Below are positions 1 to 64,000 of a stretch of DNA of 64,000 nt, piece after piece (position 1 is the first letter of the stretch; each line of letters opens with the position of its first letter). The notes under the pieces were generated by a model that worked only from the letters and a program-made list of their open reading frames with translations, was not told the DNA's origin and ran no database searches. Position numbers and translations under genes: made by a program. The stretch comes from Marinobacterium rhizophilum DSM 18822 (GTDB taxonomy: Bacteria > Pseudomonadota > Gammaproteobacteria > Pseudomonadales > Balneatricaceae). The stretch is from the NCBI RefSeq assembly GCF_000378045.1, contig NZ_KB899098.1, positions 1 to 64,000 of the forward strand, in the 5' to 3' direction.

Positions 1-768
1 ATCCTGATCTATGGCCTGGTCAAGCCCGCAGCCGCACCGGTGCCGGTGGATGCCAAGCCGGTGACCTGGGGCATCGTCTTCAACGTGCTGCGGGCGGTGC
101 TGCCGACCCTGCTGCTGATCTTCGTTGTGCTGGGCTCGATCTTTGGCGGCATTGCCACCCCGACCGAAGCCTCAGGCGTCGGCGCCCTGGGGGCCACGCT
201 GCTGGCGATCTACAACCGCAAATTCAGCCTCGGCGTGCTCAAGGATGTGGTCAAGGGCACCACCAATACCACGGCCTACATCTTTGCCATCTTTATTGGC
301 GCCACCTGCTTTGCGCTGGTGCTGCGCGAACTCGGCGGCGACGAGCTGATCGAATCCTTCCTGACCGGCTTGCCCTTTGGCCCCTACGGCATCATCTTCT
401 TTATTCTCGGCGTGATCTTCCTGCTGGGGTTCTTCCTCGACTGGATCGAAATCACCCTCATCGTGCTGCCGCTGCTGGCGCCGGTGATCTCGGCACTGGG
501 GATCGAGATCGACGGCTACGGCGTGGTGGATAACCCGGAACTGGTGTGGTTCGTGATGCTGGTCGCCATGACGCTGCAGACCTCCTTCCTGACCCCGCCG
601 GTGGGCTTCGCGCTGTTTTACCTCAAGGGTGTCTGTCCGCCGGAAGTCCGCCTCAGTGATATCTACCGCGGCGTGATTCCGTTCATCATCCTGCAGCTTA
701 TTGCCCTGCTGATCCTGGTGTTCTGGCCCCAGCTGGTGCTCTGGCTGCCGGCTAATGCCTATGGCTGA
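1..768 (+). CDS. TRAP transporter large permease (DctM-like), 3' part
   Basis: This is the C-terminal 255 residues of a polytopic inner-membrane protein; the reading frame is open from the first base, so the 5' end lies outside the window. The visible part has about six or seven hydrophobic segments and the glycine/proline-rich loops typical of DctM subunits, such as GGIATPTEASGVGA near the start and TSFLTPPVGFALFYLKG near the end. DctM proteins are usually about 425-430 residues, so roughly 60% is seen. The family drives sodium- or proton-coupled uptake of a substrate delivered by a periplasmic binding protein, often a carboxylate. The dehydrogenase that follows suggests a hydroxy acid as substrate, but that is inference only. 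Confidence 0.93.
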   Translation: MLIYGLVKPAAAPVPVDAKPVTWGIVFNVLRAVLPTLLLIFVVLGSIFGGIATPTEASGVGALGATLLAIYNRKFSLGVLKDVVKGTTNTTAYIFAIFIGATCFALVLRELGGDELIESFLTGLPFGPYGIIFFILGVIFLLGFFLDWIEITLIVLPLLAPVISALGIEIDGYGVVDNPELVWFVMLVAMTLQTSFLTPPVGFALFYLKGVCPPEVRLSDIYRGVIPFIILQLIALLILVFWPQLVLWLPANAYG

Positions 769-774
769 CAGCCC

Positions 775-804
775 GGGCTGCTCACGCAGCCCTGTTAATC
801 CTTT
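775..804 (+). terminator. Possible terminator after the TRAP permease
   Basis: GGGCTGC pairs with GCAGCCC around a TCAC loop (775-792), followed by a short T-rich stretch. The tail is weak, so read-through into the next gene is plausible. Confidence 0.45.
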
Positions 805-852
805 TGACCGATGAGCGGTGCGTCACTGCCGCTCAGATGAGGCTATCGACAG

Positions 853-3678
853 ATGAAACCGGCTTACTCCCTGTTCCTGCGGGAACTGGCGGCCTTTATC
901 CCCCAGGCCCGCCTGATCACCGATCCGCTGCGCACGCTGGCCTACGGCACGGACGCAAGCTTCTATCGTCTCGTGCCCCAGATTGTGGTGCGGGTTGAGT
1001 CCGAGCAGGAAATCACCCAGCTAATACGCCTGGCCGGCGAGCAGCATATCCCCCTCACATTCAGGGCGGCCGGCACCAGCCTGTCCGGACAGGCGGTAAC
1101 GGACTCGGTGCTGGTGCAGCTCGGCGATGGCTGGAAGGGACACCGCCTGCACGACGGCGCCCAGGCGATCAGCCTGCAACCCGGCGTCATTGGCGGCCAT
1201 GCCAACCGCTACCTGGCGCCCTTTCACAAGAAAATAGGCCCCGACCCGGCCTCTATCAACAGCGCCATGATTGGCGGCATTGCCGCCAACAACGCCAGCG
1301 GCATGTGTTGCGGCACGGCGCAGAACAGTTTTAACACCCTGGCCAGCATGCGTCTGATACTGGCCGATGGCACCCTGCTGGATACGGCCAACCCGGATTC
1401 CGTTACGGCGTTTCGCAACAGCCATCAAGTGCTGCTGGAGTCGCTCGACAGCCTGGCCCGCCAGACCCGGGAAAACGAAGACCTTAGCCGGCGCATCGCG
1501 CACAAATACCGCCTCAAGAACACCACCGGCTACGCACTCAATGCCCTCACCGAGCACGAAGACCCGATCGAGATCCTGCAACATCTGATGATCGGCTCCG
1601 AAGGCACGCTGGGCTTCATGGCCGAAATCACCTACAACACGGTTGATGATCATCCGCACAAGGCGTCTGCGCTGATTTTCTTCGAACAGCTACAGACCTG
1701 CTGCGAGGCGGTCGCGCTGCTCAAGCCGACGCCGGTTGCTGCCGTGGAGCTGATTGATCGGGCCGGACTGAGCTCCGTTGAAAACAAGCCCGGCATGCCG
1801 GACTTTATACGGCACCTGCCTGGCGGCGCCACCGCCCTGCTGGTCGAAACCCGTGCCGCCAGCACCGACGCCCTGGCGCAACAGGTTAATGCCATCAGCG
1901 CAGCCATCGCCCATCTGCCGATGCTGCAACCCGCCCGCTTTAGCACCGACGCAGCCGAATGCGCCCAGTACTGGGCCATCCGCAAAGGCCTCTTTCCGGC
2001 CGTAGGTGCCGTGCGCGAAACCGGCACGACCGTCATTATCGAGGATGTTGCCTTCCCGGTAGAGCGCCTGGCGAATGCCGTCGCCGACCTGCACCGTATT
2101 TTCCAGAAGTGGGACTACCCGGACGCACTGATTTTCGGCCATGCGCTGGAGGGAAACCTGCACTTTGTCTTTACCCAGGCATTCGATACCGCCGATGCCC
2201 TCAGGCGCTATGAAGGCCTGATGAATGATGTGGCCGAGATGGTGGTTGGTCGCTACGATGGATCGCTCAAGGCCGAACACGGTACCGGACGCAACATGGC
2301 ACCTTTCGTCGAACTCGAATGGGGCCAGGATGCCTATCAGCTGATGTGGCAGCTCAAAGAGCTACTCGACCCGCTGAATATCCTCAACCCCGGCGTGTTG
2401 CTCAATCGCGATCCCCGTGTGCACCTGGCAAACCTGAAGCCCATGCCCGCGGCCGACACGATTATCGACAAATGCATCGAGTGTGGATTTTGCGAGGCGA
2501 GCTGCCCGTCCAGGGACCTGACCCTTACCCCGCGCCAGCGTATTGTCATCTGGCGTGAAATTGCCCGCCTCGAGGCCAGCAATGAAGACCCGGAACGCCT
2601 GGCGCTGATGCGCCAGGAATATCGCTATCAGGGCACAGACACCTGTGCCGCCTGCGGCATGTGCTCCACCAGCTGCCCCGTAGGTATCAATACCGGTGAC
2701 CTGACACGCGCCATTCGCAGCCGTGACAATGAAAACCAGACCCGGCTCGCGCAATGGCTCGCCGGCCATTACGGCGCCCTGAACCGTACCAGCAGGATCG
2801 CCTTTCGCCTGGCTGACAGTGCCCACGGCCTGCTTGGCAGCGCCGCCATGCAACGCGTAACCAGCACCATGCGCAAGCTCAGCGGTGGGCGTATCCCGCT
2901 CTGGACCGATGCCATGCCAAAGCCCGCAGCCAGAATTCGCACGGTGGAAGCAAGACCTGACAGCGACCGGCCAAAAATCGTCTATCTGCCAAGCTGCGCA
3001 AGCCGGACCATGGGACCCGCCAGGGGCAGCGCTGACAGCCGCTCCCTGGCCCAGGTGACCGAAGCCCTGCTGCAAAAAGCCGGATATGATGTGATTTATC
3101 CACAGGGACTCGACGACCAGTGCTGCGGCATGCCGTTTCAGTCCAAGGGCATGTTCGAGGCGGCTGACTTCAAGCGCCGCGAAACAGCCGATTTACTGCT
3201 CGATGCCACCGACAATGGTGCCTTGCCGGTGTACTCGGACACCAGCCCCTGCAGCCTGCGCCTGAAGGAATCACTGGATGCCCGCATTCGCCTGTACGAC
3301 AGCGTGGACTTTATTGACCAGTTCCTGCTGCCCCGCCTTGAGATCCAGCCCCTCGATGAACCCGTGGCCCTGCATGTCACCTGCAGTGCCACGCGCATGG
3401 GCCAGACCGCAGCCCTCAAGCGCATTGTCAGCCTGTGCACGGAAAAGCTGGTCGTTCCGGAACAGATAGGCTGCTGCGGCTTTGCCGGCGACAAGGGCTT
3501 TACAACACCCGAGCTCAATGCATCAGCACTGCGTACCCTGCGCGACGCCGTGCAGGACTGCCAAGAGGGCGTGTCCACCAGCCGTACCTGCGAAATAGGC
3601 CTGACCCATCACAGCGGTATTGATTACCACTCGATCGTCTATTTGCTGGATCGGTGTTCGCGGGCCAGGGCGCAATAG
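853..3678 (+). CDS. FAD/Fe-S D-lactate-type dehydrogenase (GlcD-GlpC fusion)
   Basis: This 941-residue flavoprotein probably oxidises a D-2-hydroxy acid (D-lactate or similar) and passes electrons to the quinone pool. The N-terminal half is a PCMH-type FAD domain (glycine-rich loop around residues 66-90) followed by an FAD-oxidase C domain containing HALEGNLHFVF and EHGTGRN. The C-terminal half has two ferredoxin-like clusters, CIECGFCEASCP from residue 541 and CAACGMCSTSCP from residue 598. It ends with two CCG-type cysteine-rich domains near residues 757 and 874. Length and order match the Fe-S-containing NAD-independent D-lactate dehydrogenases of Pseudomonas (about 940 residues). D-2-hydroxyglutarate dehydrogenase is an alternative. 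It follows the TRAP permease by 84 bp and may be co-transcribed with it. Confidence 0.88.
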   Translation: MKPAYSLFLRELAAFIPQARLITDPLRTLAYGTDASFYRLVPQIVVRVESEQEITQLIRLAGEQHIPLTFRAAGTSLSGQAVTDSVLVQLGDGWKGHRLHDGAQAISLQPGVIGGHANRYLAPFHKKIGPDPASINSAMIGGIAANNASGMCCGTAQNSFNTLASMRLILADGTLLDTANPDSVTAFRNSHQVLLESLDSLARQTRENEDLSRRIAHKYRLKNTTGYALNALTEHEDPIEILQHLMIGSEGTLGFMAEITYNTVDDHPHKASALIFFEQLQTCCEAVALLKPTPVAAVELIDRAGLSSVENKPGMPDFIRHLPGGATALLVETRAASTDALAQQVNAISAAIAHLPMLQPARFSTDAAECAQYWAIRKGLFPAVGAVRETGTTVIIEDVAFPVERLANAVADLHRIFQKWDYPDALIFGHALEGNLHFVFTQAFDTADALRRYEGLMNDVAEMVVGRYDGSLKAEHGTGRNMAPFVELEWGQDAYQLMWQLKELLDPLNILNPGVLLNRDPRVHLANLKPMPAADTIIDKCIECGFCEASCPSRDLTLTPRQRIVIWREIARLEASNEDPERLALMRQEYRYQGTDTCAACGMCSTSCPVGINTGDLTRAIRSRDNENQTRLAQWLAGHYGALNRTSRIAFRLADSAHGLLGSAAMQRVTSTMRKLSGGRIPLWTDAMPKPAARIRTVEARPDSDRPKIVYLPSCASRTMGPARGSADSRSLAQVTEALLQKAGYDVIYPQGLDDQCCGMPFQSKGMFEAADFKRRETADLLLDATDNGALPVYSDTSPCSLRLKESLDARIRLYDSVDFIDQFLLPRLEIQPLDEPVALHVTCSATRMGQTAALKRIVSLCTEKLVVPEQIGCCGFAGDKGFTTPELNASALRTLRDAVQDCQEGVSTSRTCEIGLTHHSGIDYHSIVYLLDRCSRARAQ

Positions 3679-3898
3679 CAGCTCATTAGGCGCGAACAAG
3701 GGCATGCAGCACGCTTGCTTCATGTAAAACAGGGACAGTAAGATGTCGCACTCAGACTACAGAAAGTAGCCTGGGCGCGGCCGACCCAATGGACGACTCA
3801 AGCAAGCACCTGCACACCCCAAGCTGCGACAGCCGCTAACGCAGCCAGTCGAGCACGGCCTTTTACCAAACACGAATATTGCAAAGGGAAGACTTTCA

Positions 3899-4792
3899 AT
3901 GGACGACGCAACGCTCCTGCTACTGGAACGCATTTTTCAGGTCGTCTTCCCGTTGCTCGCCATCGTAGTCGTCGGATACCTTTATGCGCGGCGCATCCAC
4001 ACCGACATGTCGGTGGCCAACCGCGTGAATATGGATGTCTTCACGCCGGCCCTGATTCTGTCGGTTATGGCGGACAAGTCGTTTGACCTGGCCCTCTACC
4101 AGCACCTGGCCATCGGGGCTCTGTGTATCGTTATCGGCTCTGGCCTTCTGCTGGCACCGCTGTGCAGGGTAATCGGCATTCATCCCAAGACCTTTCTGCC
4201 GCCGATGATGTTCAACAACAGCGGCAACCTGGGTATTCCCCTGGCTGTGCTGGCGTTTGGCGAGCATGCACTGCCAGCCGCCGTGGTACTGTTTCTGGTG
4301 GAAAACACGCTGCATTTCACCCTTGGCATGTATATGCTCAACCCCCGCATTCATCCGCTGTCACTGCTGCGCATTCCCATGATACTGGCCGCCATTGCAG
4401 GCCTGGTGATCAGCGGTGCAGGCTGGGTACTGCCCGTCTATGTGAAGACCTTTGTAGACATGCTGGGCCAAATCGCAATCCCGCTGATGCTGTTTTCCCT
4501 TGGCGTACGCATGCTGAGCATCGACCTGTCGAACTGGCGCAGCGGCGTTATCGGCGCCGTACTGTGCCCGCTCAGCGGCGTACTGATGGCACTGGCAGTA
4601 CAACAGGTTCTGCAACTGGAGGAGACCCAGTTCCACTATCTGCTTCTATTCGGCGCCCTGCCGCCGGCATTGCTGAACTACCTGGTTGCCGAGCGCTACA
4701 ACCAGGAACCACAGCAAGTTGCATCGATCGTGCTGTTGGGCAATATCGCCAGCCTGGTCATCATCCCGCTGACCCTGGCCTTTATTCTGTAA
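3899..4792 (+). CDS. AEC-family transporter (auxin efflux carrier fold)
   Basis: A 297-residue polytopic membrane protein with about eight to ten hydrophobic segments in two halves. The first half carries the NNSGNLGIPLA motif near residue 100, typical of AEC/MleP-like permeases; the second half has LNYLVAERY and a final hydrophobic helix. Members export or import organic anions such as malate or lactate. Lying directly after a probable D-lactate dehydrogenase and a TRAP permease, it may handle a related acid; this is inference. The start is preceded by a GGGAAG sequence. The 220 bp upstream hold nothing I can identify. Confidence 0.85.
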   Translation: MDDATLLLLERIFQVVFPLLAIVVVGYLYARRIHTDMSVANRVNMDVFTPALILSVMADKSFDLALYQHLAIGALCIVIGSGLLLAPLCRVIGIHPKTFLPPMMFNNSGNLGIPLAVLAFGEHALPAAVVLFLVENTLHFTLGMYMLNPRIHPLSLLRIPMILAAIAGLVISGAGWVLPVYVKTFVDMLGQIAIPLMLFSLGVRMLSIDLSNWRSGVIGAVLCPLSGVLMALAVQQVLQLEETQFHYLLLFGALPPALLNYLVAERYNQEPQQVASIVLLGNIASLVIIPLTLAFIL

Positions 4793-4822
4793 CAGCCTTG
4801 GCTGCGCTACTGCGAACTCCAT

Positions 4823-4857
4823 AAAAAAACGGCGCCTTGTAAGGCGCCGTTTTTTTA
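4823..4857. terminator. Bidirectional intrinsic terminator
   Basis: ACGGCGCCTT and AAGGCGCCGT form a stem with a two-base loop, flanked by seven A on the left and seven T on the right. It separates the AEC transporter (plus) from comEA (minus) and suits both directions. Confidence 0.92.
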
Positions 4858-4867
4858 CAGCTTCCGG

Positions 4868-5158
4868 CTACTCCTTCGCGGGTGCCGGACTCACTCCGAT
4901 AAAGTCACGGTTTTTATCCACCGTTGCTGCACCAATGCCTTTTACTGCACTGAGCTCATCAACACTGCCAAAAGGCCCATTGCTTTTACGGTAGTCTACG
5001 ATGGCTTTTGCCTTGGCAGGACCGATGCCGACCATCACGCTGGACAGCTGATCGGCGCTCGCGGTATTGATATCCAGAGTCTCGGCCTGAACGGCGAAAA
5101 CGGGCAAAAATGCAAGACAGAACGTCAGCAACAGTGCCCGCAACATGCGAGTGCTCAT
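4868..5158 (-). CDS. comEA: ComEA-type helix-hairpin-helix protein
   Basis: A 96-residue exported DNA-binding protein. The first 25 residues form a signal peptide (MSTRMLRALLLTFCLA, cleavage after QA), followed by LDINTAS and two helix-hairpin-helix motifs (VGIGPAKAKAIVDYR and VKGIGAATVDKNRDFI). The start at 5158 is preferred over an upstream in-frame codon because AAGGAGG lies just before it and the signal peptide follows directly. Family members bind incoming double-stranded DNA in the periplasm during transformation, and short stand-alone versions are common in gammaproteobacteria. A second competence-type gene, comF, lies at 43.5 kb, but other uptake genes are not in the window. Confidence 0.88.
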   Translation of the reverse strand: MSTRMLRALLLTFCLAFLPVFAVQAETLDINTASADQLSSVMVGIGPAKAKAIVDYRKSNGPFGSVDELSAVKGIGAATVDKNRDFIGVSPAPAKE

Positions 5159-5239
5159 ATGCACCTCCTTGTTGATTAGCAGCCAAACTTCCTGTTCGAC
5201 TGTTAAGTAGGGATAGCATAGCACTCACAGTTGTGCCAC

Positions 5240-5950
5240 TTATCGGGCTTGATCAAGCTCCCGCTGAATACGCTCAAGCACGGCCAGCGGATCTGCCGCC
5301 TGTGTAATCGGCCGTCCAATGACGAGATAGTCACTGCCCGCCCGTACCGCCTCACCCGGCGTCATGATACGACGCTGATCACCCGCGTCGCTATCGGCAG
5401 GGCGAATGCCCGGCGTCACCAGCTTGAAATCGGCACCAATCAGCGCGCGCAGTGGCTTCACTTCCTGAGCCGAACAGACCACACCGTCCAGACCGCTGCG
5501 CTCGGTCAACAGCGCCAGGCGCTTAACATGCTCCAGTGGCTCGATATCGATACCTATTTCACTCAGATCCTGCCGCTCCATGCTGGTCAGCACAGTCACT
5601 GCAATCAGCAGGGTGTTGCTGCCAGCAACGCTGTCGATTTCATTACGTGCCGCTTCCATCATTCGGCGCCCGCCCGAGGCATGGACGTTCACCATCCAGA
5701 CGCCCAGCTCGGCCGCTGCCCGCACCGCCTTGGCTGTTGTATTGGGAATATCGTGAAACTTGAGGTCGAGGAAAACATCAAAACCGCGGTTTTGCAGCGT
5801 TTCCACAATGGCAGGCCCGCTGCGGGTAAACAGCTCCTTGCCCACCTTGAGCCGACACCGCGCAGGATCGAGCCGTTGCGCCATTGCGATAGCCTGCGCC
5901 TGATCAGGATAATCCAGCGCCACCAATACCTGTTTTGAATCCGTTGCCAT
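5240..5950 (-). CDS. pyrF: Orotidine 5'-phosphate decarboxylase
   Basis: A 236-residue cytoplasmic enzyme that decarboxylates OMP to UMP, the last step of de novo pyrimidine synthesis. The catalytic Lys-Asp array is visible in [10 protein letters not shown] (D62, K64, D67). The phosphate-binding C-terminal part is also present ([16 protein letters not shown], then VIGRPIT). Length is normal. The start has a GAGGGTTTC sequence just upstream. In related genomes pyrF normally sits directly after lapA-lapB; here lapB is absent and a 320-bp gap separates it from lapA. Confidence 0.97.
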
Positions 5951-6020
5951 GAAACCCTCACGTGTTAGCGTTCACTTTGCCATCAGGCCGGTGTGCAGCA
6001 GCGTGCGCCGCGCGGCGCCC

Positions 6021-6026
6021 ATTATA
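6021..6026 (-). promoter_or_regulatory. Candidate pyrF promoter -10 box
   Basis: A perfect TATAAT on the minus strand preceded directly by TG. No good -35 lies at 16-18 bp; TTGACG occurs 23 bp upstream. It implies an own promoter for pyrF and a leader of about 65 nt. Confidence 0.4.
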
Positions 6027-6224
6027 CAGTCAAAAAAGCAGGCTGCAGGCGTCAATGTACACAAACCAAGTCGGATTCTCAGTCGAAGTACATATTCGGT
6101 GGCTAAGTTGAAAATGGATCAGGGGAGCGTATTGAAGGGCGCCAGGACAGGAGACTACCGGGCGCTCCAATGGTGAGCAGGTACGATTTGAACGGCTATC
6201 TCAATGTCTGGAACGCCGGAACAG

Positions 6225-6251
6225 CGCACCGACTGCCCGGCAGTCGGTGCG
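6225..6251 (-). terminator. Hairpin downstream of lapA
   Basis: An 11-bp stem (GCACCGACTG/CAGTCGGTGC plus one C-G pair) with a five-base loop, about 20 bp after the lapA stop. There is no T tract, so it may be an RNA-stabilising hairpin or a factor-dependent stop rather than a classic terminator. Confidence 0.5.
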
Positions 6252-6270
6252 ACCCCCAAAGGTTCTGGAC

Positions 6271-6576
6271 CTAAACGCTGTCCTTGGTCACCAGCGCGCG
6301 CTGCTGCTCCAGGTCATGCTGCGCAATGCTCAGGCGCTTGCGGGCCGAACGCAAACGGGTCTTGAGACCCAGGATCGCAACACTGCTCAGCAGCAGCCCG
6401 AGCACACCACCGCATACGAAAGCGGCGATCAGCCAGAGCGACAAACTCGCCTGGGGCAGTGTTACCAGGATCAGGTCGATCGAGACCTTGTCGGTATTAT
6501 GAATTGTGAAAAGTATCCCAACGAACAGGAAGACGAGGCACAAAATGATAAGTAAAAGTGTTCTCAACCAGCGCAC
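6271..6576 (-). CDS. lapA: LapA-family (DUF1049) inner-membrane protein
   Basis: A 101-residue protein with two hydrophobic segments (about 4-25 and 42-68) and a basic coiled tail (LKTRLRSARKRLSIAQHDLEQQ), the standard LapA layout. LapA works with LapB in controlling LpxC turnover and lipopolysaccharide assembly at the inner membrane in E. coli. The start is GTG, supported by GGAGG nine bases upstream. It follows ihfB by 35 bp, as in related genomes. Its usual partner lapB does not follow it. Confidence 0.88.
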   Translation of the reverse strand: MRWLRTLLLIILCLVFLFVGILFTIHNTDKVSIDLILVTLPQASLSLWLIAAFVCGGVLGLLLSSVAILGLKTRLRSARKRLSIAQHDLEQQRALVTKDSV

Positions 6577-6611
6577 CGGATCAAGCCTCCAACAGGCAGA
6601 GTAAATTAACT

Positions 6612-6905
6612 CTAGAATTCAGACAGACTGTCATTGACCTGCTCCCGCAGCTCCTTGCCAGGTTTAAAATGCGGTACATGTTTAGCTGTCAATGGCACCG
6701 ATTCGCCGGTCTTGGGATTACGTCCCACCCGAGGTGCTCGGTAGTGTAACGAAAAACTGCCAAAGCCACGAATCTCGATCCTGTCGCCATGCGCCAATGC
6801 CTCGGTCATGTGATCCAGCATGGCTTTGACTGCAAGTTCGACATCCTTTACAGACAGCTGATTATGACGATCTATCAGTCGTTCAATCAACTCTGACTTG
6901 GTCAT
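6612..6905 (-). CDS. ihfB: Integration host factor subunit beta
   Basis: A 97-residue DNA-bending protein of the HU/IHF family. [13 protein letters not shown] opens it, the body has the family signature [22 protein letters not shown], and the DNA-inserting proline arm ([10 protein letters not shown]) is intact. It pairs with IHF-alpha. The start has GGGAGAG upstream. It lies 108 bp after rpsA, the conserved rpsA-ihfB arrangement. Confidence 0.97.
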
Positions 6906-7013
6906 GACAACTCTCCCTAAAGATTCAGGCTATTTGGCAAACCTTCATACCACTGACACTGTGCAGCCAACGCAATCTGATACAAACAGGGAGAGTCTAG
7001 CTCTCCCTGTTGA

Positions 7014-8696
7014 TCAATCGTTCGACTTGTTCATCTGTGCCTTGATCAGGTCACCGATGGTTGTCGGGCCGGCGGATACCACCGGCTGCTCCTGTATCGA
7101 TTTGAGCGCCTGCTGGTCGACCTTCGCATCCCGCTGTTTCTGCGACAGCTGAATCGTGCGGTTGCGACGATCAACATTGATGACAGACGCTTCTACCTCA
7201 TCACCCGGTTTGAAGTGTGTCGCCAATTGAGCACCGCGATCGCCCGACACATCAGCCGCGCGCAGCACGCCGGTAATGCCCTCGGCAAGCTGTAGCGTCA
7301 CCTGCCGAGCGTCAACCTCGCTAACCGTACCAGTCACCAGGGCGCCCTTGCCAAACTCCGCTGCAAACTCACCAAAGTGATCACCTGCCAGCTGCTTGAC
7401 GCCCAGCGCAATACGCTCACGCTCGGTATCGACAGACAGCAGGACAGCAGTCAGATCGTCACCCTTGTTAAGGGTTTTGGCGACCTGTTCGCCTGGCAGA
7501 TCCCAGGACAGGTCTGACAGGTGCACCAGGCCATCAATACCGCCATCAAGGCCGATAAAGACGCCAAAATCGGTAATGGAGCGAATCTTGCCGGTCAGCG
7601 TGTCGCCCTTGCTGTAGCGGCTGGCGAAGGCCTGCCACGGATTGTCACGGCATTGCTTCATGCCCAGGGAAATCCGGCGCCGCTGGGTGTCGATATCGAG
7701 CACCATAACCTCGATTTCATCACCAACCTGCACAACCTTGGAAGGGTGCACGTTCTTGTTGGTCCAGTCCATTTCGGACACATGAACCAACCCTTCAACA
7801 CCAGGTTCAATCTCGGCAAAGCAGCCATAATCGGCCACATTGGTTACCCGCGCCGTCGACTTTGTGCCCACCGCATGACCATCCATCAGTGTCAGCCAGG
7901 GATCCTGACTGAGCTGCTTCAAACCGAGGGAAACACGGTTACGCTCAGTGTCGAACCTCAACACCTTAACGTCGATCTCATCACCAACCTGCAGAACTTC
8001 ACTTGGGTGTTTGACCCTTTTCCAGGCAATGTCGGTGATATGCAGCAGGCCATCCAGGCCACCCAGGTCGATAAAGGCACCATAATCGGTCAGGTTCTTG
8101 ACGACCCCCTTGACCACGATGCCTTCCTTGAGCTGTGCCAGCAGTTTGTCACGCTCCTCATTGTAGGAGGCCTGCAATACGGCACGGCGGGAAACAACAA
8201 TGTTGTTGCGCTTGGCATCGAGCTTCACCAGCTTGAACTCGAGCTCAACACCCTCGAGATGCGCGGTATCGCGGATGGGTCGAATATCCACCAGCGACCC
8301 CGGAAGAAAGGCTTGTACAGCATCCAGATCGACAGTAAAACCACCACGCACCTTGCCAACGATCATGCCTTTGACAACTTCGTCCTTCTCGAACGCCTGT
8401 TCCAGCAGATTCCAGCTTTCGGCACGCTTGGCTTTTTCCCGTGACAGCATGGTGGCACCAAAGCCGTCTTCAACCGCTTCGAGCGCCACCTGTACGGTAT
8501 CGCCAACACTGATACCAAGTTCGCCATGCTCGTTCAGAAACTGCTCGCGGGGAATAAAGCCTTCTGACTTCAGGCCCGTATGAACCATGACAAAGTCATT
8601 TTCGATGGCTACGACTGTTCCGGTGACGATGGAGCCCGGCGCCATCTTCAGGTCTTTGAGGCTTTCCTCAAAGAGTTCGGCAAAACTTTCGCTCAT
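7014..8696 (-). CDS. rpsA: 30S ribosomal protein S1
   Basis: A 560-residue RNA-binding protein with six S1/OB-fold domains, at roughly 18-85, 103-170, 188-256, 273-343, 360-430 and 447-515. Repeated motifs such as [19 protein letters not shown] and [20 protein letters not shown] are visible. It recruits mRNA to the 30S subunit. The start [12 protein letters not shown] at 8696 matches the family start and leaves out ten residues of an upstream in-frame extension. It lies 31 bp after cmk, the conserved order. Confidence 0.97.
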
Positions 8697-8727
8697 TACC
8701 GCCCCATCCTCACAAAACAGAAGCAAC

Positions 8728-9423
8728 TCAGGTCAGACCTTTGTGTCTGGCCTGATCCAGAACCACGCTCAGAACCTCATCAATGCTCATCTGGGTCGAG
8801 TCCAGAATCACCGCATCGGCCGCGGGTTTCAGCGGCGCTACTGCGCGGTTCATATCACGGTCGTCACGTGCTTGAATATCAACCAATATCGTTTCAAGGC
8901 TAGCACCGAGCCCCTTATTTATCAACTGGTTATAACGACGCCGCGCACGTTCTTGTGCGCTCGCATCCAGATAAATTTTCAACTCGGCAGCGGGAAACAC
9001 CACAGTACCCATATCACGTCCGTCTGCGATCAGGCCGGGTGCATCGCGAAATGCCCGCTGGCGCTCCAGCAACGCCTCACGCACGGGCCCGATCGCGGCT
9101 ACCCGCGACGCATCTTCACCTGCCTCTTCGGTACGAATGAGTTGCGTTACCTCTTCGCCTTCAAGCAGGACCTGCACCTCATTATCTTCGCCATGCGGCA
9201 CAAACTTCACATCCAGATGCGCCGCCAGTACCACCAGCGCTTCCTCGTCATCCAGCGCAACACCATGGTGCCGTGCAGCCAGCGCCGTCAGCCGGTACAG
9301 TGCACCACTATCCAGCAAATGCCAGCCCAGCTGGCGCGCCAGCAAGCGACAGATAGTCCCCTTGCCTGAACCGCTTGGACCGTCGATGCTGATTACCGGC
9401 ACACTCATTTGCTTCGAGACCAT
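8728..9423 (-). CDS. cmk: Cytidylate kinase
   Basis: A 231-residue kinase that phosphorylates CMP/dCMP. The P-loop GPSGSGKGT occupies residues 15-23, and [11 protein letters not shown] and the lid region RARRRYNQL follow. The start at 9423 is chosen because AAGGAG lies eight bases upstream; a second Met five codons later lacks a ribosome site. Its ATG overlaps the stop of the tyrA-aroA fusion by one base (TGATG), indicating translational coupling. Confidence 0.96.
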
Positions 9424-11636
9424 CAGTCCCTCTCCTTACCTATTCTGAACCCCGCTCGACAAGCGAGGGCAACAAATTCGGGAAACGCAGCCTCAAGACA
9501 GGCACATTCCGCTATATAAATATCACCATCTGCACGCAACGATGCGACCGCAAAGGCCATGGCAACACGGTAGTCACCGCCGGCATTCAGCGCCCCCCCA
9601 CCCATGGAGCCACCTCGAATACAGACACTGCCGGGCCCCATCAGGGCTTCTACACCCAGCTCACTAAGCCCCGTCACCACCGCCTGCAGCAATGTATCCA
9701 GCCCGTGGCGCAACTCACCCACACCTCGAATCCAGGTGGTGCCCTCAGCACAGGCCGCGGCAACCATCAACAGCGGCAACTCGTCGCTGGCGCGTGCCAG
9801 CAGTGCGTTCGGTACTTCTATCGCCTGCAAAGGCCGATAGCGCACACGTATATCCGCCACCGGCTCCCCCCCCACCTGAGTGGCATTTTCGAACTCGATA
9901 TCCGCGCCCATCAGTCGCAATATGTCGATCAGCCCGGTACGGGTCGGGTTAATGCCAACATACTCAAGCAGCAACTCGGAACCCGGTGCAATTGCCGCCC
10001 CGACAATAAAGCAGGCCGCCAGGGAGATATCCCCCGGTATATCTATGCGCGCCGCCTGCAACTGGCCGCCGGCCTGCACTGCAACCCGTCCATCGGAATG
10101 ATCCAGTGCCCAGCCAAGCCCCTGCAGCATTCGTTCGGTATGGTCTCGTGACGGTGTTGGCTCGCTCACCGTTGTGGTGCCGCTGGCGTAAAGGCCTGCC
10201 AGCAACAGCGCCGACTTTACCTGGGCGCTCGGAACCGGCAGCCGATGCCCAACACCGTGCAGCGGGTTACCGCCGCGGATGCGCAGCGGCGGCAAACCGC
10301 CTTCTGCCGTTTCTATTCGGGCCCCCATCTGCCGCAATGGCCGTACAACCTGCTCCATCGACCAGCTGGACAGTGAAACATCCCCCATCAAACAGGTGTC
10401 GAATGCCTGTGCCGCCAGCAAACCGGACAACAGCCGCATCGACATGGCCGAGCGCCCCAGATAGAGCGGCCCAGGCGGCGACTGCAGGCCGTGCAGGCCC
10501 ACACCGTAGATCTTCACGGCCCCCTGATGCGGCCCTTCTATCACCACCCCCATATCGCGAAACGCCTGCAGCGTCGCTAGGCTGTCTTCGCTTTCAAGAA
10601 AGCCCTCTATCCGCGTAATACCCTCGGCCAAGGACCCCAGCATGATGGCACGGTGCGAAATAGACTTGTCACCCGGCAAGCGCACTGACCCGGTCAACGC
10701 TGCGCCCTGATACGCGAGGTAATTTACCGGTTGGCTGTGTTGATTCTGTGAATATGCAGAACTCGACAGTATGCGACTGAAGTGATCCCGCGATGCCTTG
10801 GCACGGGTGAAGATGCCCAGCATGGCCTGGCTGTCAGCCGTGCTGATAGCATGGCGCAGCTTCTCGACGCCTGCACTGAAACGGTCAAGCTGCGCAAGTA
10901 TCGCATCGCTATTGCTGAGGCAAATGTCGTGCCACATGGTTGGATCGGAAGCTGCAATACGGGTGAAGTCGCGAAAGCCGCCCGCGGCGTAACGGAAAAT
11001 ATCGGTATTGGCGGCTTCCGCAGCCAGGGTATCCACCAGTGAAAATGCCAGCAGATGCGGCAAATGACTCGTCGCCGCCAGCACCTCATCGTGACGTGCC
11101 ACATCCATTTGCAGCACCTGCGCCCCTACGGCCTGCCACATTCTGGCAATCACCAGCGTGGCCTGGCGGGATGAGGCGGGCGTGGGGGTCAGTATGACCT
11201 TGTGACGCTCAAACAGGTGCTCATCGGCCGCCGCCACGCCACTCTTTTCGGAGCCGGCGATCGGGTGGCCCGGAACGAAGGTGGCAGGCAAGGTGCCAAA
11301 CACGGCCTGAGCGGCCTCGACAACATTGCCCTTGGTGCTGCCCACATCGGTCAGCAGCGTCTGCGGGCGCAGTGCCGTGCAGATGTCGGCCAGCACGGCG
11401 TCGGTGGCCTTGACCGGCACGGCCAGCACCACCAGGTCGGCGCTCGCGACGGCCTGGCGCAGATCCCGGGCAGCCTCGTCGATGACACCGAGCGCAAGGC
11501 CCGCCTCCAGCTCCGCCGGGTTGCGGTCATACCCGACCACTCGCTGGCAATAGCGCCGGTGTTTCAGGGCCTTGGCCAGGGAACCGCCGATCAGGCCGAG
11601 GCCAACCACCAGCACGTTATTGATGGAGAACTTCAC
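9423..11636 (-). CDS. Fused prephenate dehydrogenase / EPSP-synthase-like protein (TyrA-AroA)
   Basis: A 737-residue fusion known from Pseudomonas relatives. Residues 1-300 are a TyrA-type dehydrogenase: NAD loop [13 protein letters not shown] near residue 12, [10 protein letters not shown], and SHLPHLLAF. Residues about 308-737 are homologous to Aro[11 protein letters not shown] (K324, S325, R329), [34 protein letters not shown]618 in SDELP, and GDYRVAM. Several residues essential in EPSP synthases are changed, however. The GNSGT loop reads GRSAM (394-398), KRPM reads SWSM (W425), and RVKESDR reads RHGLDTL (643-649). The TyrA half should be active; EPSP synthase activity of the second half is doubtful. 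The start is GTG and overlaps the hisC stop by four bases (GTGA). Confidence 0.9.
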
Positions 11637-12736
11637 GCAGACAAAACCTCTTCCAGCGCCTGCAGGCAGCGCCGATTCTGTGCCTCCAGGCCAATGCTGA
11701 TACGCACATGATCAGGCATCTGATAGTTGGCCACCGGGCGTACGATCACGCCACGGCGCAACAGCTGCTGATAGACTGGCCCCGCCGGGCGCCCCAGCCC
11801 GACACAGACAAAGTTGCCCGCCGACGGAATCACCGAGAGCCCAAGCTGCTCAAGCCCGGCGACCAGCTGACGCATGCCCGCCCGGTTAGTCTCCAGCGTC
11901 CGCGCCAGGTACGCCCGATCCTGCAGCACAGCCTCAGCCGCGGCCAAAGCCGGCCCCGAGACATTAAAGGGCTGGCGCACCCGGTTCAGCAGATCCGTAA
12001 TGACCGTATTGGCGGCGGCAAAACCCACGCGCAAGCCCGCAAGCCCCCAGGCCTTGGAGAAGGTGCGGGTGACGATCAGGTTCTCATAGCGCGACAGTAA
12101 ATCCAGGCCATCGGGAAACTCGGGGTCGTCGCTGTACTCGGTATAGGCCTCATCGAGTACCAGGATCACGGACGGCGGCAGCGCATCCATGAAGGCGCAC
12201 AGCTGCGCACGATTCAGCCAGGTACCGGTGGGGTTATTGGGGTTGGCGATAAAGATCAGTCGAGTGCGCTCGGTCACAGCGCGCAGCATGGCATCCAGAT
12301 CATGGCCCCAGTCCAGCGCCTTGGTAACAACCGCCGTGGCGCAGCTGGCCTGGGTAATAATCGGGTACACCAGAAACGCGTACTGGGAATAGATAACTTC
12401 ATCGCCGGGACGCAGGAAAGCACGGGCGACCAGTTCGAGCACATCGTTGGAACCGTTACCCAGGGTGATGCAATCGGGCGCCAGGCCATAGTGGCGCTGC
12501 AGCGCCTGTTTCAGATGATAGCCACTGGCATCGGGGTAAAGCTGTAATTCGCCCAGCGCCTGCTGCGCGGCTGCCAGCGCCACCGGACTTGGACCCAGCG
12601 GGTTTTCATTGCTGGCCAGCTTGACGATATCGGTCAGACCCAGCTCGCGCTCGAGCTCTTGCGCCGGCTTGCCGGGGACATACGGCTGCAGCCCCTGCAC
12701 ACCCGGGGTGGCCAAGGCGATAAAATCACAACCCAT
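11633..12736 (-). CDS. hisC: Histidinol-phosphate / aromatic aminotransferase
   Basis: A 367-residue class I/II PLP aminotransferase. SNENPLGPSP, NPNNPTG and the PLP lysine in TRTFSKAWG (K228) are present. Its place between pheA and tyrA-aroA marks it as the second HisC copy of Pseudomonas-type genomes, which transaminates phenylpyruvate, 4-hydroxyphenylpyruvate or imidazole-acetol phosphate. A good ribosome site (AGGAG, eight bases) precedes the start, and the stop overlaps the next gene. Confidence 0.94.
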   Translation of the reverse strand: MGCDFIALATPGVQGLQPYVPGKPAQELERELGLTDIVKLASNENPLGPSPVALAAAQQALGELQLYPDASGYHLKQALQRHYGLAPDCITLGNGSNDVLELVARAFLRPGDEVIYSQYAFLVYPIITQASCATAVVTKALDWGHDLDAMLRAVTERTRLIFIANPNNPTGTWLNRAQLCAFMDALPPSVILVLDEAYTEYSDDPEFPDGLDLLSRYENLIVTRTFSKAWGLAGLRVGFAAANTVITDLLNRVRQPFNVSGPALAAAEAVLQDRAYLARTLETNRAGMRQLVAGLEQLGLSVIPSAGNFVCVGLGRPAGPVYQQLLRRGVIVRPVANYQMPDHVRISIGLEAQNRRCLQALEEVLSA

Positions 12737-12763
12737 TTTTACGACTCCTGCGATAACGGATAC

Positions 12764-13867
12764 TTACAGCACCGCCTGCGGATAAGATCCAAGGAGCTTG
12801 AGTTCAAGCGACTCTGATTCCAGCTCCTTGAACAGCGCCTGGACGGACGCGTCGGATACATGGCCTTCAAAATCAATATAGAACACTGTATTCCAGGGGC
12901 CCGACAGCGTACGGGTCTCGATGCGCGTCAAACTGATGCCGCGCTGGCGAAACGGTGCCAGCAAATCATAGAGCGCACCGGGCTTGTCGTGCGCGCAAAC
13001 CAGAATGGAGGTCTTGTCATGGCCACTGGGCCCGACATCCTGGCGCCCCAGAATCAGGAAGCGACTGCTGCTTTCGGCCTGGTCCTCGATATTGCGCACA
13101 GCAACCTGTAGCGGGTAAAGCTCTACGGCCAGCTCGCTGCCAATGGCGGCCGCCAGCCCGGCATCAGCTCCAACCGAGGCCTCGCGGGCGGCATCAGCAT
13201 TGGTCGCCACGGCAACGCGCTCCACCGAGGGGTAGTGCGCGTCCAGCCAGCGTCGACACTGGGCCAATGCAGACTGAGTGGCATAGATCCGCGTTACAGC
13301 ATTGCGATCAACGGAAGGGGGCACCAGCAGATGATGGTGAATGTTCAGCTCCACCTCGCCGACAATCGACAGCTGGAAGCGGGAAAACAGGTCCAGGGTA
13401 TGGTTCACCATGCCTTCGCTGGTGTTTTCGATCGGCACGACACCGTAGTGGGCGGTACCGGCTTCCACCTCGCGAAAGACCTCATCAAGCGAACCCAGCG
13501 GTGCCGTAATCGCCGACAGGCCAAAGTGCTTCACCGCCGCCTGCTGGGTAAAAGTACCTTCGGGCCCCAGGAAAGCAATACGCATCGGCTGTTCCAGCGC
13601 CAGACAAACCGACATCACCTCGCGGAACAGTCGTGCGACATCCCGCTCGGGTAGCGGTCCGGTATTGCGCTCCATCACCCGGCGCAACACCTGGGCCTCG
13701 CGTTCAGGACGATAGAACACGGCATCGCGACTGCCCTGATACTTCTGCTTTACTTCGGCGACCTGCTGAGCACAGGCCGCACGCCGATTAAGCAGCGTCT
13801 GAAGCTGCTGATCGATCTGGTCAATCTGGTCACGCAGAACCTGCAGTTCCTTTTCCTGCTCACTCAT
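12764..13867 (-). CDS. pheA: Chorismate mutase / prephenate dehydratase (P-protein)
   Basis: A 367-residue bifunctional enzyme that makes phenylpyruvate from chorismate. Residues 1-90 are an AroQ chorismate mutase (LRDQIDQIDQQLQTLLNRR). Residues 95-275 are prephenate dehydratase (AFLGPEGTFTQQAA, VVPIENTSEG). The last part is an ACT regulatory domain (GALYDLLAPFRQRGISLTRIETR), expected to bind phenylalanine. The dehydratase TRF motif reads SRF (S268), a conservative change of the catalytic Thr. It lies 27 bp before hisC. Confidence 0.95.
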   Translation of the reverse strand: MSEQEKELQVLRDQIDQIDQQLQTLLNRRAACAQQVAEVKQKYQGSRDAVFYRPEREAQVLRRVMERNTGPLPERDVARLFREVMSVCLALEQPMRIAFLGPEGTFTQQAAVKHFGLSAITAPLGSLDEVFREVEAGTAHYGVVPIENTSEGMVNHTLDLFSRFQLSIVGEVELNIHHHLLVPPSVDRNAVTRIYATQSALAQCRRWLDAHYPSVERVAVATNADAAREASVGADAGLAAAIGSELAVELYPLQVAVRNIEDQAESSSRFLILGRQDVGPSGHDKTSILVCAHDKPGALYDLLAPFRQRGISLTRIETRTLSGPWNTVFYIDFEGHVSDASVQALFKELESESLELKLLGSYPQAVL

Positions 13868-13891
13868 GGCTATGCCACTCTCATATCTGAC

Positions 13892-14974
13892 TTAGGCGTG
13901 CTGCTGCGCAAATGCCTGCATGAAATCGATCAACGCATCCACAGCCGCTTCCGGCACCGCGTTGTAAAGACTCGCCCGCATGCCACCCACCGAGCGGTGG
14001 CCCTGCAGGTTAAGAAGACCCGCAGCTTCAGCCTGCTCCAGGAAGAGCCCCTCCAGCCCGGCGTCCGCCAGGGTGAAAGGCACGTTCATCAAGGAACGAC
14101 ACTCCGGCGCTATCGGGTTGGCGTAAAAACCGCTTTCATCTATATAGGCATAGAGTTTGGCTGCCTTGCGACGGTTCAGCTGTTCGATAGCCGCCACGCC
14201 ACCCTGGCGCTTGAGCCACTGGAACACCAGCCCGGCGAGATACCAGCCGAAGGTCGGCGGCGTGTTGTTCATGGAGTCCGCCGCCGCGTGCACCTGGTAA
14301 TCGAACATGGCGGGCGTTGATGCCGCCGCCTTGCCGAGCAGATCTTCGCGCACGATCACTACGGTCAGACCCGCAGGACCAATGTTTTTCTGTGCACCGG
14401 CGTAGATGAGCCCGAAACGGCTGACATCAATTTCGCGGGACAGAATATTGGAGGACATGTCCGCCACCAGCGGAACCGATCCGGTGTCCGGAATGTAGTT
14501 GTACTCGACACCACCGATGGTTTCGTTCGGCGTGTAGTGCACATAGGCGGCGCTGGGATCCAGCTCCAGCTCGGCCTGGGTTGGCACGCGCGTGAACTGC
14601 TCGGATTCGGTGCTGCCGGCAATGCTCACATAGCCATAGCGCCGGGCTTCAGCAATGCCTTTCTTCGACCAGATACCGGTATTGATGTAATCGGAACTGG
14701 TCTTGTCACCCAGCAGGTTCAGCGGCACCATGGCAAACTGGCTGGTCGCGCCGCCCTGCAGGAACAGCACCTTGTAGTTGTCCGGAATGGCCATCAGGTC
14801 GCGCAGGTCCTGTTCGGCCTGCTCGGCAACCGACACAAAGGCCGCACTGCGATGACTCATTTCCATGATCGACAGCCCCTGGCCATGCCAGTCGAGCATT
14901 TCGTCACGGGCCTGTTCCAAAACCTCGGTCGGCAACGCCGCGGGACCAGCACTGAAATTGTATTTGCGACTCAT
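13892..14974 (-). CDS. serC: Phosphoserine aminotransferase
   Basis: A 360-residue class V PLP aminotransferase in serine synthesis, also able to act in pyridoxine synthesis. It starts MSRKYNFSAGPAALP like its homologues; the PLP lysine is in YAGAQKNIGPAG (K196). The ATG at 14974 is preferred over an upstream TTG because it gives the family N-terminus and length. It lies between gyrA and pheA, 24 bp before pheA, the conserved order. Confidence 0.96.
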   Translation of the reverse strand: MSRKYNFSAGPAALPTEVLEQARDEMLDWHGQGLSIMEMSHRSAAFVSVAEQAEQDLRDLMAIPDNYKVLFLQGGATSQFAMVPLNLLGDKTSSDYINTGIWSKKGIAEARRYGYVSIAGSTESEQFTRVPTQAELELDPSAAYVHYTPNETIGGVEYNYIPDTGSVPLVADMSSNILSREIDVSRFGLIYAGAQKNIGPAGLTVVIVREDLLGKAAASTPAMFDYQVHAAADSMNNTPPTFGWYLAGLVFQWLKRQGGVAAIEQLNRRKAAKLYAYIDESGFYANPIAPECRSLMNVPFTLADAGLEGLFLEQAEAAGLLNLQGHRSVGGMRASLYNAVPEAAVDALIDFMQAFAQQHA

Positions 14975-15015
14975 GTTCTCGCTCAAACTCGTTCCAGGTT
15001 ACAGATAAAAGGCAA

Positions 15016-15033
15016 CGGCCCCCGAGGGGGCCG
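15016..15033 (-). terminator. GC-rich hairpin between gyrA and serC
   Basis: CGGCCCCC and GGGGGCCG form an 8-bp stem just after the gyrA stop. On the minus strand it is followed by TTGCCTTTTA, a poor T tract. It could be a partial terminator that lowers read-through into serC. Confidence 0.5.
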
Positions 15034-15044
15034 CTAGAGGGCTA

Positions 15045-17687
15045 TCATTCCTCGGCGTCAGCCGCAGGATCCTGCACGGGCGTATCGGCGCCCGGCTCGT
15101 TATCCACGGCGGCGGGCTCAGCATCAATCGCGTCGCTGCCTTCAGGCAACTCGACTTCGTCCGGCTCCTCGATCCGCGCCAGCCCGACCAGGGTTTCGTC
15201 TTCAGCCACGCGAATCAGCATCACACCCTGGGTGTTGCGGCTCAGTTCCGAGATTTCCTCGGTGCGGGTCCGAACCATGGTGCCGCGGTTACTGATCAGC
15301 ATCACGTCATCGCCGGCAAACACCTGCACGGCACCGGCCAGCTCGCCGTTGCGCTCAGTGCATTGCATGGCGATCACGCCCTGACCACCACGTCCCTTGC
15401 GGGGGAAGTCATCAACGGAAGTGCGCTTGCCAAAGCCGCGGGCCGACGCAGTCAGTACCTTGCCCTCCGGCTGCGGAATGATCAGGGAAATAACCGAAGT
15501 TCCCGGCTGCATGCGCACACCGCGCACACCGCGCGCCAAACGACCCATTGCGCGTACGGCATCTTCCTCGAAACGCATCGCCTTGCCGGCGCTGGTCACA
15601 AGCAGAATATCGTCTTCGCCTGTGGTGATAGCGGCGCCGATCAGCGTGTCACCTTCGTCCAGTCCCAGCGCAATCAGGCCACTGGTACGCGGGCGGGAGA
15701 AGCTGTTTAGGGGTGTTTTCTTCACGGTGCCGTTGGCAGTGGCCATAAAGACAAAGCGATCTTCGCGGTATTCGTTCACCGGCAGAATCGTGGTGATGCG
15801 CTCACCCTCTTCCAGCGGCAGAATATTCACGATCGGGCGTCCACGGGCAGCACGGCTGGCCTGGGGAATTTCAAACACCCGCAACCAGTACACCTTGCCG
15901 CGGCTGGTGAAACACAAAATGGTATCGTGGGTGCTGGCGATCAGCAGATGCTCGATGAAATCTTCATCTTTCATTGTCGTCGCCGACTTGCCTCGACCGC
16001 CACGGCGCTGCGCCTGGTAATCCGCCAGCGGCTGGGTCTTGGCATAGCCGCCATGGGAGATGGTCACGACCATGTCTTCTTCGGTAATCAGGTCCGCCAC
16101 CGTCAGGTCACGGCGCGATGCCGTAATCTCGGTGCGACGCTCATCACCGTACTCTTCCAGCACGGCTTCCAGCTCTTCGCGGATCACTTCCATCAAACGG
16201 GTATGGGAACCGAGAATTTCCAGCAGTTCGGCGATACGCTCCAGCAGTTCGCGGTACTCAGCGATCAGCTTTTCATGCTCCAGCCCGGTAAGGCGGTGCA
16301 GACGCAGATCCAGGATTGCCTGAGCCTGTACCGGCGACAGGTGGTAGCGCCCTTCACGCAGGCCAAACTGCGGCTCCAGATCTTCCGGACGGCAAGCGTC
16401 TTCACCGGCGCGTTCCAGCATTTCAAGCACATTGCCCGGTTCCCAGGCCATGGCGATAAGGCCTTCTTTCGCCTCGGCCGGCGTCGGTGAACGCTTGATC
16501 AGCTCGATAACCGGGTCGATATTCGCCAGCGCAACCGCCAGGCCTTCAAGAATATGACCACGCTCACGCGCCTTGCGCAGCAGGTAAACCGTACGACGGG
16601 TCACCACTTCGCGGCGATGGCGAATGAAGTTTTCAATCAGCGATTTGAGATCAAGAATCTTCGGCTGGTTGTCCACCAGGGCGACAACGTTAATGCCAAA
16701 GACGCTTTCCATCTGGGTCTGGGAAAACAGGTTGTTGACCACTACATCCGGCACTTCACCGCGACGCAGTTCGATCACGATACGCATGCCGTCCTTGTCG
16801 GACTCGTCCCGCAGCTCGGAAATGCCCTCGAGGCGTTTTTCCTTCACCAGATCGGCAATCTTTTCGATCAGCCGAGCCTTGTTAAGCTGGTACGGAATTT
16901 CAGTGACGATGATCGCGGCGCGGTTCGTTTTCGGGTCTTCTTCCACATGGTGCTTGGCACGCACATAAATGCGTCCACGCCCCGTGCGATAGGCTTCCAG
17001 AATGCCGGCACGGCCATTGATGATGCCGCCGGTCGGGAAGTCAGGCCCGGGAATGTATTCCATCAGGTCGTCGACGGACAGGCTGCTATCATCGATCAGC
17101 GCGATACAGCCGCGCACAACTTCAGACAGGTTATGCGGCGGAATATTGGTCGCCATGCCCACCGCGATACCGGAGGATCCGTTTATCAGCAGGTTGGGCA
17201 CCCGGGTTGGCAGCACGTCGGGAATTTGCTCGGTGCCATCATAGTTGGGTACGTAGTCGACAGTTTCCTTGTCCAGGTCAGCCAGCAGATCATGGGAGAT
17301 CTTGGCCATGCGGATTTCGGTGTAACGCATGGCTGCCGCGGAGTCGCCATCGACAGAACCAAAGTTGCCCTGGCCGTCCACCAGCGGATAACGCATGGAA
17401 AAGTCCTGCGCCATTCGCACAATAGTGTCGTACACGGCACTGTCGCCGTGGGGATGGTATTTACCGATCACGTCACCAACGACACGAGCGGACTTCTTGT
17501 ATGGTTTGTTCCAGTCGTTATTCAGTTCGCTCATCGCGAACAGCACTCTGCGATGCACAGGCTTGAGGCCGTCGCGGACGTCTGGCAATGCCCGACCGAC
17601 AATCACACTCATGGCATAATCAAGGTACGACTGTTTCAGCTCGTCCTCGATATTGACTGGCAGAATCTCTTTGGCTAGATCACCCAT
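15045..17687 (-). CDS. gyrA: DNA gyrase subunit A
   Basis: An 880-residue type II topoisomerase subunit. The catalytic tyrosine is Y122 ([11 protein letters not shown]). The quinolone-determining region [10 protein letters not shown] has the wild-type S83 and D87. Six beta-propeller blades with the GyrA box ([10 protein letters not shown]) follow residue 530. The final 40 residues are acidic ([11 protein letters not shown] to DAEE), as in other gyrases. The start is preceded by AAGGAAAG. Confidence 0.98.
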
Positions 17688-17754
17688 TCGTCTCAGCTTT
17701 CCTTAGATCCGGTCTGCTCGATAGGGCCGGTATTCCGGCGCTTTTAACCGGGCG

Positions 17755-17763
17755 AGTATACCA
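17755..17763 (-). promoter_or_regulatory. Candidate gyrA extended -10 promoter
   Basis: On the minus strand TGGTATACT fits an extended -10 (TGnTATACT), about 65 bp before the gyrA start. No convincing -35 is present. Confidence 0.45.
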
Positions 17764-17829
17764 CAAAGCGATCCAAAGATTCCCTTAAAAAGAAGGCGTT
17801 GCGCTAACCTGTATTCGCTTTCGGGCCGG

Positions 17830-17838
17830 TGCTAGAAT
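17830..17838 (+). promoter_or_regulatory. Candidate ubiG extended -10 promoter
   Basis: TGCTAGAAT fits TGnTANNAT and lies about 38 bp before the ubiG start, divergent from the gyrA promoter. The -35 region is poor. Confidence 0.4.
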
Positions 17839-17875
17839 GGCCGCCATCCTTTTACTGCCAGCGAAAACAGCCACC

Positions 17876-18592
17876 ATGACCGATTCGCACAACCTCAACA
17901 TCGATCCGGACGAGATTGCCAAATTCGAAGAACTGGCGAGTCGCTGGTGGGACCGCAACAGCGAATTCAAACCACTGCACGATATAAACCCCCTGCGCGT
18001 GGGCTATATCGACCGTATCGCATCCCTGGCCGGCAAGCGTATTCTGGATGTCGGCTGCGGCGGCGGCATCCTGTCGGAATCGATGGCACAGCGCGGCGCC
18101 GAGGTTTCGGGCATCGACATGGGCGAGGCCCCGCTCAAAGTTGCCAAGCTCCACGGCCTGGAAAGCGGCATTCTGATCAACTACCGCCAGGTCACCGTGG
18201 AACAGCTGGCCGACGAAGCCCCCGAAAGCTTCGATGTCGTCACCTGCATGGAAATGCTCGAACATGTACCCGACCCTGCGTCCATCATCGACGCCTGTGC
18301 GCGACTGACCCGCCCGGGTGGCAAACTGTTTTTCTCGACCCTGAACAAAAATCCGAAAAGCTACCTGTTCGCCATTCTTGGCGCCGAACACCTGCTCAAG
18401 CTGGTTCCCAAGGGGACCCACGACTTCAACAAATTCATCCGCCCGTCACAGCTCGGCCGCTGGATACGGGACGCCGGACTGCGTCTGGACGATATCACCG
18501 GCATGACTTACAACCCGCTGACCAAGGTCTACCGCCTGGACCCCAAGGATGTGGATGTAAACTACATGATGGCCGTGAGCAAACCGGAATAA
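17876..18592 (+). CDS. ubiG: Ubiquinone biosynthesis O-methyltransferase
   Basis: A 238-residue SAM-dependent methyltransferase for both O-methylations in ubiquinone synthesis. [14 protein letters not shown] and [11 protein letters not shown] match the family N-terminus, and the SAM loop [13 protein letters not shown] lies at 56-68. The start at 17876 gives the usual length; 13 upstream in-frame residues are left out. It is followed after one base by mupP. Confidence 0.96.
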
Positions 18593-18593
18593 G

Positions 18594-19280
18594 ATGCCCC
18601 TGCCCGATACACAACTGCAGGCAGTCCTGTTCGACCTGGATGGCACCCTGCTCGACACCGCGCCCGATTTCATCTGGGTTATCAACCGCCTGCTGGCCGA
18701 AGAGAACCAGCGCGCACTGGATTACGACGCTCTGCGTCAGCAGGTGTCCAACGGCGCCACCGCCATGGTCTGCACCGCATTCAACCTGCCCGAGCAACAC
18801 CCGCAGGTCGAATCGCTACGCCAGCGTTTTCTGGATATCTACCTTGAACACCTGGCCATCAAAACCCGGCCATTCGATGGCATTATGCCACTGCTTGACT
18901 GGCTCGAACGCAGCGCGATCGCCTGGGGGATCGTCACCAACAAGCCCGAACTCTACACCCACAAGCTGCTGCAGCGACTTGAACTGGACCACCGTGCCGG
19001 CACTGTCATCTGCCCCGAACAGGTACGCGAACGCAAACCCCACCCCGAATCCATCTGGCTTGCGTGCCAGGAACTTGGCTGCAAACCGCAAAACAGCGTC
19101 TATGTCGGTGACCACATACGCGATATCGAAGCCGGCCGACGCGCAGGCCTGGCCACCATTGCGGCTCTGTATGGCTACATAGCGCCCGGCGAAGACCCGC
19201 GTGACTGGCGCAGCGATCACAATGTCGACACCGCCGATGCCATCAAACCCCTGCTACAATCCCTTTATCGCCTGAGTTGA
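18594..19280 (+). CDS. mupP: N-acetylmuramate 6-phosphate phosphatase (HAD)
   Basis: A 228-residue HAD hydrolase with the nucleophile motif FDLDGTLLDT (D14, D16), GIVTNKP and VGDHIRDIEAGRRAG. By sequence alone it resembles phosphoglycolate phosphatase. Its place between ubiG and the yciK-type gene is that of MupP in Pseudomonas, which dephosphorylates MurNAc 6-phosphate in peptidoglycan recycling. A separate Gph is present at 63.3 kb, which supports this. Start and ubiG stop are one base apart. Confidence 0.85.
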   Translation: MPLPDTQLQAVLFDLDGTLLDTAPDFIWVINRLLAEENQRALDYDALRQQVSNGATAMVCTAFNLPEQHPQVESLRQRFLDIYLEHLAIKTRPFDGIMPLLDWLERSAIAWGIVTNKPELYTHKLLQRLELDHRAGTVICPEQVRERKPHPESIWLACQELGCKPQNSVYVGDHIRDIEAGRRAGLATIAALYGYIAPGEDPRDWRSDHNVDTADAIKPLLQSLYRLS

Positions 19281-19310
19281 ACCCGGCCATCGGCCCGCGA
19301 AGGAAGTTTC

Positions 19311-20051
19311 ATGTTCGAATACAAAGCTCCGGAAAACCTGCTGCAAGACCGCATCATCCTCGTCACCGGAGCCGGTGCCGGCATCGGCCGTGCCGCCGCG
19401 CACGCCTATGCGGCCCAGGGCGCTACCGTGATTCTGGTGGGGCGTACGCTGGAAAAACTTGAGCAGGTATACGACGAAATTGAAGCCGCCGGCCACCCGC
19501 AGCCCGCCATAGTGCCACTGAACCTGGAAAGTGCCAGCGAGCACGAATACGTAGAGCTGGCCAACACTCTAGAGCAGGAGTTCGGCCGCCTGGACGGTCT
19601 GCTGCACAACGCCAGCCTGCTCGGGTTACGCACCCCCATAGAGTCTTACGACCCGGTCGTGTGGAACCAGGTAATGCAGGTCAATGTCACTGCGGGCTTT
19701 ATGCTGACACAGGCACTGATTCCGCTGCTCAGCCAAAGTGAGGATGCCTCGATAATATTCACCACGTCGAGCGTCGGCCGCACCGGCAAGGCATTCTGGG
19801 GTGCCTACGGGGTATCAAAGTTTGCCACCGAAGGGCTGTCACAGATCCTTGCGCAAGAACTGGAAAATACCACCCACATACGCGTCAACTGCATCAACCC
19901 CGGCGCAACCCGAACCCAGATGCGCGCCAGCGCCTATCCGGCCGAAAACCCCGAGACAAACCCTACGCCGGAACAGATCATGCCGCTGTATCTTTATCTG
20001 ATGGGGCCAGACAGCAAAACGGTGAATGGCCAGTCACTGGATGCGCAATAA
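19311..20051 (+). CDS. yciK: SDR-family oxidoreductase YciK
   Basis: A 246-residue short-chain dehydrogenase. The cofactor loop TGAGAGIGRAAA is at 19-30, NAS at 100-102 and the catalytic Y166xxxK170 in GAYGVSK. The substrate is unknown. In Pseudomonas relatives this gene follows ubiG-mupP, and here it is 30 bp downstream with GAAGG before the start. Confidence 0.88.
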   Translation: MFEYKAPENLLQDRIILVTGAGAGIGRAAAHAYAAQGATVILVGRTLEKLEQVYDEIEAAGHPQPAIVPLNLESASEHEYVELANTLEQEFGRLDGLLHNASLLGLRTPIESYDPVVWNQVMQVNVTAGFMLTQALIPLLSQSEDASIIFTTSSVGRTGKAFWGAYGVSKFATEGLSQILAQELENTTHIRVNCINPGATRTQMRASAYPAENPETNPTPEQIMPLYLYLMGPDSKTVNGQSLDAQ

Positions 20052-20121
20052 GCCGCAGTCACTGATTTAGCGCTCCGGCAGCTCGATGGCGGGAAATGAG
20101 ATAGGAAGGCAGGAAAATAAG

Positions 20122-20146
20122 GGTGCGACCCATAATGGATCGCACC
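20122..20146 (-). terminator. Terminator after rluB
   Basis: GGTGCGA and TCGCACC pair, with a further CC/GG inside. On the minus strand TTATTTT follows. It lies directly after the rluB stop. Confidence 0.6.
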
Positions 20147-20152
20147 TGACAC

Positions 20153-21004
20153 TCAATCGCCCGAGGGTTTGCGGCGACCACCCACCTCACGGCGGCTGCG
20201 CTGGCGCTTGTAGCGGCGTTCCAGCGTTTCTTTTTCCTTGGTGTCGAGCTTAACCGGCCTTTTCTCTTTCAGGCTCAGCATCTTGCCAAGATTGGTGATT
20301 TCCTTGGGCGTCAGCTCTTTCCAGGTACCCACTGGAACATCACTGGGCAGAAAAAGCGGCCCGTAACGTACGCGCTTCAAGCGGCTGACCTGGATACCCT
20401 GAGACTCCCAAAGACGGCGCACCTCACGGTTGCGGCCTTCCATAACCACACAGTGATACCACTTGTTGGCACCTTCACCATCAAAGAACTGCACGTCCGT
20501 GAAACGGGCCATGCCATCTTCTAGCAGTACACCTTCCTTGAGGCGAGCCAGCATGGCCTCATCGACATGACCGAGCACACGCACGGCATATTCACGGTCG
20601 ATCTGGGCCGACGGATGCATCATTGCATTGGCCAGTTCGCCATCAGTGGTAAACAGCAGCAGGCCGCTGGTATTGATATCCAGACGCCCGATGGCGATCC
20701 AGCGCCCCTGATTCAGCGGCGGCAGATGACTAAATACGGTTTTTCGACCTTCAGGGTCGTGCCGTGTCGAGATCTCACCGAGCGGCTTGTTGTAAATAAG
20801 CACACGGCGCTGACTGTCCTTTTCGAACACCAGCTTGACCTCACGACCATTCATTAAAACCTGGGCCTTACGCCCAATACGATCTCCAAGGGTCGCCGTC
20901 ACACCATCAATGGTGAACCGCCCCTCTTCAATCCAACGCTCCATCTCACGACGTGAGCCCAATCCGGAGCGCGCCAGTACTTTTTGCAGCTTTTCATCTG
21001 ACAT
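20153..21004 (-). CDS. rluB: 23S rRNA pseudouridine synthase RluB
   Basis: A 283-residue pseudouridine synthase. An S4 RNA-binding domain (residues 1-60, LQKVLARSGLGSRREMERWI) is followed by the catalytic domain with GRLDINTSGLLL (D109). The basic C-terminal tail (TLERRYKRQRSRREVGGRRK) is typical of RluB. It modifies U2605 (E. coli numbering). It lies in the yci cluster with yciK and yciO, as in related genomes. Confidence 0.93.
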   Translation of the reverse strand: MSDEKLQKVLARSGLGSRREMERWIEEGRFTIDGVTATLGDRIGRKAQVLMNGREVKLVFEKDSQRRVLIYNKPLGEISTRHDPEGRKTVFSHLPPLNQGRWIAIGRLDINTSGLLLFTTDGELANAMMHPSAQIDREYAVRVLGHVDEAMLARLKEGVLLEDGMARFTDVQFFDGEGANKWYHCVVMEGRNREVRRLWESQGIQVSRLKRVRYGPLFLPSDVPVGTWKELTPKEITNLGKMLSLKEKRPVKLDTKEKETLERRYKRQRSRREVGGRRKPSGD

Positions 21005-21024
21005 TTGACGCTTCCTTTAAAACG

Positions 21025-21057
21025 AAAAAAGCTCCCCAAGATTGCCGTGGAGAGCTT
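21025..21057 (-). terminator. Terminator after the H-NS-like gene
   Basis: On the minus strand AAGCTCTCC pairs with GGGGAGCTT (one bulge) and runs into TTTTTT. It is just after the stop of the H-NS family gene. Confidence 0.7.
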
Positions 21058-21078
21058 CGACGAATCATAGCACGTAAT

Positions 21079-21474
21079 CTATTTGATGCGTGTATCTTCC
21101 TTGGTGACACCATGCTTTTCAAAGTACTCATTGAACGCAACCGGTGTACGACCGCGACCGGACCACTCATGGACAGTGCCAGCGGCATCCTTGATGCGGT
21201 ATTTTGCCTCGACCTTGCGCTTGGGACCGGCTGAATCCTTGATGGCCTTCAGGTCATCGAGCCCTATGCCCGCTTCTTCCATGCGCTTGCGAATTTCGGC
21301 AATTTTTTTCATTCTCTTCTGCTCAACAAGCCGCGCCTCGGCTTCCTCAGCATGACGTTCCTGAAGAATTTCATTCAGATCTGCCAGCACCTTTTCAACA
21401 TCGGAAACCGACAGGTCCTGACACTGCTTGCGCAACGAATTTTTGCGGGTAAGAACTTTCACAAAATCAGACAT
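21079..21474 (-). CDS. H-NS histone family nucleoid protein
   Basis: A 131-residue protein. Residues 1-75 form the coiled oligomerisation region (KVLADLNEILQERHAEEAEARL). The C-terminal DNA-binding domain carries the AT-hook-like signature EWSGRGRTPVAF, the equivalent of the H-NS WxGxGRTP motif. It should bind AT-rich DNA and silence transcription. It has its own AT-rich upstream region (21475-21560) and its own terminator, so it is probably monocistronic and may regulate itself. Confidence 0.9.
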   Translation of the reverse strand: MSDFVKVLTRKNSLRKQCQDLSVSDVEKVLADLNEILQERHAEEAEARLVEQKRMKKIAEIRKRMEEAGIGLDDLKAIKDSAGPKRKVEAKYRIKDAAGTVHEWSGRGRTPVAFNEYFEKHGVTKEDTRIK

Positions 21475-21638
21475 GGGCCGAATGCTCGCAAATTAGAGAG
21501 AATAGATAAAACAATTATCGTTCTTAAACTATCAAATTCAAGCAAGCTGCCCTTTTTAAAGCACGAGCCAGTTTTTTGCACCAGAAACGCGCCTTTCCAT
21601 AAAGCCACACACCTAACACAGAGGACCGAAAGACAGCC

Positions 21639-22259
21639 TCAGCCAAGAGTATCTACAGGACCAGCCCCCTGACGAATGATCTCTGGAACACCGTCCACAA
21701 GATTAATAACGGTCGTCGCTTCCATACCGCAATAACCACCGTCAATAACCAGGTCGACACTGTGCTGCAACAGGTCACGAATATCATAGGGATCAGCCAG
21801 CGGCTGGTCATCGCCAGGCAATATCAGGGAGGTGCTCATAATGGGTTCCCCCAGCGTTTCCATCAATGCCAGTGCAATAGGGTTGTTGGGAATACGAATA
21901 CCGATAGTGCGACGCTTGGGGTGCATCAACCTGCGCGGAACTTCACTGGTTGCATTCAGGATAAAGGTATAAGCCCCCGGCGTATGCGCCTTTATAAGGC
22001 GATAGCATTGGTTATCCATCTTGGCATAGGTACTTATTTCGCTCAGATCCTGACATACCAAAGTAAAATTGTGCTTGTCATCAAGTTTGCGAATACGCTG
22101 AATGCGTTCCATCGCCGACTTGTCACCCAGATGACAACCCAGGGCGTAGGCACAATCAGTGGGATATACCACAACCCCACCCTGCCTGATTATCTCAGCA
22201 GCCTGCTGTATTAAACGCTTCTGCGGGGTTTCCTGATGTATCTGAAAAAACTGACTCAC
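21639..22259 (-). CDS. yciO: YciO, Sua5/TsaC-like protein
   Basis: A 206-residue YrdC-fold protein. The start is GTG at 22259 (SQFFQIHQETPQKRL), which gives exactly the length and N-terminus of E. coli YciO; 29 upstream in-frame residues run into the next gene and are left out. Conserved parts include VVVYPTDCAYALGC and PRRLMHPKRRTIGIRIPNNPIA. The family binds nucleotide and low-complexity RNA; threonylcarbamoyl-AMP synthesis is weak or unproven for YciO. Confidence 0.9.
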   Translation of the reverse strand: MSQFFQIHQETPQKRLIQQAAEIIRQGGVVVYPTDCAYALGCHLGDKSAMERIQRIRKLDDKHNFTLVCQDLSEISTYAKMDNQCYRLIKAHTPGAYTFILNATSEVPRRLMHPKRRTIGIRIPNNPIALALMETLGEPIMSTSLILPGDDQPLADPYDIRDLLQHSVDLVIDGGYCGMEATTVINLVDGVPEIIRQGAGPVDTLG

Positions 22260-22315
22260 GATTACCTGCCTGTCCTGATTCCCTTTCAAGACGCAGTGTA
22301 GCCCAGCAAAGAAGA

Positions 22316-23176
22316 CTAAAGAAGCGAAGTCAACACATGCCGACACTCGGTATCCAGCGGAAGAAAACGCCCAAGCTCCACCCAGGGCCTGCCGGGCTGA
22401 TGAAAATCACTGCCGGCCGATACCATGAGATCCATTTTGCGAGCGATCTTTTGCAACTCCCGCTGATGCTCTGGCTTTATACCTGCATAGCTAACCTCAA
22501 CCCCATCCCCACCGGCATTTACAAAATCCGTTAGCAGGGAGCGAAGCCGGCTAAAGGTCAGCCGGTACTTGGTCGGATGCGCCAATATTCCCAGACCACC
22601 AATACCGTGCAGCAATGCCAGCGCCTCGGACATGGCCGGCCAGTCCATTTTTACATCGCCCACCTTGCCTGTGCCCAGATAGTTCTTGAACGCCTGCTGC
22701 TCAGTTTCGCACACACCCGCCGCCACCAGCGCCATCGCAAAATGCGGACGTCCAACCTGACCATCCCCCGCCAGCTCAAGCACCGCCGGCAGCAGATCTG
22801 GCAACCTTCGTCCCATCAACTTCTTGGCTATTCGTTGTGCCCTGTCCAGCCGCAAGACAGTCAACTCGTCAAGATATCGCTGCAACGACGGTGCCGCCGG
22901 ATCAAAACCGAGCCCAACGAGATGCACTACGCGCGAGCCCCAGCATGCAGTCAGCTCCACACCCGGCAATAGCCGAATATTGGCCGCCTGTGCCGGCGCC
23001 TGCGCCTGCGCGATGGCTCCAATGCTGTCATGGTCAGTAATAGCCAACACCTCAACACCCTGTTCTGCCGCCCGGGCCACCAGCTCGACAGGACTCAGCA
23101 CACCGTCGGAAGCGGTCGAGTGACAGTGCAGATCATATTTCGGTAGTACCATTACAGCGTCCGGTTTATAAGTCAT
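22316..23176 (-). CDS. PHP-domain phosphoesterase (YciV/RnmA-like)
   Basis: A 286-residue metal-dependent phosphoesterase. DLHCHSTASDG (H17, H19), AITDHDSIGA, GVELTA, HPTKYR and GSDFHQPG are the four PHP metal motifs. The E. coli homologue is a 5'-3' exonuclease that trims rRNA 5' ends and hydrolyses 3',5'-nucleoside bisphosphates. The start at 23176 has AAAGG seven bases upstream; nine further in-frame residues are left out. It is divergent from yciB. Confidence 0.9.
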   Translation of the reverse strand: MTYKPDAVMVLPKYDLHCHSTASDGVLSPVELVARAAEQGVEVLAITDHDSIGAIAQAQAPAQAANIRLLPGVELTACWGSRVVHLVGLGFDPAAPSLQRYLDELTVLRLDRAQRIAKKLMGRRLPDLLPAVLELAGDGQVGRPHFAMALVAAGVCETEQQAFKNYLGTGKVGDVKMDWPAMSEALALLHGIGGLGILAHPTKYRLTFSRLRSLLTDFVNAGGDGVEVSYAGIKPEHQRELQKIARKMDLMVSAGSDFHQPGRPWVELGRFLPLDTECRHVLTSLL

Positions 23177-23221
23177 GAGCGGGCCTTTATACTGGGGCTC
23201 CACTCAGTAGACTTCAAGCCC

Positions 23222-23764
23222 ATGAAACTGTTACTCGATTTTTTGCCCATCATCATCTTCTTCATCGTATACAAGGCCAGCGGTGACATCATCCTGGCAA
23301 CCGCAGTGCTAATCCCGGCCACCCTATTGCAGATGCTGTACACCTGGATACGCACACACCGCATCGAAAAGATGCAACTGGTTACGCTGGTACTGGTGGT
23401 GCTTTTGGGCGGGGCAACCATCATCTTCCAGGACAAGACATTTATTCAGTGGAAGCCCACTGTCGTGAACTGGCTCTTTGGCGCCGTCTTTCTGGGTAGC
23501 CACTTTATCGGCCAAAAAACGGTTGTACAGCGTCTCATGGATGCCAACATAGCGCTGCCACCCCAGGCATGGCGCAACCTCAACATTGCCTGGATTTTGT
23601 TCTTCATCAGCATGGGCATTGTTAATTTGGTCGTTGCCTACACAATGAGCGAAGAAGCCTGGGTTAGTTTCAAACTATTCGGCATGCTGGGACTGACATT
23701 TGTATTTATCCTTGCTCAGGGTTTGTACATGTCCAAACATATCCAGAACGACACTCAAAAATAA
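23222..23764 (+). CDS. yciB: Inner-membrane septation protein A (YciB/IspZ)
   Basis: A 180-residue membrane protein with five or six hydrophobic helices and the family start MKLLLDFLPIIIFFIVYK. The conserved KPTVVNWLFG and FGMLGLTFVFILAQ are present. It takes part in cell-envelope maintenance and division. Only 45 bp separate it from the divergent PHP gene, so both promoters must overlap there. Confidence 0.94.
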   Translation: MKLLLDFLPIIIFFIVYKASGDIILATAVLIPATLLQMLYTWIRTHRIEKMQLVTLVLVVLLGGATIIFQDKTFIQWKPTVVNWLFGAVFLGSHFIGQKTVVQRLMDANIALPPQAWRNLNIAWILFFISMGIVNLVVAYTMSEEAWVSFKLFGMLGLTFVFILAQGLYMSKHIQNDTQK

Positions 23765-23791
23765 CACTGACAAAAAAAGGAGCACGGTAAC

Positions 23792-24091
23792 ATGTTTTAC
23801 GCAATCATGGCCGAAGACAAACCCGACAGCCTGGAGCGAAGATTACAAGCACGCCCCGAACACCTCGCCCGCCTCGAGCAGCTTAAAAATGAAGGACGTC
23901 TGCTCGTTGCAGGCCCTCACCCCGCCATTGACAGCGAAGATCCGGGTCCGGCCGGGTTCAGCGGAAGCCTTGTTATTGCCCAATTCCGCTCACTGGAAGC
24001 TGCCCAAGCCTGGGCCGATGAAGACCCCTATATAAAGGCAGGCGTATACGCCCGAGTTACAGTAAAACCTTACAAAAAAGTTTTACCATAA
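23792..24091 (+). CDS. yciI: YciI-family protein
   Basis: A 99-residue ferredoxin-fold protein ([28 protein letters not shown]) with the conserved His-Asp pair (H at residue 22, D at residue 79) and AGPHPA. The function in the cell is unclear. AAGGAG precedes the start, and it follows yciB by 27 bp, a conserved pairing. Confidence 0.92.
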
Positions 24092-24105
24092 ATACACAAT
24101 CTGTA

Positions 24106-24160
24106 TGCTAGTATGGTGCCGATTAGCTATACCGTAACCGGTAGCTGTCTACAGCTGTGA
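24106..24160 (+). promoter_or_regulatory. ompA upstream region: weak promoter and leader hairpins
   Basis: TGCTAGTAT (24106-24114) fits an extended -10. Downstream, AGCTA/TAGCT with ACCG/CGGT (24125-24146) and AGCTGT/ACAGCT (24143-24156) share bases, so the hairpins exclude each other. A start here would give a leader of about 160 nt before the OmpA-like gene. Confidence 0.35.
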
Positions 24161-24283
24161 AAAGTACCCCTGGCCACCACGGACGTTGACGGTTAGATTC
24201 AACCATCATTAAGGAACCGTGGGAGAGAATTTGGGCTATTTTTATAGACTGACCACCCACAACAGGCACAAGGAAATCTTACT

Positions 24284-24898
24284 ATGAAAAAGTTTGCCCT
24301 CTCCGCCGGTGTCGCGCTGGCTATGACATTGTCTGCCGCTGCCCAGGCACACCCGACCAACCAAGGCTACGTGGAAGACTCTTCCGCCACTATCTGGCGT
24401 AACAGCTTCGGCGAATGCTGGCACACCGGCTTCTTCACTGAAGCAGATGCCACAGTTGAAGGCTGCGACGGCTACCAGGCAATGGCGAAAGCCGAAGAGC
24501 CTGCTCCGGCTCCTGCGCCAGCCGAGCCGATGATGGTTAGCGCTGACAAGAAATTCAGCCTCTTCTTTGACTTCGACAGCGCCAAGGTTGAAGAAGACAT
24601 CAGCGCCATCGTCAACTACATCGGCTCCATGTCCCAGCTGGATAATGTAGACCTGGTAGGTAACGCTGACTTCATCGGCGACGCCGACTACAACCAGCGT
24701 CTGGGCCAGCGTCGCGCTGAAGCCGTGGCTTCCGAGCTGCGCTCTGCCGGCGTCGACGGCAGCAAGATCAGCGTCAGCTCCATGGGTGAATCTGCACCGG
24801 TCGCAAGCTGCTCCGGCCGCGGCGCTGCTCTGATTGCCTGCCTGCGTGCAGACCGTCGCGTAGACGTACAGATCTCCGGCGACAAGAAAGACATGTAA
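24284..24898 (+). CDS. OmpA-family outer-membrane protein
   Basis: A 204-residue exported protein: a signal peptide of 22 residues (cleavage after AQA), a short linker with two cysteines (NSFGECWHTGFF and TVEGCDGY), an Ala-Pro-Glu hinge (EEPAPAPAPAEP), and an OmpA C-terminal peptidoglycan-binding domain (about 80-204, NQRLGQRRAEAVASEL and DRRVDVQI). A beta-barrel is absent. Two more cysteines sit in ASCSGRGAALIAC. It probably tethers the outer membrane to peptidoglycan. GGAAA precedes the start, and a strong terminator follows. Confidence 0.92.
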   Translation: MKKFALSAGVALAMTLSAAAQAHPTNQGYVEDSSATIWRNSFGECWHTGFFTEADATVEGCDGYQAMAKAEEPAPAPAPAEPMMVSADKKFSLFFDFDSAKVEEDISAIVNYIGSMSQLDNVDLVGNADFIGDADYNQRLGQRRAEAVASELRSAGVDGSKISVSSMGESAPVASCSGRGAALIACLRADRRVDVQISGDKKDM

Positions 24899-24913
24899 TC
24901 TATCTCAAGCTGT

Positions 24914-24941
24914 AAAAAAGCCGGCTGATGCCGGCTTTTTT
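24914..24941. terminator. Intrinsic terminator after the OmpA-like gene
   Basis: GCCGGC and GCCGGC around TGAT, preceded by six A and followed by six T. Confidence 0.92.
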
Positions 24942-24972
24942 GTGCCTGTCATTCGTACCCGCTCAAGCACCC

Positions 24973-25289
24973 GCAGGATGACCGCCAGGGATGGCGGAAG
25001 TGGCATTTTTGCAGAAGCAAAAAATACCAAAATACATCCCTGCACAAACCCTGCTCCTGCGCATCCATGCGCCCGCAGGATGACCGCCAAGGATGGCGGA
25101 AATGGCATTTTGGCAGGAGCCAAAAAATACCAAAATACGTCCCTGTACAAGCCCTGCTCTTGCACATCCATGCGCCCGCAGGATGACCGCCAGGGATGGC
25201 GGAAATGGCATTTTTGCAGGAGCAAAAAATACCAAAATACGTCCCTGCACAAACCCTGCTCCTGCGCATCCATGCGCCCGCAGGATACG
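24973..25289. repeat. Three tandem 102-103 bp hairpin-rich repeats
   Basis: Unit starts lie at 24973, 25075 and 25178, with a partial fourth unit from 25280. Each full unit holds three inverted repeats: CCGCCAGGGATGGCGG, TTTTTGCAGGAGCAAAAA and GCGCATCCATGCGC. In unit 2 the second arm pair reads TTTTGGC/GCCAAAA, still fully paired. All six frames stay partly open through the array because the repeats are similar, but the units (102/103 bp) do not keep one frame and no ribosome site is seen. I call it non-coding. A related single copy is at 31384-31483. Confidence 0.9.
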
Positions 25290-25302
25290 TACGTCCCTGT
25301 AT

Positions 25303-25334
25303 AAAAAACGGCAGCCCTTGGGCTGCCGTTTTAT
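25303..25334. terminator. Terminator downstream of purL
   Basis: AAAACGGCAGCC and GGCTGCCGTTTT pair around CTTG. It lies 23 bp after the purL stop and also closes the repeat array on the plus side. Confidence 0.9.
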
Positions 25335-25356
25335 TTACAGATGACTACCGACGAAA

Positions 25357-28300
25357 TCAGCCAACCCAGACCCGCGCATTACGGAACATGCGCATCCAGG
25401 CACCGTCTTCTTCCCAGGCCTCTGGCGCCCAGGAATTCTGCACCGCCCGGAACACCCGCTCCGGATGCGGCATCATGATGGTCACACGGCCATCGGCCGT
25501 GGTAACACCGCCGATACCGGCCGGCGAACCGTTAGGGTTGGCCGGATACTGCTCAGTCACGCGACCATAGTTATCCACATAACGCAGCGCGATATCACCT
25601 GCGCCCTGCAGGCCGATGAGATGCGCCTCGTCACGGAACTCCGCACGCCCTTCGCCGTGCGCAATCGCGATCGGCATGCGCGACCCCTGCATGCCCTGCA
25701 GAAAAATGGAGGCACTCTGCTGCACTTCCACCATGGCTACGCGAGCCTCAAACTGCTCGGACATGTTACGCACAAAGTGCGGCCAGAGTTCCGCACCCGG
25801 AATCAGTTCGTGCAGGTTGGACAGCATCTGGCAACCGTTACAGATTCCCAGCGCAAAGGTATCGGTACGATTAAAGTAAGCTGCAAACTGCTCCCGTGCG
25901 ACGCCGTTAAACAGGATCGACTTGGCCCAGCCCTCACCGGCCCCCAGTACGTCACCGTAGGAGAAGCCACCACAGGCTACCAGCCCCTTGAACTCTTCCA
26001 GCGTGCGACGTCCGGAAATAATGTCGCTCATGTGCACATCGACTGCCGCGAAACCCGCCCGGTCGAAGGCCGCCGCCATTTCCACCTGGCCATTGACGCC
26101 CTGCTCGCGCAGCACCGCGATACGCGGACGCACGCCGGTATTGATAAACGGCGCCGCCACATCATCATTCTGATCAAAGGTCAGCTCGGCATGCAGGCCC
26201 GGATCGGCCGCATCCAGCAGGCCGTCGAATTCCTGCTGCGCGCACTCGGAGTTGTCCCGCAGCGCCTGAATGCGATAAGAGGTTTCCGCCCAGATCCGCT
26301 GCAGCTCGATGCGCGAAGCACTGTAGACCTCTTCGTCATCGAAGTGGATACACAGCTGATCATCCAGGTTAAGGGAGCCGATGACCTTGACGATATCACC
26401 CAGGCCTGCGGCATTAAGTTCGGTCAGAACGGTTTCAGTATTCTCCCTCGAAATCTGAATCACGGCACCGAGCTCTTCGGCGAAGAGCGCAGCGGCAATT
26501 TCGGATTCATCGGCAGCCAGCAGATCGAGATGCAGATCAACACCGGTGTGACCCGCAAAGGCCATTTCCGCCACCGTCGCCAGCAAACCACCATCGCCAC
26601 GGTCATGATAAGCCAGCAGCAGACCCTGCTCGTTCAGCTCCTGAATGGCCGCAAAGAACGCCGCCAACTGATCGGCGTCATCCACATCCGGCACTGACTG
26701 ACCGACCTGGTTATACACCTGCGCCAGCGCGGACAGCCCGAGTCGATTCTGCCCATTACCCAGATCCAGCAGAATCAGGTCGGTCTCACCCTTGTCGGTG
26801 CGCAGCTGCGGCGTCAGTGTCTTGCGCGCATCCAGCACCGGCGCAAAGCCGGAGATAATCAACGACAAGGGTGCCGTGACACTCTTCTGCTCGCCGTTCT
26901 CATCCCATACGGTGCGCATGGACATGGAGTCCTTGCCCACCGGCACGGTAATACCAAGCTGCGGACACAGCTCCATACCAACGGCACGGACGGTATCATA
27001 AAGTTTTTCGTCTTCACCCGGATGTCCGGCGGCGCACATCCAGTTGGCCGACAGGCGCACTTCGCCGATCTCGCCAATACGTGCAGCCGCCAGGTTGGTC
27101 AGCGTCTCGCCGATCGCCATGCGACCGGACGCAGGCCCATCCACCAGGGCCAGCGGACTACGCTCACCCAGCGCCATGGCTTCGCCGGCGTAGGTGTCAT
27201 AAGCCGCGGTGGTTACAGCACAGTCAGCCACCGGCACCTGCCAGGGGCCGACCATCTGGTCACGGGCAACCTGACCGGTAATGGAGCGATCACCAATGGT
27301 GATCAGGAAAGACTTGGAACCGACTGCAGGCAGATGCAGCACACGCTCAATAGCCTCATCCAGCTGCAGTTCACCGGTGGAAAATTCCGCCACTTCATAG
27401 CTGCTGCGCTGCACCCTACGGTGCATTTTCGGCGGCTTGCCGAACAGCACGCTCATCGGCAGATCCACAGGCTTGTTGTCGAAGTGCGTGTCACCCAGGG
27501 TCAGGTGATGCTCTTCGGTCGCCTCGCCCACAATGGCATAAGGGCAGCGCTCGCGCGCGCAGATGGCCTCAAAGCGCGCCATGTCTTCGGGCTGCACCGC
27601 CAGCACGTAACGCTCCTGCGCTTCGTTGCACCAGATGGCCAGCGGCGTCATGCCGGGCTCGTCACTGTTGATGTTGCGCAAGCCGAAATCGCCACCGCGA
27701 CCGCCATCCTTCACCAGCTCAGGGAAGGCATTGGACAGACCGCCGGCACCGACATCATGAATAAAGGCAATGGGGTTGATCTCACCCAGCTGCCAGCACT
27801 GATCGATCACTTCCTGACAGCGACGCTCCAGCTCGGGGTTACCACGCTGCACCGATGCAAAATCAAGATCTTCCGACGAGGTGCCGGAGGACATCGACGA
27901 GGCCGCGCCGCCACCCAGGCCAATCTGCATGGCCGGACCACCCAGACACACCAGCTTGGCACCCGTCTGGATCTCGCCTTTTTCAACATGATCCGCACGG
28001 ATATTGCCCAGACCACCGGCCAGCATGATCGGCTTGTGATAACCGCGCACTTCTTCGCCGCCAGCGCCATTGACGCGCTGCTCAAAGGTACGGAAATAGC
28101 CGGTCAGCGCCGGGCGCCCGAATTCGTTATTGAACGCCGCGCCGCCAATGGGGCCTTCCAGCATGATATCCAGCGCCGACACGATACGATCCGGCTTGCC
28201 GTACTGTGACTCCCAGGGCTGTACAAAGCCCGGAATATTCAGATCCGAGACGCTAAAGCCCGTCAGACCGGCCTTGGGCTTGCCACCACGTCCGGTAGCA

Positions 28301-29259
28301 CCCTCGTCGCGAATCTCGCCACCGGAGCCCGTTGCCGCACCCGGGTGCGGCGCGATCGCAGTGGGATGGTTATGCGTTTCGACCTTGATCAGGATGTGGA
28401 TATCTTCCTGATTCGCACGGTACTCACGGCTTTCGGGATCAGGGTAAAAACGCCCGGCCCGGCTACCCACCACAACAGCAGCATTGTCCTTGTAGGCCGA
28501 GAGCACATTTTCGCCACCCAGCTCATGGGTGTTGCGGATCATCGCGAACAGGGACCGATCCTGCTCAACGCCATCAATATCCCAGGAGGCATTGAAGATC
28601 TTGTGACGGCAGTGCTCAGAGTTTGCCTGGGCAAACATCATCAGTTCGACATCGGTCGGGTTACGGTCCAACCCCTTGAAGCTCTCGACCAGGTAGTCGA
28701 TTTCATCATCGGCCAGCGCCAGACCCAAAGTGCTGTTGGCCTGAACCAGGGCGTCGCGGCCGCCACCCAGTATGTCCACCCGGCTCAGCGGCTGCGGCAC
28801 ATCCTCAACAAACAGCTGCCCCGCATCATCCAGCGAACCCAGCACCGCTTCGACCATGCGGTCATGCAGTTCTGCGTGAATCAGCGCACGATCAGCTTGA
28901 TCCAGCGCCTTTGATGACTGAATATAGTACGCCACTCCGCGCTCCAGCCGCTTAACATCGGACAGACCGCAATTGCGAGCGATGTCGGTCGCCTTGGAAG
29001 ACCAGGGCGAAATCGTGCCGGGACGGGGGACCACCAGAACCAGTTCGCCCGCAGGCTCGCCGGCTTCGGCCTTGGGACCGTACCGCAGAATGCGGTCCAG
29101 CACATCACGCTGGGTGTCCGCCAGGTCCTGTTTGAGGTCGGCAAAGTGGATGAACTCGCCGTAGAGCCCTGTGATAGCCGCAACTTTGGATTGCAGGGCT
29201 GACAGCAGCTTTTCGTGACGGAATGCAGAAAGAGCGGGCGCTCCACGCAGTACGAGCAT
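25357..29259 (-). CDS. purL: Phosphoribosylformylglycinamidine synthase
   Basis: A 1300-residue large-form FGAM synthase (fourth step of purine synthesis), N-terminal, two AIRS-like halves and a C-terminal glutaminase. [34 protein letters not shown], and the glutaminase nucleophile C1140 in GICNGCQML are visible; HGEGRAEF follows. The start [13 protein letters not shown] at 29259 matches the family; 28 in-frame residues upstream are left out. It is divergent from mltF, the Pseudomonas arrangement. Confidence 0.97.
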
Positions 29260-29367
29260 GTCGTTTTCGAGCCTCTTTGAAGTGTGCCTGGACGGACAGG
29301 GATTACAGAAAAAACAGGCCCTGAATTTTACCGAAACAGCCATACGGATACCAGAAAAGCCCGAACT

Positions 29368-30831
29368 ATGTTGCTAAACCTTCATCGTCGCAAAGATACC
29401 CTCATCATTCTCAGCCTGCTGGTGCTGCTGAGCTTCCCGGCTCTGGTGAGCTACAACAGCATGACGCGGCTGGAAGTCATTCAGGAACGCGGGGTTCTGC
29501 GCCTGGCCACACGCAACACGCCCAGCGACTATTTTCTCGACAAGGGCGAGCCGTCAGGCTTTGAATACGAGCTCGCCAGGGCCTTCGCCGACGAAATTGG
29601 CGTGCGGCTTGAGTTACAGATTCCGGACAATTTTTCCGACCTGATGCGCCAGGTGCGTGAACGTAGCGCCCATTTCGCTGCCGCGGGCCTGACTATTACC
29701 CCGCAGCGCCTGAAGGATTTCAGTTTCGCACCGCCCTACATGGAAAGCGCAGCCAATCTGATTTACCGCGTCACCCAGGGCAAACCCGCCCCAACCTCCA
29801 TAAAGGACCTGATCGGCAAGAAAATCCGCGTGCTCGCAAACTCCAGTCATAGTGAGTTACTGCGCCAGTACCAGCAGGATTTTCCGGAGCTGCAGTGGGA
29901 AGAAACAGAGGAGTTCAGCGTCAACGATCTGCTGGAACAGGTTCACAATGAGCAAATCGACTATACCGTCGCCGACAGCATTCGGTTCGACGGCCAGTAC
30001 TCGTTCTTCCCGGGCCTCAAAAAAGCCTTCGCGCTGGAGCAACCACAACCCGTCGCCTGGATGCTGCCCAAGCTGCAGGACGGATCCATGCTTGAGGCTC
30101 TGAACAACTTTTTCGCCAAGCCGGAAACCGGCGAACTTGTTCGACACCTGCAGGAAAAATACTTTGAGCGCAGCAATGCGCTGAACTACTTCGATACCGT
30201 GACGTTCAAGAAGGACCTGCGCGAACGCCTGCCGGAGTACGAGCAGTACTTTTATATCGCCGAACAGGAAACCGATATCGACTGGAGCCTGCTGGCATCC
30301 GTGGCTTACCAGGAGTCCCACTGGAACCCGGACGCGGTTTCACCCACCGGCGTCAAGGGCATCATGATGCTCACCAATGCCGCCGCATCGGAAGTGGGCG
30401 TCGAAGACCGCACCGACCCGATCCAGAGCATCATTGGCGGCGCCCACTACCTGATCAGCGTCAAGAACCAGATTCCCGACCGCATCCCCGAACCCGACCA
30501 CACCTGGATGGCACTGGCCGGCTACAATGTCGGCTTCGGCCACCTTGAAGACGCCCGCATACTGACCCAGCGCGCCGGCAAGAACCCTGATAGCTGGAAC
30601 GATGTAGCGGAGCACCTGCCCCTGCTGACCAAAGAAAAATATTACAGCACCGTGCGCCAGGGCTATGCCCGCGGCTACGAGCCGGTTCTTTATGTCAGCA
30701 ACATCCAGAAATATATCGACCTGTTGCGCTGGGAAAAACAGCTTGACCGAATACGCCAGAATCGAGATAACACCTCGCCAGACGCCAGCCCGGGCGAGGC
30801 CCTGCTGGAAACCCTGCCGCCGACGCTATAA
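29368..30831 (+). CDS. mltF: Membrane-bound lytic transglycosylase F
   Basis: A 487-residue periplasmic enzyme that cleaves peptidoglycan. One N-terminal anchor segment (about 10-30, [16 protein letters not shown]), an SBP_bac_3 regulatory domain (about 38-265), then an SLT domain with catalytic E316 in AYQESHWNP and [13 protein letters not shown]. Length and Glu position match Pseudomonas MltF. The start at 29368 omits 28 in-frame residues that overlap the purL promoter region. Confidence 0.95.
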
Positions 30832-30841
30832 GGCTTTGTGC

Positions 30842-31366
30842 TCAGTCCGGCGCACGATCCGGTGACGCCTGCAGCGCCAGCTTCAGCGCACGCTTGTGCG
30901 CCCGGCGGCGGCGGAAAAAGTCACTGATGCGCTCACTGCACGCCTGCGCCCTGACCCCACCCGCCACCGCGACACCATGATTCAGCCAGGACTGCTGCAA
31001 CAGCTGACCATTGCTGACCACCGCGCCCGCCTTGGGCTCGGTCGCACCGAACACCAGCCGGCGAATACGCGCATGCACAATGGCACCGGCACACATGGTG
31101 CAGGGCTCAATGGTGACATACAGGTCCGCCCCCACCAGGCGGTAATTGCCGATCGCCGCCGCCGCCTCCCGCAGCGCCATGATTTCGGCGTGGGCGGTTG
31201 GATCATGTCCGCTGATAGGCCTGTTCCAGCCACGCCCGACGATCTCGCCGTCCAGCACCACCACGGCACCGACCGGCACCTCATTCAGCGCATCGGCCTG
31301 CATCGCCATCAGCAGCGCCTCATCCATCCAGCGCTCGTCAACCTGTTGTTGCTGCTCGTCAACCAT
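30842..31366 (-). CDS. tadA: tRNA-specific adenosine deaminase
   Basis: A 174-residue zinc deaminase that makes inosine at the tRNA-Arg wobble position. HAE (H59, E61) and PCTMC (C89, C92) form the zinc site. The start at 31366 has GGAG five bases upstream; the longer frame reads through the repeat between 31384 and 31483 and is not credible. A basic tail FFRRRRAHKRALKLALQ is at the end. Confidence 0.95.
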   Translation of the reverse strand: MVDEQQQQVDERWMDEALLMAMQADALNEVPVGAVVVLDGEIVGRGWNRPISGHDPTAHAEIMALREAAAAIGNYRLVGADLYVTIEPCTMCAGAIVHARIRRLVFGATEPKAGAVVSNGQLLQQSWLNHGVAVAGGVRAQACSERISDFFRRRRAHKRALKLALQASPDRAPD

Positions 31367-31383
31367 ACCCTCTCCTGCCGCCG

Positions 31384-31483
31384 CTCCTGCGCATCCCTGC
31401 GCTCGCGGCATACCGTACATCCTGTCCATAAGCCCTGCTTTTGTGCATCCATGCACACGCAGGATAAATACATCCATGTATAA
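31384..31483. repeat. Dispersed relative of the 102-bp repeat
   Basis: The segment 31433-31483 matches the end of the units at 25 kb: AAGCCCTGC, then TGTGCATCCATGCACACGC, AGGATAAATACATCC and ATGTATAAAAAA, with about seven differences in 46 aligned positions. The third hairpin reads GTGCATCCATGCAC instead of GCGCATCCATGCGC, so both arms have changed together. An upstream piece (31384-31398, GCGCATCCCTGCGC) is a further partial copy. Like the array, it abuts an intrinsic terminator. Confidence 0.8.
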
Positions 31484-31507
31484 AAAAGCCCGCAGCTGCG
31501 GGCTTTT
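31484..31507. terminator. Terminator after guaA
   Basis: A perfect palindrome AAAAGCCCGCAG/CTGCGGGCTTTT, with two further A on the left that read as T on the minus strand, 19 bp after the guaA stop. Confidence 0.9.
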
Positions 31508-31525
31508 GACTCAGTCAGTTAGCGA

Positions 31526-33106
31526 TCATTCCCACTCGATGGTCGCAGGCGGCTTGCTGGATACATCGTAGGTCACGCGGGAGACCTGCGGGATCTCGTT
31601 GATCACGCGGCTTGATACGGTTTCCAGCAGCTCGTAGGGCAGATGCGCCCAGCGCGCGGTCATGAAATCGATGGTTTCCACGGCACGCAGTGCAATAACG
31701 TACTCATAGCGGCGACCGTCGCCCACCACACCCACCGACTTCACCGGCAGGAAAACGGCAAAGGCCTGGCTGGTCTTGTGATACCAGCCTGCATTGTGTA
31801 GCTCTTCAATGAAGATGGCATCGGCTTCACGCAGGATGTCGGCGTATTCCTTTTTAACTTCACCCAGAATACGCACGCCCAGACCCGGCCCCGGGAAGGG
31901 GTGGCGGTAAACCATATCGTAAGGCAGACCCAGTTCCAGACCAATCTTGCGCACTTCGTCCTTGAACAGCTCGCGCAGCGGCTCGACCAGCTCGAACTGC
32001 ATGTCGTCCGGCAGGCCACCCACGTTGTGGTGTGACTTGATCACGTGCGCCTTGCCTGTCTTTGAGGCAGCAGACTCGATCACGTCCGGATAAATGGTGC
32101 CCTGAGCCAGGAAATTGACATCCCTCAGCGTGGTGGCTTCTTCATCGAATACTTCGATAAAGGTGTTGCCGATCAGCTTGCGTTTCTTTTCCGGGTCATT
32201 TTCGCCCAGCAGGCGGGACAGGAATTTTTCCTCGGCGTCGGCACGGATAACCCGCACACCCATGTTCTGGGCAAACATGTCCATCACATGATCGCCTTCA
32301 TTTTTACGCAGCAGACCGTTATCAACAAACACACAGGTCAGCTGATCACCAATCGCCTGATGCAACAGAGCCGCCACCACCGACGAGTCCACGCCGCCCG
32401 ACAAGCCCAGCAGGACTTTCTGATTTCCAACCTGGGCACGCACCTTTTCAGTCAGGTCAGTGACAATATTGGCCGCCGTCCAAAGACCGTCCGTCTGGCA
32501 GATCTCACGCACGAAGCGCTCGAGGATTCGCCCACCCTGCTTGGTGTGTGTCACCTCGGGGTGGAACTGTACGCCGTAGAGATTGCGCTTGGGGTCGCAC
32601 ATGGCGGCCACCGGCGCCGAATCGGTTGATGCGATGATCGCAAAACCTTCCGGCATCTCGGTAACCTTGTCACCGTGGCTCATCCAGACATCCAGAATCA
32701 GCGCACCGTTGTTGGCCAGGTGATCCTCAATGCCTTCGAGCAAGCGACTCGGGCTGCTGGCTAAACGGACCTTGGCATAGCCGAATTCGCGTTTGTCAGA
32801 GGTTTCAACCTTGCCACCGAGCTGCTCGGCCATGGTCTGCATGCCATAGCAAATACCCAGCACCGGAATCCCCAGATCAAACACGGCCTGGGGGGCACGG
32901 GGCGAATCATACTCGGTCACCGATTCCGGACCGCCAGCAAGAATAATACCCTTGGGCGCGAACTCGCGGATGGCCGCTTCGTCCATATCCCAGGGATGGA
33001 TTTCGCTGTACACACCGATTTCGCGCACCCTGCGCGCTATCAGCTGGGTGTACTGGGAACCGAAATCCAGAATCAGGATGCGTTGTGCGTGAATATCTTG
33101 TGTCAT
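31526..33106 (-). CDS. guaA: GMP synthase (glutamine-hydrolysing)
   Basis: A 526-residue enzyme that aminates XMP to GMP. Class I glutaminase domain with C86 in GICYGMQ, ATP pyrophosphatase loop [10 protein letters not shown] near residue 230, and C-terminal dimerisation domain ending [24 protein letters not shown]. The start [21 protein letters not shown] is the family start. It follows guaB by 98 bp as a guaBA operon. Confidence 0.97.
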
Positions 33107-33204
33107 TCGACAGTGTCTCCACCGGTTGCCGGGCAACTCATGCGCTAGCAAAAAAAAAATGGAGCGGTCAGTTGCCACCCCATTTATCGGAGATGTTACA
33201 AGGC

Positions 33205-34674
33205 TTAGCCGACGCGGTAGTTCGGCGCTTCCTTGGTAATACTTACATCATGTACATGACTTTCGTTCATGCCGGCACTGGTGATGCGCACAAATTGCGG
33301 CACCGTGCGCATGACATCGATACTGGCGCTGCCGGTATAGCCCATGGATGAACGCAAGCCGCCCATCAGCTGATGAACCACACCCGCGACCGGACCCTTG
33401 CAGGGGACGCGGCCTTCAATGCCTTCCGGCACGAGTTTCTCGACACCTTCGGAGGCATCCTGGAAGTAGCGATCCGAGGAACCCGAAGTCTGCGCCATGG
33501 CACCGAGGGATCCCATGCCACGGTAGGACTTGAATGCCCGCCCCTGGAACAGTTCCACTTCACCCGGCGCTTCATCGGTACCGGCCAGCATGGACCCCAC
33601 CATGATGCATGACGCACCGGCAGCCACAGCCTTGGCAAGATCGCCGGAGAAGCGCACGCCACCGTCGGCAATAACAGGAATGCCACGCTCGTTCATCACC
33701 GCAGCCACATTGGCCACCGCGGTGATCTGCGGCACACCGATGCCCGAAACAATGCGGGTGGTACAAATGGAGCCGGGACCAATGCCTACCTTGACGCCAT
33801 CGGCACCGGCATCCGCCAGCGCAATGGCCGCCGCCGCCGTGGCAATGTTGCCACCGATGACCTGCACCTGCGGGAAGGTTTTCTTGACCCAGGCAACACG
33901 CTCGATCACGCCGCGGGAGTGCCCATGGGCGGTATCGACGATAATCACGTCCACCCCGGCCTCAACCAGCGCAGCAACACGATCAGGCGTATCGACACCG
34001 GTACCTACCGCCGCGCCCACAATCAGGCGACCCTGAGAGTCTTTGGCGGCATTGGGGTACGCCTTGGCCTTGTACATGTCCTTGACGGTCATCATGCCGG
34101 CCAGCTTGCCGTTATCGTCGACCACCAGAATGCGTTCAATGCGGTGCTTGCGCAGCAGGTTGCGAACCTTGTCCGGATCAGCCCCTTCCTTCACGGTCAC
34201 CAGACGCTCTTTGGGCGTCATGATGGTGGAGACCTTGGCATCCAGGTACTGTTCGAAGCGCACGTCGCGGCTGGTCACGATTCCCACCAGTTCGCCATCA
34301 TCCACCACCGGGAAACCGGAGTAGGTCAGACGCTCTGACAGCTCGCGCAGCTCGCCCACGGTCATGTCGGAGTGACAGGTGACCGGGTTATTGACGATGC
34401 CGGCTTCGAATTTCTTCACCCGGCGCACTTCGTCAGCCTGCTGCTCAACGGTCAGGTTCTTGTGAATGATGCCGATGCCGCCTTCCTGGGCCATGGTAAT
34501 CGCCAGACGCGCTTCGGTCACGGTATCCATTGCCGCAGACGCCAACGGAATATTCAGCACGATTTCCCGGGTCAGGCGCGTCTTGAGAGACACGTCCTTT
34601 GGCAACACCTCGGAGTAACCGGGCATCAACAGAACGTCATCAAACGTGAGCGCTTCTTCAACGATTCGTAACAT
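33205..34674 (-). CDS. guaB: Inosine-5'-monophosphate dehydrogenase
   Basis: A 489-residue enzyme that oxidises IMP to XMP. The start [16 protein letters not shown] is at 34674; two CBS domains sit between about 95 and 200, and the catalytic Cys is in [11 protein letters not shown] near residue 304. [10 protein letters not shown] and the end [21 protein letters not shown] are normal. First gene of guaBA. Confidence 0.97.
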
Positions 34675-34713
34675 TATCAGCAGCCCATAAGTAGCGTGAA
34701 AGGAGCATAAAAA

Positions 34714-34875
34714 ATGAAACGCGCAATTATACAGATATTGCCAGCAAAAGTACAAAAACGATTAACCACTGACCAGGTCGAGACCCCGCAGGCGACGGTA
34801 TCACCGTCACGTTGCCGCCAAAGCACCCGCCATCCCCTGCGACGCCCTATTGCGACTTGTTCTGCGCCTCCTTAA
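34714..34875 (+). CDS. Possible 53-residue small ORF before xseA
   Basis: An ATG with a consensus ribosome site (AAAGGAG, about eight bases) opens a 53-codon frame ([20 protein letters not shown], then Arg/Ser/Pro-rich), ending nine bases before the xseA start. Third codon positions at the 5' end are A/T-rich, unlike the neighbours, and the frame overlaps the guaB promoter on the other strand. I do not recognise it; it may be a leader peptide or chance. Confidence 0.2.
34726..34755 (-). promoter_or_regulatory. guaBA promoter
   Basis: On the minus strand TTGTAC, 18 bp, TATAAT (perfect -10), about 55 bp before the guaB start. Confidence 0.65.
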
Positions 34876-34884
34876 GATGCAGCC

Positions 34885-36252
34885 ATGACGCTTAAAACCC
34901 AGACCCACGCCCTCTCTGTTTCCGACCTTAACCGGCAGGTACGATCCCTGCTGGAAAGCTCGTTCATGATGATCCAGGTGCAGGGGGAAATTTCAAATTT
35001 CGTGCGCCCCAGTTCAGGCCACTGGTACTTCACCCTCAAGGATGAACGTGCCCAGGTCCGCTGTGCGCTTTTTCGCAACCGCAGCCAGTTCCTGAAATAC
35101 CGCCCGAAAGACGGCGACCAGGTCATGGTTCGGGCCAAGGTTTCGCTGTATGAAGGCCGGGGCGAATTCCAGCTTATCTGCGACTACATGGAAGAAAGCG
35201 GTGTCGGCCAGCTGCAGCAGGCCTTTGAAGACCTCAAGCTGCGCCTCGGCGCCGAGGGATTGTTTGACCCGGCCGGCAAGCTTCCATTGCCGCCCCACCC
35301 GCGCCATCTGGGTGTGATCACCTCCCCGACAGGCGCCGCCATCCACGATATTCTCAGCGTATTGAAGCGCCGTTTCCCGGGCCTGCCCGTCACACTATAC
35401 CCCAGCGCCGTACAGGGGGCAGAAGCGGCCCCATCCATAGTACGGGCGCTGCAGCTGGCCCAGCGTCATGCACAGTGCGATGTGATTATTCTGGGACGCG
35501 GCGGCGGCTCCCTTGAGGATCTTTGGCCCTTCAACGAAGAAAGCGTGGCCCGCGCCATCCACGACTGCCGAATACCCATCGTCAGTGCCGTGGGCCATGA
35601 GACCGATGTATCGATCAGCGATTTTGTCGCCGACCTGCGTGCGCCCACCCCTTCTGCCGCCGCCGAACTGCTGACGCCTGATCAACGGGAGCTGCAGCTG
35701 CGGCTCAACCAGGCCAAAAGGCGCCTGCTCGACCGCATCAGACAGCAGCTTGGCCAGCAGCGGGAACGCCTCGTCGCGTTACAACGCCGGCTGCGCCATC
35801 CCGGTGAGCGCCTGCGTGAACGGGCCCAGCGCCTTGATGAACTGGAAATGCGCCTACGCAAAGCCGTGCTGCGCCTGCTACACGAACGACGCAATCGACT
35901 GGAACGCCAGCAAGCCCGGCTGGTACAAATACGTCCGCAACGCCAGATCACCCAGTCGCGTCAGCAATTGCTTTCGCTGCGCCAGCAACTCGAACGCCAG
36001 ATGACTCACCTGCTGCACGACAAACGCCTGCGTAGCGCCGCATTGGCAGGGCAACTCAATGCCGTGAGCCCGCTGGCAACCCTGGAGCGCGGCTATGCCA
36101 TCGTGCAGGACAGCCAGGGCCGGGTTATCGACGACGCAGCCTTGCTTGAGATCGACGACATGATCGAAACCCGCCTGGCCAGGGGCCGCGTGCAGAGCCG
36201 GGTTACCGCCACCATGCTGCCCACACCGCAGCCCAGCGAAGAGATCACCTGA
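34885..36252 (+). CDS. xseA: Exodeoxyribonuclease VII large subunit
   Basis: A 455-residue single-strand nuclease subunit. An OB-fold (residues 5-100, [26 protein letters not shown] in pieces) precedes the catalytic region with [31 protein letters not shown] and [28 protein letters not shown], then long coiled coils (about 270-400). It degrades single-stranded DNA in repair with XseB, which is not in the window. Confidence 0.96.
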
Positions 36253-36383
36253 TGCCCACGCTGCTGACGGCCCCGCTTTTGCCGGGCTCGGTGCCAGTTA
36301 CCCTGCGCCTGGCGGCAGCGCACACGCAGCAAGCGCCCGACGAACGCCAGCCAATTGCCCAGGGAATCCTGCGTACCGTCTGA
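36252..36383 (+). CDS. Possible 43-residue ORF coupled to xseA
   Basis: An ATG overlaps the xseA stop by one base (TGATG) and opens 43 codons ([20 protein letters not shown] to ILRTV). Base composition is like that of neighbouring genes. No known domain. The overlap resembles translational coupling but may be chance. Confidence 0.25.
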   Translation: MPTLLTAPLLPGSVPVTLRLAAAHTQQAPDERQPIAQGILRTV

Positions 36384-36507
36384 CGTAGCATTGGAGCCTC
36401 AGCCAAAACAATGCGCGGTCGACCCACTGCTGTTTGTCGACGAGCAATAAAAGCCGGTCTGTGGTAGCCTGCGCGTTTTCAAAATCACAGAACCGACAGG
36501 GTCATGC

Positions 36508-37131
36508 ATGTCTGAACTGAAACTGGAAACACTGGAACAACACGCAAGCTACGGCATTGGTCGCCAGATGGGCGATCAGCTCGCTCAGGGCGGCTTTGAT
36601 GGCCTGGATCTGGATGCAGTCACCAGCGGTATCACGGATGCCTACAACAACCTGGAACTGAGAGTACAGGTTGAAGATATTCAGGCTGCCTTTACCGAGA
36701 TCAACCGCCGCATTCGCGAGCAGAAAGAAGCCGAAGCCAAGCAGTTCTCCGCAGAAGGCGAAGCTTTCCTGGCCGAAAATGCCAAGCGTGAAGGCGTTAC
36801 CGTGCTGGAATCCGGCCTGCAGTATGAAGTCATTACCGAAGGCGACGGCGGTGCCAAACCGACCCGTGATTCCAAGGTCCGCACGCACTACCACGGCACC
36901 TTTATTGACGGTAATGTCTTTGACAGCTCCTACGAGCGCGGTCAGCCGGCCGAATTCCCGGTCGGCGGCGTTATTGCTGGCTGGACCGAAGCCCTGCAGC
37001 TGATGTCCAAAGGCGCCAAGTGGAAACTCTATGTACCGTACAAGCTCGCATACGGCTCCCAGGGTTCACAGGGCAGCATTCCGCCCTACGCGACGCTGGT
37101 CTTTGACGTCGAACTGCTGGAAATCCTCTGA
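36508..37131 (+). CDS. fklB: FKBP-type peptidyl-prolyl isomerase (FklB-like)
   Basis: A 207-residue isomerase without a signal peptide, so cytoplasmic like FklB. N-terminal dimerisation helices (residues 1-95, YGIGRQMGDQLAQ) precede the FKBP domain (about 115-207) with VRTHYHGTFIDGNVFDSSYERG, PVGGVIAGWTEALQLM and IPPYATLVFDVELLEI. It assists folding. Length equals E. coli FklB. Confidence 0.92.
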   Translation: MSELKLETLEQHASYGIGRQMGDQLAQGGFDGLDLDAVTSGITDAYNNLELRVQVEDIQAAFTEINRRIREQKEAEAKQFSAEGEAFLAENAKREGVTVLESGLQYEVITEGDGGAKPTRDSKVRTHYHGTFIDGNVFDSSYERGQPAEFPVGGVIAGWTEALQLMSKGAKWKLYVPYKLAYGSQGSQGSIPPYATLVFDVELLEIL

Positions 37132-37235
37132 TCCGGCCAGCCGGCTGATCGAGTTGCGTTACCGCGCTCCCGCCTGGCGGGAGCCATTACCCGCACAACC
37201 CGCTCTGGTGCCGAGCCAGAGGCACGGAGCCATCC

Positions 37236-37997
37236 ATGCAACTACATCATCAGATCCAAGGCACGGGCGAACCCCTGCTCATCCTGCACGGCCTGTTCGG
37301 CAGCCTCGACAACTGGGGTAGCCAGGCTAAAGCGCTGTCACATGACTACCAGGTTATCAGCGTGGACCTGCGCAACCACGGCCGCTCACCCCACGACAGC
37401 GAGATGAACTACGCCATCATGGCGCAGGATCTGATCGAGCTGATGGACTCCCTGGACCTTCCACGGGCCCGCGTTCTGGGACACTCCATGGGCGGCAAGG
37501 CAGCCATGCAGCTGGCACTGAACTTTCCGGCACGGGTTGAGCAGCTGATCGTCATCGACATCGCACCGGTGCAGTACCCGCACCACCATGACGATGTTTT
37601 CAGGGGACTCTTCGCGGTAGAGCTAAACACCCTGAAATCACGCAGCGACGCCGAGAAGCAGCTGGCACCCTTCGTCAAAGACCCGATGGTACGCGCCTTC
37701 CTGCTGCGCAATCTGTACCGCACCGATGCCGGCAGTTTCGCCTGGCGCGTCAATCTCGACACCCTGCATCGCGAGTACGCCAATATCGCCGCGGCACCCA
37801 CCGGCACTCCGTACATGGGCCCCACGCTCTTTATCAAGGGCGGCAACTCCGACTATATTCAGCCGGAATACCGCGATGCCCTGTTAGCCCTGTTCCCGCA
37901 CGCGGGGTACAAGGTGATCGACGGCGCCGGCCACTGGCCGCAGGCAGAGAAACCGGCATTAACGACCCGGCTACTCCAGAACTTCCTGCAGAGCTGA
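37236..37997 (+). CDS. Alpha/beta hydrolase (YbfF-like esterase)
   Basis: A 253-residue alpha/beta hydrolase. Oxyanion region LHGLFGSLDNWG, nucleophile S84 in LGHSMGG, an acid in the GGNSDYI region and H233 in GAGHWPQAEKP. It resembles YbfF-type short-chain acyl esterases. Its last 25 or so codons, from the catalytic His motif to the stop, have been duplicated in tandem downstream and are decaying there (see repeat). Confidence 0.9.
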   Translation: MQLHHQIQGTGEPLLILHGLFGSLDNWGSQAKALSHDYQVISVDLRNHGRSPHDSEMNYAIMAQDLIELMDSLDLPRARVLGHSMGGKAAMQLALNFPARVEQLIVIDIAPVQYPHHHDDVFRGLFAVELNTLKSRSDAEKQLAPFVKDPMVRAFLLRNLYRTDAGSFAWRVNLDTLHREYANIAAAPTGTPYMGPTLFIKGGNSDYIQPEYRDALLALFPHAGYKVIDGAGHWPQAEKPALTTRLLQNFLQS

Positions 37998-38182
37998 ACC
38001 CTCAGGCCACTGGCACCACTGAGGAACCGAAAAAACCGCACTTGTAACCAGGCTGATCCAAAACTTTCTGCAGGGCTGAATCCTCAGGCCACTGGCACCA
38101 CTGAGGAACCGAAGAACCGGCGCTTGTAACCAGGCCGGCTCAGAACGTCCTGCGGGGCTAAGCAAACCGGCCACAGGCACCC
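37929..38182 (+). repeat. Decayed tandem copies of the esterase 3' end
   Basis: The motif GGCCACTGGC recurs at 37929 (in the gene), 38005 and 38087, and as GGCCACAGGC at 38169. Spacing is 76, 82 and 82 bp. Each full copy ends in an in-frame echo of the protein tail: TRLLQNFLQS in the gene, LVTRLIQNFLQG then stop in copy 1, LVTRPAQNVLRG then stop in copy 2. The fourth copy is only a stub. Confidence 0.9.
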
Positions 38183-38385
38183 TCTCAGGGCAGAAAATTC
38201 TGTTCTGGCCACATGGCTGATCCGCAGCGTCCCTTGATGCACACGGCTTGATTTAGCCGTCATTACCGAATGCGCAACAGCGCAACACGCGAAACACGGA
38301 AAGCCGCCGATACAACCTCATCAGCGTGCTGGATTGGATTTCAATAAAAGCGGGTGTAGATGGGATAGCGGCCTCTGGCCGCGCG
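38183..38385. other. Non-coding gap after the tail repeats
   Basis: About 200 bp between the tail repeats and the small flagellar-like gene on the other strand. A short hairpin CAGAAAATTCTG is present near 38191; I see no gene or terminator. Confidence 0.5.
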
Positions 38386-38646
38386 TCAGGCGTGGGTATC
38401 AATAATAGCGCCAAGAACGTTTTCAACATCGCTCGAGGCGTTCACGTCCGGCACCACCTGGGTACTGGCCGCTTCATGCTGCGCCGACGCCGAGGCCTCA
38501 ACCACTTCATCGGGCGTGCGGCCGCTGGCCAGTTCAGCCTTGTCCGACCGGCCTGACCCGGTGAGATCGCCGGCCACTTTCTGCACATTGTCGATGCCGC
38601 GGTTCAGGCCGAGCAAACCGGACTGTGGCGCTGATGTAACGTTCAT
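38386..38646 (-). CDS. Small flagellar-rod-like protein
   Basis: An 86-residue protein with GGGAG eight bases before its ATG. The N-terminus SGLLGLNRGIDNVQKVAGDLTG resembles the amphipathic start of flagellar rod and hook proteins, and the end VENVLGAIIDTHA resembles their C-terminal helix; the middle is Ala/Ser/Glu-rich and probably disordered. Small proteins of this type lie beside bioD in Pseudomonas as well, as far as I recall. Function unknown. Confidence 0.7.
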   Translation of the reverse strand: MNVTSAPQSGLLGLNRGIDNVQKVAGDLTGSGRSDKAELASGRTPDEVVEASASAQHEAASTQVVPDVNASSDVENVLGAIIDTHA

Positions 38647-38745
38647 GCGTGTGTCTCCCTGGCTGCCTGCGCCGATTCGACCCGGCGCAGGTTACCGCGT
38701 CAGTATAGTCCGCTCCCACTTGGCGGGCCAGCCGGGCGCGAACAC

Positions 38746-39444
38746 TCAGGCCGGGCCTGCAGCCAGCAACGATGACACATCGAGACAATCGGCCACTGCC
38801 GCAGCGCTCGGCTTCGCCAGGTGCGGCACCTCGCCCAGCAACGGGACCGGGAACAGGCCCTTCAGGGTCGCCAGGTTTTCGTCATAACAGGCCATGCCGG
38901 GATCGACACGATTGGCCACCCAGCCCGCAATTCGCAGACCGTCGCGCACAATGGCTTCAGCGCTCAGCAGCGCATGATTGATGCAGCCAAGTTTCATACC
39001 GATGACCAGGATCACCGGCGTTTCAAGCAGCTGCGGCACCCTGGACAGCATTTCACGCCCGTTCAGCGGCACCCGCCAGCCACCCGCGCCCTCGATCAGC
39101 AACAAATCGGCAGAATGCATCATGCTGCCACGGCACAGCGCCGCAATGCGATCGGCCGACAGCGTGCGTCCGGCCTGGGTCGCCGCGATATGGGGCGCAA
39201 CCGGCGCCGCCAGTGCAACGGGGTTTACCGAGTCGTAGCCCAGCTTGACCGAGGCGGCCTGCTGCAGCTTCAGCGCGTCGTCGTTGCGCAATCCATCGGC
39301 TGTTGCCTCGCACCCGGCGGCAACCGGCTTGAGGCCAATGGTCTTCAGCCCGAGCCGGTTGGCGGCTTCCAGAATGCCGGTTGTCACCAGGGTCTTGCCG
39401 GCATCGGTATCGGTGCCGGCGACAAAGTAATTATGCTTGGCCAT
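38746..39444 (-). CDS. bioD: Dethiobiotin synthetase
   Basis: A 232-residue ATP-dependent carboxylase, the next-to-last step of biotin synthesis. P-loop GTDTDAGKTL starts at residue 10; IEGAGGWRVPL is the second nucleotide/substrate motif. Last gene of the minus-strand bioBFHCD series; an 87-bp gap separates it from bioC. Confidence 0.95.
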   Translation of the reverse strand: MAKHNYFVAGTDTDAGKTLVTTGILEAANRLGLKTIGLKPVAAGCEATADGLRNDDALKLQQAASVKLGYDSVNPVALAAPVAPHIAATQAGRTLSADRIAALCRGSMMHSADLLLIEGAGGWRVPLNGREMLSRVPQLLETPVILVIGMKLGCINHALLSAEAIVRDGLRIAGWVANRVDPGMACYDENLATLKGLFPVPLLGEVPHLAKPSAAAVADCLDVSSLLAAGPA

Positions 39445-39531
39445 GGGTTGATAAGTCGCAAGTTGTGAATGGTAAGTCGCGGGTTAGGTGGCGACCCGGT
39501 GGGTCATGATCCGGCACCGGCTGGACCGATA

Positions 39532-40335
39532 CTACATTTTTTCGACGTTGAGGTAATAAACCTGATAGGTCGCCGGCAGCAGCCCCTCGGGGTCGCGATG
39601 CCGCTCATAGGCTGCCTTGAACGCCTGCACTCGAGCCTTGCCGGTGAGCCCTGCGGGCTGGCCGTGGTTCATATTGTGCGCGCCAATGCCCTTGAGCTCC
39701 GATGTCAGCTGGCGCAACTGCGTGTACCGCAACACGCGGTTTTCGGTCGTAAAGGCCCGCAGCCGTAGCGTGGCTGGCAGGTCTGCCAGCAAGTGTTCGC
39801 GGCCCACAAAGCGATTGACGTGCATGTCGCCATCCACCTGCGCCCAGGCATCGCGCAACTCATGCAGGGTGTCGGGCCCGAGGGTTGCCCCCACGAAGCG
39901 CCCACCGGGACGCAGCACCCGTGCGATCTCGGCAAACAGCCGCTCGGGGCGTTCGCACCACTGTATCGCCAGACTGGAAAAGATCAGGTCCAGACTGTCA
40001 CTCGCCAACGGCAGTGATTCAGCGTCACCGCACAGCCAGGCGGCATTGGGATCCGGTCGGTGCTCCCGCGCATAGGCCAGCATACCCTGGGCCAAATCCA
40101 GGCTCAGCAGTTGACTGGCGGCGAAACGCTGACGTAACAGCGGTGTAAAATAGCCCGTCCCCGACCCCAGATCCAGCACCCGCTCCGGTATGCAATCCGG
40201 CGCTGCGACGGCCAGAGATGCCAGCAGCTGATGGCCGATCTGGCGCTGCAATTCGGCCGCGGCGTCGTACGTCTGGGCCGCACGACTGAAAGAGTCAGCG
40301 ATCCTGTGCTTGTTAAGCAACGCCGCGGCGTTCAC
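39532..40335 (-). CDS. bioC: Malonyl-ACP O-methyltransferase
   Basis: A 267-residue SAM methyltransferase that primes pimeloyl synthesis by methylating malonyl-ACP. FSRAAQTYDAAAELQRQIGHQLL and the SAM loop VLDLGSGTGYFTPLL are typical. The start is GTG, overlapping the bioH stop by four bases (GTGA). Confidence 0.94.
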   Translation of the reverse strand: MNAAALLNKHRIADSFSRAAQTYDAAAELQRQIGHQLLASLAVAAPDCIPERVLDLGSGTGYFTPLLRQRFAASQLLSLDLAQGMLAYAREHRPDPNAAWLCGDAESLPLASDSLDLIFSSLAIQWCERPERLFAEIARVLRPGGRFVGATLGPDTLHELRDAWAQVDGDMHVNRFVGREHLLADLPATLRLRAFTTENRVLRYTQLRQLTSELKGIGAHNMNHGQPAGLTGKARVQAFKAAYERHRDPEGLLPATYQVYYLNVEKM

Positions 40336-41096
40336 AGCCCGGCCCCGACAAACGCAACCAGCTCGTCAACGAACCGGTCCTGATGAGAATAGAACGGCAG
40401 ATGTCCGGCGCCCTCATAAAGGCGTACCCGGGCCTGGGGTTGCAGCGCCTGCATTCGCTCCAGGATGGTTGCCGGCACCAGATGATCCGACTCGCCAAAG
40501 ATATGCAGCGCAGGCAGCGCGAGCCCAGCCAGCGTTTCGCGATGATCCTCGGCCAGTAGCATCAGATTGTCGGCCAGACCCGCAGGCTCATGTTCAGCCA
40601 GCACTGCTTTCAGCGCCCGCAGAATGTCCCGCGCCCCCTCGCCGCGGCTTTGCAGCAGTGCAAAGCTCGCCAGGGTGCGGGCCGAATCCGTCGCCTGCGC
40701 GCTGACAAAGCCATCGAAAATGTCCGCAGCCATGCCGCAGGGCCAGTCTTCCCGTGCAACAAAACAGGGATTGGAGGCCACCGTGACCAGCGCACTCACG
40801 CGCTCCGGCGCCTGGCGGGCCGCTTGCGCTGCGACCAGCCCACCGAGCGACCAGCCCAGCCAGATCGCGCTTTCATCCACCTGCTGCAACACTTCGGCAG
40901 CAACCGCCTGTACGGTAACGGGCCCCGTCAGCGCGGACGAACGTCCCAGCCCCGGCAGATCGATCAGCAGCGGATCAAAATGCGCCCGCAGGGCCGGCAG
41001 CAACGGCTGCCAGACATCGCTGTGCAGGCCCCAGCCATGCAACAGCACCAGCAGCGGACGTCCGGTTCGAGGTCGGCGCTCGACATACAGGCTCAT
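40332..41096 (-). CDS. bioH: Pimeloyl-ACP methyl ester carboxylesterase
   Basis: A 254-residue alpha/beta hydrolase that frees pimeloyl-ACP from its methyl ester. [10 protein letters not shown], nucleophile S83 in GWSLGGL, and a C-terminal His in [14 protein letters not shown]. Start and stop overlap with bioF and bioC (ATGA, GTGA), so the three are translationally coupled. Confidence 0.94.
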
Positions 41097-42274
41097 GCAT
41101 GCGCTCCATGGAGCCCTGATCCGATCACCTGCCCCAGCGCGTCGAGCAGCTCATCCACCTGCGCCTCGCTGTGGCTGGCACTGAGGGTGACCCGCAGACG
41201 GGCGCTGCCGGCCGGTACCGTGGGTGGGCGTATGGCACCCACAAAGATACCCCGTGCTTCGAGCCCCGCACTTATGGCCATGGCCGCATCAGCCTCGCCG
41301 ATCAGAATCGGCTGAATTGGCGTGGGCGAATCCATCAGAGCAAGCCCCAGCTGCTGGCAACCGGCGCGAAAACGCCCAATCAGCGCATTCAAGTGTTCGC
41401 GGCGCCAATCGTCACGCTCCAGCAGACGCAAGCTGGCCAGCGAGGCGCAGGCCACCGCAGGCGGCATACTGGTGGTGTAAATATAGGTGCGGGCAAACTG
41501 GATCAGGGTTTCAATCAGGGCGCTGGAACCGGCCACGAAAGCACCGGAAGTACCGAACGCCTTGCCCAGGGTGCCGACCAGTACCGGAACCTCGTCCGTC
41601 CCCAGGTTAAAGTGATCGACAATACCGCGCCCGCCCCGGCCGATACAGCCAAAGCCGTGGGCATCATCAACCATCAGCCAGCCGCCCTGCGCCCGGGTTG
41701 CAGCCGATAGCGCCGGCAACGGTGCCAGATCGCCATCCATGCTGAAGACGCCATCGGTCACCACCAGCTTGCGCCGCCCCTCAGTCCTGGCCAGGCGCTG
41801 CTCCAGACTGGCGACATCGTTGTGCAGATAACGCTGAAAGCGCGCACCGCTCAGTAGACCGGCATCAAGCAGGGAGGCATGATTGAGACGGTCCTGGAAA
41901 ATCGCATCCGCTTTACCCAGCAGACCGTTGATGGCGCCCAGGTTGGCCATATACCCGGTGGAGAACAGCAGCACCCGCTCGCGACCGGTGAACTCGGCCA
42001 GGGCCTCCTCCAGCTCATGGTGAGCACGACCATGGCCATTCACCAGATGGGAGGCGCCGCCGCCAACCCCATAGCGCTCGGCACCCTCTCGCAGGGCACG
42101 AATCACCTCAGGATGATTGGCAAGGCCCAGATAGTCATTGGAACAGAACGCCAGATAGCGTTTGCCATCGACCTGAACCTCAGGGCCCTGGGGGCTGTCC
42201 AGTACGCGGCGTCGACGGTACAGGGCGTCACGTTCGCGCTGATCCAGCGCAGCCTGCAACTGATCGAAGGACAT
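41093..42274 (-). CDS. bioF: 8-amino-7-oxononanoate synthase
   Basis: A 393-residue PLP enzyme that joins pimeloyl-ACP with alanine. The PLP lysine is K238 in [19 protein letters not shown] and VDDAHGFG are present. It lies 75 bp after bioB. Confidence 0.96.
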
Positions 42275-42349
42275 GGAAGACTCCAGCTTGTGCCCGGGTT
42301 GCGCGCCTGTATTACCAGGGCGGCATCCCGGACCAGGGGCACAAAAAAA

Positions 42350-43393
42350 TCAGGCGGGGTAGAAGCGTGCGCTGTCCTGGGCGGACTGCACCTGCTGCAT
42401 CAGCTGTTCCTGCTGCGTTTCATCGGAATCGGAAATGCGCTGCTCCGGGTTGATACCCAGGCGCTTGAACAACTGCAGGTCACTGTTGGTGTCCGGGTTG
42501 GGCGTCGTCAGCAGGCATTCACCGTAGAAGATGGAATTGGCACCGGCAAAGAAGGTCATGGCCTGCATTTCGTCGCTCATGCTTTCACGCCCGGCGGACA
42601 GGCGCACATGGGATTCGGGCATCATGATACGCGCCACCGCGATGGTGCGGATAAAGTCCAGATGATCCAGATCTTCGGCGTTCTCCAGCGGCGTACCCTT
42701 GACCTTGACCAGCATGTTGATGGGCACAGATTCAGGATGGCGTGGCAGGTTGGCCAGCTGGCTCAGCAGCCCGATACGGTCGGTGGCGGTTTCACCCAGC
42801 CCCAGAATGCCGCCGCTGCACACCTTCATGCCGGATTCGCGCACATGATGCAGCGTATCCAGACGGTCCTGATAGGTGCGGGTGGTGATGATCTTGTCGT
42901 AGTACTCGGGCGAGGTATCGAGATTGTGGTTGTAGTAATCCAGTCCCGCCTCTGCCAGGCGCTCGGCTTTGCTTTCATCCAGCATGCCAAGGGTCATGCA
43001 GGTTTCCAGCCCCAGCTTTTTGACCTCGCGCACCATCTCCGTCACATAGGGCATGTCCTTTTCGGCCGGGTGCTTCCAGGCGGCCCCCATGCAGAAACGG
43101 GTTGAGCCGGCGGCTTTGGCGGCGCGGGCCTTTTCCAGCACTTTGTCGACCTGCATCAGGCGTTCTTTCTCAAGCCCGGTATTGTAGTGCCCACTCTGGG
43201 GGCAGTACTTGCAGTCTTCCGGGCAGGCACCCGTCTTGATCGACAACAGGGTGCTAACCTGTACTTCATTGGGATTAAAGTGCTGACGATGTACAGTCTG
43301 AGCCTGAAACAGCAGGTCATTGAAGGGCAGTTCGAACAGTGCGCGAACTTCCTGCGGGGTCCAGTCGTGACGAACGGCGGCCTTGGCTTGCAT
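42350..43393 (-). CDS. bioB: Biotin synthase
   Basis: A 347-residue radical SAM enzyme that inserts sulphur into dethiobiotin. The SAM cluster is CPEDCKYC (C57, C61, C64); [11 protein letters not shown] and GGILGLGET follow. First gene of bioBFHCD, divergent from comF. Confidence 0.97.
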
Positions 43394-43489
43394 CTTGGAG
43401 AATCCCTATCAAAAATTCAGTCAGGCGCAACCGGGCGCCACCAGAAGAATAGGCAGCCATAATAAACCGACAGAAGGATCTGTCAACCA

Positions 43490-44197
43490 ATGCATTATTC
43501 GAAGGTGGACTTCGGGTTACTTTTTAACCAATCCTGTGGGCTGTGCCGGATTCATCCGCAGACCCGTGGCGGCCTCTGCCAGGCCTGTCTCGATGACATG
43601 CCCCGCATTGCCCCGGCGTGTCGCAGCTGCGCACTGCCAACCGAGGGTACTGAAGGCCTGATCTGCGGCCGCTGCCAGAAGCGCCCGCCTGCCTTTGACC
43701 GTACCTACGCGGCCTTCGCCTACCGGTTTCCCCTCAACCGGCTGATCCCACTGATCAAATACCATGGCCAGACCGGCCAACTGGGCTGGCTCGCGAACAG
43801 CTTTGCCGACCATCTGCAACACCACTGTGATGCCCTGCCCCAGGTACTGATCCCGGTGCCACTGGCCGCCTCCAGACTGCGCCGGCGCGGCTATAACCAG
43901 GCTGCTCTGCTGGCCGCACGCCTGGGAGCACGCCTGACAATAGCAACAGATCTGCGCAGCCTGACCAAACCCCGTGAGACAACTCACCAGATGGAGCTGC
44001 GCGGCAAGGCGAGGCGACGCAACCTCAAGGGCGCCTTCAGCTGGAACGGGCCGGCCTATGATCATGTCGCCCTGATCGACGATGTCATGACGACCGGCAC
44101 GACCGTCAACGAAATCAGCCGGCAGCTGAAAAAAGCGGGCGTCAGGCGGGTGGATATCTGGGTGCTGGCCCGTACACCGGCGCCCGGTGAGCAATGA
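43490..44197 (+). CDS. comF: ComF-family phosphoribosyltransferase-like protein
   Basis: A 235-residue protein with an N-terminal zinc-ribbon (CGLCRIHPQTRGGLCQAC, then CRSCALP and CGRCQ) and a PRTase domain with the phosphate loop VALIDDVMTTGTTVNE. Linked to DNA uptake in competent bacteria. The ribosome site AAGGA sits in the loop of a small inverted repeat (GACAG/CTGTC), which could affect translation. Confidence 0.92.
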   Translation: MHYSKVDFGLLFNQSCGLCRIHPQTRGGLCQACLDDMPRIAPACRSCALPTEGTEGLICGRCQKRPPAFDRTYAAFAYRFPLNRLIPLIKYHGQTGQLGWLANSFADHLQHHCDALPQVLIPVPLAASRLRRRGYNQAALLAARLGARLTIATDLRSLTKPRETTHQMELRGKARRRNLKGAFSWNGPAYDHVALIDDVMTTGTTVNEISRQLKKAGVRRVDIWVLARTPAPGEQ

Positions 44198-44304
44198 AGT
44201 TTCAACAAACCGATTGAATCAACAACCAAAGCACGCCTAAGCTTTAACGTACCTCGGGCGCCTGATTGGAAGACACCGAGCCTCAGTCAGTAAGGAGGCT
44301 ATAT

Positions 44305-45951
44305 ATGCAGTTCACCCTGTTTGGAGACCTTGTCGGCGGTATCGGTTTGTTTCTGCTGGGCATGCACCTGATGACCCAGGGCCTGCGCAAGGCGGCAGGG
44401 CCGTCACTGAAACAGATTCTGCGCACCGCCACCCTGTCACGCCTGCGCGGGCTGATCTCCGGCACCCTGATCACCGCTCTCGTGCAGTCCTCCAGCGCCG
44501 TCACCATCGCCACCATCGGCTTCGTCAACGCGGGGCTCCTCACCCTGGCCCAGTCGGTTTCGGTCATCTACGGCTGTAACATCGGCACCACCATGGTCGG
44601 CTGGCTGATTGCCCTGATCGGCTTCAAGATTCATATCAGCGCGCTGGCTCTGCCACTGATCGGTGGCGGCATGCTGGTGCAACTGGCCGGGCGCGGCGGT
44701 CGAGTGGCCCACATCGGCTTTGCCCTGGCGGGCTTTGGGGTGTTCTTTATCGGCCTGGATTTTCTCAAGAGTGCCTTTGCCGGCTTTGAGCAGCACCTGG
44801 ATCTGTCGACCCTGGGCAGCAACGGCCTGAGTTTGCTGCTGTTTGTCCTGGCCGGTTTCGTACTGACCCTGCTGATGCAATCCTCCGCCGCAGCGCTGGC
44901 CATTACCCTGTCCCTGACCGCGTCCGGCGCCATCCCGCTGGCCGCCGCCGCCGCCATGGTGATCGGTGCCAATGTCGGCACCACCTCCACCGCCATCCTT
45001 GCGGTCATCGGCGCGACCTCCAATGCCAAGCGCATCGCCGCTGCCCACGTACTGTTCAACCTGCTGACGGGCCTCATCGGGCTCGGATTGCTGCTGCTGC
45101 TGGCCCCCTGGCTTAACCGCATAGATGCAACACGCTATGACCTTGTGCTGTTACTGGCGCTGTTCCACTCCATGTTCAACCTGGCCGGCGTCGCCCTGCT
45201 CTGGCCCCTCACCGACCGCCTGGTGGTCATTCTCAAGCGGCGCTTCTGCAGCCAGGAGGAAGACGAGGGTCGCACCCGCTACCTGGATGACACCCTGGTG
45301 CAGATGCCCTCCCTGGCGATCGAGGCCATGGCCAAGGAATTGACGCGAGTGGACCAGATCTGTTCACGTATGGCCCGCGAAGCCATCAGTTCCAACGACG
45401 GCAACAACAACCGCCTGCGCGCCCAGCAGCAGAGTGTGGACAGGCTGGTCAGCAAGATCGGCGTCTTCTGTCAGCGCATTGCCGAGAACGATATCAGCAG
45501 CGAAGTCAGCGGCATTTTGCCCACGGCGTTGCGCATCACACGCTACCTGAACGAAGTCAGCCGCCTGTCGTGCCTGCTGCCGGGCTACTATGACCGCTTT
45601 GACGTCATCGCCGATGAAGCCACCCGGCGCGCCGTGCACGACTACCAAAGGGCCAGTATCGAACTGATCGATGCCTGCGAAATCGACGACAGCGTCGACC
45701 AGGGTGCCGACAGTGCCCACCTGCTGCTGCGACAGCTGGAACGCCAGTATCAGAACCTCAAGTCCTCGATCCTGCAGGCGGCGACTGAACGACGCCTGTC
45801 CCCCGAGGATACGGTACAGTTGCTGGATGCCCTGAGTCATATTCATCGCCTGGCCGAGCAGGCCGAGAAAGTATCGCGCTACTGGAGCGGTATCACCCCG
45901 CTGCAGCATCGAGATCCGGCGCACACAACGGCGGCTACGCCAACGGCCTGA
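44305..45951 (+). CDS. Na/Pi-cotransporter family protein with PhoU-like tail
   Basis: A 548-residue membrane protein. Two inverted PNaS repeats hold the QSSSA and QSSAA motifs (ALVQSSSAVTIATIGF; LLMQSSAAALAIT) and GANVGTTSTA. The last 220 residues are soluble helical PhoU-like. It probably moves phosphate with sodium. The start at 44305 has AAGGAGG seven bases upstream; 13 in-frame upstream residues are left out. Confidence 0.92.
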   Translation: MQFTLFGDLVGGIGLFLLGMHLMTQGLRKAAGPSLKQILRTATLSRLRGLISGTLITALVQSSSAVTIATIGFVNAGLLTLAQSVSVIYGCNIGTTMVGWLIALIGFKIHISALALPLIGGGMLVQLAGRGGRVAHIGFALAGFGVFFIGLDFLKSAFAGFEQHLDLSTLGSNGLSLLLFVLAGFVLTLLMQSSAAALAITLSLTASGAIPLAAAAAMVIGANVGTTSTAILAVIGATSNAKRIAAAHVLFNLLTGLIGLGLLLLLAPWLNRIDATRYDLVLLLALFHSMFNLAGVALLWPLTDRLVVILKRRFCSQEEDEGRTRYLDDTLVQMPSLAIEAMAKELTRVDQICSRMAREAISSNDGNNNRLRAQQQSVDRLVSKIGVFCQRIAENDISSEVSGILPTALRITRYLNEVSRLSCLLPGYYDRFDVIADEATRRAVHDYQRASIELIDACEIDDSVDQGADSAHLLLRQLERQYQNLKSSILQAATERRLSPEDTVQLLDALSHIHRLAEQAEKVSRYWSGITPLQHRDPAHTTAATPTA

Positions 45952-46046
45952 AACTACAGCCAAGCTTTTGCCCGCGCCTTTACAAGCGCGCGGGCCTGAC
46001 CTTAGGATAATCGCCCCTACTGCCCTTTGAACGGACTCGCCTGACC

Positions 46047-46793
46047 ATGATCCAGGATCCATTTTTCTACCTGGTTGCGATACCTGCGGTATTAATCGTC
46101 GGTATATCAAAAGGCGGCCTGGGCGGGGGCCTGGGTCTGATCGCCGTTCCTCTGCTCGCGCTGGCCGTGCCGCCCACCACCGCCGCCGCCATCATGCTGC
46201 CGATTCTCTGCCTGATGGACCTGGTGGGATTGTGGAAATTCCGTGGCAAGGGCGATGCCCGATGTCTCAAGGTGCTGCTGCCCGCAGCCGTGGTGGGCAT
46301 CGTGCTCGGCGCTCTCAGCTTTCGTTACCTGACCGATGATCATATCCGCCTGATCGTCGGTACCATCGCCATCACCTTTACGCTGAACTATTACCTGCGC
46401 AAGAAGGCCCAGCATCCGCGTAAACAAAACCTTGCCCACGGCAGCTTCTGGGGCGCCCTGTCCGGCTTCACCAGTTTCAGCGTGCACGCTGGCGGCGCGC
46501 CCCTGAATATCTACTTGCTGCCATTGCGGCTCGAAAAGCAGGCCTATATCGGCACCACCATCGTCTTTTTCGCTGCCGTTAACTACATCAAGCTGATTCC
46601 CTATGGCATGCTCGGTCAGTTCAGTACCGATATGCTCACCACCTCTGCCGTACTCGCTGTGCTGGCGCCGGTCGGCGTACTGACCGGGGCCTGGCTGCAA
46701 CACCGCATCAACGAGCGCATTTTTTATCACCTCTGTTACGGCTTTCTGATGCTGGCCGGCATCAAGCTGTTTTACGATGTATTCAGCCACTGA
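46047..46793 (+). CDS. TauE/SafE-family sulfite or anion exporter
   Basis: A 248-residue membrane protein with seven or eight helices. The family start VGISKGGLGGGLGLIAVPLLAL and the repeat-like FWGALSGFTSFSVHAGGAPLN are present. Members export sulfoacetate, sulfite or similar anions; the substrate here is unknown. Confidence 0.9.
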   Translation: MIQDPFFYLVAIPAVLIVGISKGGLGGGLGLIAVPLLALAVPPTTAAAIMLPILCLMDLVGLWKFRGKGDARCLKVLLPAAVVGIVLGALSFRYLTDDHIRLIVGTIAITFTLNYYLRKKAQHPRKQNLAHGSFWGALSGFTSFSVHAGGAPLNIYLLPLRLEKQAYIGTTIVFFAAVNYIKLIPYGMLGQFSTDMLTTSAVLAVLAPVGVLTGAWLQHRINERIFYHLCYGFLMLAGIKLFYDVFSH

Positions 46794-46809
46794 TCACACT
46801 CACTCTGCC

Positions 46810-46818
46810 TGCTATACT
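46810..46818 (+). promoter_or_regulatory. Candidate trmO promoter
   Basis: TGCTATACT is an extended -10, 30 bp before trmO; the -35 match (CTGATC) is weak. Confidence 0.4.
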
Positions 46819-46848
46819 CCCGGGCTTTAATTCCCCAGATGACGACTG

Positions 46849-47562
46849 ATGCAGCCTATTGAATTTCAGCCCATCGGACTTATCCACAGCGGCTACAAGG
46901 AAAAGTTCGGCATTCCGCGCCAGCCAGGCCTGGTGCACTCGGTCGGCGCCACCCTTGAACTGTTGCCCCCGTACGGCAACCGGGAGTCGGTCCGCGGGCT
47001 CGAAATGGCCAGCCACATCTGGCTGCTGTTTCTGTTCAGTGAATGTGTCGGCAAGGGCTGGAGCCCAACGGTGCGCCCGCCACGCCTGGGCGGAAACCAG
47101 CGCATCGGCGTCTTCGCCACCCGCTCACCGTTTCGACCCAACCCCGTCGGACTTTCGCCGGTGCGCCTGGACGGCATCCGCTTCGAAGGCGATCGCGTGC
47201 TGCTCGATATCAGCGGCGCCGACCTGCTGGACCAGACCCCGGTGTTCGACATCAAGCCGTACCTGCCCTACTCGGATCGCATCGACAGCGCCACCTTTGA
47301 GCTGGCAGAGCGCATCGAGCTGCTCGACCTCCCGGTCATCTTCAGCCCTCAGGCGCAGCACTGCTGCGACGACTACGAACGCCAGCACAAAGAGCCGCTG
47401 CGCCGCCAGATCGAGGACCTGCTACGCTGCGACCCACGCCCGGCCTATCAGAAGAAGCAGACAGAGCGCATCTACGGCATTCGCCTGCATGACCTGAATA
47501 TCCGCTGGAGCATCGATCAGGACCAGATCCGCGTACTGGAAATCCTGCCGCTCACCGACTGA
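46849..47562 (+). CDS. trmO: tRNA t6A37 N6-methyltransferase TrmO (TsaA)
   Basis: A 237-residue SAM-dependent enzyme of unusual beta-barrel fold that methylates t6A37 in tRNA-Thr. IGLIHSGYKEKFGIPRQPGL, RGLEMASHIWLLFLFS, and FATRSPFRPNPVGLSPVRL are the family motifs. Length matches E. coli TrmO. YciO (21.6 kb) and TadA (30.8 kb) are other tRNA-related genes in the window. Confidence 0.95.
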   Translation: MQPIEFQPIGLIHSGYKEKFGIPRQPGLVHSVGATLELLPPYGNRESVRGLEMASHIWLLFLFSECVGKGWSPTVRPPRLGGNQRIGVFATRSPFRPNPVGLSPVRLDGIRFEGDRVLLDISGADLLDQTPVFDIKPYLPYSDRIDSATFELAERIELLDLPVIFSPQAQHCCDDYERQHKEPLRRQIEDLLRCDPRPAYQKKQTERIYGIRLHDLNIRWSIDQDQIRVLEILPLTD

Positions 47563-47654
47563 CCCTGATCAGCACCCCCTCGCCGGTTCAGCGCTTGCAC
47601 CGCAGGGGCTTGCTCGCTCTAATAGAGATCACTTTTTACTCACAGGGAGTATTC

Positions 47655-48953
47655 ATGCCCGCGCAACGGATTACATCTGAACAAATAGCATTCGACCAGC
47701 AGCATATCTGGCATCCCTATTCGTCCATGATCAACCCGCCACCCGCCTATCCCGTGGTGGCGGCCAAGGGCGTACGGCTGGAGCTGGCCGACGGCCGCGA
47801 ACTGATCGACGGCATGGCCTCCTGGTGGTCTGTCATTCATGGCTATGGCCACCCGCAACTCAATGCTGCGGCCCACGCCCAGATTGATCGCATGAGCCAT
47901 GTGATGTTCGGCGGCATCACCCATGAACCCGCCATCGAGCTGGCGCAACGCCTGGTGGACATGACCCCGCAAGGCCTCGACAAGGTGTTTATTGCCGATT
48001 CGGGCTCGGTGGCCGTGGAAGTGGCGATCAAGATGGCCATTCAGTACTGGCATGCCAAAGGCCTTCCCGCCAAGCACCGGCTGCTGACCATTCGCAGCGG
48101 CTATCACGGCGACACCTTTGGCGCCATGTCGGTCTGCGATCCGGTCGGCGGCATGCACGAAATCTTTACCGGCGTGCTGCCACAGCAGTTTTTCGCCCCG
48201 CGCCCCGAGATTCCGTTCCACGGCGACTGGGATGACAGCGATATTAGCGAGCTGGAAAACCTGCTGGCCCAGCAGCACGCGCAGATCGCGGCACTGATTC
48301 TGGAGCCCATTGTGCAGGGTGCCGGCGGCATGCGTTTCTATCATCCTGAATACCTCAAACGCGCCCGCGCACTGTGCGACGCGTACGACGTATTGCTGAT
48401 TGCCGACGAAGTGGCCACCGGCTTTGGCCGCACCGGCAAGCTGTTCGCCTGCGAACACGCAGGGATTACCCCCGACATTCTGTGTGTCGGCAAGGCCCTG
48501 ACCGGCGGTTACATGACCCTGGCCGCGACCCTGACACGCACGGATATCGGCGAAACAATCTCCGCCGGCGGCGCCGGCTGCTTTATGCACGGCCCGACAT
48601 TCATGGCCAACCCGCTGGCCTGTGCTGTCGCGGCTACAAGCCTGAAGCTGCTGCACGAGGGCGACTGGGCCGGCAATGTTGCCCGTATCGAGCGGGGCCT
48701 GAAGTCCGGCCTCGCGCCCGCTGCGGCGCTTGAGAGCGTCGCCGAGGTACGTTGCCTCGGCGCTATCGGCGTGGTGGAAATGAAGGCGCCGGTCAATACC
48801 GTGGAAATACAGAAGGCGTTTGTCGCCCAGGGCATCTGGATCCGCCCCTTCGGCAAGCTGGTCTATGTCATGCCACCCTATGTTATGTCGAATGAGGATC
48901 TTGCCACCCTGACCCATGCGATGGTGAAAGTACTGGCGGAATACCGGAGTTAA
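47655..48953 (+). CDS. bioA: Adenosylmethionine-8-amino-7-oxononanoate aminotransferase
   Basis: A 432-residue class III PLP aminotransferase that makes 7,8-diaminopelargonate. HIWHPYSSM, GMASWWSVIHGYGHP and the PLP lysine K280 in VGKALTGGYM are present. GGGAG precedes the start. It is detached from the other bio genes, 4 kb past bioB on the plus strand, as in several pseudomonads. Confidence 0.96.
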   Translation: MPAQRITSEQIAFDQQHIWHPYSSMINPPPAYPVVAAKGVRLELADGRELIDGMASWWSVIHGYGHPQLNAAAHAQIDRMSHVMFGGITHEPAIELAQRLVDMTPQGLDKVFIADSGSVAVEVAIKMAIQYWHAKGLPAKHRLLTIRSGYHGDTFGAMSVCDPVGGMHEIFTGVLPQQFFAPRPEIPFHGDWDDSDISELENLLAQQHAQIAALILEPIVQGAGGMRFYHPEYLKRARALCDAYDVLLIADEVATGFGRTGKLFACEHAGITPDILCVGKALTGGYMTLAATLTRTDIGETISAGGAGCFMHGPTFMANPLACAVAATSLKLLHEGDWAGNVARIERGLKSGLAPAAALESVAEVRCLGAIGVVEMKAPVNTVEIQKAFVAQGIWIRPFGKLVYVMPPYVMSNEDLATLTHAMVKVLAEYRS

Positions 48954-49127
48954 TCCAGCGGTAGTCTGCCGGGAATCAGCTCGGCTTGCCGCTTTTCGGT
49001 TCGGATACTGGCCCGCGCCAAACCCGGCCGTTCAACTCAGGTACAGGCACATTGGACTATGCTGTGCAGCCTAAGATACTCAGACCGCTAAGGCAGTCAG
49101 TCAAACGCTGGCCCTGGAGACATAAAG

Positions 49128-49661
49128 ATGAACAAATCAATGCTCGTAGGTACTGTACTGGGCGCCGTCCTTGTCACTGCAGGTGGCGGCTTCGCCGGAT
49201 ACCAGATGATGAACTCCGCTCCCGCCGCAGCCGAGGTGCTCAAGGTCTCTGAAGCCTACAAGACCATCAAGGTACCGCGCGAAGTCTGCGAAGACCGCGT
49301 GGTGACCCACCAGGCACCGGTCAAGGATGAAAACCGCATTGCCGGCTCCGTCGTCGGTGCCGTCGTCGGCGGTCTGCTGGGCAAGCAGGTCGGTGGTGGT
49401 AACGGCAAGAAGCTGGCGACAGTTGCAGGCGCCGCCGCCGGTGGCTACGCCGGCAACCAGGTGCAGAAAAACCTGCAGGAAAAAGATACCTATACCACCA
49501 CCGAACGCGTCTGCAATACCGTCACGGACACGAAAAAGGATCTGATCGGTTACGACGTGGAATATCGCCTGGGCGAGCAGGTAGCCACCGTGCGCATGGA
49601 TCACAACCCTGGCAGCAGCATTCCGGTCAAGGATGGCAAACTGGTCCTCAATGCCCAGTAA
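49128..49661 (+). CDS. Glycine-zipper 2TM domain envelope protein
   Basis: A 177-residue protein with an N-terminal hydrophobic segment (about 4-27) acting as anchor or signal, and a glycine-zipper region (AGSVVGAVVGGLLGKQVGGG, then AGAAAGGYAGNQV) at about 67-105. Two cysteines flank it (VCEDR; VCNTV). Resembles the Rick_17kDa-type surface antigens. Role unknown; probably envelope. GGAG precedes the start. Confidence 0.85.
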   Translation: MNKSMLVGTVLGAVLVTAGGGFAGYQMMNSAPAAAEVLKVSEAYKTIKVPREVCEDRVVTHQAPVKDENRIAGSVVGAVVGGLLGKQVGGGNGKKLATVAGAAAGGYAGNQVQKNLQEKDTYTTTERVCNTVTDTKKDLIGYDVEYRLGEQVATVRMDHNPGSSIPVKDGKLVLNAQ

Positions 49662-49687
49662 CAAAACGCCTTGTCGCACACGACACA

Positions 49688-49710
49688 GGGGCCTGAACAG
49701 GCCCCTTTTT
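49688..49710 (+). terminator. Terminator after the glycine-zipper gene
   Basis: GGGGCCTG and CAGGCCCC pair, followed by five T. Confidence 0.9.
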
Positions 49711-49801
49711 CATGCCTGCTCACAGGGCCCAGCCAAGATGCTCGACCCTGGCTCCCGCTTTCTTTATGCTTTGGCGAAATGGATCTGTAGTGGGAGCAGT
49801 A

Positions 49802-50233
49802 ATGCCACGTATCAAGATAGAGATGCCGCAACACTTTACCTTCACCACTGAATTGCCGGTGCGCATCAGCGACATCAACTACGGCGGCCACCTGAGCAAC
49901 GACTCCATCGTGTCGTTGATTCATGAAGCCCGGGTGCGCTTTCTGGCGCAGTACAACTACGGTGAGTTAAACGTCGAGGGCGTGGGCATGATCATGACCG
50001 ACTCGGCGGTCATCTATAAGGCGGAAGGGTTTCATGGAGATGTTCTGCAGATTGACGTCTGCATCGACGACTTCAACAAGTACGGCTGCGATTTCTACTA
50101 TCTGCTCAGCAACAAGAAAACCGCTGTCGAGGTCGCACATGCCAAGACCGGCATGGTGTTCTTCGATTATGAGCAGCGCAAAGTCACCACGGTGCCACAG
50201 AAATTTCGTGACCGCATGATGAAAAACACCTGA
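49802..50233 (+). CDS. Acyl-CoA thioesterase (hot-dog fold)
   Basis: A 143-residue 4HBT-family protein: VRISDINYGGHLSNDSIVSLIHEAR carries the Asp/Asn-GH active-site pattern near residues 20-30. Substrate unknown. The start at 49802 has GGGAG upstream; 30 in-frame residues upstream run through the terminator and are left out. Confidence 0.88.
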   Translation: MPRIKIEMPQHFTFTTELPVRISDINYGGHLSNDSIVSLIHEARVRFLAQYNYGELNVEGVGMIMTDSAVIYKAEGFHGDVLQIDVCIDDFNKYGCDFYYLLSNKKTAVEVAHAKTGMVFFDYEQRKVTTVPQKFRDRMMKNT

Positions 50234-50319
50234 TACAGGCCCCATGCATTTCCCTGCAACAGCCTCATATCACCGACAGGTACACAGCCGGGTGAAGCGA
50301 GGCTGCTGAACACAGCGTA

Positions 50320-51717
50320 TCAGCCGCCGTCAAAGCCGCCGTACTCTTCATAGTGCTGCGCGGCCAGGTTCTCGAAACGGGTATATTTGCCGATAAAGGC
50401 CAGCCGGGCGGTCCCTATGGGGCCGTTTCGCTGCTTGCCGATAATGATTTCAGCGATACCCTTGTGCTCACTGTCTTCGTTATAAACCTCGTCACGATAG
50501 ATAAACATGATGACATCGGCATCCTGCTCGATGGCACCGGACTCACGCAAATCCGAGTTCACCGGCCGCTTGTTGGGGCGCTGCTCCAGACTTCGGTTGA
50601 GCTGCGACAGCGCCACCACGGGGCACTCCATTTCCTTGGCCAGCGCCTTGAGGGAGCGCGAGATCTCGGAAATCTCGTGGGTGCGGCTCTCCATCTTGGT
50701 GCCCTTGATCTGCATCAGCTGCAGGTAGTCGATCATGATCAGCGCCAGGTCGCCGTGCTCGCGCTTGATACGCCGCGCCCGGGAACGCATTTCATTGGGG
50801 CTGATACCGGCCGTATCGTCGATATAAAGCGGCTTGTCCCGCAGCATGTTCACGGCCGTAGTGAGGCGCGGCCAGTCCTCCTCTTCCAGCTGGCCGGTAC
50901 GCACCTTGGTCTGGTTGATACGCCCAAGCGATGACAGCATACGCGTGACCAGCTGGTCGGCGGGCATTTCGAGGCTGAATACCAGCACCGGACGGCCACT
51001 GAGCATCAGCGCGTTTTCCACCAGGTTCATGGCAAAGGTGGTTTTACCCATGGACGGCCTTGCCGCCACAATGATCAGATCCGATGGCTGCAGGCCGGTG
51101 GTACTCTCGTCCAGATCATCAAAACCGGTGGATACCCCGGTCATGGCTTCGGCGTTGTTGAACAGCGTATCGATGCGTTCAACGGCCTTTTTCAGCAGCG
51201 GATTAACCGGCTCCGGACCGCCCTGGTTCGGCCGGCTTTCGGCAATCTGAAAGATCTTGCGCTCGGCGTCGTTCAGCAGATCCTCCGGCGCCATCCCCTC
51301 TGGGTTGAAGGCACTGTCGGAAATGTCCTGGGCTACCGTAATCATCTGGCGCAGCAGCGCGCGGTCGCGCACGATCTCGGAATAGGCACGAATATTCGAG
51401 GCGCTGGGAGTATTGCGCGCCAGCGTCACCAGGTAATCCAGCCCACCCGCGGCTTCCAGATCGCCAATGCGATCCAGCTCTTCGGACACCGTGACCACAT
51501 CCACCGGCTGGCTGTTGTTGATCAGCTTTTCCATGGTGCGGAAAATCAGTCGATGGTCACGGCGGTAGAACAGATCTTCCGTCAGCACCTCGGAAACGGT
51601 ATCCCAGGTGCTGTTGTCCAGCATCAACCCACCCAGTACAGACTGCTCCGCTTCTATGGAGTGCGGCGGCAGCTTGATATTGGCCAGATCATCGTCATGC
51701 AGTTCAGAAAAGTCCAT
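50320..51717 (-). CDS. dnaB: Replicative DNA helicase
   Basis: A 465-residue hexameric helicase. N-terminal domain (IKLPPHSIEAEQSVLGGLMLDN), linker, and RecA-like domain with Walker A ARPSMGKTTFAMN near 210 and LIMIDYLQLM. The ATG at 51717 is chosen; a TTG four codons upstream is also possible. It is the last gene after rplI, but a strong terminator intervenes. Confidence 0.96.
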   Translation of the reverse strand: MDFSELHDDDLANIKLPPHSIEAEQSVLGGLMLDNSTWDTVSEVLTEDLFYRRDHRLIFRTMEKLINNSQPVDVVTVSEELDRIGDLEAAGGLDYLVTLARNTPSASNIRAYSEIVRDRALLRQMITVAQDISDSAFNPEGMAPEDLLNDAERKIFQIAESRPNQGGPEPVNPLLKKAVERIDTLFNNAEAMTGVSTGFDDLDESTTGLQPSDLIIVAARPSMGKTTFAMNLVENALMLSGRPVLVFSLEMPADQLVTRMLSSLGRINQTKVRTGQLEEEDWPRLTTAVNMLRDKPLYIDDTAGISPNEMRSRARRIKREHGDLALIMIDYLQLMQIKGTKMESRTHEISEISRSLKALAKEMECPVVALSQLNRSLEQRPNKRPVNSDLRESGAIEQDADVIMFIYRDEVYNEDSEHKGIAEIIIGKQRNGPIGTARLAFIGKYTRFENLAAQHYEEYGGFDGG

Positions 51718-51820
51718 CGTATAACCCAAAAGCCAAAAACAGGGATGTATCTATCGGTAGTCTGTGCCCCTGGACGCGTTCGCGGCACAAACGCATGCGC
51801 AACAGAAACGCCAGAAACGA

Positions 51821-51856
51821 AAAAGGCACTGCGCAGTATTCTACGCAGTGCCTTTT
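51821..51856. terminator. Terminator between rplI and dnaB
   Basis: AAAAGGCACTGCG and CGCAGTGCCTTTT, a 13-bp stem with a ten-base loop. dnaB therefore probably needs read-through or its own promoter. Confidence 0.9.
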
Positions 51857-51880
51857 CAGCAGACAAATTGTCAGGCGGGA

Positions 51881-52327
51881 TTATTCGCCGACAACGTTCA
51901 GCTTGATTGTTGCATTCACTTCAGGGTGCAGCTGCAAGTTGATTTCGAACTCGCCAGTGGTACGGATAGCACCTTCCGGCAGACGAACTTCGCTTTTAGC
52001 GACAACAACACCGGAGCCGGAGATCGCATCAGCGATATCGCGTGTACCGATGGAACCGAACAGCTTGCCTTCGTCGCCAGCTTTGGCAACAACGGACAGT
52101 TCCAGTTCGTTCAGCTGTTCGGCACGCGCCTGAGCATCGCTCAGTTTGCCTGCAGCAGAAGCTTCCAGTTCCGCACGACGTTCTTCGAACTTCGCTACGT
52201 TGTTTTCAGTGGCGGCAACAGCCTTGCCCTGAGGAACCAGGTAGTTACGACCGAAACCGGCTTTAACGTTAACCTTGTCACCCAGGTTACCCAGCTTGCT
52301 TACTTTTTCGAGCAGAATAACTTCCAT
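51881..52327 (-). CDS. rplI: 50S ribosomal protein L9
   Basis: A 148-residue ribosomal protein: [36 protein letters not shown], central helix, C-terminal RNA-binding domain. Normal length; fourth gene of the rpsF operon. Confidence 0.98.
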
Positions 52328-52366
52328 CTCGTAAACCTCTTTCGTTCTGCAAATGTAATTGCAGTA

Positions 52367-53212
52367 CTAAGTCTTGGCCGGTATGCGTCGACGGATATCG
52401 ACAAGGCTGTCAATCACAGCCAGCAACACCAGCATCGTAATCAGGTAGGGGCCCAGCACCACGACTGCCATGTAAAACATGATCAGCCAGGTCACCCCCA
52501 CTTTCCGTTTGGCCACACTGCCGTGAACCAGAGCCAGACCGGCAAATACCAGCGGCAAAACCAGTAACGGTAACCAATGCACCATTACGAGACCGAACTG
52601 CGGACCCACTACCAGCACCGCCATGATAGACAACGCCAGTGCCGGGCTCAGTCGCAACCGGTGGAACTCCTCGCGGAAACCACCGGGGTTGTACAGTACC
52701 GACTGCCACCATCGAGCCAGCACCAGGCAGGCCAACATCATGGCCGCGTGGGTGGCGCTCAGGCCGCCGGCGAACAACTGATACCACCAGTCGGCGCCAA
52801 GCTGTGCACCCGGTACTGTCTCCTGCGACTGCAGCAGCTCTTGTACAACCTCAACCAATTGCCCCAGAACCTCATGCAGCATCTGCTCGAGAGCGATACC
52901 GCTGAGCACACCGACCGGTATCAGAACCGCGAGGGTGTAGCCCCAGGACACTGTCCGCCTGAGTATCACTGCGAGTACATAGGTACCCAGGATAACCAGA
53001 GCGGGGGTTGGATCTCCGACCAGCCCCCAGGCTCCGGCCGGGAGCAAGCTCCAGGCCAGGAGTCCGGTACCATCGCCAGGTCCTCGTCGTAGAGTAACCA
53101 GACCGACGGCCGCTGCACTGATCCAGTACATCATCGGCAGCATGGTGGCGACAATCACCACCAGTATCGCCTGCGAGCGGCCGCGCATTATCAGCTCAGC
53201 CAGCTTGCGCAT
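52367..53212 (-). CDS. DUF2232-type polytopic membrane protein
   Basis: A 281-residue protein with about eight hydrophobic segments. It is placed between rpsR and rplI, where Pseudomonas relatives also carry a membrane protein of this kind (related to Bacillus YybS). Function unknown. The start overlaps nothing; 15 bp from rpsR. Confidence 0.85.
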   Translation of the reverse strand: MRKLAELIMRGRSQAILVVIVATMLPMMYWISAAAVGLVTLRRGPGDGTGLLAWSLLPAGAWGLVGDPTPALVILGTYVLAVILRRTVSWGYTLAVLIPVGVLSGIALEQMLHEVLGQLVEVVQELLQSQETVPGAQLGADWWYQLFAGGLSATHAAMMLACLVLARWWQSVLYNPGGFREEFHRLRLSPALALSIMAVLVVGPQFGLVMVHWLPLLVLPLVFAGLALVHGSVAKRKVGVTWLIMFYMAVVVLGPYLITMLVLLAVIDSLVDIRRRIPAKT

Positions 53213-53227
53213 GACGATTATCCCGGC

Positions 53228-53455
53228 TTACAGGTGGCTGTCGGTGTACGGCAGCAGTGCGACAAAGCGCGCACGCTTGATCGCGGTCGCCAGCTGACGC
53301 TGGTAACGCGCCTTGGTGCCGGTGATGCGGCTGGGTACGATCTTGCCTGTTTCGGTGATGTAACCTTTCAGGACTTCCAGATCTTTGTAATCGATCTCTT
53401 TAACACCTTCTGCCGTGAAACGGCAGAACTTGCGGCGACGGAAAAAACGAGCCAT
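53228..53455 (-). CDS. rpsR: 30S ribosomal protein S18
   Basis: A 75-residue ribosomal protein ([24 protein letters not shown]). The start at 53455 has GAGGAG upstream. Binds S6 on the platform of the 30S subunit. Confidence 0.98.
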
Positions 53456-53487
53456 GGGATTTCTCCTCAATCAAATAAAGGTGGGGG

Positions 53488-53901
53488 TTACTCGGCAGCA
53501 GCTTCTTCAGTCGCTGCAGCCGGTTTCTCTTCCTGCCTTTCCGGCCGGGAATCTTCACGACGCGGCTTGCGCTCTTCGCGGGACTCAGCGGCTTTGATCG
53601 GAGAAACTTCAGTGATCGCCTCTTTACGACGGATGAACATGTTACGCAGAACGGCATCGTTGTAGCGGAACATGTTTTCCAGCTCGTCCAGAGCTTCCTG
53701 GCTGCATTCTACGTTCATCAGAATGTAGTGGGCTTTGTGAGCATTGTTGATCGGGTAAGCCAGCTGGCGGCGGCCCCAGTCTTCCAGGCGGTGGATCTTG
53801 CCGTCAGCACCTTCGATAACGCCGGTGTAACGCTCAACCATCGCAGGAACCTGCTCGCTCTGGTTCGGGTGAACCAGAAATACGATTTCATAGTGACGCA
53901 T
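53488..53901 (-). CDS. rpsF: 30S ribosomal protein S6
   Basis: A 137-residue ribosomal protein starting [15 protein letters not shown], with the charged variable tail ([18 protein letters not shown] and AAE-rich end). AAAGGAG precedes the start at 53901; 30 upstream in-frame residues are left out. First gene of the operon rpsF-rpsR-DUF2232-rplI. Confidence 0.97.
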
Positions 53902-53940
53902 TGGAACTCCTTTCGGTTTTGCAGCCTTCGACGAGCCCAT

Positions 53941-53954
53941 ACAGGAAAACCTGT
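53941..53954 (-). promoter_or_regulatory. Hairpin in the rpsF leader
   Basis: ACAGG and CCTGT around four bases lie in the presumed rpsF leader, about 40 nt before the start. The S6:S18 complex binds such leaders in other bacteria; I cannot confirm the motif here. Confidence 0.3.
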
Positions 53955-54002
53955 GTCTGCACGCGAAAGCAAGGAGGTTAATGAAGTACAAATGGACGCG
54001 AA

Positions 54003-54031
54003 ATTATACGCAGACAGGAGAGCCTGTGCAA
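54003..54031 (-). promoter_or_regulatory. rpsF operon promoter
   Basis: On the minus strand TTGCAC, 17 bp, TATAAT, about 100 bp before rpsF. One of the best promoter matches in the window. Confidence 0.75.
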
Positions 54032-54040
54032 TCCATAAAC

Positions 54041-54069
54041 AAAAAAACCGAAGACACAGCCTTCGGTTT
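54041..54069 (-). terminator. Terminator of the trp-osmC unit
   Basis: AAACCGAAG and CTTCGGTTT pair around seven bases; on the minus strand seven T follow the stem. Lies after the OsmC-family gene. Confidence 0.85.
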
Positions 54070-54121
54070 CTGTCGAGCGATCAGGCGCACCGCGCCCATG
54101 CGCGGTGTCAGCGGCCGCTAT

Positions 54122-54538
54122 TCAGACGTCGAGCTCGACAATCTCATGGCTGTGGCTCATTTTGACACCGCCCTTTTCCAGCATCAGTGACACCGAGCAA
54201 TACTGCTCGGCGGACAGCTGCACTGCACGCTTGACGTGGGCTTCCTTGAGCTTGCGCCCGGTCACCACGAACTTGAGGTGGATGGCCGTGAACACGGCCG
54301 GAACCGCATCGGCACGCTCGGCCTCGATTTCCACCACGCATTCGGTCACATCCTGGCGACTCTTGCGCAGAATCGCCATGACGTCCACGCTGCTGCAGCT
54401 GCCAAGACTGGCCAGCAGCAGCTCCATGGGGCGCGGACCGTCCTTCAGATCACGGTCTACCATCACATCAAAACCGGAACCCGTGGTCGCCTTGAAACGG
54501 TCATCCCCGGCCCACTGAACCTTGGCACTCATTGTCAT
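54122..54538 (-). CDS. OsmC-family protein (YhfA-like)
   Basis: A 138-residue OsmC-fold protein. Redox cysteines in LGSCSSVDVMAIL and EQYCSVSLMLEKG are kept. Close in length and motifs to E. coli YhfA. A peroxide-related role is likely from the family. 16 bp after trpC. Confidence 0.9.
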   Translation of the reverse strand: MTMSAKVQWAGDDRFKATTGSGFDVMVDRDLKDGPRPMELLLASLGSCSSVDVMAILRKSRQDVTECVVEIEAERADAVPAVFTAIHLKFVVTGRKLKEAHVKRAVQLSAEQYCSVSLMLEKGGVKMSHSHEIVELDV

Positions 54539-54554
54539 TGTTACAAATCCTTAA

Positions 54555-55367
54555 TCAATCAAACAGTTCGGCCAGTTTCAGACCCGGGTCTTCGGCGCGC
54601 ATAAAGGTTTCGCCCACCAGAAAGCCGTGCACACCGTGCTGGCGCATCAGCGCCACGTCTGCGGGCCCCGTAATGGCGCTTTCGGTTACGACGATGCGAT
54701 CATCAGGCACCAGGTCCAGCAGCGCAAGGGTATTGTCCAGCGACACTTCAAAGGTGTGCAGGTTACGATTATTGATACCCACCAGCCGGTTGCCGAGACC
54801 CAGGGAGCGCTCGAGCTCCGCCCGGTCATGTACCTCCACCAGCACATCCATGCCCAGCTCTATGGCCAGGGCATTGAGTTCAGCCATCTGCTGATCCTGC
54901 AGTGCGGCTACAATCAGCAGAATGCAGTCTGCGCCAATGGCACGGGCTTCATACACCTGATAGGGATCGACGATAAAATCCTTGCGGATCACCGGCAGAC
55001 TGCAGGCGGCACGCGCTTCCTGCAGGTAGGCTTCAGAGCCCTGGAAGTAATCCCGATCAGTGAGTACCGACAGGCAGCTGGCGCCACCACGCTCATAGGA
55101 ACGGGCGATATCAGCCGGAATAAAGGGATCACGCAGCAACCCCTTGGACGGGCTGGCCTTTTTCACCTCGGCAATCACCGCCGAGCGGCCGGCGGCAATA
55201 CTGCGCGCCATGCTATCGACAAAACCCCGCGGGTCGGTCTCGGATCCAGCCTGATCGGCAATGCGCTGCTGCAGGTCGGCAATCGATACCCGGGCCGAAC
55301 GCTCGCTGACTTCCTCGGCCTTGCGGGCCAGGATCTTCTTCAAAACCGTGGGTGTATCAGTGTTCAT
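54555..55367 (-). CDS. trpC: Indole-3-glycerol phosphate synthase
   Basis: A 270-residue TIM-barrel enzyme. [34 protein letters not shown], and [14 protein letters not shown] are typical. Monofunctional (no TrpF fusion). Its start overlaps the trpD stop by four bases (ATGA). Confidence 0.97.
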
Positions 55368-56407
55368 GCCTGCTCCTGCGCCAGCTGCTGGCTAAAGCTC
55401 GCCAGTTGCTCCATTTTCTCCAGCGCCGCACCGCTTTCCAGCTGCTGACGCGCCATGGCCACACCGTCTGCCAGCGTTGCCGCCACGCCAGACAGGTAAA
55501 TAGCAGCGCCGGCGTTGAGGGCGATGATATTGCTGGCCTTGCGTGCCGGCGTGCTGTTGACGCCCTTGAAGGCATCCATGATCAGGCTCAGCGAGTCTGC
55601 GGAGCTGCTGACCTCAAGCCCGATCAGGCTCTGGCTTTCGATGCCGACCTCTTCGGGCGTCAGACTGTACTCCGTAACCACACCGTCTCTCAGTTCAGCC
55701 ACATGGGTATGGGTTGCCAGGCTTATTTCATCCAGCCCGTCGTGGGCATGCACCACCATCACATGCTCGCCACCCAGTTCACGCATGACTTCGGCCATGG
55801 GGCGGCACAGTGCATCACTGAATACGCCGATCAGCAGACGCTTGACGCCCGCAGGGTTGGTCATGGGCCCCAGAATATTGAACAGGGTACGGATACCCAG
55901 CTGACGACGCGGCCCGATGGCGTATTTCATGGCGTTGTGGTGGCTCGGTGCAAACATGAAGCCCACGCCGACATTTTCCACACAACGCGCCACACCGTCG
56001 GCGTTCAGGGTCAAATCGACCCCGCAGGCCTCCAGCAGATCGGCACTGCCGCTGGACGACGACACCGCGCGGTTGCCATGTTTGGCAACGTAAGCGCCAG
56101 CGGCCGCCGTGACAAAGGCACTGGCGCTGGAGATGTTGAACAGGTTGGCGCCATCGCCCCCGGTGCCGACGATATCCACCAGCGGCGCGGCATTGATTTT
56201 CACCGGCGTTGCCAGGTCACGCATGACCTGTGCCGCACCGGTAATCTCATCAATGGATTCGCTTTTCATGCGCAGCGCTACCAGAAAGCCTGCGATCTGG
56301 GCGTCGGTGCACTGCCCTGTCATGACCTGCTGCATGACTTCGGTCATTTCGCCACGTGTCAGATCCAGGTGGTCGACCACTTTGGCGATTGCTTGCTGAA
56401 TATTCAT
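55364..56407 (-). CDS. trpD: Anthranilate phosphoribosyltransferase
   Basis: A 347-residue enzyme. The PRPP loop [38 protein letters not shown] and GPMTNPAG are present. A separate TrpG lies upstream, so this is the unfused form. Confidence 0.97.
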
Positions 56408-56417
56408 TGTCTCTCCT

Positions 56418-56580
56418 TAGCAGGCTGCTGAAAAAACTGCCTGCATGGCCAATCCTGCGTTAAAACTCCGCGCCTGCGCGAGCCCGGTCTACATTCTCAT
56501 TTACACCGCGTAAATTGCGGCTTTTCGCGGATGCTTGCCTTACCTTGACTGCTTCGCCAACGTATTTCAACGCTCTGCTA
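56418..56580. mobile_element. MITE-like element between trpG and trpD
   Basis: A 163-bp segment with imperfect terminal inverted repeats: TAGCAGGCTGCTGAAA at 56418-56433 and TTTCAACGCTCTGCTA at 56565-56580 (12 of 16 positions match after reversal). It carries no ORF of note. The trpG stop codon is formed by the last bases of the element. Ends of the type AGGCTGYTGAAA recur in intergenic repeats of other gammaproteobacteria, as I recall. Confidence 0.65.
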
Positions 56581-57177
56581 GGAGGCTGCCCGAGAATGCC
56601 CGCGTTTGAGAAAGTTGGCCAGCAGGTCGTGGCCCTGCTGCGTCAAAATCGATTCGGGGTGAAACTGCACACCTTCGATATCCAGGCTGCGGTGACGCAC
56701 GCCCATGATTTCATCGATGCTGCCATCCTCGTTCTGGGTCCAGGCCGTTACCTCCAGGCACTCGGGCAAGGATGCCTGCTCGATCACCAGCGAATGGTAT
56801 CGGGTCACCTCCACCGGATTGGCGAGGCCTGCGAAAACACCGCTGTTGTTGTGGTACACCATCGAGGTTTTGCCGTGCATCACCTGCCTGGCACGTACGA
56901 TGCGCCCGCCAAACGCCTGGCCGATGCTCTGGTGCCCAAGGCAGATACCGAAAATGGGTAACTTGCCGGCAAAATGCTCGATGGCCGGTACCGAAACCCC
57001 TGCCTCGTTCGGCGTACAGGGGCCTGGGGATATCACCAGCTGTTCAGGTTTCAGGGCTTCGATCTGCTCGAGCGTTACCTCATCATTGCGAAACACTCGA
57101 ACATCGGCGCCCAGCTCACCCAGATACTGCACGACGTTGTAGGTAAAGCTGTCGTAGTTGTCGATCATCAGCAGCAT
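56578..57177 (-). CDS. trpG: Anthranilate synthase glutaminase subunit
   Basis: A 199-residue glutaminase. Nucleophile C79 in GICLGHQS; His-Glu in GVQFHPESI. The last residues (RGHSRAAS) run into the terminal repeat of a MITE-like element, which provides the stop. First gene of trpGDC. The partner trpE is not in the window. Confidence 0.96.
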
Positions 57178-57403
57178 ATTTCAAACCCAACCCGTTGATA
57201 CCACTCTTGATAACCCATATTCGCCGGATATGCTGCAAGCGCGCCTGCCAAGCAGGGCTGCTCAGCGGCTCAAAAAACGACCCAGCGCTGTCGGTGCCGA
57301 ACACGACGGGAAATAATACACGACTTCGCGGCCAAATCCTCTTGTCAACACAGGGAAAGCGACTGTCGTAACAGTTACACTGTGATCCCACCAGGAGGCT
57401 TTA

Positions 57404-58504
57404 ATGAAACTCTTCACATGCGAGCACTGCGGCCAAACCCTCTATTTTGATAACTTCAACTGCATTCGTTGCCAGCATGAACTCGGTTTCCTGCCGGATA
57501 GAATGGTACTGTCGGCGCTGCATCTGCGCGGTAAAAACTGGCGACCGGTTGATGCGCAGGCCAACAGCATCGAGTATCGCAAATGTGCCAATTACAGCGA
57601 GCACAATCTTTGTAACTGGATGATTCCCAGTTCCGATCCCGACACCTACTGCGTGGCCTGCCGCCTGAACCAGACCATTCCTGATCTGGGCGTCGAGGGC
57701 AACACGGCTCTCTGGCGCCGACTGGAAGCCGAAAAGCGCCGCCTGGTATTCAGTCTCATGCGCCTGGATCTGCCGCTGGAGCCAAAAACCAAAACCAATA
57801 CAGAAGGCCTGGCGTTTGCGTTTCTGTCCGATGATCCCGGCAGTGCGTTTCGCGAAGATGCCGAACAGGTACTGACCGGCCATGCCGCCGGTCTGATCAC
57901 CCTGAATATCGCCGAGGCGGACGATGCCACACGCGAGGACATGCGCCAGCAGATGGGTGAGCCCTACCGCACCCTGCTGGGACACTTTCGCCACGAATCA
58001 GGCCACTACTACTGGGACAGGCTCGTACAGGGCACCGACTGGCTCGAACCGTTTCGAGCCCTCTTCGGTGATGAAACCCAGGATTACCAGGCGTCCCTGC
58101 AAACACACTATGAGCAGGGCGCACCGGCCGACTGGCAAAACCACTTCGTCAGTACCTATGCCAGCAGTCACCCCTGGGAAGACTGGGCCGAAACCTGGGC
58201 CCACTACCTGCATATTGCAGACACCCTGGAAACCGCCCGCGCCTTTGGCCTGAGGGTTAAACCCCGGGTAGACGACGCCGACGACCTGAGCACCGGTGTA
58301 CCCTTCGACCCCTATCGCAGCAGGAACTTCGAGCCGCTGATTGAACAATGGTTACCGGTAACCTATGCGCTCAACAGCCTGAACCAGAGCATGGGCCAGC
58401 CGGACCTCTACCCCTTCATACTGGCGCCTAAAGCCATAGAGAAGCTGTCCTTCGTGCACCGGATCATTCTCGATCACCGGGAACACCGAGCGCCACCGTT
58501 ATAG
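57404..58504 (+). CDS. Putative zinc-binding metallopeptidase (Peptidase_Mx-like)
   Basis: A 366-residue protein. An N-terminal zinc ribbon (CEHCGQTLYFDNFNCIRCQ) and a second cysteine set (CNWMIPS and CVACRLN) precede a metallopeptidase motif HESGHYYW (H197, E198, H201). Later WEDWAETWAHYLHI could hold the third ligand. No signal peptide. Substrate unknown. AGGAGG precedes the start. Confidence 0.85.
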   Translation: MKLFTCEHCGQTLYFDNFNCIRCQHELGFLPDRMVLSALHLRGKNWRPVDAQANSIEYRKCANYSEHNLCNWMIPSSDPDTYCVACRLNQTIPDLGVEGNTALWRRLEAEKRRLVFSLMRLDLPLEPKTKTNTEGLAFAFLSDDPGSAFREDAEQVLTGHAAGLITLNIAEADDATREDMRQQMGEPYRTLLGHFRHESGHYYWDRLVQGTDWLEPFRALFGDETQDYQASLQTHYEQGAPADWQNHFVSTYASSHPWEDWAETWAHYLHIADTLETARAFGLRVKPRVDDADDLSTGVPFDPYRSRNFEPLIEQWLPVTYALNSLNQSMGQPDLYPFILAPKAIEKLSFVHRIILDHREHRAPPL

Positions 58505-58695
58505 CCTGGGCATTCGCTCCGGCAATGCCCGGCACCTTGACCGTACACACCCCTAGGAGGGGATTCTGCAGCTTGGTGCTCGATGTTCATGGTAAGCAAC
58601 CCGACAGGCCTGACGGAGGTTTGACTCAGAGGCCGTTAGATTCACGGGCTGTTTGATAGGCGGGTGATGTGTCTCACTGCCTAACAAGAGGCGGC

Positions 58696-59100
58696 TTAAA
58701 GGAAACGGTCGTTGTCCGCCAGGTGCAGATTGTTGATCCGGGACTTGCCCATCAGCCTCAGCGTAAGATTGCGGCATGCCCGCAGCAGCGGATAGAGCAG
58801 ACTCGACAGGACTTTGGAGCGAAAGATCCAGTAATTGAGGCGATTAAACGCGCCCGAGCGACTGCTGAGCAGCGCCAGCACCCGCATCGCCTCGGCGCCG
58901 TAATACAGCCGGCCGCCCATTTTCAGCACCATGCCCTGGTCAATATCCAGCCCCGCCGCAGTCACTTCAGCCATTAGCTCAGATGATTCGCGGGCATTGA
59001 CCAGCCGCAACGTACCCACTGCGGCCCGAATCCGCACCAGGCGGCAGTACCGGTCGCAGAACGGGCACTCTTTATCATAGATAAGCAGGAGCTCAGGCAT
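58696..59100 (-). CDS. DCC-family thiol-disulfide oxidoreductase-like protein
   Basis: A 134-residue DUF393 protein with the defining N-terminal motif LIYDKECPFCDRYC (C12, C15) in a thioredoxin-like setting. Function unknown; redox role inferred from the CPFC pair. It lies 121 bp after the ETF-QO gene on the same strand. Confidence 0.85.
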   Translation of the reverse strand: MPELLLIYDKECPFCDRYCRLVRIRAAVGTLRLVNARESSELMAEVTAAGLDIDQGMVLKMGGRLYYGAEAMRVLALLSSRSGAFNRLNYWIFRSKVLSSLLYPLLRACRNLTLRLMGKSRINNLHLADNDRFL

Positions 59101-59221
59101 AACCTAATATGACGTACCAGCTCTTAAGGAGTTCCGCCATCAGGCCGCCACGCTCGTCTTTATCGGCCATCCGTAAAAAGCCCCGCATCAGCGGGGTAAA
59201 GGGCATTACCAGAGTGAAAAC

Positions 59222-60892
59222 TTACATATTCGGATACGTCGGACCACCACCGCCTTCGGGGGTCACCCAGGTTATATTCTGGGACGGATCCTTGATGTCA
59301 CAGGTTTTGCAGTGGACGCAGTTCTGGGCGTTGATCTGGAAGCGTTTGCCCTGCGCGTCCTCGACCACCTCGTAGACCCCGGCCGGGCAGTAACGCTGTG
59401 CCGGTTCCGCCCATTTCGGCAGGTTGATCGACAGAGGAATGCTCGCATCCTTGAGCTTCAGGTGGCAGGGCTGGTCTTCTTCATGGTTGGTGTTGGAGAG
59501 GAACACCGACGACAGCTTGTCGAAACTCAGCTTGCCATCCGGCTTCGGATACTCGATCTGCTTGCACTCGGAGGCCGGCTTGAGCTCGGCGTAATCCCTG
59601 CGCGTGTCGTGCAGCGTGAACGGAATCTTGCCACCGAAGATATTCTGGTCGACGAAGTTGAAGGCGCCACCCAGCAGGGTGCCGAACTTGTGCATCGCCG
59701 GGCCGAAGTTGCGGCTGCGGAACAAGTCGTCGTAGAGCCACGAAGACTTGAACTTGTCAGTGAATGCCGTCAGATCCTTGCTGCCCTCATCGCCTGCGGC
59801 GAGCGCCTCGAACACCGCCTCGGCCCCGAGCATGCCGGACTTCATCGCCGTGTGGGTGCCCTTGATCTTGGAGAAATTCAGGGTGCCGGCATCGCAGCCG
59901 AGCAGCAGCGCACCGGGCATGGTCATTTTTGGCAGCGAATTGAAGCCGCCCTTGGTGATGGCCCGGGCGCCATAGGACACCCGCTTGCCGCCCTCAAGGT
60001 ACTGCCTGAACAGCGGATGGTGCTTCATGCGCTGGAATTCATCGAACGGGCTCAGCCAGGGGTTGCTGTAATTGAGGTCGATGATCAGCCCGACCACCAC
60101 CTGGTTGTCCTCGGCGTGATAGAGAAAGAAGCCACCGTTGGTGTCACCTTCCAACGGCCAGCCGGCGCCGTGCAGCACCAGCCCCGGCTGATGCTTCGAA
60201 GGATCGATGTCCCACAGCTCCTTGATACCGATGCCGTAGTGCTGCGGGTCGGCATCCTGATCCAGTGCGAACTTTTCAATCAGCTGCTTGCCAAGGTGGC
60301 CGCGGCAGCCTTCGGTAAACAGGGTGTACTTTGCGTGCAGTTCCATGCCCGGCATGTAATTCGGGCCTTGCTCCCCGCTGGCGGTCACCCCCATGTCGCC
60401 GGTGGCAATCCCCTTGACACTTCCTTTGAGAGGGCCATCGTCGTGGTAGAGCACCTCCGCGGCAGCGAAGCCCGGGAAGATCTCTACGCCCAGCTCTTCG
60501 GCGCGCTCGCCCAGCCAGCGGCACAGGTTGCCCAGGCTGGCGACGTAGTTGCCGTCGTTGTGCATCGTTTTCGGTGCCAGCGCATTGGGAATGCGGCGGG
60601 CGCTGTCGGCGTCCTTGAGCAGGTAGATCTGATCTTCGGTGACCGCGGTTTTCAGCGGTGCCCCCAGATCGCGCCAGTCCGGGAAGAGCTCGTTCAGCGC
60701 CCGCGGCTCGATGACGGCGCCGGAGAGAATATGGGCGCCAACCTCGGAGCCTTTCTCGACGACGCAGACCGTCAGTTCCTGTTCTGCGGCCTGAGCCTGC
60801 TGCATCAGGCGAATGGCGGCGGACAGGCCCGCGGGACCCGCGCCAACAATCACCACATCGAATTCCATCGACTCGCGTTCGGCTTCGCTCAT
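59222..60892 (-). CDS. Electron transfer flavoprotein-ubiquinone oxidoreductase
   Basis: A 556-residue membrane-associated flavoprotein that moves electrons from ETF to ubiquinone. FAD loop GAGPAG at 17-22, HILSGAVIEPRAL, YGARAITKGGFNSLPK, and a C-terminal 4Fe-4S site (C502, C525, C528, C531; QNCVHCKTCD). It follows etfBA on the same strand with a 298-bp gap filled by a palindromic repeat. Confidence 0.96.
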   Translation of the reverse strand: MSEAERESMEFDVVIVGAGPAGLSAAIRLMQQAQAAEQELTVCVVEKGSEVGAHILSGAVIEPRALNELFPDWRDLGAPLKTAVTEDQIYLLKDADSARRIPNALAPKTMHNDGNYVASLGNLCRWLGERAEELGVEIFPGFAAAEVLYHDDGPLKGSVKGIATGDMGVTASGEQGPNYMPGMELHAKYTLFTEGCRGHLGKQLIEKFALDQDADPQHYGIGIKELWDIDPSKHQPGLVLHGAGWPLEGDTNGGFFLYHAEDNQVVVGLIIDLNYSNPWLSPFDEFQRMKHHPLFRQYLEGGKRVSYGARAITKGGFNSLPKMTMPGALLLGCDAGTLNFSKIKGTHTAMKSGMLGAEAVFEALAAGDEGSKDLTAFTDKFKSSWLYDDLFRSRNFGPAMHKFGTLLGGAFNFVDQNIFGGKIPFTLHDTRRDYAELKPASECKQIEYPKPDGKLSFDKLSSVFLSNTNHEEDQPCHLKLKDASIPLSINLPKWAEPAQRYCPAGVYEVVEDAQGKRFQINAQNCVHCKTCDIKDPSQNITWVTPEGGGGPTYPNM

Positions 60893-61190
60893 GGGGACTA
60901 CACCTCGTTATTCTTCTGTTGCCGCCGGCAGCCCCCGAAGAGAGCTGCCGGCCGACCGGAATTCTGCTTGTGACACGCAGGATGGGGGGAGCCGCAATGG
61001 CATTGTGCTGTCGGTACGCCGCGGATTTGTCGCGGCGTAACCCATCGGTGGATCAGGGTTGCGCGATGTACCGCCCCCCACGATGGGTTATACGGCGCTC
61101 AGGCCGCGTCAGCACCGCACAGTCCACCCATCCTGCGAACGGTGGGCCTCCCGGCCGGTGTACCGGCCGGGAAGCAGGAGCGGTATGCTT
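60893..61190. other. 298-bp gap between etfA and the ETF-QO gene
   Basis: Gene-free but full of inverted repeats. A 9-bp stem GCCGGCAGC/GCTGCCGGC (60924-60952), the nested palindrome 60976-61137, and a 10-bp stem CCCGGCCGGT/ACCGGCCGGG (61150-61171) just after the etfA stop. None has a clear T tract. Confidence 0.7.
60976..61137. repeat. Nested palindromic intergenic element
   Basis: Outer arms CGCAGGATGGGGGGA (60976-60990) and TCCACCCATCCTGCG (61123-61137) pair with one mismatch. Inner arms CGTAACCCATCG (61036-61047) and CGATGGGTTATACG (61081-61094) pair with one small bulge. GCCGCG/CGCGGC (61018-61036) form a further stem. Confidence 0.75.
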
Positions 61191-62125
61191 TTACAGCGTG
61201 CCTTCCAGCTCCGGGACTGCATCAAAGAGGTCGGCGACAAGACCATAATCCGCCACCTGGAAGATCGGCGCCTCTTCGTCCTTGTTGATCGCCACGATCA
61301 CCTTGGAGTCTTTCATGCCCGCCAGGTGCTGGATGGCACCGGAGATGCCGACAGCAATGTACAGGTCCGGCGCCACAATCTTGCCGGTCTGGCCAACCTG
61401 CATGTCGTTGGGCACAAAGCCCGCATCCACGGCCGCACGGGACGCACCCACCGCAGCACCCAGCTTGTCGGCCACCTTTTCCAGCAGGGCGAAGTTCTCG
61501 CCGTTGCCCATGCCACGACCACCGGAAATAATGACCCGGGCCGCCGTCAGTTCAGGGCGATCCGACTTGGCCACCTCTTCGCTGACGAAACGGGACAGCG
61601 CTGCATCGTGCACCGCCGTTACCGCTTCAACGCTGGCGGAACCACCTTCGGCGGCGACCGGATCAAAGGCCGTACCACGCACGGTGATCACCTTGATGGC
61701 ATCCAGCGATTTCACGGTGGCAATGGCATTGCCGGCATAGATTGGGCGCTTGAAGGTGTCGGCCGATTCCACCGCCACGATATCGGACAGCTGACCCACG
61801 TCCAGCAGGGCCGCCACGCGGGGCAGCAAATTCTTGCCGGTGGTGGTAGCCGGCGCCAGCACATAGTCAAAGCCGGCGGTTTTGGCCAGCTCTGCAACCA
61901 GCGGCGCGATGTTCTCGGCCAGCTGATGCCCGTAGGCGGCGTTGTCGGCCAGCAGGACCTTGCTGACACCGGCCACCTGCGCCGCCTGATCCGCCACGGC
62001 CTGGCAGCTTTCACCCGCCACCAGCACGGCCACATCGCCACCAATGGCCGCCGCAGCAGCAACGGTGTTCAGGGTGGCCGGCTTCAGGGTGCTGTTATCG
62101 TGTTCCGCAATAATCAGGGTCGCCA

Positions 62126-62126
<1 letters not shown>
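61191..62126 (-). CDS. etfA: Electron transfer flavoprotein subunit alpha
   Basis: A 311-residue FAD subunit. The signature [35 protein letters not shown] (read in pieces) holds the FAD-binding residues; [13 protein letters not shown] precedes it. Its ATG overlaps the etfB stop by one base (TGATG). Confidence 0.97.
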
Positions 62127-62875
<749 letters not shown>

Positions 62876-63025
62876 GCTGTTCTACCTTTTCGCATTACTG
62901 TCCAGGCCCACACTCACCGGGGGCGAGCCACATAGATAACCAGAATAGGCGTTCGCCTTGACATAAAGAACGAACTAAAAAGGACACCGACTTACCCAAA
63001 GGGCACGACGGCCATCCAGAAGAAC

Positions 63026-63054
63026 GCTATAAGCGCCGCCATCCGGCCTTTCAA
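63026..63054 (-). promoter_or_regulatory. etfBA promoter
   Basis: On the minus strand TTGAAA, 17 bp, TATAGC, about 150 bp before etfB. Confidence 0.55.
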
Positions 63055-63178
63055 TGTCATGCAGTGTCTCGCACCGCCTCTCGCTGGACAATAACAAATG
63101 AAGCCTATTAATTGACATTTGAGGCCATGCACTTAAGAAACAGGGGACACAGGAGGCGACGGCAGACGAAGGATAGTC

Positions 63179-63214
63179 AAAAAAAACCGCAGCACAGGGC
63201 TCCGGTCTTCGGTT
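63179..63214 (-). terminator. Possible terminator after gph
   Basis: AACCG/CGGTT with a loose interior, followed on the minus strand by eight T. The stem is weak. Confidence 0.4.
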
Positions 63215-63257
63215 CGGGAGGGCTTTTAGACACTTAAGAAGTCAGGCGCAACCGGCC

Positions 63258-63938
63258 TCAGAGCAGCGCGTCAAGCCGTGCCACGATCAGGTCAGGTGCG
63301 CTGGCCTCGATGGGTTCGCCGTGATTGTAACCATAGGGCACTGCTGCCACCTTGCAGCCCGCCGCGCGACCGGCTTTGATATCGTTGCTCGAGTCCCCCA
63401 CCATCAGCGTGGTGCCAGGCGAGGCGCCGCATTGCTCGATGGCATGAAACAGCATGGCCGGATCCGGCTTGCAGGTGGGCAGGCTGTCGCCACCGATCAC
63501 CACCTGAAAATAGTCAGCGATACCCAGCCCCCGCAGCATCTCGTCGGTAAAACGCATGGGCTTGTTGGTGGCGACGCCCAGCTGGACACCGCGCGCCTGC
63601 AGCCCGTTCAGGCAGTCAATGACACCGGGATAGAGCGTACTCTGCGCTGTGGTGGATTCGCCATAGAACTGCAGAAACAGCGCATACGCCTGCTCAAAGC
63701 AATCCGCCGGGAAAACTGCCCCGGAGATATCCAGGTCACCATGCAGCGCACGCCGGACCAGTGTCGGCGCGCCGTTGCCCACCCAGTCCCGCACCCGCCC
63801 GACGTCGGCAGGCGCACGCCCCAGCGCCTCCAGCATCCGGTCAACGGCAACGGACAGGTCCGGCACGCTATCCACCAGGGTGCCATCCAGATCAAACAGC
63901 ACCAGCGCGGGGTCCTGCCCTGCGAACAAGTGGCGCAT
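63258..63938 (-). CDS. gph: Phosphoglycolate phosphatase
   Basis: A 226-residue HAD phosphatase: LVLFDLDGTLVDSVPDL, GVATNKPMRF, MVGDSSNDIKAGRAAG. It follows rpe with a one-base overlap (TGATG), the classic rpe-gph pair, which separates it from mupP at 18.6 kb. Confidence 0.93.
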   Translation of the reverse strand: MRHLFAGQDPALVLFDLDGTLVDSVPDLSVAVDRMLEALGRAPADVGRVRDWVGNGAPTLVRRALHGDLDISGAVFPADCFEQAYALFLQFYGESTTAQSTLYPGVIDCLNGLQARGVQLGVATNKPMRFTDEMLRGLGIADYFQVVIGGDSLPTCKPDPAMLFHAIEQCGASPGTTLMVGDSSNDIKAGRAAGCKVAAVPYGYNHGEPIEASAPDLIVARLDALL

Positions 63939-64000
63939 CAGGACACTTTCGCCAGCTCGGCACGCATGGCCTGGATCGTGGCGCGGTAATCATCGGTGTT
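63938..64000 (-). CDS. rpe: Ribulose-phosphate 3-epimerase, last 20 residues
   Basis: The frame read from the window end gives NTDDYRATIQAMRAELAKVS then stop, overlapping the gph start by one base. Sequence and position before gph fit the Rpe C-terminus. Only 20 residues are visible. Confidence 0.7.
   Translation of the reverse strand, partial: NTDDYRATIQAMRAELAKVS

Follow-up and report, generated by a model that had tools for sequence, protein, structure and literature searches.

The TyrA-AroA fusion gene of Marinobacterium rhizophilum DSM 18822 raises the question of why a bifunctional protein would keep one half that lacks several of its catalytic residues. The gene lies in the 64,000-nucleotide stretch of DNA analyzed here (the window). 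An initial annotation, made from the sequence alone, proposed that three active-site loops of the AroA half are rewritten within an intact reading frame, that a functional aroA should be present elsewhere in the genome, and that the half may be either a pseudoenzyme that stabilizes or regulates TyrA or a domain with a new substrate. Throughout this work, catalytic sites carry the numbering of E. coli AroA, and other residues (e.g. R395 or Q357) carry that of the window's fusion protein.

The fusion gene and its operon

The features of the locus are listed in Table 1. The fusion gene is part of a minus-strand supraoperon that we take to be gyrA - serC - pheA - hisC - tyrA/aroA - cmk - rpsA, the names other than that of the fusion being recognized from sequence. 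Its start overlaps hisC by 4 bases, its stop and the cmk start overlap as TGATG, and AGGAG lies within its last codons; together with the uninterrupted ORF, these overlaps agree with the intact frame and overlapping neighbors described in the initial annotation. For Pseudomonas, a supraoperon gene order of this kind is described in the available portion of PMC1173090. Among named relatives, the closest matches found are in Marinobacterium sedimentorum (87%) and M. profundum (85%), in a search that possibly omits the record of the window's genome itself.

The protein contains PDH_N, PDH_C, and EPSP_synthase matches in one chain and, in this supraoperon context, reaches 1067.6 bits with NF011381, the model for bifunctional TyrA/AroA (cut-off 902), and 323.9 bits with TIGR01356 (cut-off 287.25). 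Because both scores are above cut-off, the AroA half would be labeled as an active EPSP synthase in routine annotation. The TyrA residues H124 and R226 are retained in all groups that were compared. NF011381 describes a protein in which both halves are catalytic; judged by its residues, the AroA half of the window fusion appears not to be.

Table 1. Features of the fusion locus and the separate AroA gene of the same genome.
Feature	Position	Strand	Details
TyrA-AroA fusion gene	9423..11636	(-)	737 aa, GTG start, uninterrupted ORF
TyrA half, prephenate/cyclohexadienyl dehydrogenase	10767..11636	(-)	residues 1-290; sole PDH_N match in genome
TyrA C-terminal helix, G274/T277/H285	10767..10832	(-)	residues 269-290; proposed docking side on TyrA
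AroA-derived half, EPSP synthase fold without full catalytic set	9426..10727	(-)	residues 304-737
Conserved block, Q357/D361/V365/E367	10485..10601	(-)	residues 346-384; proposed docking side on AroA
Loop GRSAM replacing GNSGT	10443..10457	(-)	N94, G96, T97 lost
Loop SWSM	10356..10367	(-)	W425 replacing R124
Loop RHGLDTL	9690..9710	(-)	G645/L646/L649 replacing K340/E341/R344
Y689-R690	9567..9572	(-)	H385 lost, R386 kept
cmk (cytidylate kinase), follows the fusion in the operon	8728..9423	(-)	name from sequence, no family search
hisC-type aminotransferase, precedes the fusion in the operon	11633..12736	(-)	name from sequence, no family search
Separate E. coli-type AroA, L001	G000:C26:11504-12739		426 aa

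Active-site residues are lost from the AroA half

The AroA half was aligned with E. coli K-12 AroA (L244) and with 164 further fused domains; among these 165 domains, 24 pairs are identical. In this alignment the three loops are exactly as the initial annotation had given them, and no canonical N-G-T, R, or K-E-R residues are found there: R395, A397, and M398 are at the positions of N94, G96, and T97, W425 is at R124, and G645, L646, and L649 are at K340, E341, and R344. A further loss, absent from that annotation, is the presence of Y689 at H385, and A716 is found at K411, where intact fusions mostly have T. The retained residues are K324 (K22), S325 (S23), R329 (R27), D351 (D49), S470 (S169), A471, Q472 (Q171), D618 (D313), and R690 (R386).

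According to the accessible parts of two papers on other EPSP synthases (PMC12256929, PMC3411725), Asp313, Glu341, and Lys22 are catalytically important, and Lys22, Arg124, and Lys411 are PEP- or glyphosate-binding. Among the residues expected of an active EPSP synthase, the window's AroA half keeps K22 and D313 and has lost E341, R124, R344, and H385. We take R344 and H385 to have catalytic-site roles as well.

Three other genomes of the genus of the window (G001, G003, and G004) have residues identical to those of the window at all 22 compared sites, which makes a sequencing error in the loops unlikely, and a frameshift was rejected on the same grounds. The genome G002, also of this genus, differs at three sites, at which it keeps G96 and has D340 and M341.

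AlphaFold modeled the AroA half as a confident EPSP synthase fold (mean pLDDT 89.9, pTM 0.73), and in a Foldseek comparison the model matched 5buf with a TM-score of 0.94 (by target length), so the fold itself is predicted to be that of an EPSP synthase. With catalytic residues lost and this fold retained under purifying selection (see below), the AroA half of the window fusion has very likely lost catalysis and is very likely a pseudoenzyme.

The same genome encodes a separate AroA

The genome of the window (5.36 Mb, 58 contigs, 100% complete, 2.48% contamination) contains three PF00275 genes, namely the fused domain, L002 (MurA), and L001, a separate AroA of 426 aa. That MurA had been mistaken for a second aroA was considered and rejected, as it is the third of these genes. 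L001 carries all 22 compared site residues, the site having been examined in the separate AroA of 8 genomes, the window's included. It shares 68% identity with E. coli AroA and 26% with the fused half; the fused half differs from this E. coli-type (class I) AroA in being only 26-27% identical to either the E. coli protein or L001. No other aromatic-pathway gene was recognized from sequence (no family search) among the ORFs surrounding L001.

The genome has one PDH_N match, which is in the fusion, and one chorismate synthase. A second TyrA that would render the fusion dispensable was considered, and none was found in the genome. In this inventory, no canonical EPSP synthase other than L001 and no TyrA other than the fusion was found; the second, functional-looking aroA that was predicted to lie elsewhere in the genome thus appears to be L001.

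Catalytic residues have been lost repeatedly in the family

PF00275 genes are present in all 116 genomes of the family (f1), and fusions scoring above 1160 bits are present in 53. The 38 of these 53 fusions that were fetched come from seven genera, and every one of them keeps all ten key residues. Full-length E. coli-type AroA proteins lie above 444 bits among the matches listed, and no genome of these seven genera appears among the matches listed above this score. Since all 38 fusions checked in genera without a separate aroA keep the ten residues, ordinary variation was discounted as an explanation of the replacements.

We refer to a fused domain that has lost key active-site residues as dead. 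There are 34 dead fusions, which are found in seven of the nine genera with a separate AroA (g1, 7; g3, 5; g4, 8; g5, 1; g6, 8; g10, 4; g12, 1). The separate AroA is in the same assembly for 33 of the 34 (truncated by a contig end in G087), and the exception, G084, is 90% complete. A dead fusion occurs in 7/9 genera having a separate AroA versus 0/7 genera without one (Fisher p=0.003), the 34 dead rows being related species and not independent events. Another 14 fusions, from g11, g12, and g14, retain an intact or almost intact site alongside a separate AroA, so redundancy is not always followed by loss; some of them have A96, and G105 additionally lacks R344 and S169. A96 is present in all eight g6 fused halves (L088-L091, L093, L095-L097) and in four g11/g12 fused halves that are otherwise intact or nearly so (G017, G029, G105, and G134). 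In E. coli AroA, A96 is a glyphosate-insensitivity change, according to the title of 1mi4.

In a tree of TyrA sequences, the dead fusion of G010 (g5) is placed as sister to intact g14 and that of G030 within intact g12. These placements imply at least three catalytic losses in the family, and a single loss for the whole family is unsupported. A fourth loss, in g1 separately from the g3/g4/g6/g10 clade, probably occurred, the forks that part the two being weak. In a tree of the separate AroA proteins, most f1 genera form genus-wise clades, and the protein of G010 groups with two other families.

Nested inside the dead clade are six g10 genomes (L111-L116) without an AroA half. Their TyrA ORF is 314-316 aa long, and cmk overlaps the TyrA stop in three of them and lies 72-86 bases further in the other three. 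TyrA occurs on its own in these genomes and in other families, so dependence on the AroA half is not universal. The family counts leave out 15 of the 53 high-scoring fusions, G066 and G120 (at most a weak fused match), G071, G117, G119, and G127 (fusion in pieces), G114 (TyrA in pieces), and G086 and G136 (no fusion detected).

The AroA half is relaxed but under purifying selection

Values of omega were obtained with a codon model, in which long trees bring saturated synonymous sites. In the five tested genera that lack a separate AroA, the ratio of AroA to TyrA omega was 0.44-0.65; in the seven tested genera that have one, it was 1.36-9.3 (2.9 in g1; the g10 ratio rests on four divergent sequences). 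The AroA half is therefore relaxed in every tested genus with a second AroA, including g11 and g12 with their mostly intact sites, and the AroA-half omega above that of TyrA in g1 indicates that some relaxation is real.

In the four g1 species with an identical dead site, the AroA-half omega was 0.098 (lnL -3463.4 versus -3706.8 at omega 1), and for five g1 species it was 0.107. The values for g4 (0.064), g6 (0.102), and g3 (0.044) each fit much better than an omega fixed at 1. The AroA half could be lost most simply through a stop after TyrA, and there is no stop in any of the 34 dead fusions (L108 ends at a contig edge). The uninterrupted frame, the omega of 0.098, and the confident fold model uphold the earlier view that the rewritten loops are not the result of random decay.

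Conservation is concentrated in a block linked to fusion

As a reference set, we used the 204 AroA-half positions that are invariant across the 38 intact fusions. At these positions the residue is kept in 92% of dead cases inside residues 346-384 versus 62% outside, and 18/28 block positions versus 35/176 outside positions are kept in all 34 dead domains (p=4e-6). Among five g1 species, 2/39 block positions vary versus 126/378 elsewhere (site positions left out). Retention in unfused AroA has the opposite sense: 11 catalytically intact, unfused AroA proteins of the same subfamily keep 93% of residues outside the block and 82% inside (L241 was omitted and its relative L242 used), and 49 fused AroA proteins outside the family keep 95% outside and 99% inside (49/76 loci rows, the 27 omitted being f1, Endozoicomonas, or cut), this comparison having been made after the block was seen, though on separate sequences. 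The 39-residue segments that best separate the 49 fused from the 11 unfused proteins start at 350-357 and overlap those best kept in dead domains. Within the block, each of Q357, D361, V365, and E367 is present in 94-100% of the dead f1 set (34 domains) and in 12/12 of family f27, versus 27, 18, 0, and 36% of unfused AroA, respectively.

A corresponding patch is found in the last helix of TyrA, where G274, T277, and H285, positions found by scanning, are kept in 94-100% of the dead and intact fused groups and in 12/12 of f27, with the exception of T277 in 13 g11/g12/g14 fusions (69%). With identical TyrA rows counted once throughout this comparison, G274, T277, and H285 are kept in 0, 18, and 9% of 11 unfused TyrA proteins and in 7, 29, and 43% of 14 TyrA proteins of other families without an AroA half. 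In the six g10 TyrA proteins without an AroA half, H285 is replaced by Tyr in 6/6, and G274 and T277 stay. Both patches are mostly lost together in f6, which is fused, and the fusion-typical G368, P369, and Y392 of the conserved stretch are lost in 12/12 of f27. Because 8/10 unfused sequences fall on one side of the TyrA tree, there are few independent contrasts between fused and unfused proteins.

A global anticorrelation between retention in dead and in unfused domains was expected and was not seen; per-position retention in the two is uncorrelated (Spearman 0.09, p=0.20). Faster drift of the pocket than of the rest was also considered. There was no significant difference in g1, g4, g3, or f27, with 11/20 site positions varying in g1 versus 205/417 elsewhere, and the opposite was found in g6, in which 4/20 pocket positions vary versus 231/417 elsewhere (p=0.002). 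No chain spanning both halves was present among the 40 PDB sequences listed. From the conservation patterns on the two sides, we infer that block 346-384 and the last helix of TyrA may form a docking face between the halves.

Fates of the AroA half in the wider order

A separate AroA (E <= 1e-80) was found in 60/293 sampled genomes of the order, 50 of them outside the family. Among these 50, 12 (f27) have a fused domain of full length that is strongly altered, 6 (f6) have fusions that range from nearly intact to strongly altered, and 6 (f44) encode TyrA followed by an AroA-derived domain of ∼300 aa without most of domain II. Intact fusions stand beside a separate AroA in G042 (Endozoicomonas) and G171, which belong to no comparison group; 21 genomes have a TyrA-only match, and G323 and G380 have none.

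The relation of the f44 domain to AroA has an hhalign probability of 99.5% in a single comparison. At the f44 loci (L305-L310, from G292, G271, G158, G312, G331, and G222), the AroA-derived domain is barely recognizable, most of domain II is missing right after the conserved block, and the TyrA-side patch residues are mostly lost. The altered f27 domains (12 loci within L277-L293) have Tyr at 341 in 9/12, Arg at 344 in 12/12, and Glu at 411 in 9/12, and these recurring pocket residues might mark a lineage-specific ligand site. At L295 (G263, f47), also one of the 50, the TyrA ORF is 306 aa long and the family match continues through four stop codons; this AroA half looks like plain decay.

Discussion

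An explanation of this locus has to account together for the observed residue loss, the separate AroA, the recurrence of the loss, the purifying selection, and the linked conservation on both sides of the fusion. We consider it probable, though far from certain, that the C-terminal half is a dead pseudoenzyme of EPSP synthase fold that is kept as a docking or stabilizing part of TyrA. On this account, a free-standing E. coli-type AroA, which we infer came first, by transfer, would have made catalysis by the fused half redundant, and the active site, chiefly its PEP side, would then have eroded until no EPSP synthase activity was left. The TyrA half would depend on contact with the domain, and for that reason the domain would have been retained. 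Q357, D361, V365, and E367 would form an inter-domain docking face with G274, T277, and H285, the two patches being in physical contact, and this face would affect TyrA by keeping the sole dehydrogenase of the tyrosine pathway folded, oligomeric, or correctly tuned. Of the two options raised initially, a pseudoenzyme that stabilizes or regulates TyrA is favored over a new substrate because constraint on these sequences peaks on the fusion-linked stretch and the pocket differs among genera; a new ligand may nevertheless occupy the pocket, above all in g6.

The conserved part of the pocket bears on whether the dead domain instead binds shikimate-3-phosphate (S3P) or a related phosphate and signals shikimate flux to TyrA. 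The residues that we take to form the S3P side (S23, R27, S169, A170, and Q171) are kept in 34/34 dead f1 domains and D313 is kept in 30/34, the PEP side is largely lost (N94 kept in 3, R124 in 10, E341 in 11, R344 in 12, and H385 in 0), and the g6 pocket varies less than the rest of the domain. However, K340, E336, P197, and T200 on the S3P side are kept in only 11, 10, 19, and 21 of the 34, and T97 and R386 on the PEP side in 27 and 25, so the split between the two sides is not clean. In addition, site positions in g1 as a whole vary as much as the other positions do, Q171 is changed in 12/12 and R27 in 10/12 of f27, and f44 is without most of domain II, all of which make such signaling unlikely. 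A broader version, in which the redundant half repeatedly became, in different lineages of the order, a dedicated subunit-like regulator, with TyrA depending on its fold and the remaining half-site sensing S3P and setting activity, we regard as quite doubtful.

The domain could also be on its way out, its frame held open for now by translational coupling to cmk. The overlap of the fusion stop with the cmk start and the AGGAG in the last codons, the absence of the domain from part of g10, f47, f8, and others, the stops in G263, and the higher AroA/TyrA omega ratio in genera with a separate AroA are consistent with slow decay of this kind. Coupling puts no constraint on amino acids, yet omega is ∼0.10, omega = 1 is rejected in g1, g3, g4, and g6, and 0/34 dead fusions show a stop. 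Moreover, cmk overlaps the TyrA stop directly in 3/6 of the domain-less g10 genomes, so coupling needs no AroA domain; as the sole reason for the open frame it is insufficient, and we think decay in progress improbable. Use of the rewritten pocket on a different substrate, as a new enzyme, would fit the full fold, the retention of K22, R27, D313, and R386 in the window protein, and the identical replacements in four species, but the replacements vary between and inside genera (R/D/S/H at 94, W/V/E/I at 124, L/V/A/S/Q at 341), the most conserved part lies outside the pocket, and the operon neighbors in the window are the usual genes, which makes a new enzyme very unlikely. Finally, it is hardly credible that the AroA half is still an EPSP synthase with unusual residues. 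Its score is above the curated AroA cut-off of TIGR01356 and K22 and D313 are kept, but R344 and H385 are lost along with E341 and R124, which the accessible parts of PMC12256929 and PMC3411725 give as catalytic and PEP/glyphosate-binding, respectively, and a canonical AroA is also in the genome.

These genomes show, in natural replicates, what becomes of half of a bifunctional enzyme once its chemistry is redundant: in a single order and a single operon, the half has variously been retained dead, shortened, lost, or left intact. They suggest that gene fusion may add a docking face beyond co-expression, and they identify single residues for testing. They also suggest that the automated name EPSP synthase, as given by NF011381 and TIGR01356, is wrong for this half, an error that bears on metabolic models and on the prediction of glyphosate sensitivity from genomes.

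Comparison with known systems

In the literature searched, which is without most subscription journals, we found no paper on dead AroA halves that are full length, constrained, and recurrent, on an EPSP synthase pseudoenzyme, or on EPSP synthase in Marinobacterium, and, apart from the P. syringae case below, none on inactive domains of fusion proteins. The nearest structures are those of the Acinetobacter baumannii EPSP synthase (5buf/5bs5), which is 48% identical to the window's AroA half and matches its model with the TM-score given above; unlike the window protein, that enzyme has GNSGT, KRPM, and RVKESDR intact. With the Pseudomonas-type bifunctional TyrA-AroA (TyrA-AroF, NF011381), the window fusion has domain order, operon, and fold in common, but its AroA half is without the full catalytic set, and a separate gene presumably supplies EPSP synthase.

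The general idea is already in print for P. syringae. The available text of PMC1173090 describes a truncated AroF in TyrA-AroF together with a separate aroF that was probably acquired by transfer, and its authors suggest that the AroF remnant may be a new regulatory domain. As is likely for the window genome, catalysis by the AroA half was abandoned where a free-standing aroA was probably acquired, and TyrA was kept. In the same portion of that source the deletion is called N-terminal once and C-terminal once. The P. syringae remnant has ∼200 residues deleted, according to what is available of PMC1173090, whereas the window domain is full length and constrained; the f44 relatives, which are without most of domain II, do have a large deletion. 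Unlike the P. syringae remnant, the loss in f1 recurs in several genera with a common conserved stretch.
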